DNA of 52,907 nt from an uncultured Bacilli bacterium (lineage in GTDB: Bacteria > Bacillota_I > Bacilli_A > RF39 > UBA660), in assembly GCA_944371305.1 (NCBI GenBank), contig CALVXM010000006.1, forward strand, positions 1 through 52,907, given 5' to 3'. The notes under the pieces are model-generated. The model was given only the letters and a program-made list of their open reading frames with translations. It was not told the DNA's origin and searched no databases. Of the stretch, positions 1-52,907 are shown one piece after another; positions within the stretch are counted from its first letter, which is position 1; each line of letters opens with the position of its first letter. A program made the translations under genes and the position numbers.

Positions 1-91
1 CTATAGTCAATATAAAAATTACACACACACGAAAACTTTTAAAAAAAAGTTTACAGAAAAAGAAAATAATTTTAAATATTTTCTAAAATAA

Positions 92-1477
92 TTAATTTGG
101 GTTATAATCTTCTAACACATTTATAACTAATTTTTTTAAAGCACTACTAGTTACAGTCGCACTACTTACCGTATCTAAATTATCTAAAGCATTTTGATTA
201 TCAACCAGTTGGTTAATATAATCACTATCTAAAACTAATTGATAACGATTAGCGGTTTCATGATGCGAAGTAATTTCGATTGATATAATATGGTCATTTT
301 CAATTTTAACTATTGCTTCTATTTTACCACCATAACCTTTTTGCGTAACAGTATAAACAGTTTGATTATCATTTCTCTCTTTACTAATTATTTCAAAATT
401 TGGATCATTATTCCCATTACCTCTTCTACTAGCCGCAAGACCAATTGTAACTCCAATAATTAAAATCCAAGCAACTATAAACCAAGGAAGAGATTTCATA
501 ATGTTAAATCGTGACTGACTGCCAATTTTATCTAATAAAAATACAAATATATTTACAATTAAAATACTATAGGCAACACCTTCAACCCCTATAAATCTAA
601 ATATTACAGTAATAATACCCAATAAAATACCTTGTAAAACTTGTCCGATCGGTGTTACACAGCTAGTAACTGGATCGGTTGCCATAAATATCGCCCCAAA
701 CATTAATCCACCACTAAGTACATGAAATAAAGGATAATATACGCCTTGATCTAGCAGGCGACCAATTCCAAATGTTATAACAAAAACAGTAGTTATATAA
801 ACTAAAGGTATCCGCCATTTAATCGTTTTAGTTACTGATAAATAGATGAAGGCAACTAGACAAAGTAAAGTACTTGTTTCAGCTAAACTACCAGGAATAG
901 TACCTATAAAGAAATTTAATAAACTACCATAAGGTTTTACTAATTCATCATAGCTTCCAATGCCCGATGCCATAGAGGCATTAGTTAAAGGAGTTGGTTT
1001 ACTAATAGTATCTAATTCATAACTATTAAAATAAGTATTAGTAGTTAATACACTAGAAAACACAATCATGATAAATAAATATCCTACTAAAGCTGGGTTA
1101 AAAATATTTTTTCCAAAACCACCAAATATTAGTTTACTAACACTAGCAATTATACTACCAATAACTAGAATATAAATCGGAATGTTAATAGGTAAAATTA
1201 AAGCTAAAAATAATCCAGGAAAAAAAGCATAAGCATTTTTGATATAATTTTTTTTTCTAAATATAAGTGCATAAATAGCTTCAACTACAAAAGATGTCAA
1301 ACTGGCAACAAAAATATTTAATAAAGGATTAAACATCTCAATAAAACTTATTTGATTATGACTATATGGAATATAACCATTTTTATAAATACTAAATATA
1401 ACAATTGGTATTAAAGCAATTAATAAATGTAGCATTATTTTATTAGTTGAGTTTTTACTTCGAACAAAAGGTCCCAC
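92..1477 (-). CDS. rnfD: RnfD-RnfG fusion, ion-translocating ferredoxin:NAD oxidoreductase subunit
   Basis: Membrane subunit of the Rnf complex, which couples electron transfer between ferredoxin and NAD to cation pumping. The first ~345 residues are a polytopic NQR2/RnfD/RnfE-type domain with many hydrophobic helices, including GGFGKNIFNPALVGY and LFHVLSGGLMFGAIFMATDP. The last ~100 residues form a periplasmic-type FMN-binding domain ending in DTVSSATVTSSAL, like the SGAT motif where RnfG carries covalent FMN. RnfD is usually ~320-350 residues without this tail, so at 461 aa this reads as a fusion of RnfD with the RnfG flavin domain. The start is GTG, overlapping the rnfC stop by one base, preceded by a GGGGGG ribosome site; the next ATG would cut into the N-terminus. 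The other Rnf genes (E, A, B) would lie left of the window if present. Confidence 0.85.
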   Translation of the reverse strand: MGPFVRSKNSTNKIMLHLLIALIPIVIFSIYKNGYIPYSHNQISFIEMFNPLLNIFVASLTSFVVEAIYALIFRKKNYIKNAYAFFPGLFLALILPINIPIYILVIGSIIASVSKLIFGGFGKNIFNPALVGYLFIMIVFSSVLTTNTYFNSYELDTISKPTPLTNASMASGIGSYDELVKPYGSLLNFFIGTIPGSLAETSTLLCLVAFIYLSVTKTIKWRIPLVYITTVFVITFGIGRLLDQGVYYPLFHVLSGGLMFGAIFMATDPVTSCVTPIGQVLQGILLGIITVIFRFIGVEGVAYSILIVNIFVFLLDKIGSQSRFNIMKSLPWFIVAWILIIGVTIGLAASRRGNGNNDPNFEIISKERNDNQTVYTVTQKGYGGKIEAIVKIENDHIISIEITSHHETANRYQLVLDSDYINQLVDNQNALDNLDTVSSATVTSSALKKLVINVLEDYNPN

Positions 1478-2733
1478 TATTTATCCCCCCTTACTATATT
1501 TTTGGCTTCTTTTACTTTTTCTCGCACGAATAACTTAGCAGGACAAATATAAGAACACAAACCACATTCAATACATTTTTCAGGATGAAGATCGATAAGT
1601 TTCTTTATATCTTTTTCCTTTTTTATTTTACATTTCATAATTAAAACTGGACTCAATTTAACCGGACATACTTCAACACATTTACCACATTCAATACAAT
1701 CAGTTGAAATGGTAGGATTATTTTCTAAAGCTAAAACACAGTTCATATTAGCTGAAATAACCAAATCATCAGCTTCAACGCCCATCATCGGTCCACCAGC
1801 AACAACAATACTATTTCCTTTAATCCCAAGTTGTTTTAAGATTTCTAAAACAGGTGTACCAACTTTAACTAGAACATTATGTGGTTGGTTTAAATTTTCA
1901 CCACTAAAAGTAATATATCTTTCCATTAAAGGTTTGTTATATTTTAATGCTTCATATATTGCATAAATAGTTGAAATGTTGTTAACAACAACTCCTTGTT
2001 CAATTGGAAGATTATCATAAGATTTTCCAGTAACCTCTTTGATCAATATTCGTTCCCATCCCATTGGATAATTATTAGAAACTACTTTTATTTTTATCTT
2101 TAAATAAGTTCCGATAAAATTATCAAAAATTTGTTTTAACTCGACATTTTCTTTCTTAATAGCGATAATAGCTTCGTTTATCTTATTTATTTCCAAAATA
2201 GCATCAATTGTTTCTAATAATTCTTCGCATTTTTGCTTTGCTAAAATATAATCGGCAGTTATATAAGGTTCACATTCAACAGCATTAACAATCAACGTTT
2301 TGATTTTTTTCGGTTCATATTTTACATAGGTAGGAAAACCTGCTCCCCCCAAACCAATGATACCATTTTCTTTTAATAATTCAATAAATTCATCTTTACT
2401 ATATTTGTTAATAGATCTTTTTACACTTACTTTTTGTTCGATTTTTTCTTTAAAATCATTTTCGATAACAACACATTTTACTTTTTTACCATTAAAACAT
2501 GTTTTTTCTTCAAAATCTAGTACTGTTCCACTAACACTAGAGTGGATAGGAATTCTAAAATCACCTTTTCTTTTACCGACAATACTACCTTTATAAACAT
2601 ATTCGCCTTTGTTAGCTAAGATAGTAATATCAGTATCTTCACCACTTACTAAAGGAATATAAACTTTTTTTGGTTTATTATATATTATTAATTCATCATC
2701 AGTTAATTTATGTTTATCTATTTTCACTTTCAT
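1477..2733 (-). CDS. rnfC: RnfC, NADH/FMN and iron-sulfur subunit of the Rnf complex
   Basis: Peripheral electron-input subunit of Rnf. It has an N-terminal RnfC barrel domain, then the glycine-rich GLGGAGFPT nucleotide/FMN loop near residue 130 and NAVECEPY, which matches the Nqo1-like fold. An SLBB-type region follows (VKVGTPVLEIL). Two C-terminal 4Fe-4S motifs, CIECGKCVEVCP and CIECGLCSYICP, are complete. At 418 aa it is a compact RnfC without the long C-terminal repeats of proteobacterial forms. It is first in the visible operon, one base overlapping rnfD, with an AAAGGA site and a good promoter upstream. Confidence 0.93.
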   Translation of the reverse strand: MKVKIDKHKLTDDELIIYNKPKKVYIPLVSGEDTDITILANKGEYVYKGSIVGKRKGDFRIPIHSSVSGTVLDFEEKTCFNGKKVKCVVIENDFKEKIEQKVSVKRSINKYSKDEFIELLKENGIIGLGGAGFPTYVKYEPKKIKTLIVNAVECEPYITADYILAKQKCEELLETIDAILEINKINEAIIAIKKENVELKQIFDNFIGTYLKIKIKVVSNNYPMGWERILIKEVTGKSYDNLPIEQGVVVNNISTIYAIYEALKYNKPLMERYITFSGENLNQPHNVLVKVGTPVLEILKQLGIKGNSIVVAGGPMMGVEADDLVISANMNCVLALENNPTISTDCIECGKCVEVCPVKLSPVLIMKCKIKKEKDIKKLIDLHPEKCIECGLCSYICPAKLFVREKVKEAKNIVRGDK

Positions 2734-2774
2734 AATAAAGTCCTTTCTAATTAGAAACCACCATTCTAAGATTA

Positions 2775-2803
2775 ATTATACTAAAATAATTATTAATTTT
2801 CAA
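2775..2803 (-). promoter_or_regulatory. Sigma-A-type promoter of the rnf operon
   Basis: Reading the minus strand, TTGAAA (2798-2803) and TATAAT (2775-2780) are separated by exactly 17 bases, about 40 bases before the rnfC ATG. It lies just after the der terminator, so rnf is a separate transcription unit. Confidence 0.75.
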
Positions 2804-2814
2804 TAAAATAAATA

Positions 2815-2842
2815 AAAAATTGTACATACTTGTACAATTTTT
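2815..2842 (-). terminator. Rho-independent terminator of der
   Basis: On the minus strand AAAAATTGTAC and GTACAATTTTT form a near-perfect stem around a short loop and run into a U-rich tract. The der stop codon lies at the base of the stem. Confidence 0.8.
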
Positions 2843-4157
2843 AAATATCTTGTTCTCCTTTATTTTTAAATTGCAAAATAATCGGTGTCCCTTCAAAGTC
2901 AAAAGACTCTCTTATCTTATTTTCTAAATATCTAGCATAAGAAAAGTGTACTAACCCCTTATTATTCACTTGAATATTAAAAGTAGGTGGTTTTATTGCT
3001 GCTTGATTACAAAAATATATTTTTAAACGTTTTCCTTTATAAGAAGGCGGTAAGTTCAAATCATAAGCATCCTTAATACAATTATTTATCAAATTAGTCG
3101 CAATTTGTTTAGTACTATTTTGATAAACTTTTATAACTTGGGGCATTAAAGTATGAATTCTTTTTCTAGTCAAAGCTGATAAATAAACAATTGGTGCATA
3201 AGGCATGAATTGAAAATTATTTCTGATATTTTTGGTAAATTTTCTCATTTGTTCATCTTTGTTATCTACTTTATCCCATTTATTAACCACAATAATGATA
3301 GGTTTACCAGCTTCAATAGCATAACCAGCAATATGTTTATCATGCTCGATAATGCCCTCATTGGCATCGATTACTAATAGACACACATCTGAACGATCGA
3401 TTGCCTTCATACTTCTTAATAAACTATACTTTTCGACCGTTTCATATATTTTACCTTTTTTTCTCATACCAGCAGTATCAATAACAACAAATTTTTCATC
3501 GTGATAATTAAATGGTGTATCAATAGCGTCTCTCGTTGTACCAGCAACGTTGCTAACGATTACTCTTTCCTCATTTAAAATAGCATTAACTAAACTACTT
3601 TTGCCAACATTTGGTCTTCCGATAATACTAAATTTAATTGCATCATCATCTTCTTCTGTTAATTCACCAAAATCACTAGTTATAGCGGTTAATAATTCAT
3701 ATATACCTTCATTTTGTTCAGCACTTATGTTGATGTAATTATCAAAGCCCAACTCATAAAAATCATAAACATTATCACGAGCTAATTTACTATCAGTCTT
3801 ATTGATTGCAACAATTATTTTTTTTCCTGATTTTAATAACATGTCCTTAACAACTAAATCGTTAGTTGTTATTCCCTCTTTTCCATCAACGACAAACACA
3901 ATTACATCAGCTTCAGAAATCGCTATTTCAGCTTGAATTTTTATTTCGTTATTAAAACTTTCATTACTTATATCGATACCACCAGTATCAATTAAATGAA
4001 AGTTATAATTTCCAAATTTAACATCACCATAAATACGATCTCGAGTTATACCTGGAACATCGTCGATAATAGCTATTTTAGTACCTACTAAACGATTAAA
4101 TAACGTACTTTTACCAACATTAGGACGACCAACTAAAGCGACTACAGGTTTTTTCAT
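2841..4157 (-). CDS. der: Ribosome assembly GTPase Der (EngA)
   Basis: Essential double GTPase for 50S ribosome assembly. Domain 1 begins near residue 9 with GRPNVGKSTLFN, has DTGG and NKTD; domain 2 begins near residue 180 with GRPNVGKSSLVN and has DTAGM and NKWD. The C-terminal ~90 residues are the KH-like domain. The 438 aa length is normal for the family. The ATG overlaps the stop of the upstream unknown gene by four bases (ATGA), so the two are translationally coupled. A second ribosome GTPase, EngB, lies just upstream, making a small ribosome-assembly cluster. Confidence 0.97.
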   Translation of the reverse strand: MKKPVVALVGRPNVGKSTLFNRLVGTKIAIIDDVPGITRDRIYGDVKFGNYNFHLIDTGGIDISNESFNNEIKIQAEIAISEADVIVFVVDGKEGITTNDLVVKDMLLKSGKKIIVAINKTDSKLARDNVYDFYELGFDNYINISAEQNEGIYELLTAITSDFGELTEEDDDAIKFSIIGRPNVGKSSLVNAILNEERVIVSNVAGTTRDAIDTPFNYHDEKFVVIDTAGMRKKGKIYETVEKYSLLRSMKAIDRSDVCLLVIDANEGIIEHDKHIAGYAIEAGKPIIIVVNKWDKVDNKDEQMRKFTKNIRNNFQFMPYAPIVYLSALTRKRIHTLMPQVIKVYQNSTKQIATNLINNCIKDAYDLNLPPSYKGKRLKIYFCNQAAIKPPTFNIQVNNKGLVHFSYARYLENKIRESFDFEGTPIILQFKNKGEQDI

Positions 4158-4633
4158 ATTTTCACCTTCTTACCTTGTTTCATTATTTTTTCAACTTTAC
4201 TGCCATATAAAATATGGCTACATTCTAAAACTTTAGATAAAACATTTTCAGGAACAATGTCCTTAGCTTTTAAATAAATTCTATCTTGCATTTTATAACA
4301 TATAAAATTATCTAATATTGAATTGTCGATAAATTCATAATTAATCTCATAAAGAAACAAACTATCTTTTAAAACATTTATCTCCATATCGATTTGATTA
4401 AAATAATTATAATAATCTAAATCTTCGCTTTCTATCTCAATGATAACTCCATAATTTTTATCATTATAGATATTTATATCATAATATCCATTAACCTCAA
4501 TATTATATTTATCTTTAATGGTAGTAAAAAGATTTCGAAAATATTTTTCTAACTTTAATTTATTTTCAAAATCTATTTTATTATATTTGTTTAAAAAAAC
4601 AATAAATTTACCATCATTAATAACTAATCTCAT
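4154..4633 (-). CDS. Hypothetical protein coupled to der
   Basis: I do not recognise this 159 aa protein. It is acidic and aromatic-rich, has no signal peptide or membrane helix, and holds alternating strands and helices such as GVIIEIESEDLDYYNYF. The ATG at 4633 is chosen because AGGTGG sits five bases before it; a GTG three codons earlier overlaps that site. It shares a four-base ATGA overlap with der, which suggests co-expression, possibly a role near ribosome assembly or cell envelope work, but no function can be read from the sequence. Confidence 0.7.
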   Translation of the reverse strand: MRLVINDGKFIVFLNKYNKIDFENKLKLEKYFRNLFTTIKDKYNIEVNGYYDINIYNDKNYGVIIEIESEDLDYYNYFNQIDMEINVLKDSLFLYEINYEFIDNSILDNFICYKMQDRIYLKAKDIVPENVLSKVLECSHILYGSKVEKIMKQGKKVKI

Positions 4634-4681
4634 CGAAACCACCTAACATATTTTATGAGATAAGTTTAAAAATGGCATAAT

Positions 4682-5263
4682 TTATATTGTTCTTTCAATT
4701 TTTTGATGAATTTCATCTTTACCAATTTTAGTTACGTTACTAAACATCAAAAATTCATCACCGACAACTAAATCTAAATCTTCTAATAATATATTTCTTT
4801 GTTGTTGTTGTTTTGTAATAGGAATTTTATCAACCTTAGTAGCAACAATCGTAACTGGTAACTTATAGTATTTCAAAAAATTATACATCATAATATCATC
4901 ATTTGATAGTTTATGTCTAAAATCAACTAACATAAAAACTTGTTTTAAATTTTTGCGATTGGTTAAATAATCTTCCATCATCAATCCAAACTTTTTTTGC
5001 TTTTTCTTATTAACTTCAGCATAACCATAACCGGGAGCATCAACTAAATAAAATTGATCATTAACTAAATAAAAATTAATTGTTTGAGTTTTTCCTGGTG
5101 TAGCGGAAGTCCTAGCATAATTTTTACGATTAATTAAAGTATTTATAAAACTACTTTTACCGACGTTTGATCTACCAACAAGTAAAAATTCAGGTTTATT
5201 ATCAGTTGGGTATTGACTACGTCTAACTGCACTTATTTCAAGATTAACCGAGCTAATTTTCAT
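4682..5263 (-). CDS. engB: Ribosome biogenesis GTP-binding protein EngB (YsxC/YihA)
   Basis: Small GTPase needed for late 50S ribosome assembly. Motifs in order: GRSNVGKSSFIN (G1, near residue 30), the switch region with SATPGKTQTIN, DAPGYGYAE (G3) and TKVDK (G4). The length of 193 aa is typical. GAGGTGG lies 5 bases before the ATG, and a textbook promoter lies upstream. It appears to begin a transcription unit that continues through the unknown gene into der. Confidence 0.96.
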   Translation of the reverse strand: MKISSVNLEISAVRRSQYPTDNKPEFLLVGRSNVGKSSFINTLINRKNYARTSATPGKTQTINFYLVNDQFYLVDAPGYGYAEVNKKKQKKFGLMMEDYLTNRKNLKQVFMLVDFRHKLSNDDIMMYNFLKYYKLPVTIVATKVDKIPITKQQQQRNILLEDLDLVVGDEFLMFSNVTKIGKDEIHQKIERTI

Positions 5264-5286
5264 TAAACCACCTCTTAAACTCCTTA

Positions 5287-5315
5287 ATTATAACATTTCA
5301 TTATTTTTTTGTCAA
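5287..5315 (-). promoter_or_regulatory. Consensus sigma-A promoter of engB
   Basis: Minus strand TTGACA (5310-5315), a 17-base spacer and TATAAT (5287-5292): a perfect match to the housekeeping consensus, placed 24 bases before the engB ATG. It marks the head of the engB-der unit. Confidence 0.88.
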
Positions 5316-5336
5316 AGATGCTCTTTTAAAATCAAT

Positions 5337-5831
5337 CTATTTTAATTTCAAAACATTGTCGATATATTCAATTCCAAATAATACTTTATCAGTTACAAAT
5401 TTACCAATTCTAGTATCAAAAGCAAATTGATATGAAGGCGTGGATTTGGATTTTGAAACAGCATTAGATGGAATATTATCAAATGGAATAAATTTTAATT
5501 TGTCAGTTTGAATTGATTTTAATAATTTTTCAATTCTAAACTTTGTCATATACGGATCTTGTGTTTTAGAGTAATATCCTGGAATAATAACATATTTAAA
5601 AAGATTATTTTTACCAAAATCGATAAGATTTAAAATTTGGAGAAAAGTTCCGTTTATTTCAGTCGAAAAATGAGCAATTATTCCTAACTTTTGTTTCTCA
5701 TCATACAACAGTAACCCAAAACAAGTGGCCAAAGCCTGAACACCAATAATTGGTTTTTCTTGCGTTGAAGCTATTGCATTATCCATATCAGCGATATTTA
5801 AAAAAAGTGACATTTCTATTTTTTTGTCCAT
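5337..5831 (-). CDS. CheD-like protein (putative Gln deamidase fold), orphan
   Basis: 164 aa, close to the usual CheD length. Residues ~30-55 (ALATCFGLLLYDEKQKLG, then IIAHFST) line up with the CheD pattern GLGSCVxVxLYDxxxKxGxxAH, which holds the catalytic Cys and His. The C-terminal YQFAFDTRIGKFVTDKV resembles the CheD ending SVEYNIETGKLxVRK. CheD deamidates receptor glutamines in chemotaxis, but no chemotaxis or flagellar gene is in this window, so a different substrate is likely. It starts directly after the ASCH gene's stop with an AGGTGATTAG leader, so the two form an operon. The family call is by motif only. Confidence 0.5.
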   Translation of the reverse strand: MDKKIEMSLFLNIADMDNAIASTQEKPIIGVQALATCFGLLLYDEKQKLGIIAHFSTEINGTFLQILNLIDFGKNNLFKYVIIPGYYSKTQDPYMTKFRIEKLLKSIQTDKLKFIPFDNIPSNAVSKSKSTPSYQFAFDTRIGKFVTDKVLFGIEYIDNVLKLK

Positions 5832-6155
5832 CTAATCACCTATTTTTATTCCTAAGACACCGTTTTCTTTTTCCTGTTTTAAACTATAAATAGTATACAT
5901 GCCTTTAACCATATTATCTAACTCACTACCACGATACCCCAAATAAAAAAACAAATCTTTAAAAGTCGGATATTGATATAAGTCAATTACTTTAACCATA
6001 ATTTTTTCTTCTAAATTGGGTAACTTAGAAAATTCGATAGTATCTCCTACTTTTATTTTCTTTCTTTTATCATCAAATAATCTAAATTCAATTTTTTTGT
6101 TACCATTTACTATATCATCAAATGGTTGTTCTAACAATTTCATTTTATGGATCAT
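5832..6155 (-). CDS. ASCH domain protein
   Basis: 107 aa. The order IVNGNKKIEFRLFDDKR followed by IKVGDTIEF fits the ASCH (PUA-like, RNA-binding) fold, where G-K-K-x-E-x-R and the basic/GD loop are conserved. A GAGGTG site lies five bases before the ATG. Its stop abuts the start of the CheD-like gene. ASCH proteins bind or process RNA or nucleosides; the exact substrate cannot be told from sequence. Confidence 0.75.
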   Translation of the reverse strand: MIHKMKLLEQPFDDIVNGNKKIEFRLFDDKRKKIKVGDTIEFSKLPNLEEKIMVKVIDLYQYPTFKDLFFYLGYRGSELDNMVKGMYTIYSLKQEKENGVLGIKIGD

Positions 6156-6229
6156 ACAAACACCTCAATTAACATTATAATATTTAATCTAATTTTTGTA
6201 AAATTTTTAATAATTAAAAAAACTTCTTT

Positions 6230-6247
6230 CATTTTATTACCTTCTTA
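6230..6247. repeat. 18-bp direct repeat, left copy
   Basis: CATTTTATTACCTTCTTA, identical to 7291-7308. On the minus strand it reads as a ribosome site plus ATG that opens only a 26-codon frame (6152-6232) ending inside the ASCH start. The two copies bracket the metallopeptidase-like gene. Confidence 0.75.
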
Positions 6248-6249
6248 AA

Positions 6250-7293
6250 TTATTTTTTCATACATTGAGTTAAACTATTTTTATTATCAACATATTCATC
6301 TATAGCTAAAAGTGTTTTTGATATAAAATTTCTATCTTTTAAATCAATTCCCATACTTAGACAAATATCGTAAACACTTTTATCACAATACTCATGAATA
6401 TGATTATTTAAATAAACTATATCTTCAAATTTAGAATATTTAAAAGCATAAATAGCTAAAAATGTTCCTAATATGTAACGATAATTTTGTGTCATAAATT
6501 CTTCACTTATCAATTGTCCAAGTAGTTTATAATCTTTTTTGATTTTTTCTTTTTGCACTTGTTCAGCTAGAACTAAATTTCTACATAAGTTAGAACATTC
6601 TCTTTCAAATGTTTCTTTTTTTATGCTAAAAAAATATTGGTTTAATAATGAAACAGAATTTTCGCTTAGATTACCAAATTTAATAAAAGCTAATAAAATA
6701 ACTTCATATTGAAAAAAGATAATAGAGTGCTTTTTTACGCTTTTTATCCTGTGAAAATAATCTATTTCCTCACTATTCATCCCTTTTTTTAAAAGATAAT
6801 CAATAGCATAAAACTCAAAATAAATAGATAAAAATTCTGTAAAATAATAGCGATTTTTTGAATCTTCTTTACCATTTGTGTAATGTATAAATTCATGAAT
6901 TAATGATATTACATCGTTGTAATTAAATTCTCGGTTAATATTAATAAGTTGTCTTAATTGGTTTTCCTTGTACATACTTATACAATGAGAATCTTCATAA
7001 ACGTTTTCAAAACTAAAATCTAATTCTCCATTCTTAATTAAATTATCAAAACTTTTTAGATAATTTTTATCAATATTTTGAATTATTTCTCTAGCAAAAA
7101 GAAAAACGTCTTCAAATGTTAATTTATTTTGTTTAGTCTTATTATTTAGATTATAACTTTCTAAATGTTTTAAAAATTCATGATTTATTTTAGCAATACC
7201 ATATATATTATCTAATAAAAAAGTATCATGTTTTTCTAAATATTTACAAATTTCATTTAAATAATAATTCAATTTATTATAAATTTCTTGCAT
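6250..7293 (-). CDS. Putative HExxH zinc metallopeptidase (M3-like)
   Basis: 347 aa, rich in helices, no signal peptide. Near residue 135 the segment SLIHEFIHYTNG gives an HExxH zinc-binding site, and FTEFLSIYFE about 20 residues later supplies a candidate third ligand Glu, as in gluzincins such as M3 oligopeptidases. It is much shorter than oligoendopeptidase F (~600 aa), so it may be a reduced or divergent relative. AGAAGG precedes the ATG at 7293. If the neighbouring ssrA island were removed, this gene would lie just downstream of the tmRNA gene. The 18-bp repeat around it suggests it was inserted or duplicated by recombination at its own start region. Confidence 0.5.
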   Translation of the reverse strand: MQEIYNKLNYYLNEICKYLEKHDTFLLDNIYGIAKINHEFLKHLESYNLNNKTKQNKLTFEDVFLFAREIIQNIDKNYLKSFDNLIKNGELDFSFENVYEDSHCISMYKENQLRQLININREFNYNDVISLIHEFIHYTNGKEDSKNRYYFTEFLSIYFEFYAIDYLLKKGMNSEEIDYFHRIKSVKKHSIIFFQYEVILLAFIKFGNLSENSVSLLNQYFFSIKKETFERECSNLCRNLVLAEQVQKEKIKKDYKLLGQLISEEFMTQNYRYILGTFLAIYAFKYSKFEDIVYLNNHIHEYCDKSVYDICLSMGIDLKDRNFISKTLLAIDEYVDNKNSLTQCMKK

Positions 7294-7308
7294 TTTATTA
7301 CCTTCTTA
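7291..7308. repeat. 18-bp direct repeat, right copy
   Basis: Identical to 6230-6247. This copy is the functional ribosome site and start codon of the metallopeptidase-like gene on the minus strand. Confidence 0.75.
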
Positions 7309-7324
7309 TATAAAAAAAATCCCT

Positions 7325-8827
7325 TTAATTTAGGACTTTGTTAGCATATTGGTGGAGCTTATCACCCTTTATAAGCACCTGCTCAATATTATACACTAAA
7401 TCAAGATTTATTTCAACTTGCTTATCTTGAACATTAAACATTACTATTAATTTATCATCATATAAATATATTTTATTTACAAAAATATTTATAAGCATCT
7501 TTCTATACTTTATATCATTAACATTTCCATTTTTAATTTCAGTTAAAAAGAATTGAATTTGTTTTTCATTAATATTTATTAAATTTCCTTGTTCTTCAAT
7601 TATTTCTTTTTCAATAATCTTGTTAACTTCTTCTATTTTCTCAATTTCCAAATAAAGTGATTTTCTAACACTCTCTATATCACATTCTGAAACTGCTTGT
7701 ATTAAATTATTATGTCTTTTTTGATTATCTTTTAGTTCTTTATTTAATTGTTTTAATTTAGAATTATCTTGTTCTTTATTAATTGATAACATAACTTGTT
7801 TAGAAATTTTAATAATATTTTCTTTTGTTAATAATTTTCTTGTTTCAGTAATTATCAAATCTTCAATATAATCTTTTCCTACTTTTTTCTTACTGCATAT
7901 TTTCTTTATTGCATTTTTACAAGTATAATAATTATACTTTTTGCCAGTATGTGATGTAGAACTAACACCAATCATCATTTCTTTACAATAGCCACAAAAT
8001 AATTTTGTTGTTAATAAATATTCCGCTTTAGCTCTTGAACGTGCTGGAGCATTTTTATTTTTTTTCATAATTTCTTCTGCTTTCTTAAATGTTTCATCAT
8101 CAATAATTCTTGGGATAGCATTTGGTGTAATTTTGCCTTTATATATATAACAACCTATATACCTCTTATTCAATAATATTTTTCTAATACTATTCTTATT
8201 AAATTCTGTTCCTCTCATAGTCTTATAATTATGAGAATTCAAATATCTAATAATTTCTGCCATAGTTGAACCATTTATGTACATTTCAAATATTTTTTTT
8301 ACTATTGGTGCCGTACTCTCATCTATTTGATAATGTTTTTCACTATCTATCTTAAATCCTAATGAAACATTATTTCCACCAGTATGTAAAAATTTAGATG
8401 CGTTTATTTCCATACCTCGTTTTATTTTTTGTGATAATTCAGCAGAATAATATTCTGCCATACTTTCTAACAATCCTTCAACCAAAATCCCACTTGCATC
8501 TTGTGATATATTTTCTCGTGCTGAAAAAACTCTTACCCCATTCTTTTTTAACCTATTTTTATAAGTTGCACTATCATATCTATTTCTAGCAAATCTATCT
8601 AATTGATAAACTAATACACCACTAAATTGTTTTTTAGCACTATCTTCAATCATTTTTTTAAATTGAGGTCTATTATCACTAGTACCAGTTAATGCTCTAT
8701 CTATATATTCACCTATAACATTATAATCATTTCGTTTAGCAAATTCGTAACATTCCTTTAATTGTCCTTCAATAGATTGTTCCGTTTGATTATGTGAACT
8801 ATATCTTGCATAAATCACAACATTCAT
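7325..8827 (-). CDS. Large serine recombinase (integrase of the ssrA island)
   Basis: 500 aa. The resolvase-type catalytic domain starts with VVIYARYSSHNQ (nucleophile Ser at ~10) and has YQLDRFARN; the Recombinase domain follows (~165-270), then a zinc ribbon with CGYC and two later Cys residues (~290-325), and a coiled-coil C-terminus. This is the phage/ICE large serine integrase layout. Its ATG shares one base with the stop of the XRE gene upstream (TAATG), so they are co-translated. The last seven codons lie beyond the proposed attachment core, so the C-terminus may come from chromosomal flank and would change on excision. Confidence 0.93.
   Translation of the reverse strand: MNVVIYARYSSHNQTEQSIEGQLKECYEFAKRNDYNVIGEYIDRALTGTSDNRPQFKKMIEDSAKKQFSGVLVYQLDRFARNRYDSATYKNRLKKNGVRVFSARENISQDASGILVEGLLESMAEYYSAELSQKIKRGMEINASKFLHTGGNNVSLGFKIDSEKHYQIDESTAPIVKKIFEMYINGSTMAEIIRYLNSHNYKTMRGTEFNKNSIRKILLNKRYIGCYIYKGKITPNAIPRIIDDETFKKAEEIMKKNKNAPARSRAKAEYLLTTKLFCGYCKEMMIGVSSTSHTGKKYNYYTCKNAIKKICSKKKVGKDYIEDLIITETRKLLTKENIIKISKQVMLSINKEQDNSKLKQLNKELKDNQKRHNNLIQAVSECDIESVRKSLYLEIEKIEEVNKIIEKEIIEEQGNLININEKQIQFFLTEIKNGNVNDIKYRKMLINIFVNKIYLYDDKLIVMFNVQDKQVEINLDLVYNIEQVLIKGDKLHQYANKVLN
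7349..7358. other. Candidate attachment site core, recombinase end
   Basis: TTGGTGGAGC; identical for 10 bases to the tmRNA 3' terminus and then diverges on both sides. A short core is usual for serine integrases. The flanking minus-strand sequence ends in eight T residues (7312-7320 region), consistent with the original tmRNA downstream region. Confidence 0.5.
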
Positions 8828-9672
8828 TATTCATCACCTTCTTTATTAAATTTATAACATTCTTTTGACAAAATTAAATGAGATTTCAATTCATCTAACA
8901 AAACATTATCTACAAGTTTGTTTTCTATAGAAATTTTTTTACAAGGATTAGTAAAATATATTTTATTCAAACCTTCACCTAATTCATTCTCTTTATATAT
9001 CTTGTTTTTGTTAAACAAAATTGTTTGGGGCTTTTCTATATATGTATTGAAATATTCATTTATTTTAGAAATAATAAATTTTGGTTTTAAACTTTTTTCT
9101 TTATTGTGATATTCTTGAAGTTTATTTTTTATTTGTTTAATTTTGTTTTCTTTATCTTTTATACTATATTGTTCTTCATCAATAAAAATATCATTTTCAA
9201 TTTCTACCAATTCATTTTGTAAATATTCTTCATTTTCAAAATATAATTCATTTTCTAATAAGAAATTAATTGTTTTTAATAATTTTTTTAATTTATCATT
9301 TTTCCTTATAGTCCTTAAATTTTCTATCGCCAATTCACTTAACCCTAATTCTTTATTTATTGATATATTAACAGCATCTGAACTTTTAATTTTGCTTTTT
9401 CCTAATAAATAATCTACAGATACATTCATTTTTTCTGTCATTTTCATAATATTTTTAAGAGAAATATGTGCTTCAGCATTTATATAACTACTAATACAAG
9501 ACTCTTTTATATCACATAATTGTGCAAATTCTTTAGATGTTAAATGATTATCACATAAATACGTTCTTAATTTTACTGCAATTTCATAGCATAAATCATC
9601 TTTTGCTTTTGAACTTAACTTTTTTAATTCATTTTTATCTAACAAATCTTCTCTTAAATACTTTTTCGCCAC
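8827..9672 (-). CDS. XRE-family regulator with long C-terminal extension
   Basis: 281 aa. Residues ~30-95 form an XRE helix-turn-helix (LTSKEFAQLCDIKESCIS, YLLGKSKI). The remaining ~180 residues are a Lys/Glu-rich helical and coiled-coil region with no recognised domain. It is transcribed away from the replication genes across a 200 bp control region and overlaps the recombinase start, so it probably acts as the island's repressor or excision regulator. The extension could be a sensor region as in other element regulators. Confidence 0.75.
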   Translation of the reverse strand: MAKKYLREDLLDKNELKKLSSKAKDDLCYEIAVKLRTYLCDNHLTSKEFAQLCDIKESCISSYINAEAHISLKNIMKMTEKMNVSVDYLLGKSKIKSSDAVNISINKELGLSELAIENLRTIRKNDKLKKLLKTINFLLENELYFENEEYLQNELVEIENDIFIDEEQYSIKDKENKIKQIKNKLQEYHNKEKSLKPKFIISKINEYFNTYIEKPQTILFNKNKIYKENELGEGLNKIYFTNPCKKISIENKLVDNVLLDELKSHLILSKECYKFNKEGDE

Positions 9673-9697
9673 TTAATTCACTCCTTTTTTATTCGGT

Positions 9698-9830
9698 TTT
9701 ACGAATATTTTTTTATACAATTTCAGCATTATTCTTTTATACGATTAATGTTTTAACTTGTTTTTTATGTGTTACAATTTATTTGGAAAGAGAAATTATA
9801 ATTCGCTTTTCAGAATTATTGTACAATAAT
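9698..9830. promoter_or_regulatory. Divergent control region with operator candidates
   Basis: Between the leftward XRE gene and rightward replication genes. It holds two direct TACGA half-sites (9700-9704 and 9740-9744), a rightward TATAAT (9797-9802) with TTACAA 19 bases upstream, and a perfect 16-bp palindrome ATTATTGTACAATAAT at 9815-9830 just after that -10. The palindrome position is right for a repressor site. The TACGA sites recur in the second divergent region near 13.53 kb. Confidence 0.45.
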
Positions 9831-9874
9831 AAATTAAGATTTGCAAGAGAAAAAGAAAAAGAAAGGAAATTATT

Positions 9875-10021
9875 ATGAAAAATATTAAAGAATTAGAACA
9901 ATTAATTAAAGCAGAAAAACAATTATATTTTAAAAATTGGCGTAAAAAAAATAAAGACAAAATAAAAAATTACAATAAAAATTATTGGGAAAAACGTGTT
10001 AAAAATAAAATAAAAAGTTAG
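9875..10021 (+). CDS. Small basic protein of the island
   Basis: 48 aa, very Lys/Asn-rich (KNWRKKNKDKIKNYNKNYW), with a GAAAGGAAAT ribosome site. It is the first rightward frame after the control region. Its high charge suggests nucleic-acid binding, but no family is recognised. The composition could also arise from AT bias, though start, site and position favour a real gene. Confidence 0.5.
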   Translation: MKNIKELEQLIKAEKQLYFKNWRKKNKDKIKNYNKNYWEKRVKNKIKS

Positions 10022-10037
10022 AAAGGATTATTAATGT

Positions 10038-10178
10038 ATGTCAATAACTGAAGAACAGATAATGTTAATAAGTTCTAGCATAATCATTTCTGATGTTATT
10101 GACTATATTAATAAGCATCAAGAAGATTATGAAGAATTTATAAAAAAAATGGAAGAAGGAAATGATGTTTATGAATAA
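10038..10178 (+). CDS. Small acidic protein of the island
   Basis: 46 aa, with a short hydrophobic core (LISSSIIISDVIDYI) and an acidic tail (EDYEEFIKKMEEGNDVYE). GAAAGGATT lies upstream; its end overlaps the start of the primase gene, so the three rightward genes look like one operon. No known family is recognised. Confidence 0.5.
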   Translation: MSITEEQIMLISSSIIISDVIDYINKHQEDYEEFIKKMEEGNDVYE

Positions 10179-12477
10179 AATAAAGCTTCATATTGATGAA
10201 AGAAATTTTGAAAATAAACCTAAAGAAGAAATTGGCATTATAAAGCCACGATTGCAAAGTGAAAGAAATATAAAAGAAATAGAAATTAAAGATTTGCCAA
10301 ATATAATATGTTCTGGTTATACAATTAGTCCAGCAGTTATGAATGGTGGTTGTAAGAGTTGTAATTGGAAAGAACAACAATTGTTTATGGTTGATATAGA
10401 TAATAATGATATAAATATTCCATTATTAACAATTCAAAGAGCTTTAGATATATGCAAAGGAAACAATTTAAATCCTAGTTTTTATTATTATACCTTTTCA
10501 CATACAGAAGAAAAACCAAAATACAGAATATGTTTTATATTTGATGAAGTAATTGATGACTTAAATAAAAGAAAAATAATAATGGAAACTTTAGTTGAAT
10601 TATTTCCGCAAAGTGATAAATCAGCAAAAAATCCAGATAGAATTTTTTTTGGTACTAATAAACAATATCAAGAAATTAATTTCAATAATAGAATTAATTT
10701 TGATGACATAATCAAAAATTATGAAAAAATTAAGACTAATTATACTTCTAAATATGAAATTGATACAGAATTAGAAGAATTAAAAAAACAATTTGATTTT
10801 TTTGAATTTTTGAAACAAAGAAATGGTGAACCTATGTTTATTACTGAAAATTATGCTAAATTTTATAATTGTGAATTATGTGGGCATAAAGAAGATTTAG
10901 TTTATTATTTTAATACTAAAACATTTATGTGTTTCTCTGCATCATTAAATAAAGGGGGCTCTATAATTGATTATCTAATGATACTTTATAATTTTTCTGT
11001 TAAACAGGCTATAGAATATTTCAAATATAATTTATTAGGACTTAAAAAAAATGAATTATATAAATTCAATGAAGAAATTTTGGCAAATTTTAAAAAATTA
11101 AAAATTGAAAATAATATTTCACTTGATGAAAAAAGCTTTAGTAAATTATTTGCAGATACTTATAAAGATACTAATAAATTTAATGTTACAATTAACGAAT
11201 GGATGTATTATGATGGAAAAATTTGGATAGAAGATGCAAAATCTATGAACATTTCTTCAAAAGCAGAAGAATTCTATGATAATTTAAAAATATATGCTAA
11301 TTCAATAGAAAATGATGATATTAAAGAAAAGTTTCTAAAATATATATCAAAATTTGGACATTATAGTAATAGAGTAAATTTAATATGTGATAGCAAAAAC
11401 ATATATTATATATCACACAATGATTTAGATAATAATGATGATTTGTTTAATTGTCAAAATGGTACTTTAAATCTTAAAACATTAGAGTTTAAACAGCATA
11501 ATTCAAATGATATGATTACAAAAATTTCAAACGTTGTTTATAATCCTAGTGCTAAAGCAACAAGATTTACAGAATTTTTAGACGAAGTATTTGAAAACAA
11601 CAAAGAATTAATAGATTATATACAAAAAATTCTCGGCTATTCTCTAACAACAAATACTTTTTTGGAAGAATGTTATATTTTAATTGGCACTACCACAAGA
11701 AATGGTAAATCAACATTAGTTGAAACAATTGCATATATGTTAGGAAATAGTAAGGGTTATGCTATGAATATTATGCCAGAAAGTCTTGCTATAAAATTTA
11801 ATAAAGACTCTAGAATAGCATCTGGTGATATTGCAAGATTAAATAATTGTAGATTTGTAACGACTTCTGAACCACCTAAAAATATGCTAATTGATAATGC
11901 ATTATTAAAGAATATTACTGGAAGAGATAGAATAACTGCAAGACAATTACATCAAAAAGAAATAGAATTTTGTCCAAAGTTTAAAATATTTATTAATACA
12001 AATCACTTCCCTATAATATCAGATAATTCTGTTTTTGAAAGTAATAGAATTAAAGTTATTGAATTTAATAGGCATTTTTCTATTGATGAACAAGATGTAC
12101 ATTTAAAAGAAAAATTAAAAGAAGAAGCTGAAATTTCAGGAATATTTAATTGGTGCTTAGATGGATTAAAAAAATTTAATGAAAGTAACAATTATATTAT
12201 TCCACAATGTGTAATTGATGCTACTAATAAATATAAAAATAAAAGTGATAAAATAAATGAATATATAAATGAGTGTTTAGAAAAATCAAATATGCATCTT
12301 AAAGTAAAAGATGTATACGATGATTATATTAAGTGGTGTAATAATATGAATATAGCTTATGAAAAAAAGAGTGAATTTATAGAATATTTTAAAAAGAAAA
12401 ATCTGTATTCAAAAAGTGGCACAATCAATGGAAAAACAGAAAAAAACATTTTATGTAATTACTCATTCAAAAAATAA
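10165..12477 (+). CDS. Primase/helicase, P4 alpha-D5 type
   Basis: About 770 aa replication protein. The N-terminal ~190 residues resemble an archaeo-eukaryotic-type or RepA-like primase region (FMVDIDNND, RIFFGTNKQY). A zinc-finger-like stretch CELCGHKED then GGSIIDYLM follows near 240-270, then the D5_N/primase C region (~360-470) and an SF3 helicase with Walker A GTTTRNGKST near residue 510. Such proteins start replication of satellites, phages and small integrative elements. AGAAGGA lies four bases before the ATG at 10165; ATGs at 10162 and 10171 are close alternatives. It shows the island can probably replicate when excised. Confidence 0.85.
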   Translation: MFMNKIKLHIDERNFENKPKEEIGIIKPRLQSERNIKEIEIKDLPNIICSGYTISPAVMNGGCKSCNWKEQQLFMVDIDNNDINIPLLTIQRALDICKGNNLNPSFYYYTFSHTEEKPKYRICFIFDEVIDDLNKRKIIMETLVELFPQSDKSAKNPDRIFFGTNKQYQEINFNNRINFDDIIKNYEKIKTNYTSKYEIDTELEELKKQFDFFEFLKQRNGEPMFITENYAKFYNCELCGHKEDLVYYFNTKTFMCFSASLNKGGSIIDYLMILYNFSVKQAIEYFKYNLLGLKKNELYKFNEEILANFKKLKIENNISLDEKSFSKLFADTYKDTNKFNVTINEWMYYDGKIWIEDAKSMNISSKAEEFYDNLKIYANSIENDDIKEKFLKYISKFGHYSNRVNLICDSKNIYYISHNDLDNNDDLFNCQNGTLNLKTLEFKQHNSNDMITKISNVVYNPSAKATRFTEFLDEVFENNKELIDYIQKILGYSLTTNTFLEECYILIGTTTRNGKSTLVETIAYMLGNSKGYAMNIMPESLAIKFNKDSRIASGDIARLNNCRFVTTSEPPKNMLIDNALLKNITGRDRITARQLHQKEIEFCPKFKIFINTNHFPIISDNSVFESNRIKVIEFNRHFSIDEQDVHLKEKLKEEAEISGIFNWCLDGLKKFNESNNYIIPQCVIDATNKYKNKSDKINEYINECLEKSNMHLKVKDVYDDYIKWCNNMNIAYEKKSEFIEYFKKKNLYSKSGTINGKTEKNILCNYSFKK

Positions 12478-12690
12478 TTATGATGTGAATTTTGTGAAAA
12501 TATTATGTAAATATATATACAAATATAACATTTCATATTTATTAACATAATAAATTCATATTTTTCACATTTTTTATTCTTTTTTATTATATTAATATAT
12601 TAACTATTATTATATTAATATATTAATTATTATTGACATAGAAATAAAAAATTTGATAAAGGTTGGTATATAATTAATCTATATATATAA

Positions 12691-12722
12691 AGGAGTAGGT
12701 TTAAAACCCTACCCCCTTTTTT
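12691..12722. terminator. Bidirectional terminator between convergent island genes
   Basis: GGAGTAGG and CCTACCCC flank an AT loop. Rightward it ends in six T residues; leftward the RNA stem is complete with one G-U pair and runs into UUUAU. It serves the rightward transcript and the leftward lipoprotein genes. The rest of 12478-12690 is very AT-rich with no convincing gene; a TTGACA at 12633-12638 could start a short RNA ending here. Confidence 0.7.
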
Positions 12723-12725
12723 ATA

Positions 12726-13265
12726 TTAAAATAATAGTTCATAATTTATATTATTTTCAGAAAAAAACGTTAATATTTCATTTTTCAAATCTACAATAGA
12801 AGTATCGTTACAAGTACCAAATAATACAGATGTGCAAGTACCAGTGCCAGAATTAAAATCATATGTATAATTCCATATGTCTTCTTGTTTTCTACTATCT
12901 TCTTCAAAAAAAACAGTTGTCCCACTACCAATATTAGTTCTAAAACTATATTCAATATTAACTGACATATCAAGAGCATCAAAAGATGAAATTTTGCTAT
13001 AAGTTAGAGAATTAATATCAAAATAAAAATGTAACATATTCAATGGTGTTCCATCTTCCTTATATGTATCTACTTTTTTATAAACAAATGAATTCTCACT
13101 TGTTTCAACATAATTGTTATTTAACAAAGCATCTTTCAATTTTTGAATTTCTTGTGCTTTCAATTCTTCTTTACTAGGTTCAGTTTGTTCTAATTGTTTT
13201 GTTCCACAACCACTTAAATTTATTATACAAAACATTGCAAATATTATACAAATTATTTTTTTCAT
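12726..13265 (-). CDS. Island lipoprotein, unknown function
   Basis: 179 aa. Signal peptide with lipobox LSGC (Cys ~20), then a charged linker (EPSKEELKAQEIQKLKDAL) and a beta-rich domain with a CTSVLFGTC pair. It should sit on the outer face of the membrane. It follows a second lipoprotein gene with six bases between, so they are co-transcribed. Surface lipoproteins on mobile elements sometimes block superinfection or conjugation; that role here is only a guess. Confidence 0.75.
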   Translation of the reverse strand: MKKIICIIFAMFCIINLSGCGTKQLEQTEPSKEELKAQEIQKLKDALLNNNYVETSENSFVYKKVDTYKEDGTPLNMLHFYFDINSLTYSKISSFDALDMSVNIEYSFRTNIGSGTTVFFEEDSRKQEDIWNYTYDFNSGTGTCTSVLFGTCNDTSIVDLKNEILTFFSENNINYELLF

Positions 13266-13271
13266 TTCTTT

Positions 13272-13481
13272 TCACTTCCATTCTATACATTCTTGTGTTG
13301 TTGTTTGTTTTTCTTGAAACATTTTACAATATTTATATTGTTCTGGATTTTTTCCAGCATCTATAGTAGAACAATCTTTTCCACCTGTAGTAGTAGTTTT
13401 CCACTTCACACATTCTTTTTCATCGCAACCAGTAAGTATTAAACATATTAAGGCAATAGAACAAAAAATAACTTTTTTCAT
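13272..13481 (-). CDS. Small Cys-rich lipoprotein of the island
   Basis: 69 aa with signal peptide and lipobox LTGC (Cys ~19). The mature part is only 50 residues and has an internal echo, ECVKWKTTTT near the start and TTTQECIEWK at the end, plus further Cys residues likely to form disulfides. GGAGTG precedes the ATG. It is the first gene of the leftward lipoprotein pair, facing the tandem-HTH gene across a shared control region. Confidence 0.7.
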   Translation of the reverse strand: MKKVIFCSIALICLILTGCDEKECVKWKTTTTGGKDCSTIDAGKNPEQYKYCKMFQEKQTTTQECIEWK

Positions 13482-13522
13482 AAAAGCTTCACTCCTTTGT
13501 CATTATTATATCACATTTTTTG

Positions 13523-13545
13523 TCGTATGTAATAGCATTGTACGA
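13523..13545. promoter_or_regulatory. Candidate operator, inverted TCGTA...TACGA
   Basis: TCGTA (13523-13527) and TACGA (13541-13545) form an inverted pair with a 13-base gap, between the lipoprotein genes and the rightward HTH gene. The same half-site occurs twice in the control region near 9.7 kb, suggesting a shared regulator within the island. Confidence 0.4.
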
Positions 13546-13588
13546 TATTTTTATCATTTATAGTTAAAATTTTTATAGGTGATAGTAT

Positions 13589-14023
13589 ATGGAATTAAAA
13601 AGACTAAAAGATATACGAGAAGAAAATGACTTAACTCAAACAAAAATAGCAAATATTCTAAATATTAAAAGAAGTGCCTATTCACTTTGGGAATTGGGAA
13701 TTAATACTATTCCTATAAAATATTTAAATATGTTTTGCAATTATTTTAAAGTAAGTATGGACTATGTATTAGGATTAACCAATATTAAAAATTATAATAT
13801 AATTAATAATGAAATAGATTTAAATATTTTGGCATCAAGACTTAAAGAAATAAGATTAAAAGAAGAAAAAACTCAAATTGAAATAGCAAAATTATTGAAT
13901 ACTACTCATTCTACTTGGAGTGCCTACGAAAATGGTAAAGTTATTATACCAACTATATTTATTTTTACATTTGCAAAAGAATATAAATGCTCTGTTGATT
14001 GGCTATGCGGAAAAATAAAATAA
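13589..14023 (+). CDS. Tandem XRE helix-turn-helix regulator
   Basis: 144 aa made almost wholly of two XRE domains: LKDIREENDLTQTKIANIL at ~5-65 and LKEIRLKEEKTQIEIAKLL at ~85-144. Both end with the typical SMDYVLGL and SVDWLCGK helices. Two DNA-binding domains in one chain could bind paired half-sites as a monomer. AGGTGATAGTAT precedes the ATG. It is the last gene before the ssrA end of the island and probably controls the lipoprotein genes and itself. Confidence 0.85.
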   Translation: MELKRLKDIREENDLTQTKIANILNIKRSAYSLWELGINTIPIKYLNMFCNYFKVSMDYVLGLTNIKNYNIINNEIDLNILASRLKEIRLKEEKTQIEIAKLLNTTHSTWSAYENGKVIIPTIFIFTFAKEYKCSVDWLCGKIK

Positions 14024-14025
14024 CA

Positions 14026-14052
14026 AAAAAAGCTTACTTAAAAGCTTTTTTA
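14026..14052. terminator. Bidirectional terminator between HTH gene and tmRNA
   Basis: AAAAAAAGCTT and AAGCTTTTTTA form a stem just after the rightward HTH stop. Its symmetrical A and T tracts let it end both that transcript and the leftward tmRNA transcript. Confidence 0.75.
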
Positions 14053-14115
14053 TTTTATATCAATTAACACTGCAAATCCACCTGCAAAATAATAAAAGGT
14101 GCGTGTAATTTTCAT

Positions 14116-14125
14116 TTGGTGGAGC
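14116..14125. other. Candidate attachment site core, tmRNA end
   Basis: TTGGTGGAGC, covering the 3'-terminal GCTCCACCA of tmRNA. The insertion keeps the full tmRNA end intact, as expected for an element that rebuilds its target. Confidence 0.55.
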
Positions 14126-14460
14126 CGAGGGGAATCGCACCCCTGTCCGAAAATACCAAGATTAAAGTTCTACAAGTTTAGATAATTTGTTAATGTCCTA
14201 AATAATAATAAATTATCAAAATGTTATTTAGTAATTTCTATAAAATTCGTCAATAATCCTAGAAAATAGATTATTAATATAACTCACTAATCGAGCCTCT
14301 TTTACTTCCCGTGAGTAAAGAAATAAAGAAGCAGCCTTCTAAATTATTAAGCGAAAGCTAATTGATTTCTGTTTCCAGTTATTTTTAATTTGGATTATGA
14401 CATCATACCTTGACGACTTGCCCTTTAAAAATGTTATTCCCGTCGAAACTAAACGGCCCC
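14117..14460 (-). ncRNA. ssrA: Transfer-messenger RNA
   Basis: 344 nt. The 5' end GGGGCCGTTTAGTTTCGACGGG and the 3' end GGTGCGATTCCCCTCGGCTCCACCA give the tRNA-Ala-like fold. The reading frame ends ...GNRNQLAFA then UAA UAA (stops at 14344-14349), so stalled proteins get a tag ending LAFA, close to the AFA endings of mollicute tags rather than the ALAA of many Firmicutes. The resume codon cannot be fixed by eye. The partner smpB is next upstream. Its 3' end is the likely integration target of the island. Confidence 0.96.
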
Positions 14461-14471
14461 ATGCGGTATAT

Positions 14472-14500
14472 ATAATACCACAGTTTTAACTTTTTGTAAA
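14472..14500 (-). promoter_or_regulatory. Promoter of ssrA
   Basis: Minus strand TTTACA (14495-14500), 17 bases and TATTAT (14472-14477), 12 bases before the mature tmRNA 5' end. The gene can therefore be transcribed apart from smpB. Confidence 0.7.
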
Positions 14501-14503
14501 TAT

Positions 14504-14941
14504 CTAATAATTTTTTAAATCTTTAGCCATTTGTCTTTCAATATCTTTTTTCTTAATTGATTCTCTTTTATCAAAAACTTTTTTACCTTTAGCTAAACCT
14601 ATTAAGATTTTAGCTCTATTATCTTTGAAGTATAATTTGATTGGAACCAAAGTGAATCCTTCAATTTCTAGCTTGTCTTTTAATTTTAAAATTTCTTTTT
14701 TATGCATCAGCAGTTTTCTAGTTCTAGTTTCTTCATGATTAAATCTATTTCCTTGTTCATAATGACTAATATGCATATTAAGCAAATAAACTTCGTTATT
14801 TTTGATAATAGCATAACTATCTTTCAAATTAGCTTTACCTAACCTAATAGATTTAATCTCTGTTCCTGTTAAAACAATACCAGATTCAAATGTTTCAACT
14901 ATTTCATAATCAAAATTAGCTTTCTTGTTTTGAATCTCCAT
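14504..14941 (-). CDS. smpB: SsrA-binding protein SmpB
   Basis: 145 aa, the usual SmpB size. It brings tmRNA to stalled ribosomes. Visible family motifs: GIVLTGTEIKSIR, SYAIIKNNEVYLLNMHIS, RTRKLLMHKKEI, and the basic C-terminal tail GKKVFDKRESIKKKD. The ATG at 14941 is chosen because GAGGTGG is six bases upstream and the family begins here; a longer frame to 14992 adds non-homologous residues inside rnr. Its start lies within the end of rnr (26-base overlap). Confidence 0.96.
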   Translation of the reverse strand: MEIQNKKANFDYEIVETFESGIVLTGTEIKSIRLGKANLKDSYAIIKNNEVYLLNMHISHYEQGNRFNHEETRTRKLLMHKKEILKLKDKLEIEGFTLVPIKLYFKDNRAKILIGLAKGKKVFDKRESIKKKDIERQMAKDLKNY

Positions 14942-17033
14942 CTTTAACCACCTCGAAGTCAATTGTTCTCTTTTCTTTATCAGCAGCAACAACTTTTACT
15001 CTAACATTATCACCTAAGCGATATCCTCGTTTATCTTTATTACCTCTTATTGTAAATGTTGTCTCGTCATAAGTATAATAATCTCCTTTTAAACTGTCTA
15101 GTCTAACTAATCCTTCGATTAAATTAGGTAGTTCGACAAACATACCAAAATTCATAACAGAACTAATGATACCATCAAATTCCTCACCGATATGATCCAT
15201 CATATATTCAGCTTTTTTCATATCATCAACTGCTCTTTCACATTCGATACTTCTTCTTTCCATATTAGAGGTGTGCTCAGCCACAAAAGGTAATTCTCTT
15301 TCATAATAACTAATTGTTTCCCTGTTGATGTTATTATCAAATAAATAGGTGTGTAATAAACGGTGAACAGTAGTATCAGGATATCTTCTAATTGGTGAAG
15401 TAAAATGAGTATAACACTTACTAGCTATTCCAAAATGTCCGATATTATTAGTATCATATATAGCTTTTTGCATGCTTCTTAACAATAGTGCTGATAATAA
15501 ATGAAATTCTTTCTTATCTTTTAGTTGAGCTAAAATATTTTGCATCGTTTTAGGAGTTAATTTTTTAATATCTTCTTTAACCTTATAACCTAAAATATTT
15601 AAAAATCTCATAAAATTATTAATTTTTTCTTCATTGGGTTCACCATGAATACGATAAATAAAAGGAAGTTCCATATAATAGATATGAGTAGCTACTGTTT
15701 CATTAGCTGCTATCATAAAATCTTCAATTAATTTTTCACCAGTTCCTCTATTTCTTAATGTGACATCAATTGCTTTACCTTTATCATCGACAATAATTTT
15801 TGACTCATCGATATCAAAATCAATATATCCTCTATTTTCTTTGTTTTTACGTAAAATTTGAGCTAATTCAGCCATCATTTTTAATTTATCAACATACTCT
15901 TCATATCCCTCTGGAATAACATCATCTTCTAAAATTTGATTAACTTTTTTATAAGTCATTTGAATTTTTGATTTAATAATTGTCTTTAATATGTCGTAAT
16001 TAACAACATTACCATTTTGATCGATTTCCATAATGCATGATAAAGTTAAACGATCAACATTAGGATTTAAAGAACAAATACCATTGGATAATTTATGAGG
16101 TAACATAGGAATTACGCGATCGGCTAAATAGACACTAGTACCACGATCAAATGCTTCACTATCCAAAGCTGTATTAGGTCTTACATAATAACTAACATCT
16201 GCTATATGAACACCTAATTTATAATGATCATTTATTTTTTCAATTGATATAGCATCATCGATATCTTTAGTATCATCACCATCGATAGTAAAGATAACTT
16301 CATCCCTTAAATCGGTACGATTGATTAAATCTTTTTCTAAAACTTCATCAGGAATATCTTCTAATTCTTTCATGACATTCTCGCTAAAGGTATCCGGGAT
16401 TCCCATTTCGTTAGTAATTGATAATATATCGACTCCCGGATCATTTTTATGTCCTAAAATTTTAATCACTTCACCTTTGTAATTGTTATCTTTTAACTTA
16501 TTTGTAATTTTTACTAATACTTTATGACCTTCCATTGCACCTAAAGTTTTTTTCTTATCTATCTCAACATTTAATTTAACTCGGTCATCATCCAATTTAA
16601 GATAAGGTATATTTTTTTTATAGTATATTTCCCCAACCATTTGCCTAAATTTACGATCAACAATTTTTAAAATTCTACCTTCCAAATCAATACCCTTAGG
16701 AGAAGTTATTTCGACAATGACTTTATCACCATGAATAGCACCATTCATATTAGTTGGCGGAATAAAAACATCAGCATCACCTTCAATATCAACAAATCCA
16801 TAACCTTTTTTATTAGCAATCATCGTTCCTAGTTTTAAATGACTATTAGTAAATAATAAATAATTATCTTTTTTAGTACGATATATTTTTAAACTATCTT
16901 CCATAGCGTTTAAAGTTTTTAGTAATTCTTTTAACTCATCAACAGTTTTAAAACCCAAACTATCATTAATTTCTGTTACTGACAAAGCTTTATCAGTATT
17001 TTTTAACAAATCTATTATCCTATCTTCTAGCAT
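14916..17033 (-). CDS. rnr: Ribonuclease R
   Basis: 705 aa processive 3'-5' exoribonuclease that degrades structured RNA and the faulty mRNAs released by trans-translation. An N-terminal winged helix (~1-65), cold-shock domains (~70-215), an RNB catalytic domain with GDDTKDIDDAISIEK (metal-binding Asp residues), and a C-terminal S1 domain (~620-700) are all present. The order rnr-smpB-ssrA places the whole tmRNA quality-control path together, as in many Firmicutes. Confidence 0.96.
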   Translation of the reverse strand: MLEDRIIDLLKNTDKALSVTEINDSLGFKTVDELKELLKTLNAMEDSLKIYRTKKDNYLLFTNSHLKLGTMIANKKGYGFVDIEGDADVFIPPTNMNGAIHGDKVIVEITSPKGIDLEGRILKIVDRKFRQMVGEIYYKKNIPYLKLDDDRVKLNVEIDKKKTLGAMEGHKVLVKITNKLKDNNYKGEVIKILGHKNDPGVDILSITNEMGIPDTFSENVMKELEDIPDEVLEKDLINRTDLRDEVIFTIDGDDTKDIDDAISIEKINDHYKLGVHIADVSYYVRPNTALDSEAFDRGTSVYLADRVIPMLPHKLSNGICSLNPNVDRLTLSCIMEIDQNGNVVNYDILKTIIKSKIQMTYKKVNQILEDDVIPEGYEEYVDKLKMMAELAQILRKNKENRGYIDFDIDESKIIVDDKGKAIDVTLRNRGTGEKLIEDFMIAANETVATHIYYMELPFIYRIHGEPNEEKINNFMRFLNILGYKVKEDIKKLTPKTMQNILAQLKDKKEFHLLSALLLRSMQKAIYDTNNIGHFGIASKCYTHFTSPIRRYPDTTVHRLLHTYLFDNNINRETISYYERELPFVAEHTSNMERRSIECERAVDDMKKAEYMMDHIGEEFDGIISSVMNFGMFVELPNLIEGLVRLDSLKGDYYTYDETTFTIRGNKDKRGYRLGDNVRVKVVAADKEKRTIDFEVVKDGDSKQES

Positions 17034-17047
17034 AATCCACCTCCATA

Positions 17048-17611
17048 TTATAAACTATCCATAAATTTCTTTATTAAACCATTTTTATTTTCACGATATT
17101 CAAAACAATAAAAGAAAATAAAAGTAATATTACCAAACAAAGCAATAATTATATCTTTCATTGTATCATTAACGCCAGTAGCCATCCTTTGCATATCTTG
17201 ATTAAATATATTATCAATTGTAAATTCAGCCACTTCCCATAATCCAGATGTGGCTAATGAAAAAACAAATATAAATAAAGCTGTAAATATGATATTTTTT
17301 TTATCAAATACTTTTAATTTAAGTAAGACTATCAAAGCTAACAAGCCTGATACTATTCCCCATATAAAATGTGAGAATATATCAAACCAAGATGTTGTTT
17401 TATATAAGTGTATCTGAAGCCCTAAAAATATAGCAATAAAACCAAATATTAAATATATTAAAGTGATTACCGGTTTTATTTTAAAAACAAAAGGAAGTAC
17501 TAAATATAAACAAAATAACAACAAAGTTATATCTTTTTTCAATAGTGATAAAAATACGACAACAAATCCCAAAATAAAAGCTAAAAACACATTTATTTTA
17601 TTCGATTTCAT
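17048..17611 (-). CDS. Polytopic membrane protein, DUF2238/YjdF-like
   Basis: 187 aa with about five to six membrane helices. WFDIFSHFIWGIVSGL, SGLWEVAEF and GVNDTMKDIIIALFGN fit the DUF2238 pattern of conserved Asp/His/Glu around helices. Function of the family is unknown. Its start overlaps the end of rmuC by 14 bases, so both are on one transcript, probably with rnr just downstream. Confidence 0.65.
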   Translation of the reverse strand: MKSNKINVFLAFILGFVVVFLSLLKKDITLLLFCLYLVLPFVFKIKPVITLIYLIFGFIAIFLGLQIHLYKTTSWFDIFSHFIWGIVSGLLALIVLLKLKVFDKKNIIFTALFIFVFSLATSGLWEVAEFTIDNIFNQDMQRMATGVNDTMKDIIIALFGNITFIFFYCFEYRENKNGLIKKFMDSL

Positions 17612-18662
17612 CTATTTTCTCCATTTCTACTTGATTAATTGTATTAAATCTTTTTGTTATTTTATCAGTTGTTGTATGAATGTCTTTGACATCTTTACTA
17701 ACAGTTTCTATACTACGATATAATTTATCCCATCTTTCTTTATAACGATTAAATTCGGTACTTAATAGTTTTAATTCATTATGAATTACTGTAGTATATT
17801 TGTCTCGTTCCATATTTTTCATGATTATTTGAATTGTTGTTAAAGTACTAATCAATGTTGTTGGACTAGTTAGCCAAACTCTTTTTTTGTAAGCATATTC
17901 AATTATATCAGGGTGATAAGCATTTATTTCAGCAAATATAGCTTCAGCAGGTAAAAAAAGAATTGCTTGATCAGATGTAACACCATCAATAATATATTTA
18001 CTAGCAATGGCATCAATATGTTTTTTCATATCCATTCTAAATAATTTTTCCGCTTGTTCTCTTATATTTACTTCATTTTTTTTATCTACCATAATTTGAT
18101 AATGCTCCAATGGAAACTTAGAATCTATAGCAATCAATCCTAAAGGAAGAGGCGCAAATAAGACACAATCAGCTATCGTATCATTATCAAATTTGTATTG
18201 CATCTGGTAAATTTTATCATTTTCCCCAAAAATATTATACATGATATTTTTTAAATTTACTTCACCAAAAATTCCTCTTGTTTTTTTATCTGTTAAAACA
18301 CTTTGTAAAGATATTATATCGCTTGACAAATTATCAATTTTTTTCTGTGCTTCATCGATTTTAGATAAACGTTCTAAGACATTAGTAAAAGTCTTATTAG
18401 TTTTTTCAAAATTTTCATCCAAACGTTCATTAACTTTATTATTTATCTGCATCAATTTATTATCTAATTTGTCGTTTAAATTTTCAAAATCTTTACCTAA
18501 ATCCTTACTAAAAGATATTTTAAAATCGCTAACTTCTTTAACGACATTAGTTTCTAATTTACCTAATCTTTCCGTAATATTTGATTCATTGATATTCTTA
18601 GTCAAAGATAAAATTGAAATAATTAATAATAAAACTAACAATCCGATTATCACATATTCCAT
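17598..18662 (-). CDS. rmuC: DNA recombination protein RmuC
   Basis: 354 aa. An N-terminal membrane helix (~3-20), a coiled coil (~25-125), then the RmuC nuclease-like domain with KKTRGIFGEVNLKNI, DSKFPLEHY, and FLPAEAIFAEI. RmuC limits DNA inversions at repeats and is linked to PD-(D/E)xK nucleases. The membrane anchor is normal for the family. It heads the rmuC-DUF2238-rnr-smpB run. Confidence 0.92.
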   Translation of the reverse strand: MEYVIIGLLVLLLIISILSLTKNINESNITERLGKLETNVVKEVSDFKISFSKDLGKDFENLNDKLDNKLMQINNKVNERLDENFEKTNKTFTNVLERLSKIDEAQKKIDNLSSDIISLQSVLTDKKTRGIFGEVNLKNIMYNIFGENDKIYQMQYKFDNDTIADCVLFAPLPLGLIAIDSKFPLEHYQIMVDKKNEVNIREQAEKLFRMDMKKHIDAIASKYIIDGVTSDQAILFLPAEAIFAEINAYHPDIIEYAYKKRVWLTSPTTLISTLTTIQIIMKNMERDKYTTVIHNELKLLSTEFNRYKERWDKLYRSIETVSKDVKDIHTTTDKITKRFNTINQVEMEKIDEIE

Positions 18663-18734
18663 ATTAATTCACCAGTTTAATTATAACATATTTTCTATAA
18701 ATTAAAAAGAAGAATTATGTAAAGGTTTAAAACA

Positions 18735-18763
18735 AAAAATAGATATGAATCTTCATACCTATT
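18735..18763 (-). terminator. Terminator of the prepilin-like gene
   Basis: Minus strand TAGGTATGAA and TTCATATCTA pair with G-U help and run into TTTTTTG. It starts within the stop region of the prepilin-like gene. Confidence 0.7.
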
Positions 18764-19841
18764 TAGCAATAACATCTGCACCTAATCCACTCAAAAAATC
18801 TTCCCAAATTGATAATTCATTAGAATTAACATAGACAATAGAATTTTCAAATGTACAATTTTTAAATAATTCTTTTACTTCTGTTCCTGAAAATTGCCAA
18901 TTACTAAAATCAATAATAGAATTTTCAAATGAAGAGTATTCAAAAATATTATTATTACTATTACCTATTTGCCAATTATTCATATTAATTTGACCTTCAG
19001 TAAAATTTACATTTTCAAATATGTTAGTAGTAATTTCTAAATTTGTCAGATCTAAATTACTAAAATTAAAGTTATACATAATAGTTCCATTTTTCAAAAA
19101 ACCATCAAAATTTTTAACAAGACTAGTATCTGTAATTTCAAGTCCAATAATTTCCACAGTACAACCAGCTAAATCTATCATATTCGACGAATCCTCATTA
19201 AATCTAATTTTTATGTTTTCATCTTGTGTTGAAATATGATATCCATCTTCTGAATTATACCATGATACTATACTCATATCTTTATTAGCACTTAAATCTT
19301 TTAATTGCACATCAGATGGAGCTTTATCTTGAGTAAATATAATTTTAGTATCAAATTCTAGTGAAGAACTTTCAAATAAAATTTGAGAAAATTGTTGTCC
19401 AGTTGTTAATAAGGCATATTGTTGTTCTGGGTTAACCGGTTCTTCTGGATCAGTTACCTCACCATTAACACTAAAATTGCCATCTGGTTGTAATTCATAT
19501 TTATTATTATTACTTTCAATAACTAACTCTGTCACCTTACCATTAATATATGTTACTTTTTCAACTTTAGCATTTCCCAAATTAACCATTTTACTTACTT
19601 CATCAATAGTTACTCCATCTTCATCTGTGCATATATCAATACTTCCATCTAGTTGTGCTTTCATCGCTGATGTGGCACAGTAATTATTGATACCACTCAT
19701 TATCATTTCTGATTCCGATAAACCCGCACTTTTTCTTGCATCATTAATTACATTCAAGATAATTGGAGTAGCAATAAGAGCAATAATTGCTAATATTATT
19801 ATTACCGCTAATAATTCGATTAATGTAAATCCTTTTTTCAT
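18759..19841 (-). CDS. Type IV prepilin-like protein with DUF285/BspA-like repeat domain
   Basis: 360 aa. The start KKGFTLIELLAVIIILAII is a classic class I prepilin leader and hydrophobic stalk, cut after Gly and methylated on Phe. Residues ~50-130 look like a small pilin head. The last ~130 residues are beta-rich with FDGFLKNGTI, NIFENVNF, MNNWQIGN, FSNWQFSG and LFKNCTFENS, resembling DUF285/BspA-like surface repeats. The ATG at 19841 follows AGGGTG. It stands alone: no PilB/PilC/PilD-type genes adjoin it, and the nearby Tad system uses another pilin class. It may be a surface adhesin presented by a pilus-like anchor. Confidence 0.7.
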   Translation of the reverse strand: MKKGFTLIELLAVIIILAIIALIATPIILNVINDARKSAGLSESEMIMSGINNYCATSAMKAQLDGSIDICTDEDGVTIDEVSKMVNLGNAKVEKVTYINGKVTELVIESNNNKYELQPDGNFSVNGEVTDPEEPVNPEQQYALLTTGQQFSQILFESSSLEFDTKIIFTQDKAPSDVQLKDLSANKDMSIVSWYNSEDGYHISTQDENIKIRFNEDSSNMIDLAGCTVEIIGLEITDTSLVKNFDGFLKNGTIMYNFNFSNLDLTNLEITTNIFENVNFTEGQINMNNWQIGNSNNNIFEYSSFENSIIDFSNWQFSGTEVKELFKNCTFENSIVYVNSNELSIWEDFLSGLGADVIAK

Positions 19842-19968
19842 ATAAATCACCCTATCTCTATTATGTATATCATGTACCTATATATTAACATATGTTAAAA
19901 TATATGTCAACTTTATTTTCTATAAAGCGTCAATAATAAGTAAAATATTGACTTAAATAAAAAGTAAA

Positions 19969-19988
19969 ATCATAAGACTTTACTTTTG
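19969..19988 (-). terminator. Terminator of the rhodanese gene
   Basis: AAAGTAAA and TTTACTTT form a stem around a short loop next to the rhodanese stop codon, with a T-rich run on the minus strand. Confidence 0.6.
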
Positions 19989-20276
19989 TTATCTTTCCAA
20001 TAACCATCCTTCATATCCTCTTAATACATTGATTGCTTTATATCCTTGTTTAGTTAAAATTTGACAAAGCTTAAAACTATTTTTTCCAAACTGACAATAA
20101 ATATAATATTCTTCGTTTTTATTCAAATATTTACTTGGATCTTTTAATAGCATAGTCATAGGTATATTTATAGCGCCTTCAATATGATTATCATTATATT
20201 TTTCTACACTACGAATATCGATAATATTAATATTAGATTTTGTTAATAGTTCTTTTATCGAAATATTCATCACCAT
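19989..20276 (-). CDS. Rhodanese-like sulfurtransferase domain protein
   Basis: 95 aa single rhodanese domain: IDIRSVEKYNDNHIEGAINIP is the conserved substrate-side motif and IYCQFGKNS holds the active-site Cys loop. Such small cytosolic rhodaneses carry sulfur as persulfide. The ATG at 20276 is preferred since AGGGTGG ends five bases before it; a GTG at 20285 lies within that site. It sits between the prepilin-like gene and the end of the secretion locus with its own terminator, and does not seem part of either. Confidence 0.88.
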   Translation of the reverse strand: MVMNISIKELLTKSNINIIDIRSVEKYNDNHIEGAINIPMTMLLKDPSKYLNKNEEYYIYCQFGKNSFKLCQILTKQGYKAINVLRGYEGWLLER

Positions 20277-20357
20277 ACTAACCACCCTAAAATATTATAT
20301 GTAATTATAAGCATATGATAAAGGTAATATAACCAATAAAAATTAATTTAGAAAAAT

Positions 20358-20397
20358 AAAAATCTTTAAAAATTTGTAATATTTTTAAAGATTTTTT
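20358..20397 (-). terminator. Strong terminator at the end of the T4SS-Tad locus
   Basis: Minus strand AAATCTTTAAAAAT and ATTTTTAAAGATTT pair over 13-14 bases and run into TTTATTTTT, two bases after the virD4 stop. It closes the 19.5 kb locus. Confidence 0.82.
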
Positions 20398-20399
20398 CA

Positions 20400-22523
20400 C
20401 TAATCATCTTCGTCAGCAAAGAAATCATCGAAGAACTGATCGTCAGTAACACCATTGATTACTTTTGGTTCTTCATCTTTAATTTCTATTTTGTGTTCAA
20501 TACTTGGTTTAATTGTTACATTATCTTTAGAAACAATTTCTTTATCTATAGGTTGAATAGAGTCAACTTTATTTTCCTCAGTAATATTAGTTTTCAATTC
20601 GCCTTCAGTTTTCATTTGTTGTTCTAATTTTTCTTGTTCTTCTAATTCAGCAATTTTAGCATCTATTCTCTTAACCAACGCATCAATATCAAATTCGTTA
20701 TTTTCATTAGCTTTTTGGCTTTTATTAGTACTTGATATAAATGGTGAAGCGCCAGTTGGTTTAGGAGGATTAAATGATTTCATCATATCATTTAATTTAT
20801 TTTCTCTTTTCGCATCAACAAACGCTTTTAAATCAAATAACTGAATAGGAAGTCTCTCTCTTGTTGGATAGATTGCCTTTGGATATGATCTACCCCATCC
20901 ACCTTGTTGTTGGATCTTCCAATCAGGAACAACTCTAGTTTTAAAAGGCATCGACCTTATCCTTAACACAATAATTGTATTTTCTGGCAATCTCTGTAAA
21001 TCACTAACTGTAACCAAAGGAGTACTAGCAGTTTTATCCTTTTCTTTTGATTTAACCTCACCACACAACTTACTAATTTCCTCAAGTGAAGCTAACTCAC
21101 TACTGATAAGATAAATTATATTACCACAGTTACCCTTAATTGTTTCACCATTTTCTTTACCATAAACTTGGTATAATTGGGCAAAGTTTTGAATGATGAA
21201 AGTAAATCTAATATTCCTACTACGTGCAGCAGTAACCATTGTTGTAACATCTTTTAAAGGTGGCATATTAGCAAACTCATCCAAAATGAAGTTTGTTTTA
21301 AAAGGTAGTTTTCCACCTGATTCTTGGGCAACATCTATTAATGTTTCGTAACATTGTTTTATAAAAATAGTTACTAAAGAATGATATGTTTTCTTTTCGT
21401 CTTGAATTACTAGAAAAACTGCCGTCTTTTTTCTACCAATATCTTTTAAATCAAAATCACTATGACTTAGCATTTCTGATAAATTTTCTCTTGAAGAAAA
21501 TAATTTAATTTTTTGTTTAAATACCGATAAAATACTACTTTTAGTATCGCTAGGTGCCATAATAGTTGAAGAAACATTGATATAAGCTGGACTAGATTTA
21601 TCTTTATAACCAAAATACTCTTTAATATAAGTTGTATTACCAATTTTTTCTTCACCAACAGTAGTCATTAAATTAATTGTATTTAAATTAATTTCTTCTT
21701 CTTTAGCATCTTCAAAAAGCGCTAAAGCTAAACCTGTAAAATAATCAGCTGAAGTTTTTTCCCAAAATGGATCTTGACTTTGAGCTTTTTCATCATAAAG
21801 AATATTCATTGCTAAGTCATCTAGTAATTCATTAGCTTTATCTTTATTTCCAGATTTATATAATTGATAAGGTAATCCTAATGGATTCCAAGCACTACCT
21901 TTTTGTGGATCACGAAAATTTAATAAAACAATATTATAACCTTTTTCCCTAAGCATTTCTGCATTGTTTTCATATATTTCACCTTTAGGATCGGTAATAA
22001 TCATTGATTCGCCTTTTTTAGCTAATATTCTCACCATAGGCTGAACCATAGTTTGAGTTTTACCAGCACCAGTAGAACCTAGAATTAAATTATGATATTC
22101 ACCTGCATCAACCCAAATTTCTTTACCATTGTTGATAAGTGGAATCCCTGCATATTCACTAGTCTCTTGTCCTGGTAAAATACGATGAATATCTTTTTGT
22201 TTTTTAAATTCTTTTTCTTCAGCCCATCTTGCATAACCTTTTTCTTCTTTAGCGCCAGTACTAAAACCAATTCCTTTATCTCTTTCAAAGAAATAAGATG
22301 ATACACTAGTTATAATAAAAATTAAAGCGAAAATATAACCAACGATAGTAGGAACTAAATAATCTTTAGAAAAAGCTGGAAAAGGATCGAATCCATGAAA
22401 TGAACCGCTAGTAGCAAAACTAGAAAGATTTAAAACTGCAATAGCTACAAAATATAATAGTACAATAGCAAAGATAACAAAAATTAAATAATCTTTAGCT
22501 GTTGCTTTAAACTTTAATTTCAT
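20400..22523 (-). CDS. VirD4/TraG-type coupling protein (T4CP)
   Basis: 707 aa. Two N-terminal membrane helices (~10-35 and ~60-85) anchor a cytosolic ATPase that brings substrates to the secretion channel. Walker A is GSTGAGKTQTM near residue 155; Walker B is ILDEFANMP near 405, followed by TMVTAARSRNIRFTFIIQN, all typical of TraG/TraD. A long Lys/Glu-rich tail ends DDQFFDDFFADEDD and may bind substrates. The ATG at 22523 follows GAGGTGG; the GTG nine bases earlier overlaps it. It is last in the locus. No relaxase, the usual DNA-transfer partner, is in the window. Confidence 0.93.
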   Translation of the reverse strand: MKLKFKATAKDYLIFVIFAIVLLYFVAIAVLNLSSFATSGSFHGFDPFPAFSKDYLVPTIVGYIFALIFIITSVSSYFFERDKGIGFSTGAKEEKGYARWAEEKEFKKQKDIHRILPGQETSEYAGIPLINNGKEIWVDAGEYHNLILGSTGAGKTQTMVQPMVRILAKKGESMIITDPKGEIYENNAEMLREKGYNIVLLNFRDPQKGSAWNPLGLPYQLYKSGNKDKANELLDDLAMNILYDEKAQSQDPFWEKTSADYFTGLALALFEDAKEEEINLNTINLMTTVGEEKIGNTTYIKEYFGYKDKSSPAYINVSSTIMAPSDTKSSILSVFKQKIKLFSSRENLSEMLSHSDFDLKDIGRKKTAVFLVIQDEKKTYHSLVTIFIKQCYETLIDVAQESGGKLPFKTNFILDEFANMPPLKDVTTMVTAARSRNIRFTFIIQNFAQLYQVYGKENGETIKGNCGNIIYLISSELASLEEISKLCGEVKSKEKDKTASTPLVTVSDLQRLPENTIIVLRIRSMPFKTRVVPDWKIQQQGGWGRSYPKAIYPTRERLPIQLFDLKAFVDAKRENKLNDMMKSFNPPKPTGASPFISSTNKSQKANENNEFDIDALVKRIDAKIAELEEQEKLEQQMKTEGELKTNITEENKVDSIQPIDKEIVSKDNVTIKPSIEHKIEIKDEEPKVINGVTDDQFFDDFFADEDD

Positions 22524-22571
22524 TTTATCCACCTCTTAATATCCCTATATAACAGTATAGCACATTATTGA

Positions 22572-23246
22572 TTAAATTTCATTATTTTTTTTACTAATAA
22601 TAACAATAGTTGAAATAGTAATTCCTACTCCTAACACTAAAATAGTTGTTATGATAACTGTCAATTTATTTTCTTTAATAAAATCAAGTATTTTTTCAAA
22701 AAAATTTCTTTCTTCTACTTCGCCAAATTTAACATAGATTCTTTTATTTTCCGCATTATTATTATTGATATTCCAAATATAATTTCCATCTTTTACTTCA
22801 TCGGCATTATGTTCAAGAACAACATGGTTAGTTTTAACTTGAAGCTTTAAACTATCTAAAAAGTGATAATCTAAAGACATACATTTAAAGCCTTCACTGG
22901 TGGATAATATATAGTTATCGCCTTGACTTACAAAACTGAAGGCATCAAAACAATCATTAGCATATAATGCTTGATTAAAACTTTCAGGTGTGTAAGTGTA
23001 ACTATAATTAGCTGTGAAATTTATTAATCCTTTTTCATAACTATAATTATATGGTTGATTTGTCATACTGTTATAAATAGCATATATACTAGACTTTTCA
23101 AGTTCTTCAATTTTATTTTTTTCACTAGAAGGAAGCACCAGTTCAACATTTTCGATTAATTGGTTATCCTTAAATTCTAATTGATAATTACATTCACAAC
23201 CAGTAAGAATAACTAATAATAAACTAAATAAAATTATTTTTTTCAT
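22572..23246 (-). CDS. Lipoprotein with C-terminal membrane helix, LppM-like
   Basis: 224 aa. Lipobox LTGC (Cys ~17), a 150-residue extracellular beta domain, and a C-terminal helix (~190-215) followed by KKNNEI. The segment VVLEHNADEVKDGNYIWNIN resembles the strand order of LppM/DUF3153 domains, but this is tentative. With a lipid at one end and a helix at the other it would lie flat on the membrane. Two bases separate it from the SpoIID-CHAP gene, so it is probably an accessory envelope part of the secretion system. Confidence 0.65.
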   Translation of the reverse strand: MKKIILFSLLLVILTGCECNYQLEFKDNQLIENVELVLPSSEKNKIEELEKSSIYAIYNSMTNQPYNYSYEKGLINFTANYSYTYTPESFNQALYANDCFDAFSFVSQGDNYILSTSEGFKCMSLDYHFLDSLKLQVKTNHVVLEHNADEVKDGNYIWNINNNNAENKRIYVKFGEVEERNFFEKILDFIKENKLTVIITTILVLGVGITISTIVIISKKNNEI

Positions 23247-23247
23247 A

Positions 23248-25650
23248 TTATTCCCCTTGTCCTAAAATATAAACATAACCATTAAAAGTATAACCTCGAT
23301 TGCTATTGTAATTCTTAATTTCTTCGAACGTCATAGTTTTAGTTTGATAAACAACATTAGCCCATGATTCAGCACCATTTGGTCCTCCTGAATTCCAACC
23401 TTCTGAAATAACCGCTGTTTGATTTTCATAATCGACACTTTCCACAATTGCCACGTGTCCATAATTATGAGAAGCTCCATTAGCTGTACTACTTGTCCAA
23501 GACAAAATTGATCCAGGAACTGGTTTAGTATAATCCGGTTCTTTTTGGAAAATATCTAAGGTGTTGGCTCGATACCAACCTTCTCCATTTTGATGTGTTG
23601 ATAAAACAGCATTAAAAGCTTCTAGCTTAGTCGCATCATCCATGTCAGAATAATAAATTAATTCTAAAGCTCGTGATCTTGCAAACCATACACATTGACC
23701 TAAATTACCAGCTGATTTTGAATAGATATTTGATAAATCTACTTTAACGCCACCGATAAACACTTCTCCCATTTCTCTATATAAATCAGAGCGGATTGAT
23801 AATTCATCTTTATCTTTAATAATTTGACTAGAACTTATATGATTACCACCAATATAAGCAATCATAGTTGATAATTTTGTTCCAGGTGAATAGAAATATT
23901 CTAATATTTCATTATAAGTAGAACCATTAGCAGCCATTTCATATGATACAACTTGACTCATACCGCGACCATGACCACCATTTATCATACTGTAATATTC
24001 TGGACTCAAATATACTTTATGTGTTTCATTATTAGGAAGCTTAGTATAAATAACATATCTTTTTCCATTTTCTTCGCCATAAGTACAACTTGAGTCATCA
24101 TAACAAAAAGAGTCATATTGAGTAGAAAATATTTTATCATCATATAATAATATTTGGCCTGCTGTTGCTTCGGTAGCTTCTCTAGCATAATCTTTTATAT
24201 CAGCATTAAATACTTGATTATTTTGGCTATTTTCAATTGTCGTAGTACAATTGTTAGTTAAATTTAAAACGAAAGTTCTAGCAACAACGGCTTGGGCTTT
24301 ATAAGCTTCCATGTTCATTCCAGCATAACTTTCTCCACTTACAACCCCAGCTACATATTCTTCCAATCCATAAGTTCCAATAACATTTCCAGATTGATCA
24401 GTAACCGTTACCCCTGAACAGAAGGCATATACTTTACTATAACCTTTACTACCATCATATTCTGCGAATGCTGAAGCTCTAGAAAATATTTCATCAACAG
24501 TTTGTTTTACTTTTCGATCAACAGTTTCACCAGTTTTATTATCATAGTAAAACTTTCTGACAAAATCATTTTCTAGATATTCTCGATATCCTTCTAAATC
24601 TAAAGTCCATTCTCCATCTTCTTCTTTGACCATTTCAGAAGCTAAATTCCGTACTTTCTTTTTACTTTTTCTAAAATCAACTGAATTTGAAGATGGTAAA
24701 TCTGCTAAAGAATTAGGATCATCTTCTTCATCTTCTTCACTTGTTTCTTCATCAGAAGTAGTTGTAAAAGGATCAGTGTAAGTTAAAGTTGCAGTTAATA
24801 ATGTTGCATTTAGTTTAACTGATTTTTCACTGTTATATTCATCATAAACTTTCTCTATTTCGGCGTAAAAATTATTTTCTTCTTTTTCTTCACATTCTCT
24901 ATCGGTACACCACCCACGAAAAGTTAAAAAATTGCCTAAGCTTTCTCCAAAATCAGAAAGCGCATCACCAACAGTAGTAATTAACTCATTAATGTACATT
25001 AAAGGTGTGAATATAATGGCTATTATTAGTATTAAAATAATACCAGAAAAACAACCACTAACTCCAAAGGAAGCAATTCCACCAAACATCATAACTTTTT
25101 TACCAATATCGGCTGCAAAATCGCCTTCACCACTAACTTCTGTTTCTTCTTCTTTTTTTTCTTTTCCAATCCCTAAAGGATTCAATTTTTTCATAGGATC
25201 TAATTTATTAGTGGCTTTATTTAATATTTTTTGACCTGTTTTGGTTTTGGATAAAGCTTCAACTGCTTTTCCTCCAACTGGACCAGCAGCGGCATTAGCA
25301 GCAGCTTTGGCCGCTTCTTTAACCATTTGTTGTTTTGCTTGTTGCATTTGATTTTGAGGATTAGGTGCTTTAGGGTTTTGAGCATTAGCTCCCGATTTAC
25401 TAGGAGCTGTTGGTTTTAAATTGGCGCCATTATTAGCTTGCTTTCCACCTAAATTAGGAATTTTATTATTCATTACATTTGGCTTTGGTAACCTAGTTCC
25501 TTTATTTACCTGTGATGATATATTTGGGCCAGGTTGCCTAATAGGTATATCTTGATCTAATATATTTGGTGATGCAGAAAAATTTCCTTCTTCAGGAAAT
25601 TCTTCATCTAACATTTCATCTTGTTCTAATTCATTTAGTTCATTATTCAT
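23248..25650 (-). CDS. SpoIID-CHAP peptidoglycan hydrolase of the T4SS
   Basis: About 800 aa. A Pro/Asn/Gln-rich cytosolic N-terminus (~1-190), one or two membrane helices (~195-230), then a SpoIID-type lytic transglycosylase domain (~410-600) with VVSGESY (candidate catalytic Glu) and GHGRGMSQ, then a C-terminal CHAP amidase/endopeptidase domain (~660-795) with GQCVWFAR and NYGHVAIVE. It should cut both glycan strands and peptide links to let the apparatus through the wall, the role of VirB1 or CwlT-type proteins. The ATG at 25650 is eight bases after GGTGG; longer GTG/ATG starts lie too close. SpoIID normally works in endospore engulfment. Confidence 0.85.
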   Translation of the reverse strand: MNNELNELEQDEMLDEEFPEEGNFSASPNILDQDIPIRQPGPNISSQVNKGTRLPKPNVMNNKIPNLGGKQANNGANLKPTAPSKSGANAQNPKAPNPQNQMQQAKQQMVKEAAKAAANAAAGPVGGKAVEALSKTKTGQKILNKATNKLDPMKKLNPLGIGKEKKEEETEVSGEGDFAADIGKKVMMFGGIASFGVSGCFSGIILILIIAIIFTPLMYINELITTVGDALSDFGESLGNFLTFRGWCTDRECEEKEENNFYAEIEKVYDEYNSEKSVKLNATLLTATLTYTDPFTTTSDEETSEEDEEDDPNSLADLPSSNSVDFRKSKKKVRNLASEMVKEEDGEWTLDLEGYREYLENDFVRKFYYDNKTGETVDRKVKQTVDEIFSRASAFAEYDGSKGYSKVYAFCSGVTVTDQSGNVIGTYGLEEYVAGVVSGESYAGMNMEAYKAQAVVARTFVLNLTNNCTTTIENSQNNQVFNADIKDYAREATEATAGQILLYDDKIFSTQYDSFCYDDSSCTYGEENGKRYVIYTKLPNNETHKVYLSPEYYSMINGGHGRGMSQVVSYEMAANGSTYNEILEYFYSPGTKLSTMIAYIGGNHISSSQIIKDKDELSIRSDLYREMGEVFIGGVKVDLSNIYSKSAGNLGQCVWFARSRALELIYYSDMDDATKLEAFNAVLSTHQNGEGWYRANTLDIFQKEPDYTKPVPGSILSWTSSTANGASHNYGHVAIVESVDYENQTAVISEGWNSGGPNGAESWANVVYQTKTMTFEEIKNYNSNRGYTFNGYVYILGQGE

Positions 25651-25670
25651 GTACATCACCACCGATTATT

Positions 25671-27455
25671 TTATAATCCGCCACCACTTCCAAATGAATC
25701 TAATTCTTGTTCGGTAGCAATAATATTTATACGCATCCTTCGGCTACCACAGACGAATAATGCTTCACCTTGATTATAACGTTTAATACTTTCTTTTTCA
25801 TTATCGTTTAAATCGATTAACTTAGACAAATCTTCAACTGCTTGTTTTTTTAATCCCATTACAATGTAATAAGATGTATTGTCAAAGATTGCTTTACCTT
25901 GAGTTATAACAGCAGGATCACTAAAATCTGAAGGTTGTTGTGTGATTATAATAGTACCTGTGTTATATTTTCTAGCACGTCTTTGAATTTGACCTAAGAA
26001 ATCCGCTCCTAAAACATTACTTCCAGAAATTAATACATGGGCTTCATCAACAGTTAAAACTGTGTTGATATTAGGATTTAAAGTCAGACTCCATGCATAC
26101 TTCAAAATATTAAAGAATAAAGCATTTCTAATATTCTTATCACTATTCATAAGTTCTTTTATATTAAATACAATAAAATTACTTTGTGGTTGGATTGTAG
26201 TATGTCCATCAAAATAATAACGCAACTCTTTAACCAATGGACGAATTTTTAATTCTAACTTTTCCAAAATATCTTTTTCATGAGTTTTTTCTGGAATAGA
26301 TAACAACTTGCCTCTTATTGTAGCATATACATCCTTAAAAGTTGGATAATCTTGTGATGTTAATTTAGAAAAATCTGTCGTAAAATCAATTCCAAAACGA
26401 CGATATGTATCTTGAACGATTTCACTAAACATATTAATTGTATCTTCTTCCGTACTTGGATCATAATATTTAATAAAAGCTTTTAAAGTTTGAAGTGTTC
26501 TAGTTAGAACAGTATATCCCAATCCTTGTTTGATCTCCTCTTCATCGGCATCCATGACAATTTCTAATGGATTAACCATTCCGAACTCGCCACCTTTTCC
26601 TAAATCGATGAAATCACCACCATACAATTTAGCCATATCCTCTAATTCACCTTCAGGATCGATGACAACTAACTGAATATCATTTCTAATATGTGTTCTT
26701 AATAATAATTTAGCAGCAGTTGATTTACCCGAACCTGATGTACCTAAGATAATTACGTTGGCATTGTTACGATTGTGTTCTTTTCTAATTTGATATAAAA
26801 ATTGATTAAATAATATAACACCACCAGAAAAATCAACACCTAATAGACAAGATAATCCTGGATCTTTGATACTATCAAAGATAAAAGGAAACATTGCCGC
26901 TATTGTAGGTGCAGGAATAGGTGTACCTATTCTACTTTCGATCGGTTGATTAGGATAAATTGGCAATATTGATTTAAGTACTCGTTCTTGCTCAAACCTT
27001 AATGGAAAAGCACGCATTTCCATTGCTTCTAAGTAACTTTTCACCTGTAATTTTTTGCTTATTAATTCTTCTTCTGAATCAGCAGTTACCATAACATGCA
27101 ATTGGAAATCAAAAATTTTAGATTGTGTACTAACTAACTGAGAAATAAAATATTCTAACGATTCATAATCTTGTCTAATTCTCTCTTGGATAGTTTTATC
27201 ATTTTCTTCTTGATATCTTGCTTTTAAATCGGCTATTTCTTTATTTAACATTCTTTGAATAACACTAAATGGCAAAGGAATATGTTTGATAACTACTTTA
27301 ACACCAGACATACTAGTTAAATTAGCTAAATAACCTGGTGATATAAATTTTGGATAAGAAATAACTGATAAAATAGTTGCATATTTATCACTAATTATAA
27401 AATCACTTGATCTAAATTCAAGCCCTTTAGGAGCTATTTGACTTTTTATATCCAT
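25671..27455 (-). CDS. VirB4-type ATPase, main part
   Basis: 594 aa. It powers assembly or substrate transfer of the type IV secretion system. Walker A is GTSGSGKSTAAK near residue 245; Walker B lies in VLTVDEAHVL; FDNTSYYIVMGLKKQ and IQRRARKYNTGTIIITQQ are typical VirB4/TraC segments. The usual ~200-residue N-terminal domain is missing here and is supplied by the next gene upstream, whose stop overlaps this ATG by one base (TAATG). The two chains together equal a normal VirB4 of ~780 aa. Confidence 0.93.
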   Translation of the reverse strand: MDIKSQIAPKGLEFRSSDFIISDKYATILSVISYPKFISPGYLANLTSMSGVKVVIKHIPLPFSVIQRMLNKEIADLKARYQEENDKTIQERIRQDYESLEYFISQLVSTQSKIFDFQLHVMVTADSEEELISKKLQVKSYLEAMEMRAFPLRFEQERVLKSILPIYPNQPIESRIGTPIPAPTIAAMFPFIFDSIKDPGLSCLLGVDFSGGVILFNQFLYQIRKEHNRNNANVIILGTSGSGKSTAAKLLLRTHIRNDIQLVVIDPEGELEDMAKLYGGDFIDLGKGGEFGMVNPLEIVMDADEEEIKQGLGYTVLTRTLQTLKAFIKYYDPSTEEDTINMFSEIVQDTYRRFGIDFTTDFSKLTSQDYPTFKDVYATIRGKLLSIPEKTHEKDILEKLELKIRPLVKELRYYFDGHTTIQPQSNFIVFNIKELMNSDKNIRNALFFNILKYAWSLTLNPNINTVLTVDEAHVLISGSNVLGADFLGQIQRRARKYNTGTIIITQQPSDFSDPAVITQGKAIFDNTSYYIVMGLKKQAVEDLSKLIDLNDNEKESIKRYNQGEALFVCGSRRMRINIIATEQELDSFGSGGGL

Positions 27456-28000
27456 TATCCTAACACCGTCCCAAATGTCGTAGTAACTCCTCCATTTAAG
27501 AAGTTATCTAAAATCATTCTTAAATCATCATTAGTCGTTTGATATGCAACTAATCCAGCACCAGCAAAAGTATTTATCAAAGTTCTAATCCTTTTCTGAA
27601 TAATATCATCTTTCTTTTCCCTAAATAGTAAAAAGTATTCAGTATCGACAATATTATTATTCATAAACATATTCCCTTTATTTATATCTTCCATAATTAA
27701 TTTTCTCTTAACTGGATTTGATATATTATTATAAAACAACTCTAATTGTGAAAGATACACATTAATATCGACTGGTCGATCAGCAGCAATAATCCAAAAC
27801 TCATAATCAATGGTATTATAAACTGTAGTCAAATTAGATATAATTCCATTTTGTGTTTCTTGATCTAGAATAAAAATATTTCTTGGCATTATCTTTACCC
27901 CAGTTACTTTTAATCCGTTATCCAAAATTATATTGCCATTTTTAATTTCCTTAATTGGTACAAAATCAGTACTATAATTACTTTTTTTGGTCTTCGCCAT
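27455..28000 (-). CDS. VirB4 N-terminal domain as a separate gene
   Basis: About 181 aa. It starts with a basic stretch and VPIKEIKNGNIILDNGLKVTG, the opening strand pattern of VirB4/TraC N-terminal domains, and continues through YFLLFREKKDDIIQKRIRTL. It ends with LNGGVTTTFGTVLG just where the ATPase part begins. Adjacent order and one-base overlap show a split of VirB4 rather than a random pseudogene; both frames are intact. ATG at 28000 (GTG at 28009 possible) lies inside the end of the PrgI-like gene. Confidence 0.75.
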   Translation of the reverse strand: MAKTKKSNYSTDFVPIKEIKNGNIILDNGLKVTGVKIMPRNIFILDQETQNGIISNLTTVYNTIDYEFWIIAADRPVDINVYLSQLELFYNNISNPVKRKLIMEDINKGNMFMNNNIVDTEYFLLFREKKDDIIQKRIRTLINTFAGAGLVAYQTTNDDLRMILDNFLNGGVTTTFGTVLG

Positions 28001-28295
28001 GAGGAACACACCAACCTTTCCATTTAAACTTCCTTTGATTCATAAAAAATGATATTGCTGACATTAATAAAGTTCGCATATTATAATAGTTAGGGACCGG
28101 CATCACTAGAAATCCAGTAACTAATGCCGGTAATAAAGCTATTATCGCTACGACAATTTGCTCTACTGGTAGAATCATTAACATTAATAATGATAATCCT
28201 ATTCCTATTAAAAATAATATCAAATCAAATTTAGTAAACAAACCAAAAATCAACATTGATTTTTTTGTGTTTGCTGGTATTAAATAACTATTCAT
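27978..28295 (-). CDS. PrgI/VirB3-like membrane protein
   Basis: 105 aa with two membrane helices (~20-40 and ~45-70) and the N-terminal YLIPANTKKSMLIFG stretch common to PrgI-family proteins of Gram-positive conjugation systems. It always precedes VirB4 in such systems, as here, and probably docks the ATPase to the inner face of the channel. GGGTG precedes the ATG. Its end overlaps the start of the VirB4 N-terminal gene. Confidence 0.85.
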   Translation of the reverse strand: MNSYLIPANTKKSMLIFGLFTKFDLILFLIGIGLSLLMLMILPVEQIVVAIIALLPALVTGFLVMPVPNYYNMRTLLMSAISFFMNQRKFKWKGWCVPHGEDQKK

Positions 28296-28312
28296 TTAGT
28301 ATCACACCCTTT

Positions 28313-30184
28313 TTATTTTTTTTTCCAATTTGATTCATTCCCTATTATTATTCCTGAATCTGTATATTGTTCACCAGCTTTAACATTTACAGTTGTGTCA
28401 GTCGAAGCTGTATTAATATGTGGTGCAGAAGATGTTTGTTGTGTACTATTTACAGAATTTTCAACTCTAGGGGCAGAAGCCGCTGCCATAGCAGCTTCAA
28501 GATCTTTTTGTGGAGAATCATCGATATGATATAATCTCTTGACATCTTTAATTTGATCATCAATAACCGAAATATGTTTAGAAATTTTTCCATATTGACT
28601 TCTATTTGCCTCAATATCCGCAGTTAAATTTTTTCTTCTTTCTGGATCGTTAGTATTTTTCAATTGATCATATAAAGTTTGAAGTTCTGCGTCCAAAGCT
28701 GCTTGTTGTCCTTGTAAAGCATATTTACTTTGTTTATATTCATCAACTTTTTTTGCGCCACTTTTGCTTCCAATTACCTTCCAAGGATCAAATGTTCCAT
28801 AATCTTTACCAGTTATAGTTTTATAACCTGATTGTATTCCTGTATGAAATGGCCTTGTAGATTTTCCGCCTTTGTCGTCACCCATTAAAGGAACTTTACC
28901 TTTTACTTCTCTTCTAGATCCCATCATACCTTGCCATACACCACGCATAGGAGCTCCCGCTTGTCGTCCAGCCTTAAAACCGGCATATGCACCACCAGCC
29001 ATTGCAGCAGCTGATGTTAAACCGGCACCTAATAGTGGAGTTTGTCTAACCTTATTCATTGGGTTCATTGTAAATTTGCCATCCATCTTAACACCAGTTA
29101 TATCTTGAATTAGTTGTGGTAATTGTTTAGCAAACAATAATGCGCCTATTATTATAAATACTTTAACAAAAACATTAACTTCAGTTTCTAAACCAGTTAC
29201 AGCATCAACAAATCTCAAATCAATTACTTGGGTTATAACGAATACTGCAAAATAAATTGCTAATAAACGTATAAACAAATCTAAATATGTTTTAACACAT
29301 ACTCCTACCCATTTATTAAAAGTTTCTGTTCCTTTTTTAGGATCGATTCTCGATACAATTGGTATAGGAGCTAGCATTCTTAGGAAACCTAACTTAACAC
29401 TTCTAACTGCAACATCAAAACAAAAAACTATTAAAAGTAAAGCTACAGCCCCACCACCTAAGGTTGATATAAAAGGTAAATAACTCATTACATAAGAATC
29501 ATTAGTCCCTTTTTGATTTAAAAAATCACTATTCATGTATATAGAAATACTGCCTGTTTTATAAGAATAAACTAACGTATCTTTAAAATTTTCAAAATTT
29601 TCTTCATCACCATTAAACGCATTAGTCTCACAATTTGCCTCGTTAGCCGTAGGATAATCTTCTAAACATTCCTTATTATCGCCACAATGAATGCCATCAC
29701 ACTCTGGAAAAACATCAGTATCAACATGATAAAAAGCCTTAAACGTCTCAGAAGCCATTGTATTACCAGGATCATTAACTACGACACTATTTGTTTCTGA
29801 TGTTGAAAATATTTTACCAAGAATATTATCTCTTAAAATTATTCTTTGAATATCCATAGCCTGAGAAAATATCCAAGGTGTAGCCAATAATAATGTTAAA
29901 GTTATTATAATATTACTAATTAATTTACTGAATCCTTTAGTTTTATCTAAAAAATCATCGGGATTAACTATATATGAAAGAATAGAAAATGAAACTTTGA
30001 ATAACATAAAAATACCTAAAAGGGCATAAACCTTAGAGGCGAACAGATCAATTACCTCTTCCGTAAAAATAGAAGTTTCGGCAATATCAACAAGTAAATT
30101 ATATAAAGTTACAATAAAATTGTACACTAAGCCATCTAAAAAGAAAAATACAGATCTTAATGCATCAACAAGCCATGACCACAT
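28313..30184 (-). CDS. VirB6/TrbL-like polytopic channel protein
   Basis: 623 aa. About six to eight helices in the first ~400 residues, an extracellular Cys-rich loop (FPECDGIHCGDNKECLEDY) and then a glycine/alanine-rich TrbL-like segment (LLGAGLTSAAAMAGGAYAG). The last ~180 residues are soluble, coiled-coil and Gln/Thr-rich. This is the likely membrane pore of the T4SS. ATG at 30184 is nine bases after GGGGAG; the GTG-start frame to 30208 overlaps the site. A TGATATAAT extended -10 upstream suggests its own promoter. Confidence 0.82.
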   Translation of the reverse strand: MWSWLVDALRSVFFFLDGLVYNFIVTLYNLLVDIAETSIFTEEVIDLFASKVYALLGIFMLFKVSFSILSYIVNPDDFLDKTKGFSKLISNIIITLTLLLATPWIFSQAMDIQRIILRDNILGKIFSTSETNSVVVNDPGNTMASETFKAFYHVDTDVFPECDGIHCGDNKECLEDYPTANEANCETNAFNGDEENFENFKDTLVYSYKTGSISIYMNSDFLNQKGTNDSYVMSYLPFISTLGGGAVALLLIVFCFDVAVRSVKLGFLRMLAPIPIVSRIDPKKGTETFNKWVGVCVKTYLDLFIRLLAIYFAVFVITQVIDLRFVDAVTGLETEVNVFVKVFIIIGALLFAKQLPQLIQDITGVKMDGKFTMNPMNKVRQTPLLGAGLTSAAAMAGGAYAGFKAGRQAGAPMRGVWQGMMGSRREVKGKVPLMGDDKGGKSTRPFHTGIQSGYKTITGKDYGTFDPWKVIGSKSGAKKVDEYKQSKYALQGQQAALDAELQTLYDQLKNTNDPERRKNLTADIEANRSQYGKISKHISVIDDQIKDVKRLYHIDDSPQKDLEAAMAAASAPRVENSVNSTQQTSSAPHINTASTDTTVNVKAGEQYTDSGIIIGNESNWKKK

Positions 30185-30238
30185 GAGTTCATACTCCCCT
30201 CTTCGCACATATATAGTATGCTAGAATCATTATATCAT

Positions 30239-30277
30239 AAAAAAAAAAGATAATAAATAGATTTTATATCTTTTTTT
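30239..30277 (-). terminator. Terminator after the second VirB2-like gene
   Basis: Minus strand AAAAAAAGATA and TATCTTTTTTT form an A/U stem around a 14-base loop and continue in U. With the promoter at 30656-30684 it makes a one-gene unit. Confidence 0.6.
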
Positions 30278-30632
30278 ATTGTACTCGACAATTTGCGTTA
30301 GAATCACTATAATTTATAAAGCAATCAACGCAACCCCAAATATTTTGGTCTTCATCATTAGCAACTAAATTAAATACAAGCTGAACGATAAATACAACTA
30401 AGAATACAATAACGGCTGCAATCAATCTTTTTACAAATGTTTGTTGTCCTTTCTTAATCTCATCCTCTTTTTGAGCCATAACTGCTTTACCCAAATCTAA
30501 CATACCAAACACAATTAATAAAATTGGAATTGCAATTTTAATAATATTAATAGCAGTAGTTACTAAATGAGGTATCATTGAGTCAACAACAATTGATCCA
30601 TCTCCACAAGTTACAGTATTTAATAAAAACAT
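30276..30632 (-). CDS. VirB2/TrbC-like pilin, copy B
   Basis: 118 aa. Two membrane helices (~28-48 and ~70-90) joined by a short loop with AQKEDEIKKGQQTF, then a Cys-rich tail IWGCVDCFINYSDSN. The hairpin-of-helices plan fits T4SS pilins (VirB2/T4SS_pilin). It is a paralogue of the next gene upstream, with the loop and tail motifs shared. AGGAGG precedes the ATG. It has a private promoter and terminator, as expected for a subunit made in large amounts. Confidence 0.72.
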   Translation of the reverse strand: MFLLNTVTCGDGSIVVDSMIPHLVTTAINIIKIAIPILLIVFGMLDLGKAVMAQKEDEIKKGQQTFVKRLIAAVIVFLVVFIVQLVFNLVANDEDQNIWGCVDCFINYSDSNANCRVQ

Positions 30633-30655
30633 ATAAATCCTCCTATCTATTTTTT

Positions 30656-30684
30656 ATAATACTACATTTTATTTTTTTTGTCAA
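30656..30684 (-). promoter_or_regulatory. Private promoter of VirB2-like copy B
   Basis: Minus strand TTGACA (30679-30684), 17 bases, TATTAT (30656-30661); 24 bases before the ATG. It starts right at the stop of copy A. Confidence 0.78.
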
Positions 30685-31131
30685 TTACTGTTTGACACTT
30701 GCACAATCACCATTCACAAAACAATCAACACAATTCCACATATTAGCATTTTCCCTTTGTGGGGCAACTAAACCAATGACAAATTGTACTCCAACAAACA
30801 CTAAGAATACACAAACTCCGACAATAGTTCTTCTTAAAAATGTTTGTTGTCCTTTCTTAATCTCATCTTCTTTTTGAGCAACGACAGCTTTAATCAAATC
30901 CATCATTCCAAATAAAATTATAATAATTGGCGTAGCAATTTGTAGAACTATAATTATAATTCTAGTTATTTGAGCAGCAATATAAGGAATATTCGTATCA
31001 CCACATAATATTTTTTCATAAGAATCTAAAACCAAGTTATTATCAAATATTCCCATTTCAAGTGCATCTACTTTATCAACAAAGGTGAAAGCAAGTAGAA
31101 TAGTTAAAATAATCAAACATATCTTTTTCAT
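30685..31131 (-). CDS. VirB2/TrbC-like pilin, copy A
   Basis: 148 aa. Unlike copy B it has an N-terminal signal peptide (cleavage near VDA, ~residue 23), then two helices with AQKEDEIKKGQQTF between, and the tail MWNCVDCFVNGDC. The shared loop is also nearly identical at DNA level (around 30841-30880 versus 30441-30480), showing a tandem duplication. Likely roles are pilin or a pilin-like channel subunit. Nine bases separate it from the TadZ-like gene upstream. Confidence 0.72.
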   Translation of the reverse strand: MKKICLIILTILLAFTFVDKVDALEMGIFDNNLVLDSYEKILCGDTNIPYIAAQITRIIIIVLQIATPIIIILFGMMDLIKAVVAQKEDEIKKGQQTFLRRTIVGVCVFLVFVGVQFVIGLVAPQRENANMWNCVDCFVNGDCASVKQ

Positions 31132-31140
31132 ATTCTCCCC

Positions 31141-32130
31141 CTAAAATAACCCTAAAATTTTCTTTCTTTTTTCTGTTTCTTCAGTTTGTTGTTTTAAAAA
31201 TCCCATCTTAGCTAAAAATGTATCCATAATTCTTATATTTGAATCACGTTCATTTAAAGGTGGCATATTAAAGAAAAATTTAGTTCTTGCTTCATATTCT
31301 AACTCTAAAACATCCTTAGAACTTAATAAGCTTTGATTTAATACTACTTTTCTTCCAGCTAATTCTTTAAAAGCGTTTCTTTTAATATTCATCAATCTAT
31401 TCAATTTGACTGTAGAAGGTTCAACTAAATAGATAATTTCTTGTACAACACCAAGTGCCACTGGACTTTTATTAACATCGACAATGATAACATCACGATC
31501 ATTATTTTTTTCAATAAAATTACCTAATTCTCTACTAGAAACACTATGTAGGTTTTTATCACTAAAATAATTAAAGTCATTAGCATCTACTTCGACTCCA
31601 ATAACATTATAATTTTTCTTTAATTGTTTTACCATCATATAACAAAACGTCGTAGCACCAGTTTCATCAGTCACATTCTTAACACCTATAATTCGGCAAT
31701 AATTAGCTTCCACACCTTGATATACAACTTGTTGATTAACATCTGTCTCTTCTATTTGATGATACTGTGCAACATCACGATAGCTATTCGGATTATTATA
31801 TAAATAAATAATTCCTTCAGCATTTCTAGTAAAATTATAAATTCCCATCGAAATTAATTTAGATAAATAACTAGGTGATGATGATTGTTCACTATCATCT
31901 AATAATAAAATTAATTTATCCATATCTAAAGAAATGGATAATTTTTGTAAAACTTTAATATCTGTATAATTTTTTAAAGCTGTAATATCTAATATCATTC
32001 TTTGATAATAAAAGTTTTTAAACATATTAATTATTTCTTCAACATCAAACTGTCCTTCAATTGATTTTATAACATCAATATTTAAATTGTTTAATAAATC
32101 TTTCTTCTGGTTACTAATAATGACATTCAT
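31141..32130 (-). CDS. TadZ/CpaE-like localisation protein with degenerate Walker A
   Basis: 329 aa. An N-terminal receiver-like region (~1-120), then a ParA/MinD-like region. The P-loop position reads DETGATTFCYMMVKQ, lacking the GK of a true Walker A; VEVDAND and DVIIVDVNKS stand at later switch positions. TadZ/CpaE proteins place the Tad machine in the cell and are often weak or dead ATPases. It overlaps the pseudopilin upstream by one base. It joins the Tad half of the locus to the VirB half. Confidence 0.65.
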   Translation of the reverse strand: MNVIISNQKKDLLNNLNIDVIKSIEGQFDVEEIINMFKNFYYQRMILDITALKNYTDIKVLQKLSISLDMDKLILLLDDSEQSSSPSYLSKLISMGIYNFTRNAEGIIYLYNNPNSYRDVAQYHQIEETDVNQQVVYQGVEANYCRIIGVKNVTDETGATTFCYMMVKQLKKNYNVIGVEVDANDFNYFSDKNLHSVSSRELGNFIEKNNDRDVIIVDVNKSPVALGVVQEIIYLVEPSTVKLNRLMNIKRNAFKELAGRKVVLNQSLLSSKDVLELEYEARTKFFFNMPPLNERDSNIRIMDTFLAKMGFLKQQTEETEKRKKILGLF

Positions 32131-32555
32131 TATCCTTCCACCTCACTTTTGTCAAATAAAACTCGTGTCTCTCCATATATAGGTATTTCAATAAATCCGC
32201 CAATCAAAGGAAAATCAAAATGAATAAATACTTTTACTCCATAGTAATCTCCTTTTGAAGTATTATATTGATAAACACAATAACGATAAGGACTATTGTT
32301 GTAAACTGGCATCGTTCCATTATGATCACCACATGGTTTATCAACCATACGATAACCTATGGAAGCTAAATTTTCATCAATTTCTTGTTGAGCTTCAACA
32401 GTAAATCCGTCATACTTTTCAATTATATCAATTAACCGATTACGTACTTTAAAACCTTTAGAATAAGCTATAGAACTAACAAAAAGTATGATAAAAACAC
32501 TTATAAAAATAAGTATGAGGTTAAAAACCATCGAAGTACCGATTGCCTCTTTCAT
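32130..32555 (-). CDS. TadE/F-like pseudopilin 2
   Basis: 141 aa. Short leader MKEAIG, then a hydrophobic stalk SMVFNLILIFISVFIILFV and an extracellular domain with two Cys residues (PCGDHNG, YRYCVYQ). It is paralogous to the next gene upstream (KGFKVRNRLIDIIEKY vs KAFKVNNRIVHALEKY; YCVY vs YCIY). Likely a minor pilin that primes or tips the Tad pilus. AAGGAGG precedes the ATG; a promoter lies upstream. Confidence 0.68.
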   Translation of the reverse strand: MKEAIGTSMVFNLILIFISVFIILFVSSIAYSKGFKVRNRLIDIIEKYDGFTVEAQQEIDENLASIGYRMVDKPCGDHNGTMPVYNNSPYRYCVYQYNTSKGDYYGVKVFIHFDFPLIGGFIEIPIYGETRVLFDKSEVEG

Positions 32556-32578
32556 ATTTACCTCCTTATCCTACGATA

Positions 32579-32607
32579 ATTATACTATATTTTAAAAAAT
32601 ACTACAA
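32579..32607 (-). promoter_or_regulatory. Promoter of pseudopilin 2 and tadZ
   Basis: Minus strand TTGTAG (32602-32607), 17 bases, TATAAT (32579-32584), 24 bases before the ATG. Confidence 0.72.
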
Positions 32608-32631
32608 TAGTTTTAAAAATTAAATGTAAAT

Positions 32632-32653
32632 AAAAGAATCCTATAAGGATTCA
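32632..32653 (-). terminator. Terminator of pseudopilin 1
   Basis: Minus strand GAATCC-TTATA-GGATTC followed by TTTTATTT, overlapping the end of the coding region. Confidence 0.68.
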
Positions 32654-33084
32654 TCAGTCGTAAATTTATAAATACGATTCGTTTTTGTAAAAACAGGTAC
32701 ATCAATAACACTTATTATCGGTAAATCCAAATTCATATAAGTTAAAACTCCATATGTATAATATGTACCTTTTTTAGGTTTTTCTTCATCGATATAAATA
32801 CAATATTTATAATTTTCACCTAATGCATCAACTAGATACATATCTTTATATCTTGCTTTGCAATTAGCATTTTCCAAAGAATAACCTAAATTCCCTAATG
32901 AAATTTCAATTTCTCCTTTAGCTAATTCGTTATAACCTTCATATTTTTCTAGGGCATGAACGATTCTATTATTTACTTTAAATGCTTTATAATAACTAAG
33001 GGTACCAGATAAGAAAGCAAAAACAATTACAATAAACAATATAATTATATTATAAATAAATGTATGACCTATTGGACTATTCAT
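32641..33084 (-). CDS. TadE/F-like pseudopilin 1
   Basis: 147 aa. Leader MNSPIG, hydrophobic stalk FIYNIIILFIVIVFAFL, then a ~110-residue extracellular domain with a Cys pair (NCKARY, YKYCIYI). Same fold plan as pseudopilin 2. ATG at 33084 follows GGGTG by five bases; the TTG-start frame to 33096 overlaps it. It has its own promoter and terminator. Confidence 0.68.
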   Translation of the reverse strand: MNSPIGHTFIYNIIILFIVIVFAFLSGTLSYYKAFKVNNRIVHALEKYEGYNELAKGEIEISLGNLGYSLENANCKARYKDMYLVDALGENYKYCIYIDEEKPKKGTYYTYGVLTYMNLDLPIISVIDVPVFTKTNRIYKFTTDESL

Positions 33085-33113
33085 TATAACACCCAACCTT
33101 TATTATATAGACA

Positions 33114-33142
33114 ATTATACTATAAATTGAATTTTATTGCAA
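33114..33142 (-). promoter_or_regulatory. Private promoter of pseudopilin 1
   Basis: Minus strand TTGCAA (33137-33142), 17 bases, TATAAT (33114-33119), 30 bases before the ATG. Confidence 0.74.
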
Positions 33143-33157
33143 TAATTTCAAAAAGAA

Positions 33158-33178
33158 AAAGACAAAATATGTCTTCTA
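33158..33178 (-). terminator. Terminator of the major-pilin candidate
   Basis: Minus strand AAGACA and TGTCTT around a short AT loop, followed by TTTCTTTTT, a few bases after the pilin stop. Confidence 0.65.
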
Positions 33179-33181
33179 AAA

Positions 33182-33421
33182 CTAATTAGCATCAGCATTT
33201 TGTACACATTGATTATACCCAGCTTCATCAAATAAATTTTGATTGTTACTTCCTTCAACACATTGATTACCTTTCCAAATCCCACCGTTATCTGAACAAC
33301 AAGTTCTTTTAGCTGAATTACTCATCAAGCTAGTAACAAGTGGAATTGCAATAGCAGCGATAACACCAATCAAAATAATAGTAATAACTGTCATATTTGC
33401 TTCTCCAGCTGCTTCTTTCAT
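33182..33421 (-). CDS. Flp-like major pilin candidate
   Basis: 79 aa. Leader MKEAAG, then EANMTVITIILIGVIAAIA (Glu at +1 after the Gly, then the stalk) and a 45-residue Cys-rich head (TCCSDNGG, NQCVEG, YNQCVQ). Size and layout fit Tad/Flp pilins, though the usual Glu-Tyr pair at +5/+6 is absent. It lies directly after tadC and is bracketed by a promoter and a terminator of its own, the pattern expected for an abundant subunit. A prepilin peptidase (TadV) is not in the window. GGTGGTG precedes the ATG. Confidence 0.7.
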   Translation of the reverse strand: MKEAAGEANMTVITIILIGVIAAIAIPLVTSLMSNSAKRTCCSDNGGIWKGNQCVEGSNNQNLFDEAGYNQCVQNADAN

Positions 33422-33452
33422 TTTTTCACCACCTTTATCGTTTCATAACTTT

Positions 33453-33482
33453 ATTATACCACAAATTAAAAATAAATTGCAA
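33453..33482 (-). promoter_or_regulatory. Private promoter of the major-pilin candidate
   Basis: Minus strand TTGCAA (33477-33482), 18 bases, TATAAT (33453-33458), 31 bases before the pilin ATG, in the gap after tadC. Confidence 0.76.
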
Positions 33483-33484
33483 CA

Positions 33485-34267
33485 TTAATAATTCATCATC
33501 ATCATCATAGATAATAACATTAAAACCATAATACCGCCACCGGTTACAAACAACATAATCATTGTACGTTGTTCCATAGCCGATAATCTTTCAGCATATT
33601 TTTGTTCTCTTGATTTATTTTGTAGACTTGATACTGTTCTAGAAAACATCATTAGTTGTTCTTGTTTTTTATCTTGACTACCTAAGCTTAAACGATATAA
33701 AAGACGCATCATACGCATTGAATCACGAACTGGGTATTGTTTAGCAAATTCCATGTAAGGATCAACAGTCATATCGCCACCTTCAATTTTAGCTACCAAC
33801 GATCTTAAACCAGGTTTAAATATTTCAGGAGCTTGTTCAATTGATCTTGATAAAGCTACTGGAACAGTATAGTGTTGGACTAAAATTTCCAAACTTTTTA
33901 AATAATATGGTAACATCAAATTGATATGGTGTAAATTTCTCTTATAGTAAGATCTTAAGTTAGTATAAGGTTGCTTGAACATAACAAAGCCAACTATAAC
34001 AGAAAACAATACATAAGTAAATTGTAAATTTGATAAGAATAGAAATAACATTACTACCATAGCAATCAAACCATTTCTAATTCTTTCGCCAAATTTTTTT
34101 TCGACACTCACATCAGCACCATATTTTAATTTCAACAGAAATTCATAATCTGATTCCATTAAAAATTTAAATAATGGTTGTGTTTCTTTCAAAAACTGAT
34201 TGGGTTCAACTATTTTATTATAAATTATTATAAAGAATACTATAATTCCAATTACTATAAATATCAT
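33485..34267 (-). CDS. tadC: TadC-like pilus assembly membrane protein
   Basis: 260 aa. GspF/T2SSF-type platform protein: helices at the N-terminus (~1-18), ~70-105 and at the C-terminus (~235-258), with a cytosolic helical region (MMRLLYRLSLGSQDKKQEQL, then REQKYAERLSAMEQRT) typical of T2SSF domains. With TadB it forms the inner-membrane base that the CpaF motor drives. It shares one base with the tadB stop. Confidence 0.8.
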   Translation of the reverse strand: MIFIVIGIIVFFIIIYNKIVEPNQFLKETQPLFKFLMESDYEFLLKLKYGADVSVEKKFGERIRNGLIAMVVMLFLFLSNLQFTYVLFSVIVGFVMFKQPYTNLRSYYKRNLHHINLMLPYYLKSLEILVQHYTVPVALSRSIEQAPEIFKPGLRSLVAKIEGGDMTVDPYMEFAKQYPVRDSMRMMRLLYRLSLGSQDKKQEQLMMFSRTVSSLQNKSREQKYAERLSAMEQRTMIMLFVTGGGIMVLMLLSMMMMMNY

Positions 34268-35169
34268 TATTCAGCCCCCACATTCTCATTGTAAAACTTC
34301 TCACCGCTTAATAAGAAATAGGTATTAATGAGAACAATTAAATGTAATAATAGTTGAACATACCAAATTTTTAACATTTCCAAATAAGTTTCAGTTCCAA
34401 GTAAGAACTGAACTAACATAACCATAAGATATAAAACAATACCAAATTGTAAAAATTTCTTATGAAAAGCTGCTCTATCGATTCTATCACGGTAAACACC
34501 TTCGACTAACATATCGATATCTTGTGACATGTTTTCTAATGAAGCAGAAGCATCTCTTGCACCTTCATTAGTTATTTGTAAAAATAATTGATGCATGTTT
34601 TTAACAATATAATAATCATATTTTTCATTCATAAAAGTTATAGATTCGTTAATTGTACCATTTCGATAAGCCATATCAATCATTGTTTTAACATCACTTA
34701 AAACAGGATCTTCTAATACGCCTGACTCATATACACCTTCTACAGCTTTAACGAAACTTTGGGTAGTAGCAAATTCCATAATTGTATTAGTCGTATAAAT
34801 TTGAACTTGTTCAAATATAAACTCACTATAAAGTCTTTTACAACGTAAATATGATAAATAAGGAATTATCAAAATTGCACCAATGATGTAAACTATACAC
34901 CAAATTAAACTATAAAAATATAAATAAGAGACGACAGCAGCCCCAATTGAAAAAACTGCTATTTGAATAAAATATTGTCTAGGGGTAAATTCTTGACCTA
35001 ATTCTTTTACCTTTTCTCTTACGACTTTAAAAGAATATGGAGCATATTTTTCATAAACTGAATTAACATTATTTACAATAAATCTATAGACATTTTCACC
35101 AGTATTGATGCGATAGATGAATATAAACAATATTATAAATGCTATAGCTATGAAAATTGCAGCTATCAT
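34267..35169 (-). CDS. tadB: TadB-like pilus assembly membrane protein
   Basis: 300 aa. Helices at ~1-20, ~70-110, ~245-265 and ~270-290 enclose a T2SSF-type cytosolic domain (FATTQSFVKAVEGVYESG, TNEGARDASASLENMSQDI). It follows cpaF by 12 bases and overlaps tadC, the standard tadA-tadB-tadC order. Confidence 0.82.
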   Translation of the reverse strand: MIAAIFIAIAFIILFIFIYRINTGENVYRFIVNNVNSVYEKYAPYSFKVVREKVKELGQEFTPRQYFIQIAVFSIGAAVVSYLYFYSLIWCIVYIIGAILIIPYLSYLRCKRLYSEFIFEQVQIYTTNTIMEFATTQSFVKAVEGVYESGVLEDPVLSDVKTMIDMAYRNGTINESITFMNEKYDYYIVKNMHQLFLQITNEGARDASASLENMSQDIDMLVEGVYRDRIDRAAFHKKFLQFGIVLYLMVMLVQFLLGTETYLEMLKIWYVQLLLHLIVLINTYFLLSGEKFYNENVGAE

Positions 35170-35181
35170 TTTATACCTCCT

Positions 35182-36333
35182 TTAACTATTAGAAGTTACT
35201 ATATTTTGATTTAGAACATTAGGTACCACATGAGATGAAACCTGATTAGGAATAGTTGTCTCACTTTTAGAATCATACATAGGATTGATAAAACCTGGCG
35301 GTAAACTAACACCTTGACCTTCAATATAATCAACTAAATATTTACTAGGATTTTTTCTAAATACTTTACCTTCAGGAGTTTTACGATAAATCACATTATA
35401 TTTTGCTTCGTTATCCTCAGTAACATAAAATTCTGTCACTTCACCAACTTCACGAATAAACCGTTTAGTCTCTCGATCTTGTCGACCTCTAATTAAAACA
35501 CCTAATTGAACATAACGATGAATTGATTTTAAAAATTGATCAATATCTTGATTAGTTTCAAGTAAACTATACATACGACTAGGTATAGAAGAGGCTTTAT
35601 CAGCATGAATTGTCGATAAAATATAGTGACCAGACGAAATAGAATTTCGAACTGCCATAACTGCTTCAGCACTACGAACCTCGGATAATAATATCCATTT
35701 AGGATTTTGACGCATACAAGTTACTAAAACGTCACTATAAGAAGCAACATTATTAGTTTTCATAGCAACAATATCGCGATGAGGAAATATTTTATCTAAG
35801 TGTAGCTCCAAAGTATCTTCGATGGTTATTATTTTTTCATTTTCTTTAGTTTTAGAAGCTAAATATTTAACAAACTCAGTTTTACCAGAACCAGTTTCAC
35901 CACATACCAAAATGTTGCAGTGAGCTAAAACACATTGAACTAAAAAATCATGGACGTCAAGGGTAATATATTTATCCTCGATAATTTTTTCTTTTTGTAA
36001 TCTTATTTTAGCAGGGGTCTTTCTTATAACGCAAGCGATGCCATTACTCGCAATCGAGTCATGAACAAAGTTCATACGAAGCTCTGCACTTTCAGAATCT
36101 AAGAAAGGATGGGCAGCATTAAATGAACGTCCCATAACATTGGAACACTGAAAAGCCAATTTTTCCATCATAGCATTATTTATTTCTGGATTTTCTACTC
36201 TAAAAATACCTTGTGATAAAGTTTTTAACCAAATCTGACCATTATTACTATAAGATATATCGGTTATATCATCGTTATTTAAGTATTCTGTAAGTGGTCC
36301 AAAATCTATTTGGGAAAATAAATTCTCATTCAT
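35182..36333 (-). CDS. tadA: CpaF/TadA secretion ATPase
   Basis: 383 aa. Walker A GETGSGKTEFVK near residue 150, Walker B region WILLSEVRSAEAV, the His box STIHADKASSIPSRM and the N-terminal domain of TadA ATPases are all present. It powers pilus polymerisation. The fused N-terminal FHA-like parts of some CpaF proteins are absent. It abuts the SAF-domain gene by two bases. Confidence 0.95.
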   Translation of the reverse strand: MNENLFSQIDFGPLTEYLNNDDITDISYSNNGQIWLKTLSQGIFRVENPEINNAMMEKLAFQCSNVMGRSFNAAHPFLDSESAELRMNFVHDSIASNGIACVIRKTPAKIRLQKEKIIEDKYITLDVHDFLVQCVLAHCNILVCGETGSGKTEFVKYLASKTKENEKIITIEDTLELHLDKIFPHRDIVAMKTNNVASYSDVLVTCMRQNPKWILLSEVRSAEAVMAVRNSISSGHYILSTIHADKASSIPSRMYSLLETNQDIDQFLKSIHRYVQLGVLIRGRQDRETKRFIREVGEVTEFYVTEDNEAKYNVIYRKTPEGKVFRKNPSKYLVDYIEGQGVSLPPGFINPMYDSKSETTIPNQVSSHVVPNVLNQNIVTSNS

Positions 36334-36335
36334 AA

Positions 36336-37157
36336 CTATTCATTTCCCGCATTTCCACCAGGAACATCAGTTGGAGTATCAGTAGATTCACTAAATGAAA
36401 CTGTATTACTTTCGATGAAATCAACTAATTCTTCACGGTCAACTACTAGATCACCTTCAACTGGAGTAGTACCACCATAAGGAACTGGGAATAATTCAAC
36501 ACCGAAACTATTTAAATACTCAGCTTTTTTAAGTAATAAATATACATCTTCTGGAACACCAAACAATAAAGTAGAAGGTGTCCTATTAGCTGATGTATCT
36601 TCAAAAACGTTATTACCAGAACTATCCTTAACAGCTAAAACCTCAACTTGAGCTAGCAATCTTCCAACCATAATTTGTCCATTTTCATCAACAGCTTTCA
36701 TAAATACATCAATTTTATTACCAGGGAAAATAGAGTTACCATAAGTTGTTTCAGTTGTAACTGATAAAGCATAAGGTCTTTCACCATCTTTAACAGCTGT
36801 AAAAGCCGAATCTGGTAAATCTTCTTCATTTATTAAGACGTTGTTAAAAAACATGCTACCTTCTGGAATAACCGTATTAACAGCTGTATATTTTCCAACT
36901 ATACTCGTCTGATTTCTAATTACATTATTATTAATAGCTACTGTAGGAACATCGATAAATCTAATCATATCATCAGTAATAAGTGTTCTCGGTTGAATTG
37001 TTTGGTTAGCAACTGGAACTCTAATTGGTTGAACTTGACTATTTATGGTTGAATTATATCCCCAATATAATAGTCCTAAAATTGCAATTACCCCAATTAC
37101 GGTAACAGTATTTTTATTAGTAAAAAATTTCTTCAATGATACTAAAAAATTATTCAT
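36336..37157 (-). CDS. cpaB: CpaB/RcpC-like SAF-domain protein
   Basis: 273 aa. An N-terminal membrane helix (~17-35), then an SAF domain (RVPVANQTIQPRTLITDDMI, VNTVIPEGSMFFNNVLI) followed by the RcpC/CpaB region with GNSIFPGNKIDVF. CpaB proteins are envelope parts of Tad systems; Gram-positives keep them although they lack a secretin. It is directly upstream of cpaF. Confidence 0.9.
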   Translation of the reverse strand: MNNFLVSLKKFFTNKNTVTVIGVIAILGLLYWGYNSTINSQVQPIRVPVANQTIQPRTLITDDMIRFIDVPTVAINNNVIRNQTSIVGKYTAVNTVIPEGSMFFNNVLINEEDLPDSAFTAVKDGERPYALSVTTETTYGNSIFPGNKIDVFMKAVDENGQIMVGRLLAQVEVLAVKDSSGNNVFEDTSANRTPSTLLFGVPEDVYLLLKKAEYLNSFGVELFPVPYGGTTPVEGDLVVDREELVDFIESNTVSFSESTDTPTDVPGGNAGNE

Positions 37158-37172
37158 AAAATCATCCCTTTC

Positions 37173-37583
37173 TTATTCATCAACATCTGGAGTTTCCAGT
37201 ATCGCATCTAATCTATTTTGAATTTCAAATTCCATAACATCCCCTGTTAGTGACGTTGACTCAGCACTGCTGACCCGAAGACTTACTTTAGGTGGCGTTT
37301 CATTGACATCAAATATTTCAACTTGATAAGTATTAGATAACAAAGCACTCTCCGCAAATCTTCTCAAAAAATTTTCAACAAATTTTTCTCTATCAATCTT
37401 AATTGTTCCATCATCACGATAAGCCGCCAAATCTAAAGCATCATACATAGCGCCTTCAGTCGCTTCCTTTAATAAATGATAGTTGTGTTCATCAGTATTA
37501 GTGATAGATTGAAAGAAAAATATAAAGAAAATTGCTAAGACACCAAGAGCTACAACAGCGGCTCCCCAATAAGATTCCTTCAC
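37173..37583 (-). CDS. Pseudopilin-like protein, DUF5411-like
   Basis: 136 aa. The start MKESYWGAAVVALGVLAIFF matches the short-leader-then-stalk plan of the other pilins of this locus (MKE..G). The outer domain (~30-136) is acidic and helical then beta-rich. It resembles short pseudopilin-like proteins seen upstream of cpaB in Gram-positive Tad clusters, but the family call is tentative. Fifteen bases to cpaB. Confidence 0.6.
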   Translation of the reverse strand: MKESYWGAAVVALGVLAIFFIFFFQSITNTDEHNYHLLKEATEGAMYDALDLAAYRDDGTIKIDREKFVENFLRRFAESALLSNTYQVEIFDVNETPPKVSLRVSSAESTSLTGDVMEFEIQNRLDAILETPDVDE

Positions 37584-37597
37584 AACATTACCTCCTT

Positions 37598-38242
37598 TTA
37601 ACTATAAACGTCATCTTTTTTACTAAGCATATAAACACCTACTAAACCTAATATTAAGACTATTAAGATTATGACATAATAGTCTAGCAAAAAATTAATG
37701 ATTATTTGAGTTATCGATAATTCATTAACTGTAGGTTCAGGAAGAGGCTCGGGTTCAGAAATAAGACTATTTTTATAATTTGTTACTCTTTCTAAAAACT
37801 TTTCGTATGACAAATTATGACTTGACCATTTTTGACACAAGTTATAACTTTCAACACCTTTACAAACTTCATCTTTATAATAACTATTATAACTTGGTAA
37901 ATTTAGGCGAATTGAAGCTAATACTTGTGATGGACAATCTTTGGAATAAAAATCATATCGTATAGATTCACCACTTTGATAACCAGTAATTACAAACTCT
38001 TCCTTTGTATAATTATAAGTTCGGTAATTAGTTAAATCTACAAAATATATTTCTTTATTTAAATTATTTAGGGTAATATTAAATGTTACATCATTATTCT
38101 TTTCAACGTAATCATAACTAATATTGACGTTAGAAGCAATTTTTTTTAACCTAGATAAATTACTATAATCACAACCGGCGCCATTTACCTTAACCATTGG
38201 AAAAAGTAACATCAAGATAAATACAATAACTATCCTCTTCAT
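37598..38242 (-). CDS. Secreted/anchored protein of the Tad-T4SS locus
   Basis: 214 aa. Signal peptide (cleavage near NGA, residue ~22), an extracellular beta domain with paired Cys (CDYSNL, KDCPSQ, EVCKGVESYNLC) and a C-terminal helix (~180-205) with a KKDDVYS tail. A Pro-Glu stretch (SEPEPLPEPT) precedes the anchor. Unknown family; its plan echoes the lipoprotein near the other end of the locus. GGAGG precedes the ATG. Confidence 0.62.
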   Translation of the reverse strand: MKRIVIVFILMLLFPMVKVNGAGCDYSNLSRLKKIASNVNISYDYVEKNNDVTFNITLNNLNKEIYFVDLTNYRTYNYTKEEFVITGYQSGESIRYDFYSKDCPSQVLASIRLNLPSYNSYYKDEVCKGVESYNLCQKWSSHNLSYEKFLERVTNYKNSLISEPEPLPEPTVNELSITQIIINFLLDYYVIILIVLILGLVGVYMLSKKDDVYS

Positions 38243-38293
38243 TTTTACTCCTCCATTATTTAATTATAACATAAACATGTCTGTTTTTAAACA

Positions 38294-39892
38294 CTATTTT
38301 AAAATATATTCATAATTTTTGTTGCGAATCGTAAATACTAAAGATATCTTTGTAGCATCTTTTACTTCATCCAAAACTTCAATATAATAAATATCATTTT
38401 CATTAGCTTTTTTACTTTTTACTTCCTTAAACTGAATACTATGAATCTTTTTTTGTCCATCTACTTCATAATAAAGATTACCAAAAGTCTCGATAAAATC
38501 ATATAAATCATAAATATTACTTAAGGTTTTTTCTTTTTCTAGATTTCCTTTTATTCTAAGTAAAGTCTTATCGTAATTGGTAGCTAAATTAGGTTTTACA
38601 TATTCATATGATTTATAACATTCATCTGAAACACAAAAATTATATTCTAATTTATATTTATCTTGAATATCAAAAGAGGTTATATGAACTTTATAATCAG
38701 GTAAAATACTATCTTCAAAACTTAATGTATCGTTGATATTAGTTTCACTAGTTGAAGAAATTCCAGTTAAATTTTCATAGTCAACTTTAACTTTTGTAGA
38801 GACAAATCTTCCATCTTTATCGGTATTATTTTTATCAACGAAAGAAAAAATAATATCTTCTTTAATTAATTGTTTAGGTATTTTATAAATCAAAATTTTT
38901 TCTTCAAATTCACTCCCAATATTTTCACTTTGATAAACATTGCCAAAATCAAAGAAACTATTTTTATTTTCAGAAATAGGTGTATAAACATAATTATCTA
39001 TCAAAATCTTCGTAGTAGCTATGTCTAAACCAATCTCTCCATTAGTATTGTTTTTTATTTGGAATTTCAAAACTAAAAAGTAATAATCTTCATCGATAAC
39101 CTTACCTCTATAATTACTATTTACTAAATAGCTATTAGTTAAATTGACTGTAAAATTATTACCAGTAAAATAAACATTTTGATTTATTATTTTTTCTTTA
39201 GTAAAAATTAAAATACCAACAAAACAAATTAAAGAACCACTAACTAATGCTATAACCAGATTAAACAATAATTTATTTTCTTTATAAGTATATTTTAAAT
39301 AACGAAGTCTTCTTCTCAAACCTCTAATACCTTTATTTGTATCAAAATTAAGTTGTACTTCGACTTCTTCACGATCTTCTTCATTTATTTCAATTTCTTT
39401 TAAATCTGATTTAAAATCGAATTTCTTAACATCGAATCCAGTAGCCCTAACTACTATAAAAATAACGCTCGCTAATTGAGCAATAAAAGTTACCATAACT
39501 AAATCTCTAATTAATCTTATCGCTCTTACATCTAACATCGTTACATATAAAGTATTCAATGTACCTTTTGAAACTTGTAACATAATAAAGGTAAAAAGAT
39601 AAATAGCCATAATGATAATATAGAAAAAATAGGGTTTTTTCTTAAATGCCATAACAAACAAAACAATCAAAGAAAAAATAATTATTAGTAAAGGAACAAT
39701 TTGAAATAATCCAGGCAATAAAGGACTAATTAAATCTTGACCTGTTACATCCATTATCGATGCACTATATTCATTAAAAAAATCAAGCAATAACTTAGTT
39801 TTATATATTGAATAAAACGCAAAAACAGCTAATATAATATGAATTAGCTTAAAGTGTTTTATAAAAAATGCATAAGGTTTTCTAAGTATCAT
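38294..39892 (-). CDS. Multi-helix membrane protein heading the locus
   Basis: 532 aa. Four helices in the first ~150 residues, a charged cytosolic loop with RGLRRRLRYLKYTYKENK, one further helix (~215-235) and a ~300-residue extracellular region with beta strands and a DUF4352-like pattern (LVLKFQIKNNTNGEIGL). I do not recognise the family. ATG at 39892 follows GGGTGG by four bases. It is the first gene after the head promoter, so it may set or sense the system. Confidence 0.62.
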   Translation of the reverse strand: MILRKPYAFFIKHFKLIHIILAVFAFYSIYKTKLLLDFFNEYSASIMDVTGQDLISPLLPGLFQIVPLLIIIFSLIVLFVMAFKKKPYFFYIIIMAIYLFTFIMLQVSKGTLNTLYVTMLDVRAIRLIRDLVMVTFIAQLASVIFIVVRATGFDVKKFDFKSDLKEIEINEEDREEVEVQLNFDTNKGIRGLRRRLRYLKYTYKENKLLFNLVIALVSGSLICFVGILIFTKEKIINQNVYFTGNNFTVNLTNSYLVNSNYRGKVIDEDYYFLVLKFQIKNNTNGEIGLDIATTKILIDNYVYTPISENKNSFFDFGNVYQSENIGSEFEEKILIYKIPKQLIKEDIIFSFVDKNNTDKDGRFVSTKVKVDYENLTGISSTSETNINDTLSFEDSILPDYKVHITSFDIQDKYKLEYNFCVSDECYKSYEYVKPNLATNYDKTLLRIKGNLEKEKTLSNIYDLYDFIETFGNLYYEVDGQKKIHSIQFKEVKSKKANENDIYYIEVLDEVKDATKISLVFTIRNKNYEYILK

Positions 39893-39917
39893 ATTGCCAC
39901 CCACTTATTATAAGTAA

Positions 39918-39946
39918 ATTATACAATAATTTGGTTGTTTTTACAA
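39918..39946 (-). promoter_or_regulatory. Head promoter of the T4SS-Tad locus
   Basis: Minus strand TTGTAA (39941-39946), 17 bases, TATAAT (39918-39923), 25 bases before the first ATG. Confidence 0.8.
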
Positions 39947-39962
39947 TACTAAAATTTAAATT

Positions 39963-40039
39963 TGGTGAGTGATATAGGACTCGAACCTACGACCTTTACG
40001 ATGTCAACGTAACGCTCTTACCAACTGAGCTAATCACTC
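39963..40039 (-). tRNA. tRNA-Val (GAC)
   Basis: 77 nt with encoded CCA. Acceptor GAGTGAT/ATCACTC, anticodon stem TTACG/CGTAA with loop TTGACAT giving anticodon GAC, and T arm with GGTTCGAGTCC. One base after tRNA-Gln. Confidence 0.95.
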
Positions 40040-40040
40040 A

Positions 40041-40115
40041 TGGCTGCCCTAACTAGATTCGAACTAGTGAATAACGGAGTCAGAGTCCGCCGCCTTACCG
40101 CTTGGCCATAGGGCA
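40041..40115 (-). tRNA. tRNA-Gln (CTG)
   Basis: 75 nt with encoded CCA. Acceptor TGCCCTA/TAGGGCA, anticodon loop CTCTGAC giving CTG, T arm GTTCGAATC. Lies nine bases after pflA and is probably co-transcribed with tRNA-Val. A CUG-reading Gln tRNA is usually extra to the UUG one in AT-rich genomes. Confidence 0.93.
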
Positions 40116-40124
40116 ATGAACAAA

Positions 40125-40826
40125 TTATATCGATTGATATAATTTATATAATTCTTCACATTTATTTTTGTCCATCGGTTTTGTATCTTTTAAACGATAT
40201 GGTATTTTCATTTTTGTATATTTAGGAACACCAATAGTAGTATAAGGTAAAAATTCAACTTTTTCTATATCATAATTAGATAAAAATTTTTTTAATTTTT
40301 TAATATACTCTTCGTTATCGTTTATGCCGGGAGTAATTACTTGACGAATCCAAATACGCTTGTTAAGTTTTTGACATAAGTTTAAAAATTCCAATGATTC
40401 TTCGATAGGTTGTCCAACTAAAGACAAATATTTATCTGATTCTAAAGCTTTAACATCAAACATAACTAAATCAACATATTTTAATACTTCTTCATTATTA
40501 GAACCGCCAAATCCAGCTGTATCTAAACAAGTATTGATGTTATTTCTTTTACATTTCTTTAAAATATCAATTAAAAATTCTGATTGAAGAAGTGGTTCGC
40601 CACCTGAAAAGGTGACACCACCTTCTTCACCATAATAATTTTTATATTTTAAAATTCGTTTAATCAATTCATCAGAAGTAATTTTAAAACCTTTACCAAT
40701 AGCCCAAGTTTCAGGATTGTGGCAAAATAAGCATCGCAACTTGCATCCTTGCATAAAAACAACAAACCTTATTCCGGGACCATCGACTAAACCCATTGTT
40801 TCAATGGAATTAATATAACCTTCCAT
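40125..40826 (-). CDS. pflA: Pyruvate formate-lyase activating enzyme
   Basis: 233 aa radical SAM enzyme that installs the glycyl radical on PflB. CKLRCLFCHNPE is the CxxxCxxC cluster motif, and GGVTFSGGEPLLQ the SAM-binding GGE motif. Its ATG overlaps the pflB stop by one base, so the two are made together. The enzyme works only without oxygen, which fits an anaerobe. Confidence 0.96.
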   Translation of the reverse strand: MEGYINSIETMGLVDGPGIRFVVFMQGCKLRCLFCHNPETWAIGKGFKITSDELIKRILKYKNYYGEEGGVTFSGGEPLLQSEFLIDILKKCKRNNINTCLDTAGFGGSNNEEVLKYVDLVMFDVKALESDKYLSLVGQPIEESLEFLNLCQKLNKRIWIRQVITPGINDNEEYIKKLKKFLSNYDIEKVEFLPYTTIGVPKYTKMKIPYRLKDTKPMDKNKCEELYKLYQSI

Positions 40827-43048
40827 TAAATTGCCTCATGGAAAGTTCTTGAAATAACTTCTAATTGTTGTTCTTTACTTAAACGATTAAAGTTAACGGC
40901 GTAACCAGAAACCCTAATTGTTAAATTTGGATACTTATTAGGATCTTCCATAGCTTCTATTAATTTTTCACGATTTAGAACATTAACATTTAAATGATGT
41001 GCACCTTGTTTAAAGTATCCGTCTAAAATACTAACTAAATTATTTATTCGTTCTTCATCACTATGACCTAAAGCATTAGGGACAATAGAAAATGTATTTG
41101 ATACACCATCTTGACAAACATCTTTATAAGGAATTTTAGCAACTGAATTTAAGCTAGCTAAAGCTCCATTTTTATCTCTTCCATGCATAGGATTAGCTCC
41201 TGGAGCAAAAGGAATTCCTTTCTTACGGCCATCTGGTGTACTTCCTGTTTTTTTACCATAAACAACATTAGAAGTAATAGTTAAAACTGATAAAGTATGA
41301 ACAGCGTTTTTATATAATGGATGTTTCTTTAATTCTTTGATAAATGTATTAACGATATCCACAGCAATGCTATCAACACGATCATCATCATTACCATACT
41401 GTGGATAATCACCATCAATTTCAAAATCGATAGCTATACCATCTTCGTTTCTAATCGGTTTAACTTTAGCAAATTTAATTGCTGACAACGAATCTGTAGC
41501 AACAGATAACCCAGCTACACCAAAAGCCATCAAATGCTCAACATTAGTATCATGCAAAGCCATTTGTGATTTCTCATATGCGTATTTATCGTGCATATAA
41601 TGAATAATATTCATCGCATCAACATAAGTTTGCGCTATTTTTTCTAAACTTTTAAAATAAGCTTTTTTAACCGTTTCATAATCCAAAATATCATCAGTTA
41701 TTTTATCTAATCCTTCAACAACTAACTTACCACTTATCTCATCTACGCCACCATTTATAGCATATAGAAGTGATTTGGCTAAATTACATCTTGCACCAAA
41801 AAATTGCATTTGTTTTCCAACTTTCATAGCCGATACACAACAAGCAATAGCGTAGTCATCTCCATAAATAGGTCGCATAATATCATCATTTTCATATTGA
41901 ATAGCATCAGTCAAAATAGATATTTTTGTACAATATTTTTTAAAGTTATCAGGTAAATTAACTGACCAAAGAACTGTTAGATTAGGTTCTGGGGAAGTAC
42001 TTAAATTGATTAATGTGTGTAAATAACGAAAACTATTCTTAGTCACCAAACTTTTACCATTTAAAGCCATTCCTCCAACCGATTCTGTTACCCATGTTGG
42101 ATCACCGGCAAACAACTCATTATATTCAGGTGTTCTTAAGTGTCTAGCTATTCTTAGTTTAATTACAAATTGATCGATAATTTCTTGTGCTTCTTTTTCA
42201 GTTAAAGTACCATTTTCTAAATCTCGTTCAATATATATATCTAAAAAAGTTGAAGTTCTACCTAAACTCATTGCTGCACCATTATTTTCTTTAATAGCAG
42301 CTAAATAACCAAAATATAACCATTGAGTTGCTTCTTTAGCATTACAAGCTGGTTTAGATATATCAAATCCATATTTTAAAGCCATGCTTTTTATCTCATT
42401 TAAGGCTTTAATTTGTTCACTTACTTCTTCTCTTAATCTAATATTATTTTCATTTATTTCAGTTATATTTTTCAAATCTTTTTTCTTGTCTTCAATTAAA
42501 AAGTCTATTCCATATAAGGCAATTCGTCTATAGTCACCAATTATTCTTCCTCTACCATAAGCATCAGGTAACCCAGTTAATAATCCAGCGCTCCTTGCTC
42601 TTCTAATTTCTTCTGTATACGCATCAAAAACACCATCATTATGTGATTTGCGATATTCTTTAAAATGTTTATCTATTTCTTCATCTAATGTATAACCATA
42701 AGCTTCCAAAGATTTGTGGGCCATTCTAATACCACCATATAAATTAACTATTCGCTTTAAAGGTTGATCAGTTTGTAGTCCAACAATAACCTCATTTTCT
42801 TTATCAATGTAACCAGGTTCAAAATTATCAATACCTGAAATTATTTTTGTTTCAATATCTAAAACGCCTTTTTTTAATTCCTCTTTTGTTAATTCCTGAA
42901 CTCTATTTAAAACTTTTCTTGTTTTATCTGTTATAGTTTCGAGAAAGGAATCATCACCATTATATTCTTTATAGTTATTTAAAATAAAATCTTCAACATC
43001 GATTTTATTTTTCCAATTTTCACCTTTAAAATTAATCCATGCTTCCAT
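40826..43048 (-). CDS. pflB: Formate acetyltransferase (pyruvate formate-lyase)
   Basis: 740 aa. Converts pyruvate and CoA to acetyl-CoA and formate. The active-site Cys pair is in [13 protein letters not shown] (~residue 400) and the radical Gly in [12 protein letters not shown] near the C-terminus. Length is normal. AGGAGGTAATGAA precedes the ATG, with its own promoter. Confidence 0.97.
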
Positions 43049-43052
43049 TTCA

Positions 43053-43304
43053 TTACCTCCTATAGCATATATAAGTATACCATAAAATTATTATTTTGTA
43101 ATTATTTTCACCTATTAAATTTAATTCTTTGTAATATAATGTTGATAATATAGATCTTTTTAAATTAATCAAAATAAAAAGGCTTTGCAAATAAAGACTT
43201 TTGACTGTATTTAGCGCCTTGGGTAAAGACATTTGGAAATTTATATTAAGATTAATTTCCATAACAAGTATACCTTTTTTTAAAAGCGCTAATTTATTAT
43301 CCAT
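43053..43304 (-). pseudogene. Possible decayed IS200-like transposase remnant
   Basis: 82-codon frame with an AGGTGG site, MEINLNINFQMSLPKALNTVKS and LKRSILSTLYYKELN vaguely matching the MEVDxDHIHxLI...NTIKS...YWK stretch of IS200/IS605 TnpA, but without the catalytic HUH and Tyr. The pflB promoter lies over its end. The 362 bp gap 43049-43410 holds nothing else clear. The call is weak; it could be chance coding. Confidence 0.25.
43074..43101 (-). promoter_or_regulatory. Promoter of pflBA
   Basis: Minus strand TTACAA (43096-43101), 16 bases, then TGG-TATACT with the -10 at 43074-43079 (extended -10). Confidence 0.6.
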
Positions 43305-43410
43305 AATTTTTAGTACCACCTAATAATATTATACACCATAACTTTTCTTTTTTCTTTTGTAATATATTTAAAAACTCGAACTCTTTACAAGGTTCGAGTA
43401 GCAAACAATT

Positions 43411-43496
43411 TGGTGCTTGTGGTGGGAATCGAACCCACATGATCATAGATCACACGATTTTGAGTCGTGCGCGTCTACCAATTCCGCCACACAAGC
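43411..43496 (-). tRNA. tRNA-Leu (CAA)
   Basis: 86 nt class II tRNA with encoded CCA. Acceptor GCTTGTG, D arm GGCGGAATTGGTAGACGC, anticodon stem CACGA/TCGTG with loop CTCAAAA (anticodon CAA), a variable arm near TGATCTATGATCA, and GGTTCGATTCC. Confidence 0.95.
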
Positions 43497-43541
43497 AGAT
43501 AATAAGATTATAACATATAATCTTATTTTTTGAAATATTTT

Positions 43542-44102
43542 TTAAAATTTTTCTTCATTATATTTAGAATTATATAAATCTTTAATACTATCATCGACTT
43601 CGACTTTAATATCAGGAAGATCAGAAATGGACTTAAGACCAAAATAATCTAAAAACATAGGAGTAGTACCATACAAAATTGGTCTTCCTGCGGTTTCACT
43701 TCGACCAACTTCACAAATTAAATTTTTATAAACTAACTTTCTTATCATATGAGAACTACTAACACCTCTTATTTCATCAACTTGTACTCTTGTTACAGGC
43801 TGATTATAAGCGATGATAGCAAGTGTTTCTAAAGCTGATTCACTTAAATTTTCATTATCTTCTAATTCGACTAATTTTTGAATATATTGCTTATTACTTC
43901 GTTTTGTAATTAATTTTAGTCTATTTCCTAATATCGTGAGTTCTATTCCTCTATTTTCTGATTTATAATTAGCTTGTATTTCATCTAACAATTCATTAAA
44001 TCGTTGCTCATCAATATCTAAAATTTCCATTGTCTGTTGGAAACTCAAACCTTCATCACCCACTACGAAAAGCAAACTTTCTAAAATTGACTGTAAATTC
44101 AT
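43542..44102 (-). CDS. scpB: Segregation and condensation protein B
   Basis: 186 aa. Winged-helix kleisin partner of the SMC condensin. LESLLFVVGDEGLS, ALETLAIIAYNQPVTR and GRPILYGTT are the family signatures. Overlaps scpA by one base (TAATG). Confidence 0.96.
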   Translation of the reverse strand: MNLQSILESLLFVVGDEGLSFQQTMEILDIDEQRFNELLDEIQANYKSENRGIELTILGNRLKLITKRSNKQYIQKLVELEDNENLSESALETLAIIAYNQPVTRVQVDEIRGVSSSHMIRKLVYKNLICEVGRSETAGRPILYGTTPMFLDYFGLKSISDLPDIKVEVDDSIKDLYNSKYNEEKF

Positions 44103-44815
44103 TATTCCACCTCACATAATAATATGTCTTCAAAGTTATTATCTTGAATTATTTTTAATTCTTTATTCTTTGCTAGTACCAATACTGACAAAAAAGTAAC
44201 AACAATATAACTTTTTGATCTAATATCAAATAATTCTTGAAAATTTACTTTTTTATTTTTTTTGATTATATCTTTAATTTGTTTACTTCTTAGAGTTATT
44301 GAGTATTCTTTAGTAGTTATCTTAGTATTAAGAGGCTTTTCAATTTCTTTCCTATTTAGAAATTTTTCAAACGCTTTAATTAGATCAGTCAATTCAATTC
44401 CATCAGCCAAAGTTGATACTGATTGAAATTCATCAAAGTCACTAGATTTTTTAGTAAAATACTCTTGACGATCCAATTCTAATTCATGAAATTTAGATGT
44501 TATATCTTTATAATGCTGATATTCCAACAATCTTTGAATCAACTTTTCTTTAGGATCCTCTTCATATTCATCTTCAACTAATTCTGGTTTGGGCAATAAC
44601 ATACTAGCTTTCATTTCAATCAACTCGGCAGCCATAACCAAATAAGAACTAGCTATGTTTAAATTTAAATCTTCCATCTTTTTTATATAATCTAAATATT
44701 GTTCTGTTATTTGCTCAATTTTGATATCATAAATATCAATATTTGACTGTTTAATTAAATGAAGCAATAAATCCAATGGACCTGAAAATTTATCTATAGT
44801 AAAACAATAATCCAT
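44102..44815 (-). CDS. scpA: Segregation and condensation protein A (kleisin)
   Basis: 237 aa. FSGPLDLLLHLIKQSNIDIYD is the diagnostic N-terminus (quoted only in part: FSGPLDLLLHLI), with a C-terminal winged helix (FQELFDIRSKSYIVVTFLSV). Links the two SMC heads in chromosome condensation. Length normal. Confidence 0.96.
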   Translation of the reverse strand: MDYCFTIDKFSGPLDLLLHLIKQSNIDIYDIKIEQITEQYLDYIKKMEDLNLNIASSYLVMAAELIEMKASMLLPKPELVEDEYEEDPKEKLIQRLLEYQHYKDITSKFHELELDRQEYFTKKSSDFDEFQSVSTLADGIELTDLIKAFEKFLNRKEIEKPLNTKITTKEYSITLRSKQIKDIIKKNKKVNFQELFDIRSKSYIVVTFLSVLVLAKNKELKIIQDNNFEDILLCEVE

Positions 44816-44873
44816 AATATTTACTCCTTTAACTTCATTAATTATAACAAAAAAAGATAAAAAAATCTATTAT

Positions 44874-45515
44874 TTATCTTTTAATGTCAATCATTTTTAA
44901 AAAGTTATATACTTTTATATATATATTTTCCCAATTAAATTCTAGTTCATCATAAATTTTTTTAATAGGATTTTTTACTTTTAAATTTCTATTAAAGATT
45001 TCTAAACACAAAAAATTAATCTTATATTGTTCATTTTCTCTAACCATATTATCTAATTTTGAATAAATAAATTTTCTTATATTATTTTCATTTCTAGTCG
45101 TAAAATGTTCATATTTATTATCTATTAAATTTTTATATTCTAACTTTGTATATTTTAAACTTTTACTATATTCAATTATTTCTATTTCTTCTTCTAATAA
45201 CAATTTGCTATAAGCTTTTATATTACCATTTTTATTTAATAAAAACGCCATAACTTCGCTTTTATCTGTTGCTAGGAAACAATATTCTAAAGTCTGTTTA
45301 TTTTTCCTAGGAAATATTTCTGTTTTGTTGTATATTTTTGATAAGAAATCCATCGATATTTTAACTTTTTTATTTATTAGATTATATAAATCGTTTGTTT
45401 CTAATAATAAAAAAGGAATTTTTCTAACATGGATAATTTTATCTTCTTTATTCCACTCAAAAATTTCATAGGGAATTTTATTATAATTTAGGAAAATATC
45501 GTATATGTAATTCAT
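44874..45515 (-). CDS. DUF3603-like protein
   Basis: 213 aa, soluble. YIYDIFLNYNKIPYEIFEWN and IIHVRKIPFLLL fit the opening of DUF3603 proteins, found near scpAB in Firmicutes. Function unknown. Its start overlaps the end of the small membrane protein gene by 35 bases. Confidence 0.65.
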   Translation of the reverse strand: MNYIYDIFLNYNKIPYEIFEWNKEDKIIHVRKIPFLLLETNDLYNLINKKVKISMDFLSKIYNKTEIFPRKNKQTLEYCFLATDKSEVMAFLLNKNGNIKAYSKLLLEEEIEIIEYSKSLKYTKLEYKNLIDNKYEHFTTRNENNIRKFIYSKLDNMVRENEQYKINFLCLEIFNRNLKVKNPIKKIYDELEFNWENIYIKVYNFLKMIDIKR

Positions 45516-45714
45516 CTTTTTCCTCCTTAGGTATACTAAAACACATTAAAATTATTCCAATTATAAAAATCAAACATTCAGGTTGTCTAATAATAAAATT
45601 AACATATTGCCAAAAATTATACCCTATTGTTGTTAAATTTAGATAAATTATTATATAAATTGCCCCTATTAAAGTAAAACCAAATCCTACTAAAAAGAAG
45701 AAAAATCGAATCAT
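45481..45714 (-). CDS. Small two-helix membrane protein
   Basis: 77 aa: helices ~3-25 and ~45-62 and a charged tail KEEKDELHIRYFPKL. No family recognised. AGGTGAAATAA precedes the ATG; coupled to the DUF3603-like gene. Confidence 0.6.
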   Translation of the reverse strand: MIRFFFFLVGFGFTLIGAIYIIIYLNLTTIGYNFWQYVNFIIRQPECLIFIIGIILMCFSIPKEEKDELHIRYFPKL

Positions 45715-45737
45715 TTATTTCACCTAATTTATCTTAT

Positions 45738-45767
45738 GAAAAAAGTTCTATCTAATATGATAGAACT
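45738..45767 (-). terminator. Terminator of the LtaS-like gene
   Basis: Minus strand AGTTCTATC and GATAGAACT, perfect 9-bp stem with a 6-base loop, followed by TTTTTT. Confidence 0.9.
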
Positions 45768-47694
45768 AATTTAAAACACTATATTTAAAATAATCTTTTT
45801 TTAATGTATTATCACTAGCTGTAAACTTATTGCTTAATATTTTGTTTATATTCTTAATGTAATCTTCATTAACTTGATTATCTTTTAATTCATAATCATT
45901 TTTACTGGCTATATAAATGGCCTTATCTGTGACCCAACTACCGGTTGGAAACAAAGCGATCGTTTCTTCATCAGAAAATATATCTTTACCGATATAATAT
46001 CGTGGGTCATAATTCAAATCAAATAAATTAGCTAAAGTTGGTAATATATCAAAGGTACTAGCCGTTTTGCTAATAACTTGGGCATCAACAGTATTATTAT
46101 AAATAACAAATGGCATTCTATCCTCATTTAAACCTTCATATCTATCAATAGGAGAACGTTCTGCTAAATAATCAAAATCCAAGTTATATGGATGATGGTC
46201 ACCAAAAAGCACAATGACAGTATCATCTAATTTATTATCTTTTTCTAAACTTGAAATTAAATATTCTAAACTTTGATCAAACTCAATTGCTTTAGCTAAA
46301 TATCTTTTCATCGTTATATCTGTATCGAGGTTTTTGACTTGATTCCAATTTTTTCTAGTTGTAGCATCGTCGAATTCATACGAAAAATGCATTGAAACAG
46401 TTATAACAAAACTAAAGAATTTATCATCTTCACTAAACATTGGATAAATTTTCTTCATTAATTCTAGATCACTAGTCCATCCACCATTAGTACTAAAACC
46501 TAATTTGTCCGAATTATAAAAAGTAGATCCCATATTTTTATGAAGTTTAGTTCTTGGATAATAATTATCACTCCAACCATGATAAGATGTTGATGTGTAT
46601 CCGGCATGATTAAACAAATTGAAAATACTTGAACTATAATTGTTATTTACATAAGTAAATGGCGTACAAACTGAATTGCTTGGAATAATTGAAGTTAAGG
46701 CGATAAACTCACTTTCACCTGTTGTACAACTAAATTTAGGAGCATAATAGTTATCAAAATACCATCCTTCTTTAGTTAAACGATACAACGTTGGCGTTAA
46801 TTCTGGATCAATAGCTGCCAAATCCAAAGCTTCCACCATAATTAAAACTAAATTTTTATCTTTAAAAATACCCGTGTATTCATTTTTATCTGTAATTGAT
46901 TGACTCATATAGTATTGATGAAGATTTTTGATGACCTTATCATCTTCATTATCAATTAACTTCTGCCAAGCAGAATCATCGATATGTCTAGTATAATCAG
47001 TAGGTTCTTCTTCGACTGGTGGTGGGGTAATATCAATAATATTATTAGCTTCGCTACCACCAATAAAATAAAATAAATCTCTTATAATAAAACGAGTTGT
47101 TCCAAATTCTTTCAATGATATGTCGATTAGTGTAGGAAAACGATATAATTCTTTATTATCTTTCAATTGATTATCTGGAGTAACATTTAAAGTCAATAAA
47201 GATATTATATGAACTACTATAATGGTTCCTATAACAATTAAACTATTTTTCCAAGTTGGTTTTTCATAATTAAACCATTTTTTCTTCCAAATAAATAAAA
47301 CTATCAAAATAATCAAAGGTAAAAAACATAAATAATACTCTAATCTAATACTAGATATAAAAGTTGATACTTCATTACTAATACGATCGGCGTCTCCACC
47401 ACCACCTAACATACTAAGTGACATAAAGTTACCCATAAAATTTTTAAAATTAAGTTGTAATAAAGTATATAATCCCATTACTAAAACAATTAAACAACTC
47501 AAAATTTTAGCAACCAAAGGTTTAAATAATGTAAATATAAATGAACTAACTAAACTAAAGGTTAAAGTAAATAAAATAATACGTAATAGTTCAAAATCAA
47601 ATATAGTATGAAAAGATATACCCTTAAACAATAATTCTATAAAAGTTAAACTAATAAATATACATAAAAAAAAATTCCAAAAATATTTTCTCAT
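45766..47694 (-). CDS. ltaS: LtaS-type phosphoglycerol transferase (lipoteichoic acid synthase-like)
   Basis: 642 aa. Five membrane helices in the first ~195 residues, then an extracellular sulfatase-fold domain (~275-600). LIMVEALD gives the metal Glu, FSCTTGESEFIALTS the catalytic Thr and VLFGDHHPY the metal-binding Asp/His. It would polymerise glycerol phosphate on a lipid anchor. ATG at 47694 follows GGAG by eight bases. Which polymer it builds cannot be told from sequence. Confidence 0.88.
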   Translation of the reverse strand: MRKYFWNFFLCIFISLTFIELLFKGISFHTIFDFELLRIILFTLTFSLVSSFIFTLFKPLVAKILSCLIVLVMGLYTLLQLNFKNFMGNFMSLSMLGGGGDADRISNEVSTFISSIRLEYYLCFLPLIILIVLFIWKKKWFNYEKPTWKNSLIVIGTIIVVHIISLLTLNVTPDNQLKDNKELYRFPTLIDISLKEFGTTRFIIRDLFYFIGGSEANNIIDITPPPVEEEPTDYTRHIDDSAWQKLIDNEDDKVIKNLHQYYMSQSITDKNEYTGIFKDKNLVLIMVEALDLAAIDPELTPTLYRLTKEGWYFDNYYAPKFSCTTGESEFIALTSIIPSNSVCTPFTYVNNNYSSSIFNLFNHAGYTSTSYHGWSDNYYPRTKLHKNMGSTFYNSDKLGFSTNGGWTSDLELMKKIYPMFSEDDKFFSFVITVSMHFSYEFDDATTRKNWNQVKNLDTDITMKRYLAKAIEFDQSLEYLISSLEKDNKLDDTVIVLFGDHHPYNLDFDYLAERSPIDRYEGLNEDRMPFVIYNNTVDAQVISKTASTFDILPTLANLFDLNYDPRYYIGKDIFSDEETIALFPTGSWVTDKAIYIASKNDYELKDNQVNEDYIKNINKILSNKFTASDNTLKKDYFKYSVLN

Positions 47695-47778
47695 ACCACT
47701 CACTCCATTTATATTATATATCTATTTTTTGTTATTGACAATATTTAATTTTAATGTAAAAATATTAGTGGTGAAGTT

Positions 47779-48084
47779 ATGAAACGATTTAATATGATTG
47801 ATGAAGGTTTTAAATGTGAGAAATGTAAAAAAATGGTTGCTCCATTAAAATATACAGCTCGCGATCATTGTCCTTACTGTCTATATTCTAAACACGTAGA
47901 TATTTATCCTGGCGATCGTAACAATCAGTGTCTAGGATTGCTAATTCCTATCGATATCGAAAAATTTAAAAACTCTTATAAGATAATTTATAGATGCAGC
48001 AGATGCAATCAATTACACAAAAATATAATTGCCGAAGATGACAATTTTGATGAAATTTTAAAAATAATGCAAAATAAAACCTAG
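47779..48084 (+). CDS. RNHCP domain protein
   Basis: 101 aa. FKCEKCKKMV, RDHCPYCLYSKHVD and YRCSRCNQLHKN are three zinc-binding Cys motifs; RDHCPYCLxSxHVD is the RNHCP signature. Function unknown, likely nucleic-acid related. It is the only rightward gene in this stretch. Confidence 0.85.
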   Translation: MKRFNMIDEGFKCEKCKKMVAPLKYTARDHCPYCLYSKHVDIYPGDRNNQCLGLLIPIDIEKFKNSYKIIYRCSRCNQLHKNIIAEDDNFDEILKIMQNKT

Positions 48085-48104
48085 TATAAAACTAGGTTTC
48101 TTTT
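48078..48104. terminator. Bidirectional terminator between convergent genes
   Basis: AAACCTAGT and ACTAGGTTT pair perfectly just after the RNHCP stop, with T residues on the plus side and A residues (T on minus) on the other. Confidence 0.85.
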
Positions 48105-48105
48105 C

Positions 48106-48687
48106 TTAAAATTTCCAAATATCATCATCATCAGACACATTTTTTTCTTCGTTATCATTCGATGAAGAAACATCAGCTAACGGTGTTGAATCTATTGGTT
48201 TCAAATCATCATTCTCTAATTTTTCATCAGAATCTTTTGGTTCATTAATTAGTTCATCAATTACAACTGGTTGTTCTTGAACTTCTTCAGTTGTATCTTT
48301 AGCTGTAAAATCCTCTAAAGGCGCAAACAAAGATTGATCGACATTTTCGTTAGTATCCGAAACATTAACGTCAGTCAAAGGTGCCTCTGGGTTTTCAACG
48401 GTTAAATTATCAGTAACTAGTTCGCTTTGAACTAAATCATTAATACCTTTATTATCAATTTCTACTTTTTCCTGTTTTTCTTCGGCGTTTTCTTTTTTTG
48501 ACTTTTTTTCTTTTTTGGGCTTTTCCTTTGGTTTTTCTTTTGATTTTTCTTTTGGTATTTCTGTCTCCGCTTCAACTTTTTTACTTCTTCCAAAATCAGT
48601 TTTTTCAGCAAAATAACCAATAACAGCCATTAAAATTATTATTCCTCCAACTATAAACCAAATATAGTTATCTAAAATAAATTCCAT
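48106..48687 (-). CDS. Membrane-anchored disordered protein
   Basis: 193 aa. One N-terminal helix (~9-27), a Lys/Glu/Pro stretch with KEKSKEKPKEKPKKEKK and a long acidic tail ending DDDIWKF. No folded domain seen. The anchored, charged tail could recruit cytosolic partners. GGAGGAG precedes the ATG. Confidence 0.7.
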   Translation of the reverse strand: MEFILDNYIWFIVGGIIILMAVIGYFAEKTDFGRSKKVEAETEIPKEKSKEKPKEKPKKEKKSKKENAEEKQEKVEIDNKGINDLVQSELVTDNLTVENPEAPLTDVNVSDTNENVDQSLFAPLEDFTAKDTTEEVQEQPVVIDELINEPKDSDEKLENDDLKPIDSTPLADVSSSNDNEEKNVSDDDDIWKF

Positions 48688-48748
48688 AAACTCCTCCTTA
48701 TTCTCAACAATATGATAGCACTTTTTTTTTATTTTTTCAACAGTATTT

Positions 48749-49258
48749 TTAATTTTTCAAATAATCTTTACCTTTGAAAGGTTCATCACGTAACAAATCA
48801 AAATAATTATTTTGTCTTAAAACCTCGTAAGTGGCTATTGCCACACAATTTGATAAATTTAAAGCTCTTACTTTATCGGTCATTGGTAATCGCATACAAT
48901 GTTCTAAATCAGTTTTCAATATTTCTTTAGGGATTCCTGTACTTTCCTTACCAAAAATTAAATAAATTTCCTCATCTTTAGAAATTTTAAAATCAAAATC
49001 TGTAGGTGGTTTATTACCATATCTCGTAAAATAAAAATATCTACCTTTATTTTGTTCTTTAAAATCATCAAAATTTTTATATACTTTATATTGACAATTA
49101 TTAATATAATTCACGCCACATCTTTTAATCGTTTTATCGTCAATTTTGAAACCTAATGGCTCAATTAAATGTAATTTAGAATTGGTTGCTACGCAAGTTC
49201 GCATTATATTGCCAGTATTTTGAGGAATTTCTGGTTCATATAAAACAATATTAATCAT
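48749..49258 (-). CDS. trmL: tRNA (cytidine/uridine-34 2'-O)-methyltransferase TrmL
   Basis: 169 aa SPOUT enzyme. LYEPEIPQNTGNIMRTC, LIFGKESTGIP and LPMTDKVRALNLSNCVAI give the SAM-binding trefoil knot of TrmL/CspR, which methylates the wobble base of tRNA-Leu. Four-base overlap with the AAA+ gene. Confidence 0.94.
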   Translation of the reverse strand: MINIVLYEPEIPQNTGNIMRTCVATNSKLHLIEPLGFKIDDKTIKRCGVNYINNCQYKVYKNFDDFKEQNKGRYFYFTRYGNKPPTDFDFKISKDEEIYLIFGKESTGIPKEILKTDLEHCMRLPMTDKVRALNLSNCVAIATYEVLRQNNYFDLLRDEPFKGKDYLKN

Positions 49259-50202
49259 AATTGAGTTTGTTCCTTATCTAAATCCTCTAATTTAATTACT
49301 GGTAAAACGACATTTTCATCTTTACATAAGTCTTTAAAAGTTTCTCTAAACTGATCTAATTCTTTAATAATACTATCCGGATAAATCTTTCGACTAATAG
49401 CAATTGCATTATAAAAATCGACGACATCTACTTCAGTTTTATTATTATACAAAGCATTAGAAAAAGCTTGAGTCAAAACCGATAAGGCAACATCAGGATA
49501 CATGGCTGCTAAACCATAAACACGTTTAAATTCACTTGTAGCACTAACAATCGCTTTAACTAATAGTTCAGTTACATAAGAATTATACTTCATTTTAATA
49601 CCAGTTTGTTTTTCAATTTTAGGAATTGTTCCCATTAATATTTTAACTGTTACTTCTTCAGTTGGCTCTAAAACTTCAATTTTTTCAAATCTTCTTAAGA
49701 ATGCTCTATCTCTTAAGATGTAGGTTTCATATTCAACTGATGTAGTAGCACCGATTACTTTTATATCTCCACGATCCAATCCTGATTTTAAAATATTGGC
49801 CAAATCCATAGGTCCTTCACTTTTATTGCCTATCAAAGTATGAATTTCATCAATAAATAAAATAGTTTTATCAACTTTTCTTAATTCTTCAACCAATTCA
49901 GTAGCAACTAATACTTCCCTTCCATCTACCACCATCGTTCCAAGTAATGAAGTTGAATTAAGCCTAATAATACGGTATCCTTTTAAAGCATTAGGTACTT
50001 CATTTCTTTGAATTAAATAAGCAATTCCTTCAACAATAGCTGTTTTACCAATACCTGGTTTACCAACTAACAAAGCTGATTTTTCAGGAGTTAACAATAC
50101 GACTATTGCTCTTTTTATTTCTTCATCACGTGCAATAGCTGGATTGGTAATATATTCTTTTTTTGTTAAATCATCTCCATAAGTATCTAGTACACTATAC
50201 AT
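49255..50202 (-). CDS. Stand-alone Clp-like AAA+ ATPase (single D1-type module)
   Basis: 315 aa. GKPGIGKTAIVEG (Walker A), ILFIDEIHTLIG (Walker B), VIGATTSVEYETYILRDRAFLRRFE (in part ATTSVEYETY, sensor 1 and Arg finger RDRAFLRRF) match the D1 module of ClpA/B/C. The Clp N-domain, middle domain and D2 module are absent, so it cannot be a complete Clp unfoldase. ATG at 50202 follows AGGTG. Between a lipoprotein and trmL. Confidence 0.8.
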   Translation of the reverse strand: MYSVLDTYGDDLTKKEYITNPAIARDEEIKRAIVVLLTPEKSALLVGKPGIGKTAIVEGIAYLIQRNEVPNALKGYRIIRLNSTSLLGTMVVDGREVLVATELVEELRKVDKTILFIDEIHTLIGNKSEGPMDLANILKSGLDRGDIKVIGATTSVEYETYILRDRAFLRRFEKIEVLEPTEEVTVKILMGTIPKIEKQTGIKMKYNSYVTELLVKAIVSATSEFKRVYGLAAMYPDVALSVLTQAFSNALYNNKTEVDVVDFYNAIAISRKIYPDSIIKELDQFRETFKDLCKDENVVLPVIKLEDLDKEQTQL

Positions 50203-50203
50203 T

Positions 50204-50614
50204 TTATTCACCTACATATCCAAGCTTTTCTAAACTTTTCACTACGTCATCATAATCAGCAGCGCCAATAATTCTATCATATGTACTGGTCTCATTACCA
50301 TCTTTAATAAAAATTGTAGTCGGAGTAGAAGAAACAACAAATTTACTATAAATTTTAGCATTCTCTTCTTCGCTTAAACTATTTAAATCAATAAAGAAGA
50401 TATCAATTCCTTCATCCTTAGTTACTTTTTCCATAATTGGTTCATAATGCATACAAGCTGAACAAGTATCAGAACCGATAACAAAAACAAAACTTTCTTT
50501 ATTATTCAATTTAGTTTCAAGTTCGCTATAACTAATACCAACATAACTACCTTTTTTACCACAACCAACCAATAATAAAGTTAATATACTTAAACATAAT
50601 AATATCTTCTTCAT
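50204..50614 (-). CDS. Thioredoxin-like lipoprotein
   Basis: 136 aa. Lipobox LVGC (Cys ~19), thioredoxin fold with SDTCSACMHYEP (CxxC) and the cis-Pro loop SSTPTTIFI. Likely an extracytoplasmic thiol oxidoreductase; Cys-rich secreted proteins of the pilus locus are possible clients. The ATG at 50614 is chosen for AAAGGAG and the signal peptide; the longer frame to 50683 runs into the preceding terminator. Confidence 0.85.
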   Translation of the reverse strand: MKKILLCLSILTLLLVGCGKKGSYVGISYSELETKLNNKESFVFVIGSDTCSACMHYEPIMEKVTKDEGIDIFFIDLNSLSEEENAKIYSKFVVSSTPTTIFIKDGNETSTYDRIIGAADYDDVVKSLEKLGYVGE

Positions 50615-50663
50615 AACATCATCTCCTTTAACATTATACAATATATCCAATAAAAAAAAAAGA

Positions 50664-51107
50664 CTATTTATCTTTTTTTGCATAAGTAATTATTTGATCT
50701 GGTATTAAATAAATATTTTTATCCAACAAATCATCAATATCAATTCCTAATTCATCTACTAAATTTGCAATTGTTTGATTTTCTTTTGTAATATATAACC
50801 CTTTAGTAGTTTTAGGAATCAATAATTTTTGATTAGGATAAATATAGGAACCTTCTTCTAAGCCATTTAATTTTTCAATTACGTCTACTTTGGTATCATA
50901 TTCTTTAGCTATTTGATACAAATTATCACCTTTTTTTACATTATAAATAAAATATGGTGAATTTAAATTAGGAACAACTAGTAATTGCCCTGGCGTTAAT
51001 TGATCTATATTACCATTTAATTCTATTAATTCATTTACACTAAATCCTAAATTATCTGCAAGATTTCTAATTGTATCATTAGAAGTTACCTGATATACAC
51101 TATACAT
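50664..51107 (-). CDS. LysM repeat protein
   Basis: 147 aa, two clear LysM domains (~3-47 YQVTSNDTIRNLADNLGFS, ~52-98 YNVKKGDNLYQIAKEYDTK) and a third, weaker one (~103-145). No signal peptide is seen, so export is unclear. ATG at 51107 follows GAGGTG by four bases. Confidence 0.85.
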   Translation of the reverse strand: MYSVYQVTSNDTIRNLADNLGFSVNELIELNGNIDQLTPGQLLVVPNLNSPYFIYNVKKGDNLYQIAKEYDTKVDVIEKLNGLEEGSYIYPNQKLLIPKTTKGLYITKENQTIANLVDELGIDIDDLLDKNIYLIPDQIITYAKKDK

Positions 51108-51202
51108 AAAACACCTCAATAAATTATATTCAACTAATATAAAATGAAACCATTTTTTGACTTAATTTAACAATAATTATAAAAATGTAATAAAAAAAAC
51201 GT

Positions 51203-51415
51203 TTATACCAACGCTGTTTTTATTTCTACTACATTCTTGGCTTGCAAACCTTTGTCTGTTTGAACTAATTCAAATTCAACATATTGTCCTTCCACTAAAG
51301 TTTTATAACCTTGTGATAAAATAGACGAATAATGAACAAAGATATCTTCATTTTCTTTATATTCAATAAATCCAAATCCTTTTTCATTATTGAACCATTT
51401 TACTTTGCCTTTCAT
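51203..51415 (-). CDS. Cold-shock protein, copy 1
   Basis: 70 aa single [11 protein letters not shown] (RNP1) and DIFVHYSSI (RNP2) bind single-stranded RNA/DNA. Paralogue of the next upstream gene (~65-70% identical by eye). Confidence 0.95.
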
Positions 51416-51528
51416 AAATTTAAATCTCCCTTCTAGTAATTCGCTTACAATATTATTATAAAATCGCAGTAGTCTAAAGTAAAGAAATTTAAGAGTTCAA
51501 ATTTCGACAATTTTCGACAGATAAAAAA

Positions 51529-51744
51529 CTATAATGTTACTTTTTCTTTTAATAAAGTAACATTTTTGGCTTGAAATCCTTTATCAGTTTCGACAATTTC
51601 AAAACTAACAATATCACCTTCATTTAAAGTTTTATGCCCTTTTAATATTATCGAAGAATAATGGACAAAAATATCTATATCTTCCTTGTACTCTATAAAA
51701 CCAAACCCCTTTGCATCGTTAAACCACTTAACTCTTCCTTGCAT
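51529..51744 (-). CDS. Cold-shock protein, copy 2
   Basis: 71 aa CSD with KGFGFIEY and [18 protein letters not shown] precedes the ATG. About 150 bases of AT-rich leader precede it, which in csp genes often folds to control translation. No full gene is seen in 51745-51963. Confidence 0.95.
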
Positions 51745-51963
51745 ATAAGCTCCCTTCTATAAATAACGACATTTTTCATGATATCATTTTTACAATATTT
51801 TTCATGTTTTTTTGTTTGGAACTTATATTTTGTCGTCTCAATTTTCAACCATACGTAATCAATTATTTTTTTAATTCTATACAATCAGCTAAACAATTGT
51901 TTCGTACAAATTTATATATTACTTATATAAATGCGTGATATCCTTAAATACGGGGTAGACAAT

Positions 51964-52572
51964 ATGAAAACGAAAATAATAAATGGTTTGATGACATTAA
52001 TAGAAAAAGAACAAAATTTTAATGAAGAAAAATTGGAAATTATTAAATACGGACTAGAGGGAGTATATCTAACCATATCGAAATTAATTATTATTTGTAT
52101 ACTAGCTTATATTTTAAATTTGTTTTATGAAATAATTGTATTTTTAATTTTATATAGTATTATTCGAATGACTTCATTTGGATTACATGCAAAAAAAAGC
52201 TGGGTATGTTTGTTATCTTCAACTATCATATTTGTATTTGTTCCATTTATAAGTTTACATATCATGATTCCTATTTACCTAAAAGTTATAATTGGAATAA
52301 TTTTAATTGGATTAATCTATAAAAATGCACCAGCAGATACTCACAAAAGACCAATTGTTAATTATAAAAGAAGAATGATATATAAATACTGTTCAACATT
52401 TATAGCAATTATATATGTTTATTGTGCGGTTTTAATAGATAATAATTTCTTTAGCAATAGTTTTATATTCGCACTTTTAGTTCAAGTTGTTATTATTTCA
52501 CCTTTAGTCTATAAAATTTTTAAGTCACCTTATAACAACTACCTAGCATATTTAGCCAATAATAATATTTAA
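51964..52572 (+). CDS. agrB: AgrB, autoinducer-peptide processing membrane protease
   Basis: 202 aa, five to six helices. FGLHAKKSWVC holds the catalytic His75 and Cys82, spaced by seven as in staphylococcal AgrB (77/84). RPIVNYKRR follows the conserved basic loop. It cuts AgrD and forms the thiolactone. The ATG at 51964 gives the usual length; the frame to 51931 lacks a ribosome site. Confidence 0.9.
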   Translation: MKTKIINGLMTLIEKEQNFNEEKLEIIKYGLEGVYLTISKLIIICILAYILNLFYEIIVFLILYSIIRMTSFGLHAKKSWVCLLSSTIIFVFVPFISLHIMIPIYLKVIIGIILIGLIYKNAPADTHKRPIVNYKRRMIYKYCSTFIAIIYVYCAVLIDNNFFSNSFIFALLVQVVIISPLVYKIFKSPYNNYLAYLANNNI

Positions 52573-52624
52573 ATATATATCACCTATATATTTGAATATA
52601 AAGATTTAGAAGGAGGGAAGTATC

Positions 52625-52744
52625 ATGGGATTTATTACATCACTTTTAGCAGCTATCGGTTCATTTACCGCAAACTTTGGCAGTAACGCTTGTTTCTTTT
52701 GTTTCTTTGATGAACCAGAATGTCCAAAAAGTTTAGTAAAATAA
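52625..52744 (+). CDS. agrD: AgrD, cyclic autoinducer peptide precursor
   Basis: 39 aa, too short for usual gene calls. GGAGGG precedes the ATG. Amphipathic leader MGFITSLLAAIGSFTANFG, core NACFFCFF, then the acid tail DEPECPKSL which matches the conserved DEPE.P of staphylococcal AgrD. Cleavage before Asp gives a ring from Cys23 to Phe28, with an extra Cys inside. Confidence 0.88.
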   Translation: MGFITSLLAAIGSFTANFGSNACFFCFFDEPECPKSLVK

Positions 52745-52772
52745 AAAAATGTAGCCATCAGAAGTGATTTGA

Positions 52773-52810
52773 AAAAAATCTACACGAAATAAAAAGCGTG
52801 TAGATTTTTT
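52773..52810. terminator. 14-bp hairpin between agrD and transposase
   Basis: AAAAAATCTACACG and CGTGTAGATTTTTT pair perfectly around 10 bases and end in T6. It ends the agrBD transcript and may also shield the transposase from read-through. Confidence 0.82.
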
Positions 52811-52842
52811 ATGTGTTAAAATTAGTGTGAGGAGGATAAGTA

Positions 52843-52907
52843 ATGGCAAGAGAATATAGGAATTTTACTAGAGAAGAAAAAATTAAAGCTGTAAAAATGG
52901 TTTTAGT
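52843..52907 (+). CDS. Probable transposase OrfA (IS3-like), partial
   Basis: Only 21 residues, MAREYRNFTREEKIKAVKMVL, before the window ends. The start resembles the HTH N-terminus of IS3-type transposases (KYR.y..EeK.kaVk). AGGAGG lies eight bases before the ATG. Confidence 0.5.
   Translation, partial: MAREYRNFTREEKIKAVKMVL

Follow-up and report, generated by a model that had tools for sequence, protein, structure and literature searches.

A two-cysteine AgrD peptide and its probable place in a complete agr system of an uncultured Bacilli genus

The window, that is, the whole stretch of 52,907 nucleotides that was analysed, is the entire contig C6 of a 1.14-Mb genome (47 contigs, 92% complete). 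At its right end lies an agrBD pair whose peptide core is rich in phenylalanine and holds two cysteines, with no receptor genes beside it. We consider it probable (roughly 0.75) that agrBD makes the signal of a complete agr system conserved in the genus, in which AgrA would drive a circuit comprising agrBD itself and the divergent cold-shock gene csp.

The agrBD pair and the predicted peptide ring

The agrB gene (51964..52572, forward strand) encodes a membrane peptidase that, on the evidence of Pfam family PF04647 and of the alignment, is expected to cut and cyclize AgrD. Its open reading frame spans 51931-52572, and the ATG at 51964 is the probable start because similarity among relatives begins there and a G-rich ribosome-binding site lies upstream. 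AgrB matched PF04647 with E 6.8e-33 (114 bits, cut-off 23). Residues R79, H86 and C93 (213-aa numbering from 51931) were invariant across 23 aligned relatives, and their spacing equals that of the Staphylococcus aureus counterparts R70, H77 and C84 (PMC10196373). A sequence search for a solved structure matching AgrB found none. Starting 52 bp downstream of agrB, agrD (52625..52744, forward strand) encodes a 39-aa signal precursor, MGFITSLLAAIGSFTANFGSNACFFCFFDEPECPKSLVK, with the layout expected of the family: a leader, a Cys core, an acidic DE-P tail and a gene adjoining agrB. AgrD scored 32 bits against TIGR04223 (cut-off 19) and 22.7 bits against PF05931, exactly at the cut-off. Both genes were intact and both reached curated family cut-offs, which bears out the sequence-only reading of 51964-52744 as an agrBD pair; the core NACFFCFF before DEPECP was likewise as that reading had given it. 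No further place in the genome exceeded the AgrB or AgrD model cut-offs. Elsewhere in the family, more than one agrD or agrBD was seen at loci L133, L143 and L160; one genome (G069) carries two tandem agrD genes on one contig, another (G092) has two AgrD matches and a third (G015) has a second agrB with agrD.

In S. aureus, AgrB cuts AgrD before Asp33-Glu34, both residues being essential for cleavage, and the ring joins Cys28 to Met32 (PMC10196373). By its conserved DEP motif, the AgrD described here would be cut between Phe28 and Asp29, which gives a predicted six-residue ring, CFFCFF, from Cys23 to Phe28. The earlier reading had proposed this ring but had taken its size to be unusual, and had recommended a search for AgrD relatives. 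Among the 77 distinct sequences collected, nearly all from the same taxonomic family, the spacing from Cys to motif was six residues in 72, seven in 3, five in 1 and seven or ten in 1; six extra AgrDs with a DEE tail also had a spacing of six. The comparison thus supports the predicted ring and indicates that its size is a trait of the lineage, not a peculiarity of this peptide. The ring Cys lies six residues before the predicted cut site, as in the Clostridium acetobutylicum type, and not five residues before it, as in the staphylococcal type. In other families of the class, the readable AgrDs, judged by eye, mostly had a Cys or Ser at a spacing of five from the corresponding motif. Within the family itself, an exception to the six-residue norm was observed in genus g41 (L095 and L165), with five-residue spacing and CMFAF and CTFIF before DEPECP.

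Cys26 does lie three residues before the cut, as previously described, and a core that itself holds two cysteines invites other ideas of the product: Cys26 could close a ring of three residues, or the peptide could be bicyclic or hold a disulfide, perhaps with the tail Cys taking part. Two-Cys cores are rare, but this one is not alone, since CACFVW occurs in L035 and CVSCAMFWVI in L110. We nevertheless regard such a product as quite improbable. Cys23 was invariant across the genus, whereas position 26 is a hypervariable ring site that carried Cys in no other collected AgrD. The tail Cys was conserved in the genus and belongs to the segment that AgrB should discard, as it does in S. aureus; since relatives with only one core Cys keep the tail Cys too, it is not tied to a second core Cys. 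A three-residue ring would, moreover, be strongly strained. The suggestion that the extra cysteines permit alternate rings or a disulfide thus found no support. Cys26 sits in the variable stretch of the predicted six-residue ring and is therefore most simply read as a specificity residue.

These comparisons describe a family whose predicted AIP rings have six residues, next to class neighbours that have five and share the type of cut site. The question of how AgrB determines ring size can now be put to more than 70 natural sequences, and an odd-looking peptide has led to a testable rule.

AgrC, AgrA and the contig break

The statement that AgrC and AgrA are not in view held for the whole window. 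Both genes were nevertheless found, adjacent to each other, at the end of contig C19 of the same genome. AgrC is the only GHKL kinase of the genome above the HATPase_c_5 cut-off; it was over the PF14501 cut-off and matched the S. aureus AgrC kinase structures 4bxi (E 4e-18) and 6e52 (E 2e-17). AgrA is the sole LytTR protein detected in the genome (LytTR domain 47 bits, over the cut-off). Its receiver domain fell under the Pfam cut-off (E 5.8e-6), and its best match among solved structures was ComE 4cbv (E 1e-10).

The gene agrB was found in all 17 other genomes of the genus, and agrC was directly convergent with agrD in 15 of the 17, the remaining two contigs stopping near agrD; the sequences share ancestry, so that these and other genus counts are not independent. 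The gene order common to the relatives is ClpAAA-LysM-csp-csp / agrB agrD > < agrC agrA feoB. The right end of C6 carries ClpAAA, LysM, csp, csp, agrB and agrD, and C19 read in reverse starts with agrC, agrA and feoB; because these ends fit the relatives' order, the two contigs supply its two halves. In most genus members a hairpin, AAAAATGTAG-loop-CTACATTTTT, stands right after agrD. In this genome, where the assembly has agrBD and agrCA, linked in the relatives, on two contigs, the contigs end in matching hairpin arms: C6 terminates with agrD, AAAAAAATGTAGCCATC and a repeat, and C19 with agrC, AAAAAAAATGTAGA and the repeat. On C6, the left arm of this shared agrD/agrC terminator hairpin occupies 52743..52754 (forward strand), with its right arm at the C19 end, and the left end of the IS-like repeat occupies 52760..52907 (forward strand). 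Joining the C6 and C19 flanks re-forms the hairpin conserved in the genus. Within the repeat, an open reading frame starting at 52843 was read as a probable transposase, and its 21-residue fragment had no Pfam match. The same repeat was present at two further contig ends (C36 and C35). Most simply, agrC and agrA would be absent from the window because an IS-like repeat in the loop of the shared terminator hairpin broke the assembly, and C6 and C19 are presumably joined in the chromosome.

The IS-like repeat (52760-52907; L052, 1-148; L053, 1-102; end of L161) seems to insert in terminator hairpins. At both agrD/agrC and rplS/lepB, each of its flanks carries one hairpin arm, and in another genome (G006) it follows AAAAAACCC just past a gene end. 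The repeat may target terminators; a literature search on insertion sequences of this kind yielded nothing useful. Two contigs, in genomes G001 and G010 (loci L016 and L028), likewise stop close to agrD, and what follows the gene there differs from the usual sequence; additional insertions into this intergenic site are a possible cause.

Signal and receptor also appeared to be matched in their variation. Across 15 genus members, mean AgrD entropy was 0.6 bits in the leader, zero at Cys23, 1.8 at the five other ring positions and 0.17 in the tail. Mean AgrC identity was 0.31 in the membrane sensor part and 0.69 in the kinase part. Ring similarity was correlated with that of the AgrC sensor (Mantel r 0.46, p 0.0002), also when AgrA was controlled for (r 0.45, p 0.0004), and showed no significant Mantel correlation with the kinase, AgrA or AgrB. 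This is the mark expected of a peptide and a receptor that change together.

Orphan agrBD signal producers occur in some clostridia, and here the two gene pairs do stand on different contigs. That agrBD is such an orphan, with the AgrC and AgrA of C19 forming an unrelated two-component system, is most improbable all the same: the genus order places agrC-agrA-feoB directly after agrD, the terminus of C19 carries agrC together with the other arm of the hairpin and the repeat end also seen on C6, and ring and sensor sequences vary together. When a metagenome assembly seems to hold an orphan agrBD, the cause can thus be a break at an insertion sequence. That the genome encodes a complete agr system with a six-residue ring is, on these sequence comparisons, highly likely.

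Predicted AgrA boxes between csp and agrB

Divergent from agrB lies csp (51529..51744, reverse strand), which encodes a cold-shock-domain protein (PF00313, 85.6 bits) and is a predicted AgrA target. A second csp copy (51203..51415, reverse strand) is conserved in the genus. The csp gene was kept beside agrB in the genus and in most of the family. Two csp genes stand in tandem in the genus (51203-51744 here) vs. one beside agrB in the other family members examined, which suggests a duplication at the quorum-sensing locus.

Between csp and agrB we observed TGYTTRAA-type repeats that form two mirrored tandem box pairs, each of 9-bp repeats with a 21-bp period, equidistant from the csp and agrB −10 elements. 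The csp-side pair (51813..51842, forward strand; half-sites 51813-51821 and 51834-51842), recognized by its period, by the scan and by the composite search described below, is a predicted AgrA operator. Its distance to the csp extended −10 element, TGATATCAT (51778..51786, reverse strand), was 26-27 bp in 16 of the 17 genus loci with a csp-side anchor. The agrB-side pair (51880..51909, reverse strand; half-sites 51901-51909 and 51880-51888) is degenerate here and is also a predicted AgrA operator. The putative agrB promoter has an extended −10 element, TGATATCCT (51936..51944, forward strand), 19 bp before the ATG and conserved in position in 17 of 18 relatives.

With a leave-one-out matrix built from the first repeat alone, the second repeat peaked at exactly +21 (15 of 17 above zero, z about 5). 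A locus of another genus, outside the training set, scored 22.7 bits at the same place vs. 10.2 for its next-best site. The distance from the csp-side box to the agrB extended −10 was 92-93 bp in 17 of 18 loci. When the opposite strand was scanned with the csp-side matrix relative to the agrB −10, the best gap was 25 and the second was 47 (46 close behind), which is the csp-side geometry in mirror image. A composite of box pair and −10 gave 13 matches in 18 whole genomes vs. 1 for the reversed pattern, and eight of the 13 fell within the csp/agrB intergenic region, on the csp or the agrB side. The five elsewhere were unrelated singletons without a common gene and were treated as chance; thus, no wider regulon was supported. 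In some species the matrix also matched between feoB and agrA; these matches coincided with a terminator-like hairpin of feoB and were not counted as AgrA sites. A genome box search with an 11-bp spacer, one base short, returned noise (37/38 matches vs. 33/32 in the control).

Known LytTR operators consist of 9-bp repeats with 12-bp spacers upstream of promoters (PMC2714321, PMC6193735). The predicted sites follow this format, with two 9-bp direct repeats and a 12-bp spacer upstream of a promoter; the half-sites agree with it in length, spacing and placement only, and their sequence fits no published AgrA consensus that was compared. We infer AgrA to be the box binder and an activator, and that it acts on both the agrBD and the csp promoters is somewhat more probable than otherwise.

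The boxes could instead control only csp or only agrB, or serve another regulator, with csp a neighbour and not an output. The strongest box pair adjoins the csp promoter whereas the agrB-side pair is degenerate, and family members with a weak box still have csp beside agrB. These points lend the idea some weight, but we hold it to be unlikely, given the mirrored agrB-side pair at an equal distance to its −10, the status of AgrA as the genome's sole LytTR protein and a repeat length and spacing of the LytTR format.

Proposed circuit and comparison with known agr systems

In the proposed circuit, AgrB would cleave AgrD at the Phe28/Asp29 bond and join the carboxyl group of Phe28 to the thiol of Cys23, closing the Phe-rich ring as a thiolactone. 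A second protease would set the length of the N-terminal tail on the ring. Two CAAX-type membrane proteases (PF02517) are present in the genome and could include an MroQ counterpart that removes the AgrD leader; this family is common, and nothing links either protein to AgrD. AgrC would sense the peptide and then phosphorylate AgrA, which would bind the mirrored tandem boxes and raise transcription of agrBD (autoinduction) and of csp (output). The route from AIP through AgrC and AgrA to agrBD and csp is the likeliest because AgrA is the only LytTR protein detected.

We suggest tentatively, at a little under even odds, that agr systems of the genus use six-residue-ring signals and have as their direct conserved output csp, with its divergent AgrA promoter, as a protein counterpart of RNAIII. 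Conservation of the divergent csp promoter points to an RNA chaperone under direct quorum-sensing control; if so, quorum control in this small-genome genus would act largely after transcription. A search of the open-access literature found no link between quorum sensing and csp in the ten papers that it listed, which is weak evidence of novelty.

Several features of this locus recur in known systems. Six-membered AIP rings have already been predicted in C. acetobutylicum and its relatives, where agrBD and agrCA likewise form separate operons (PMC10301443), and both traits are shared by the system described here. In C. acetobutylicum, however, the LanM-like CA_C0082 is neighbour and effector, whereas here there are a divergent csp and mirrored predicted AgrA boxes; the tail-to-tail arrangement of agrBD with agrAC, the order of the relatives, is a further difference. 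Like Listeria monocytogenes, this genome would produce a short hydrophobic AIP, and a tailless thiolactone might rearrange by an S-to-N acyl shift as it could there, but the Listeria peptide has a pentameric ring and one core Cys (PMC11297923). With S. aureus the system shares the Arg, His and Cys residues of AgrB and the AgrD layout with a DE cut site (PMC10196373), a GHKL kinase as AgrC, a LytTR regulator as AgrA and a divergent output promoter beside the autoinduced operon, as in the staphylococcal P2/P3 pair of divergent agr and RNAIII (PMC12312760). Whereas S. aureus has a five-residue ring, a single agrBDCA operon and RNAIII as output, in this genus the ring is predicted to have six residues, the genes form two convergent operons, and the output is predicted to be a cold-shock protein.
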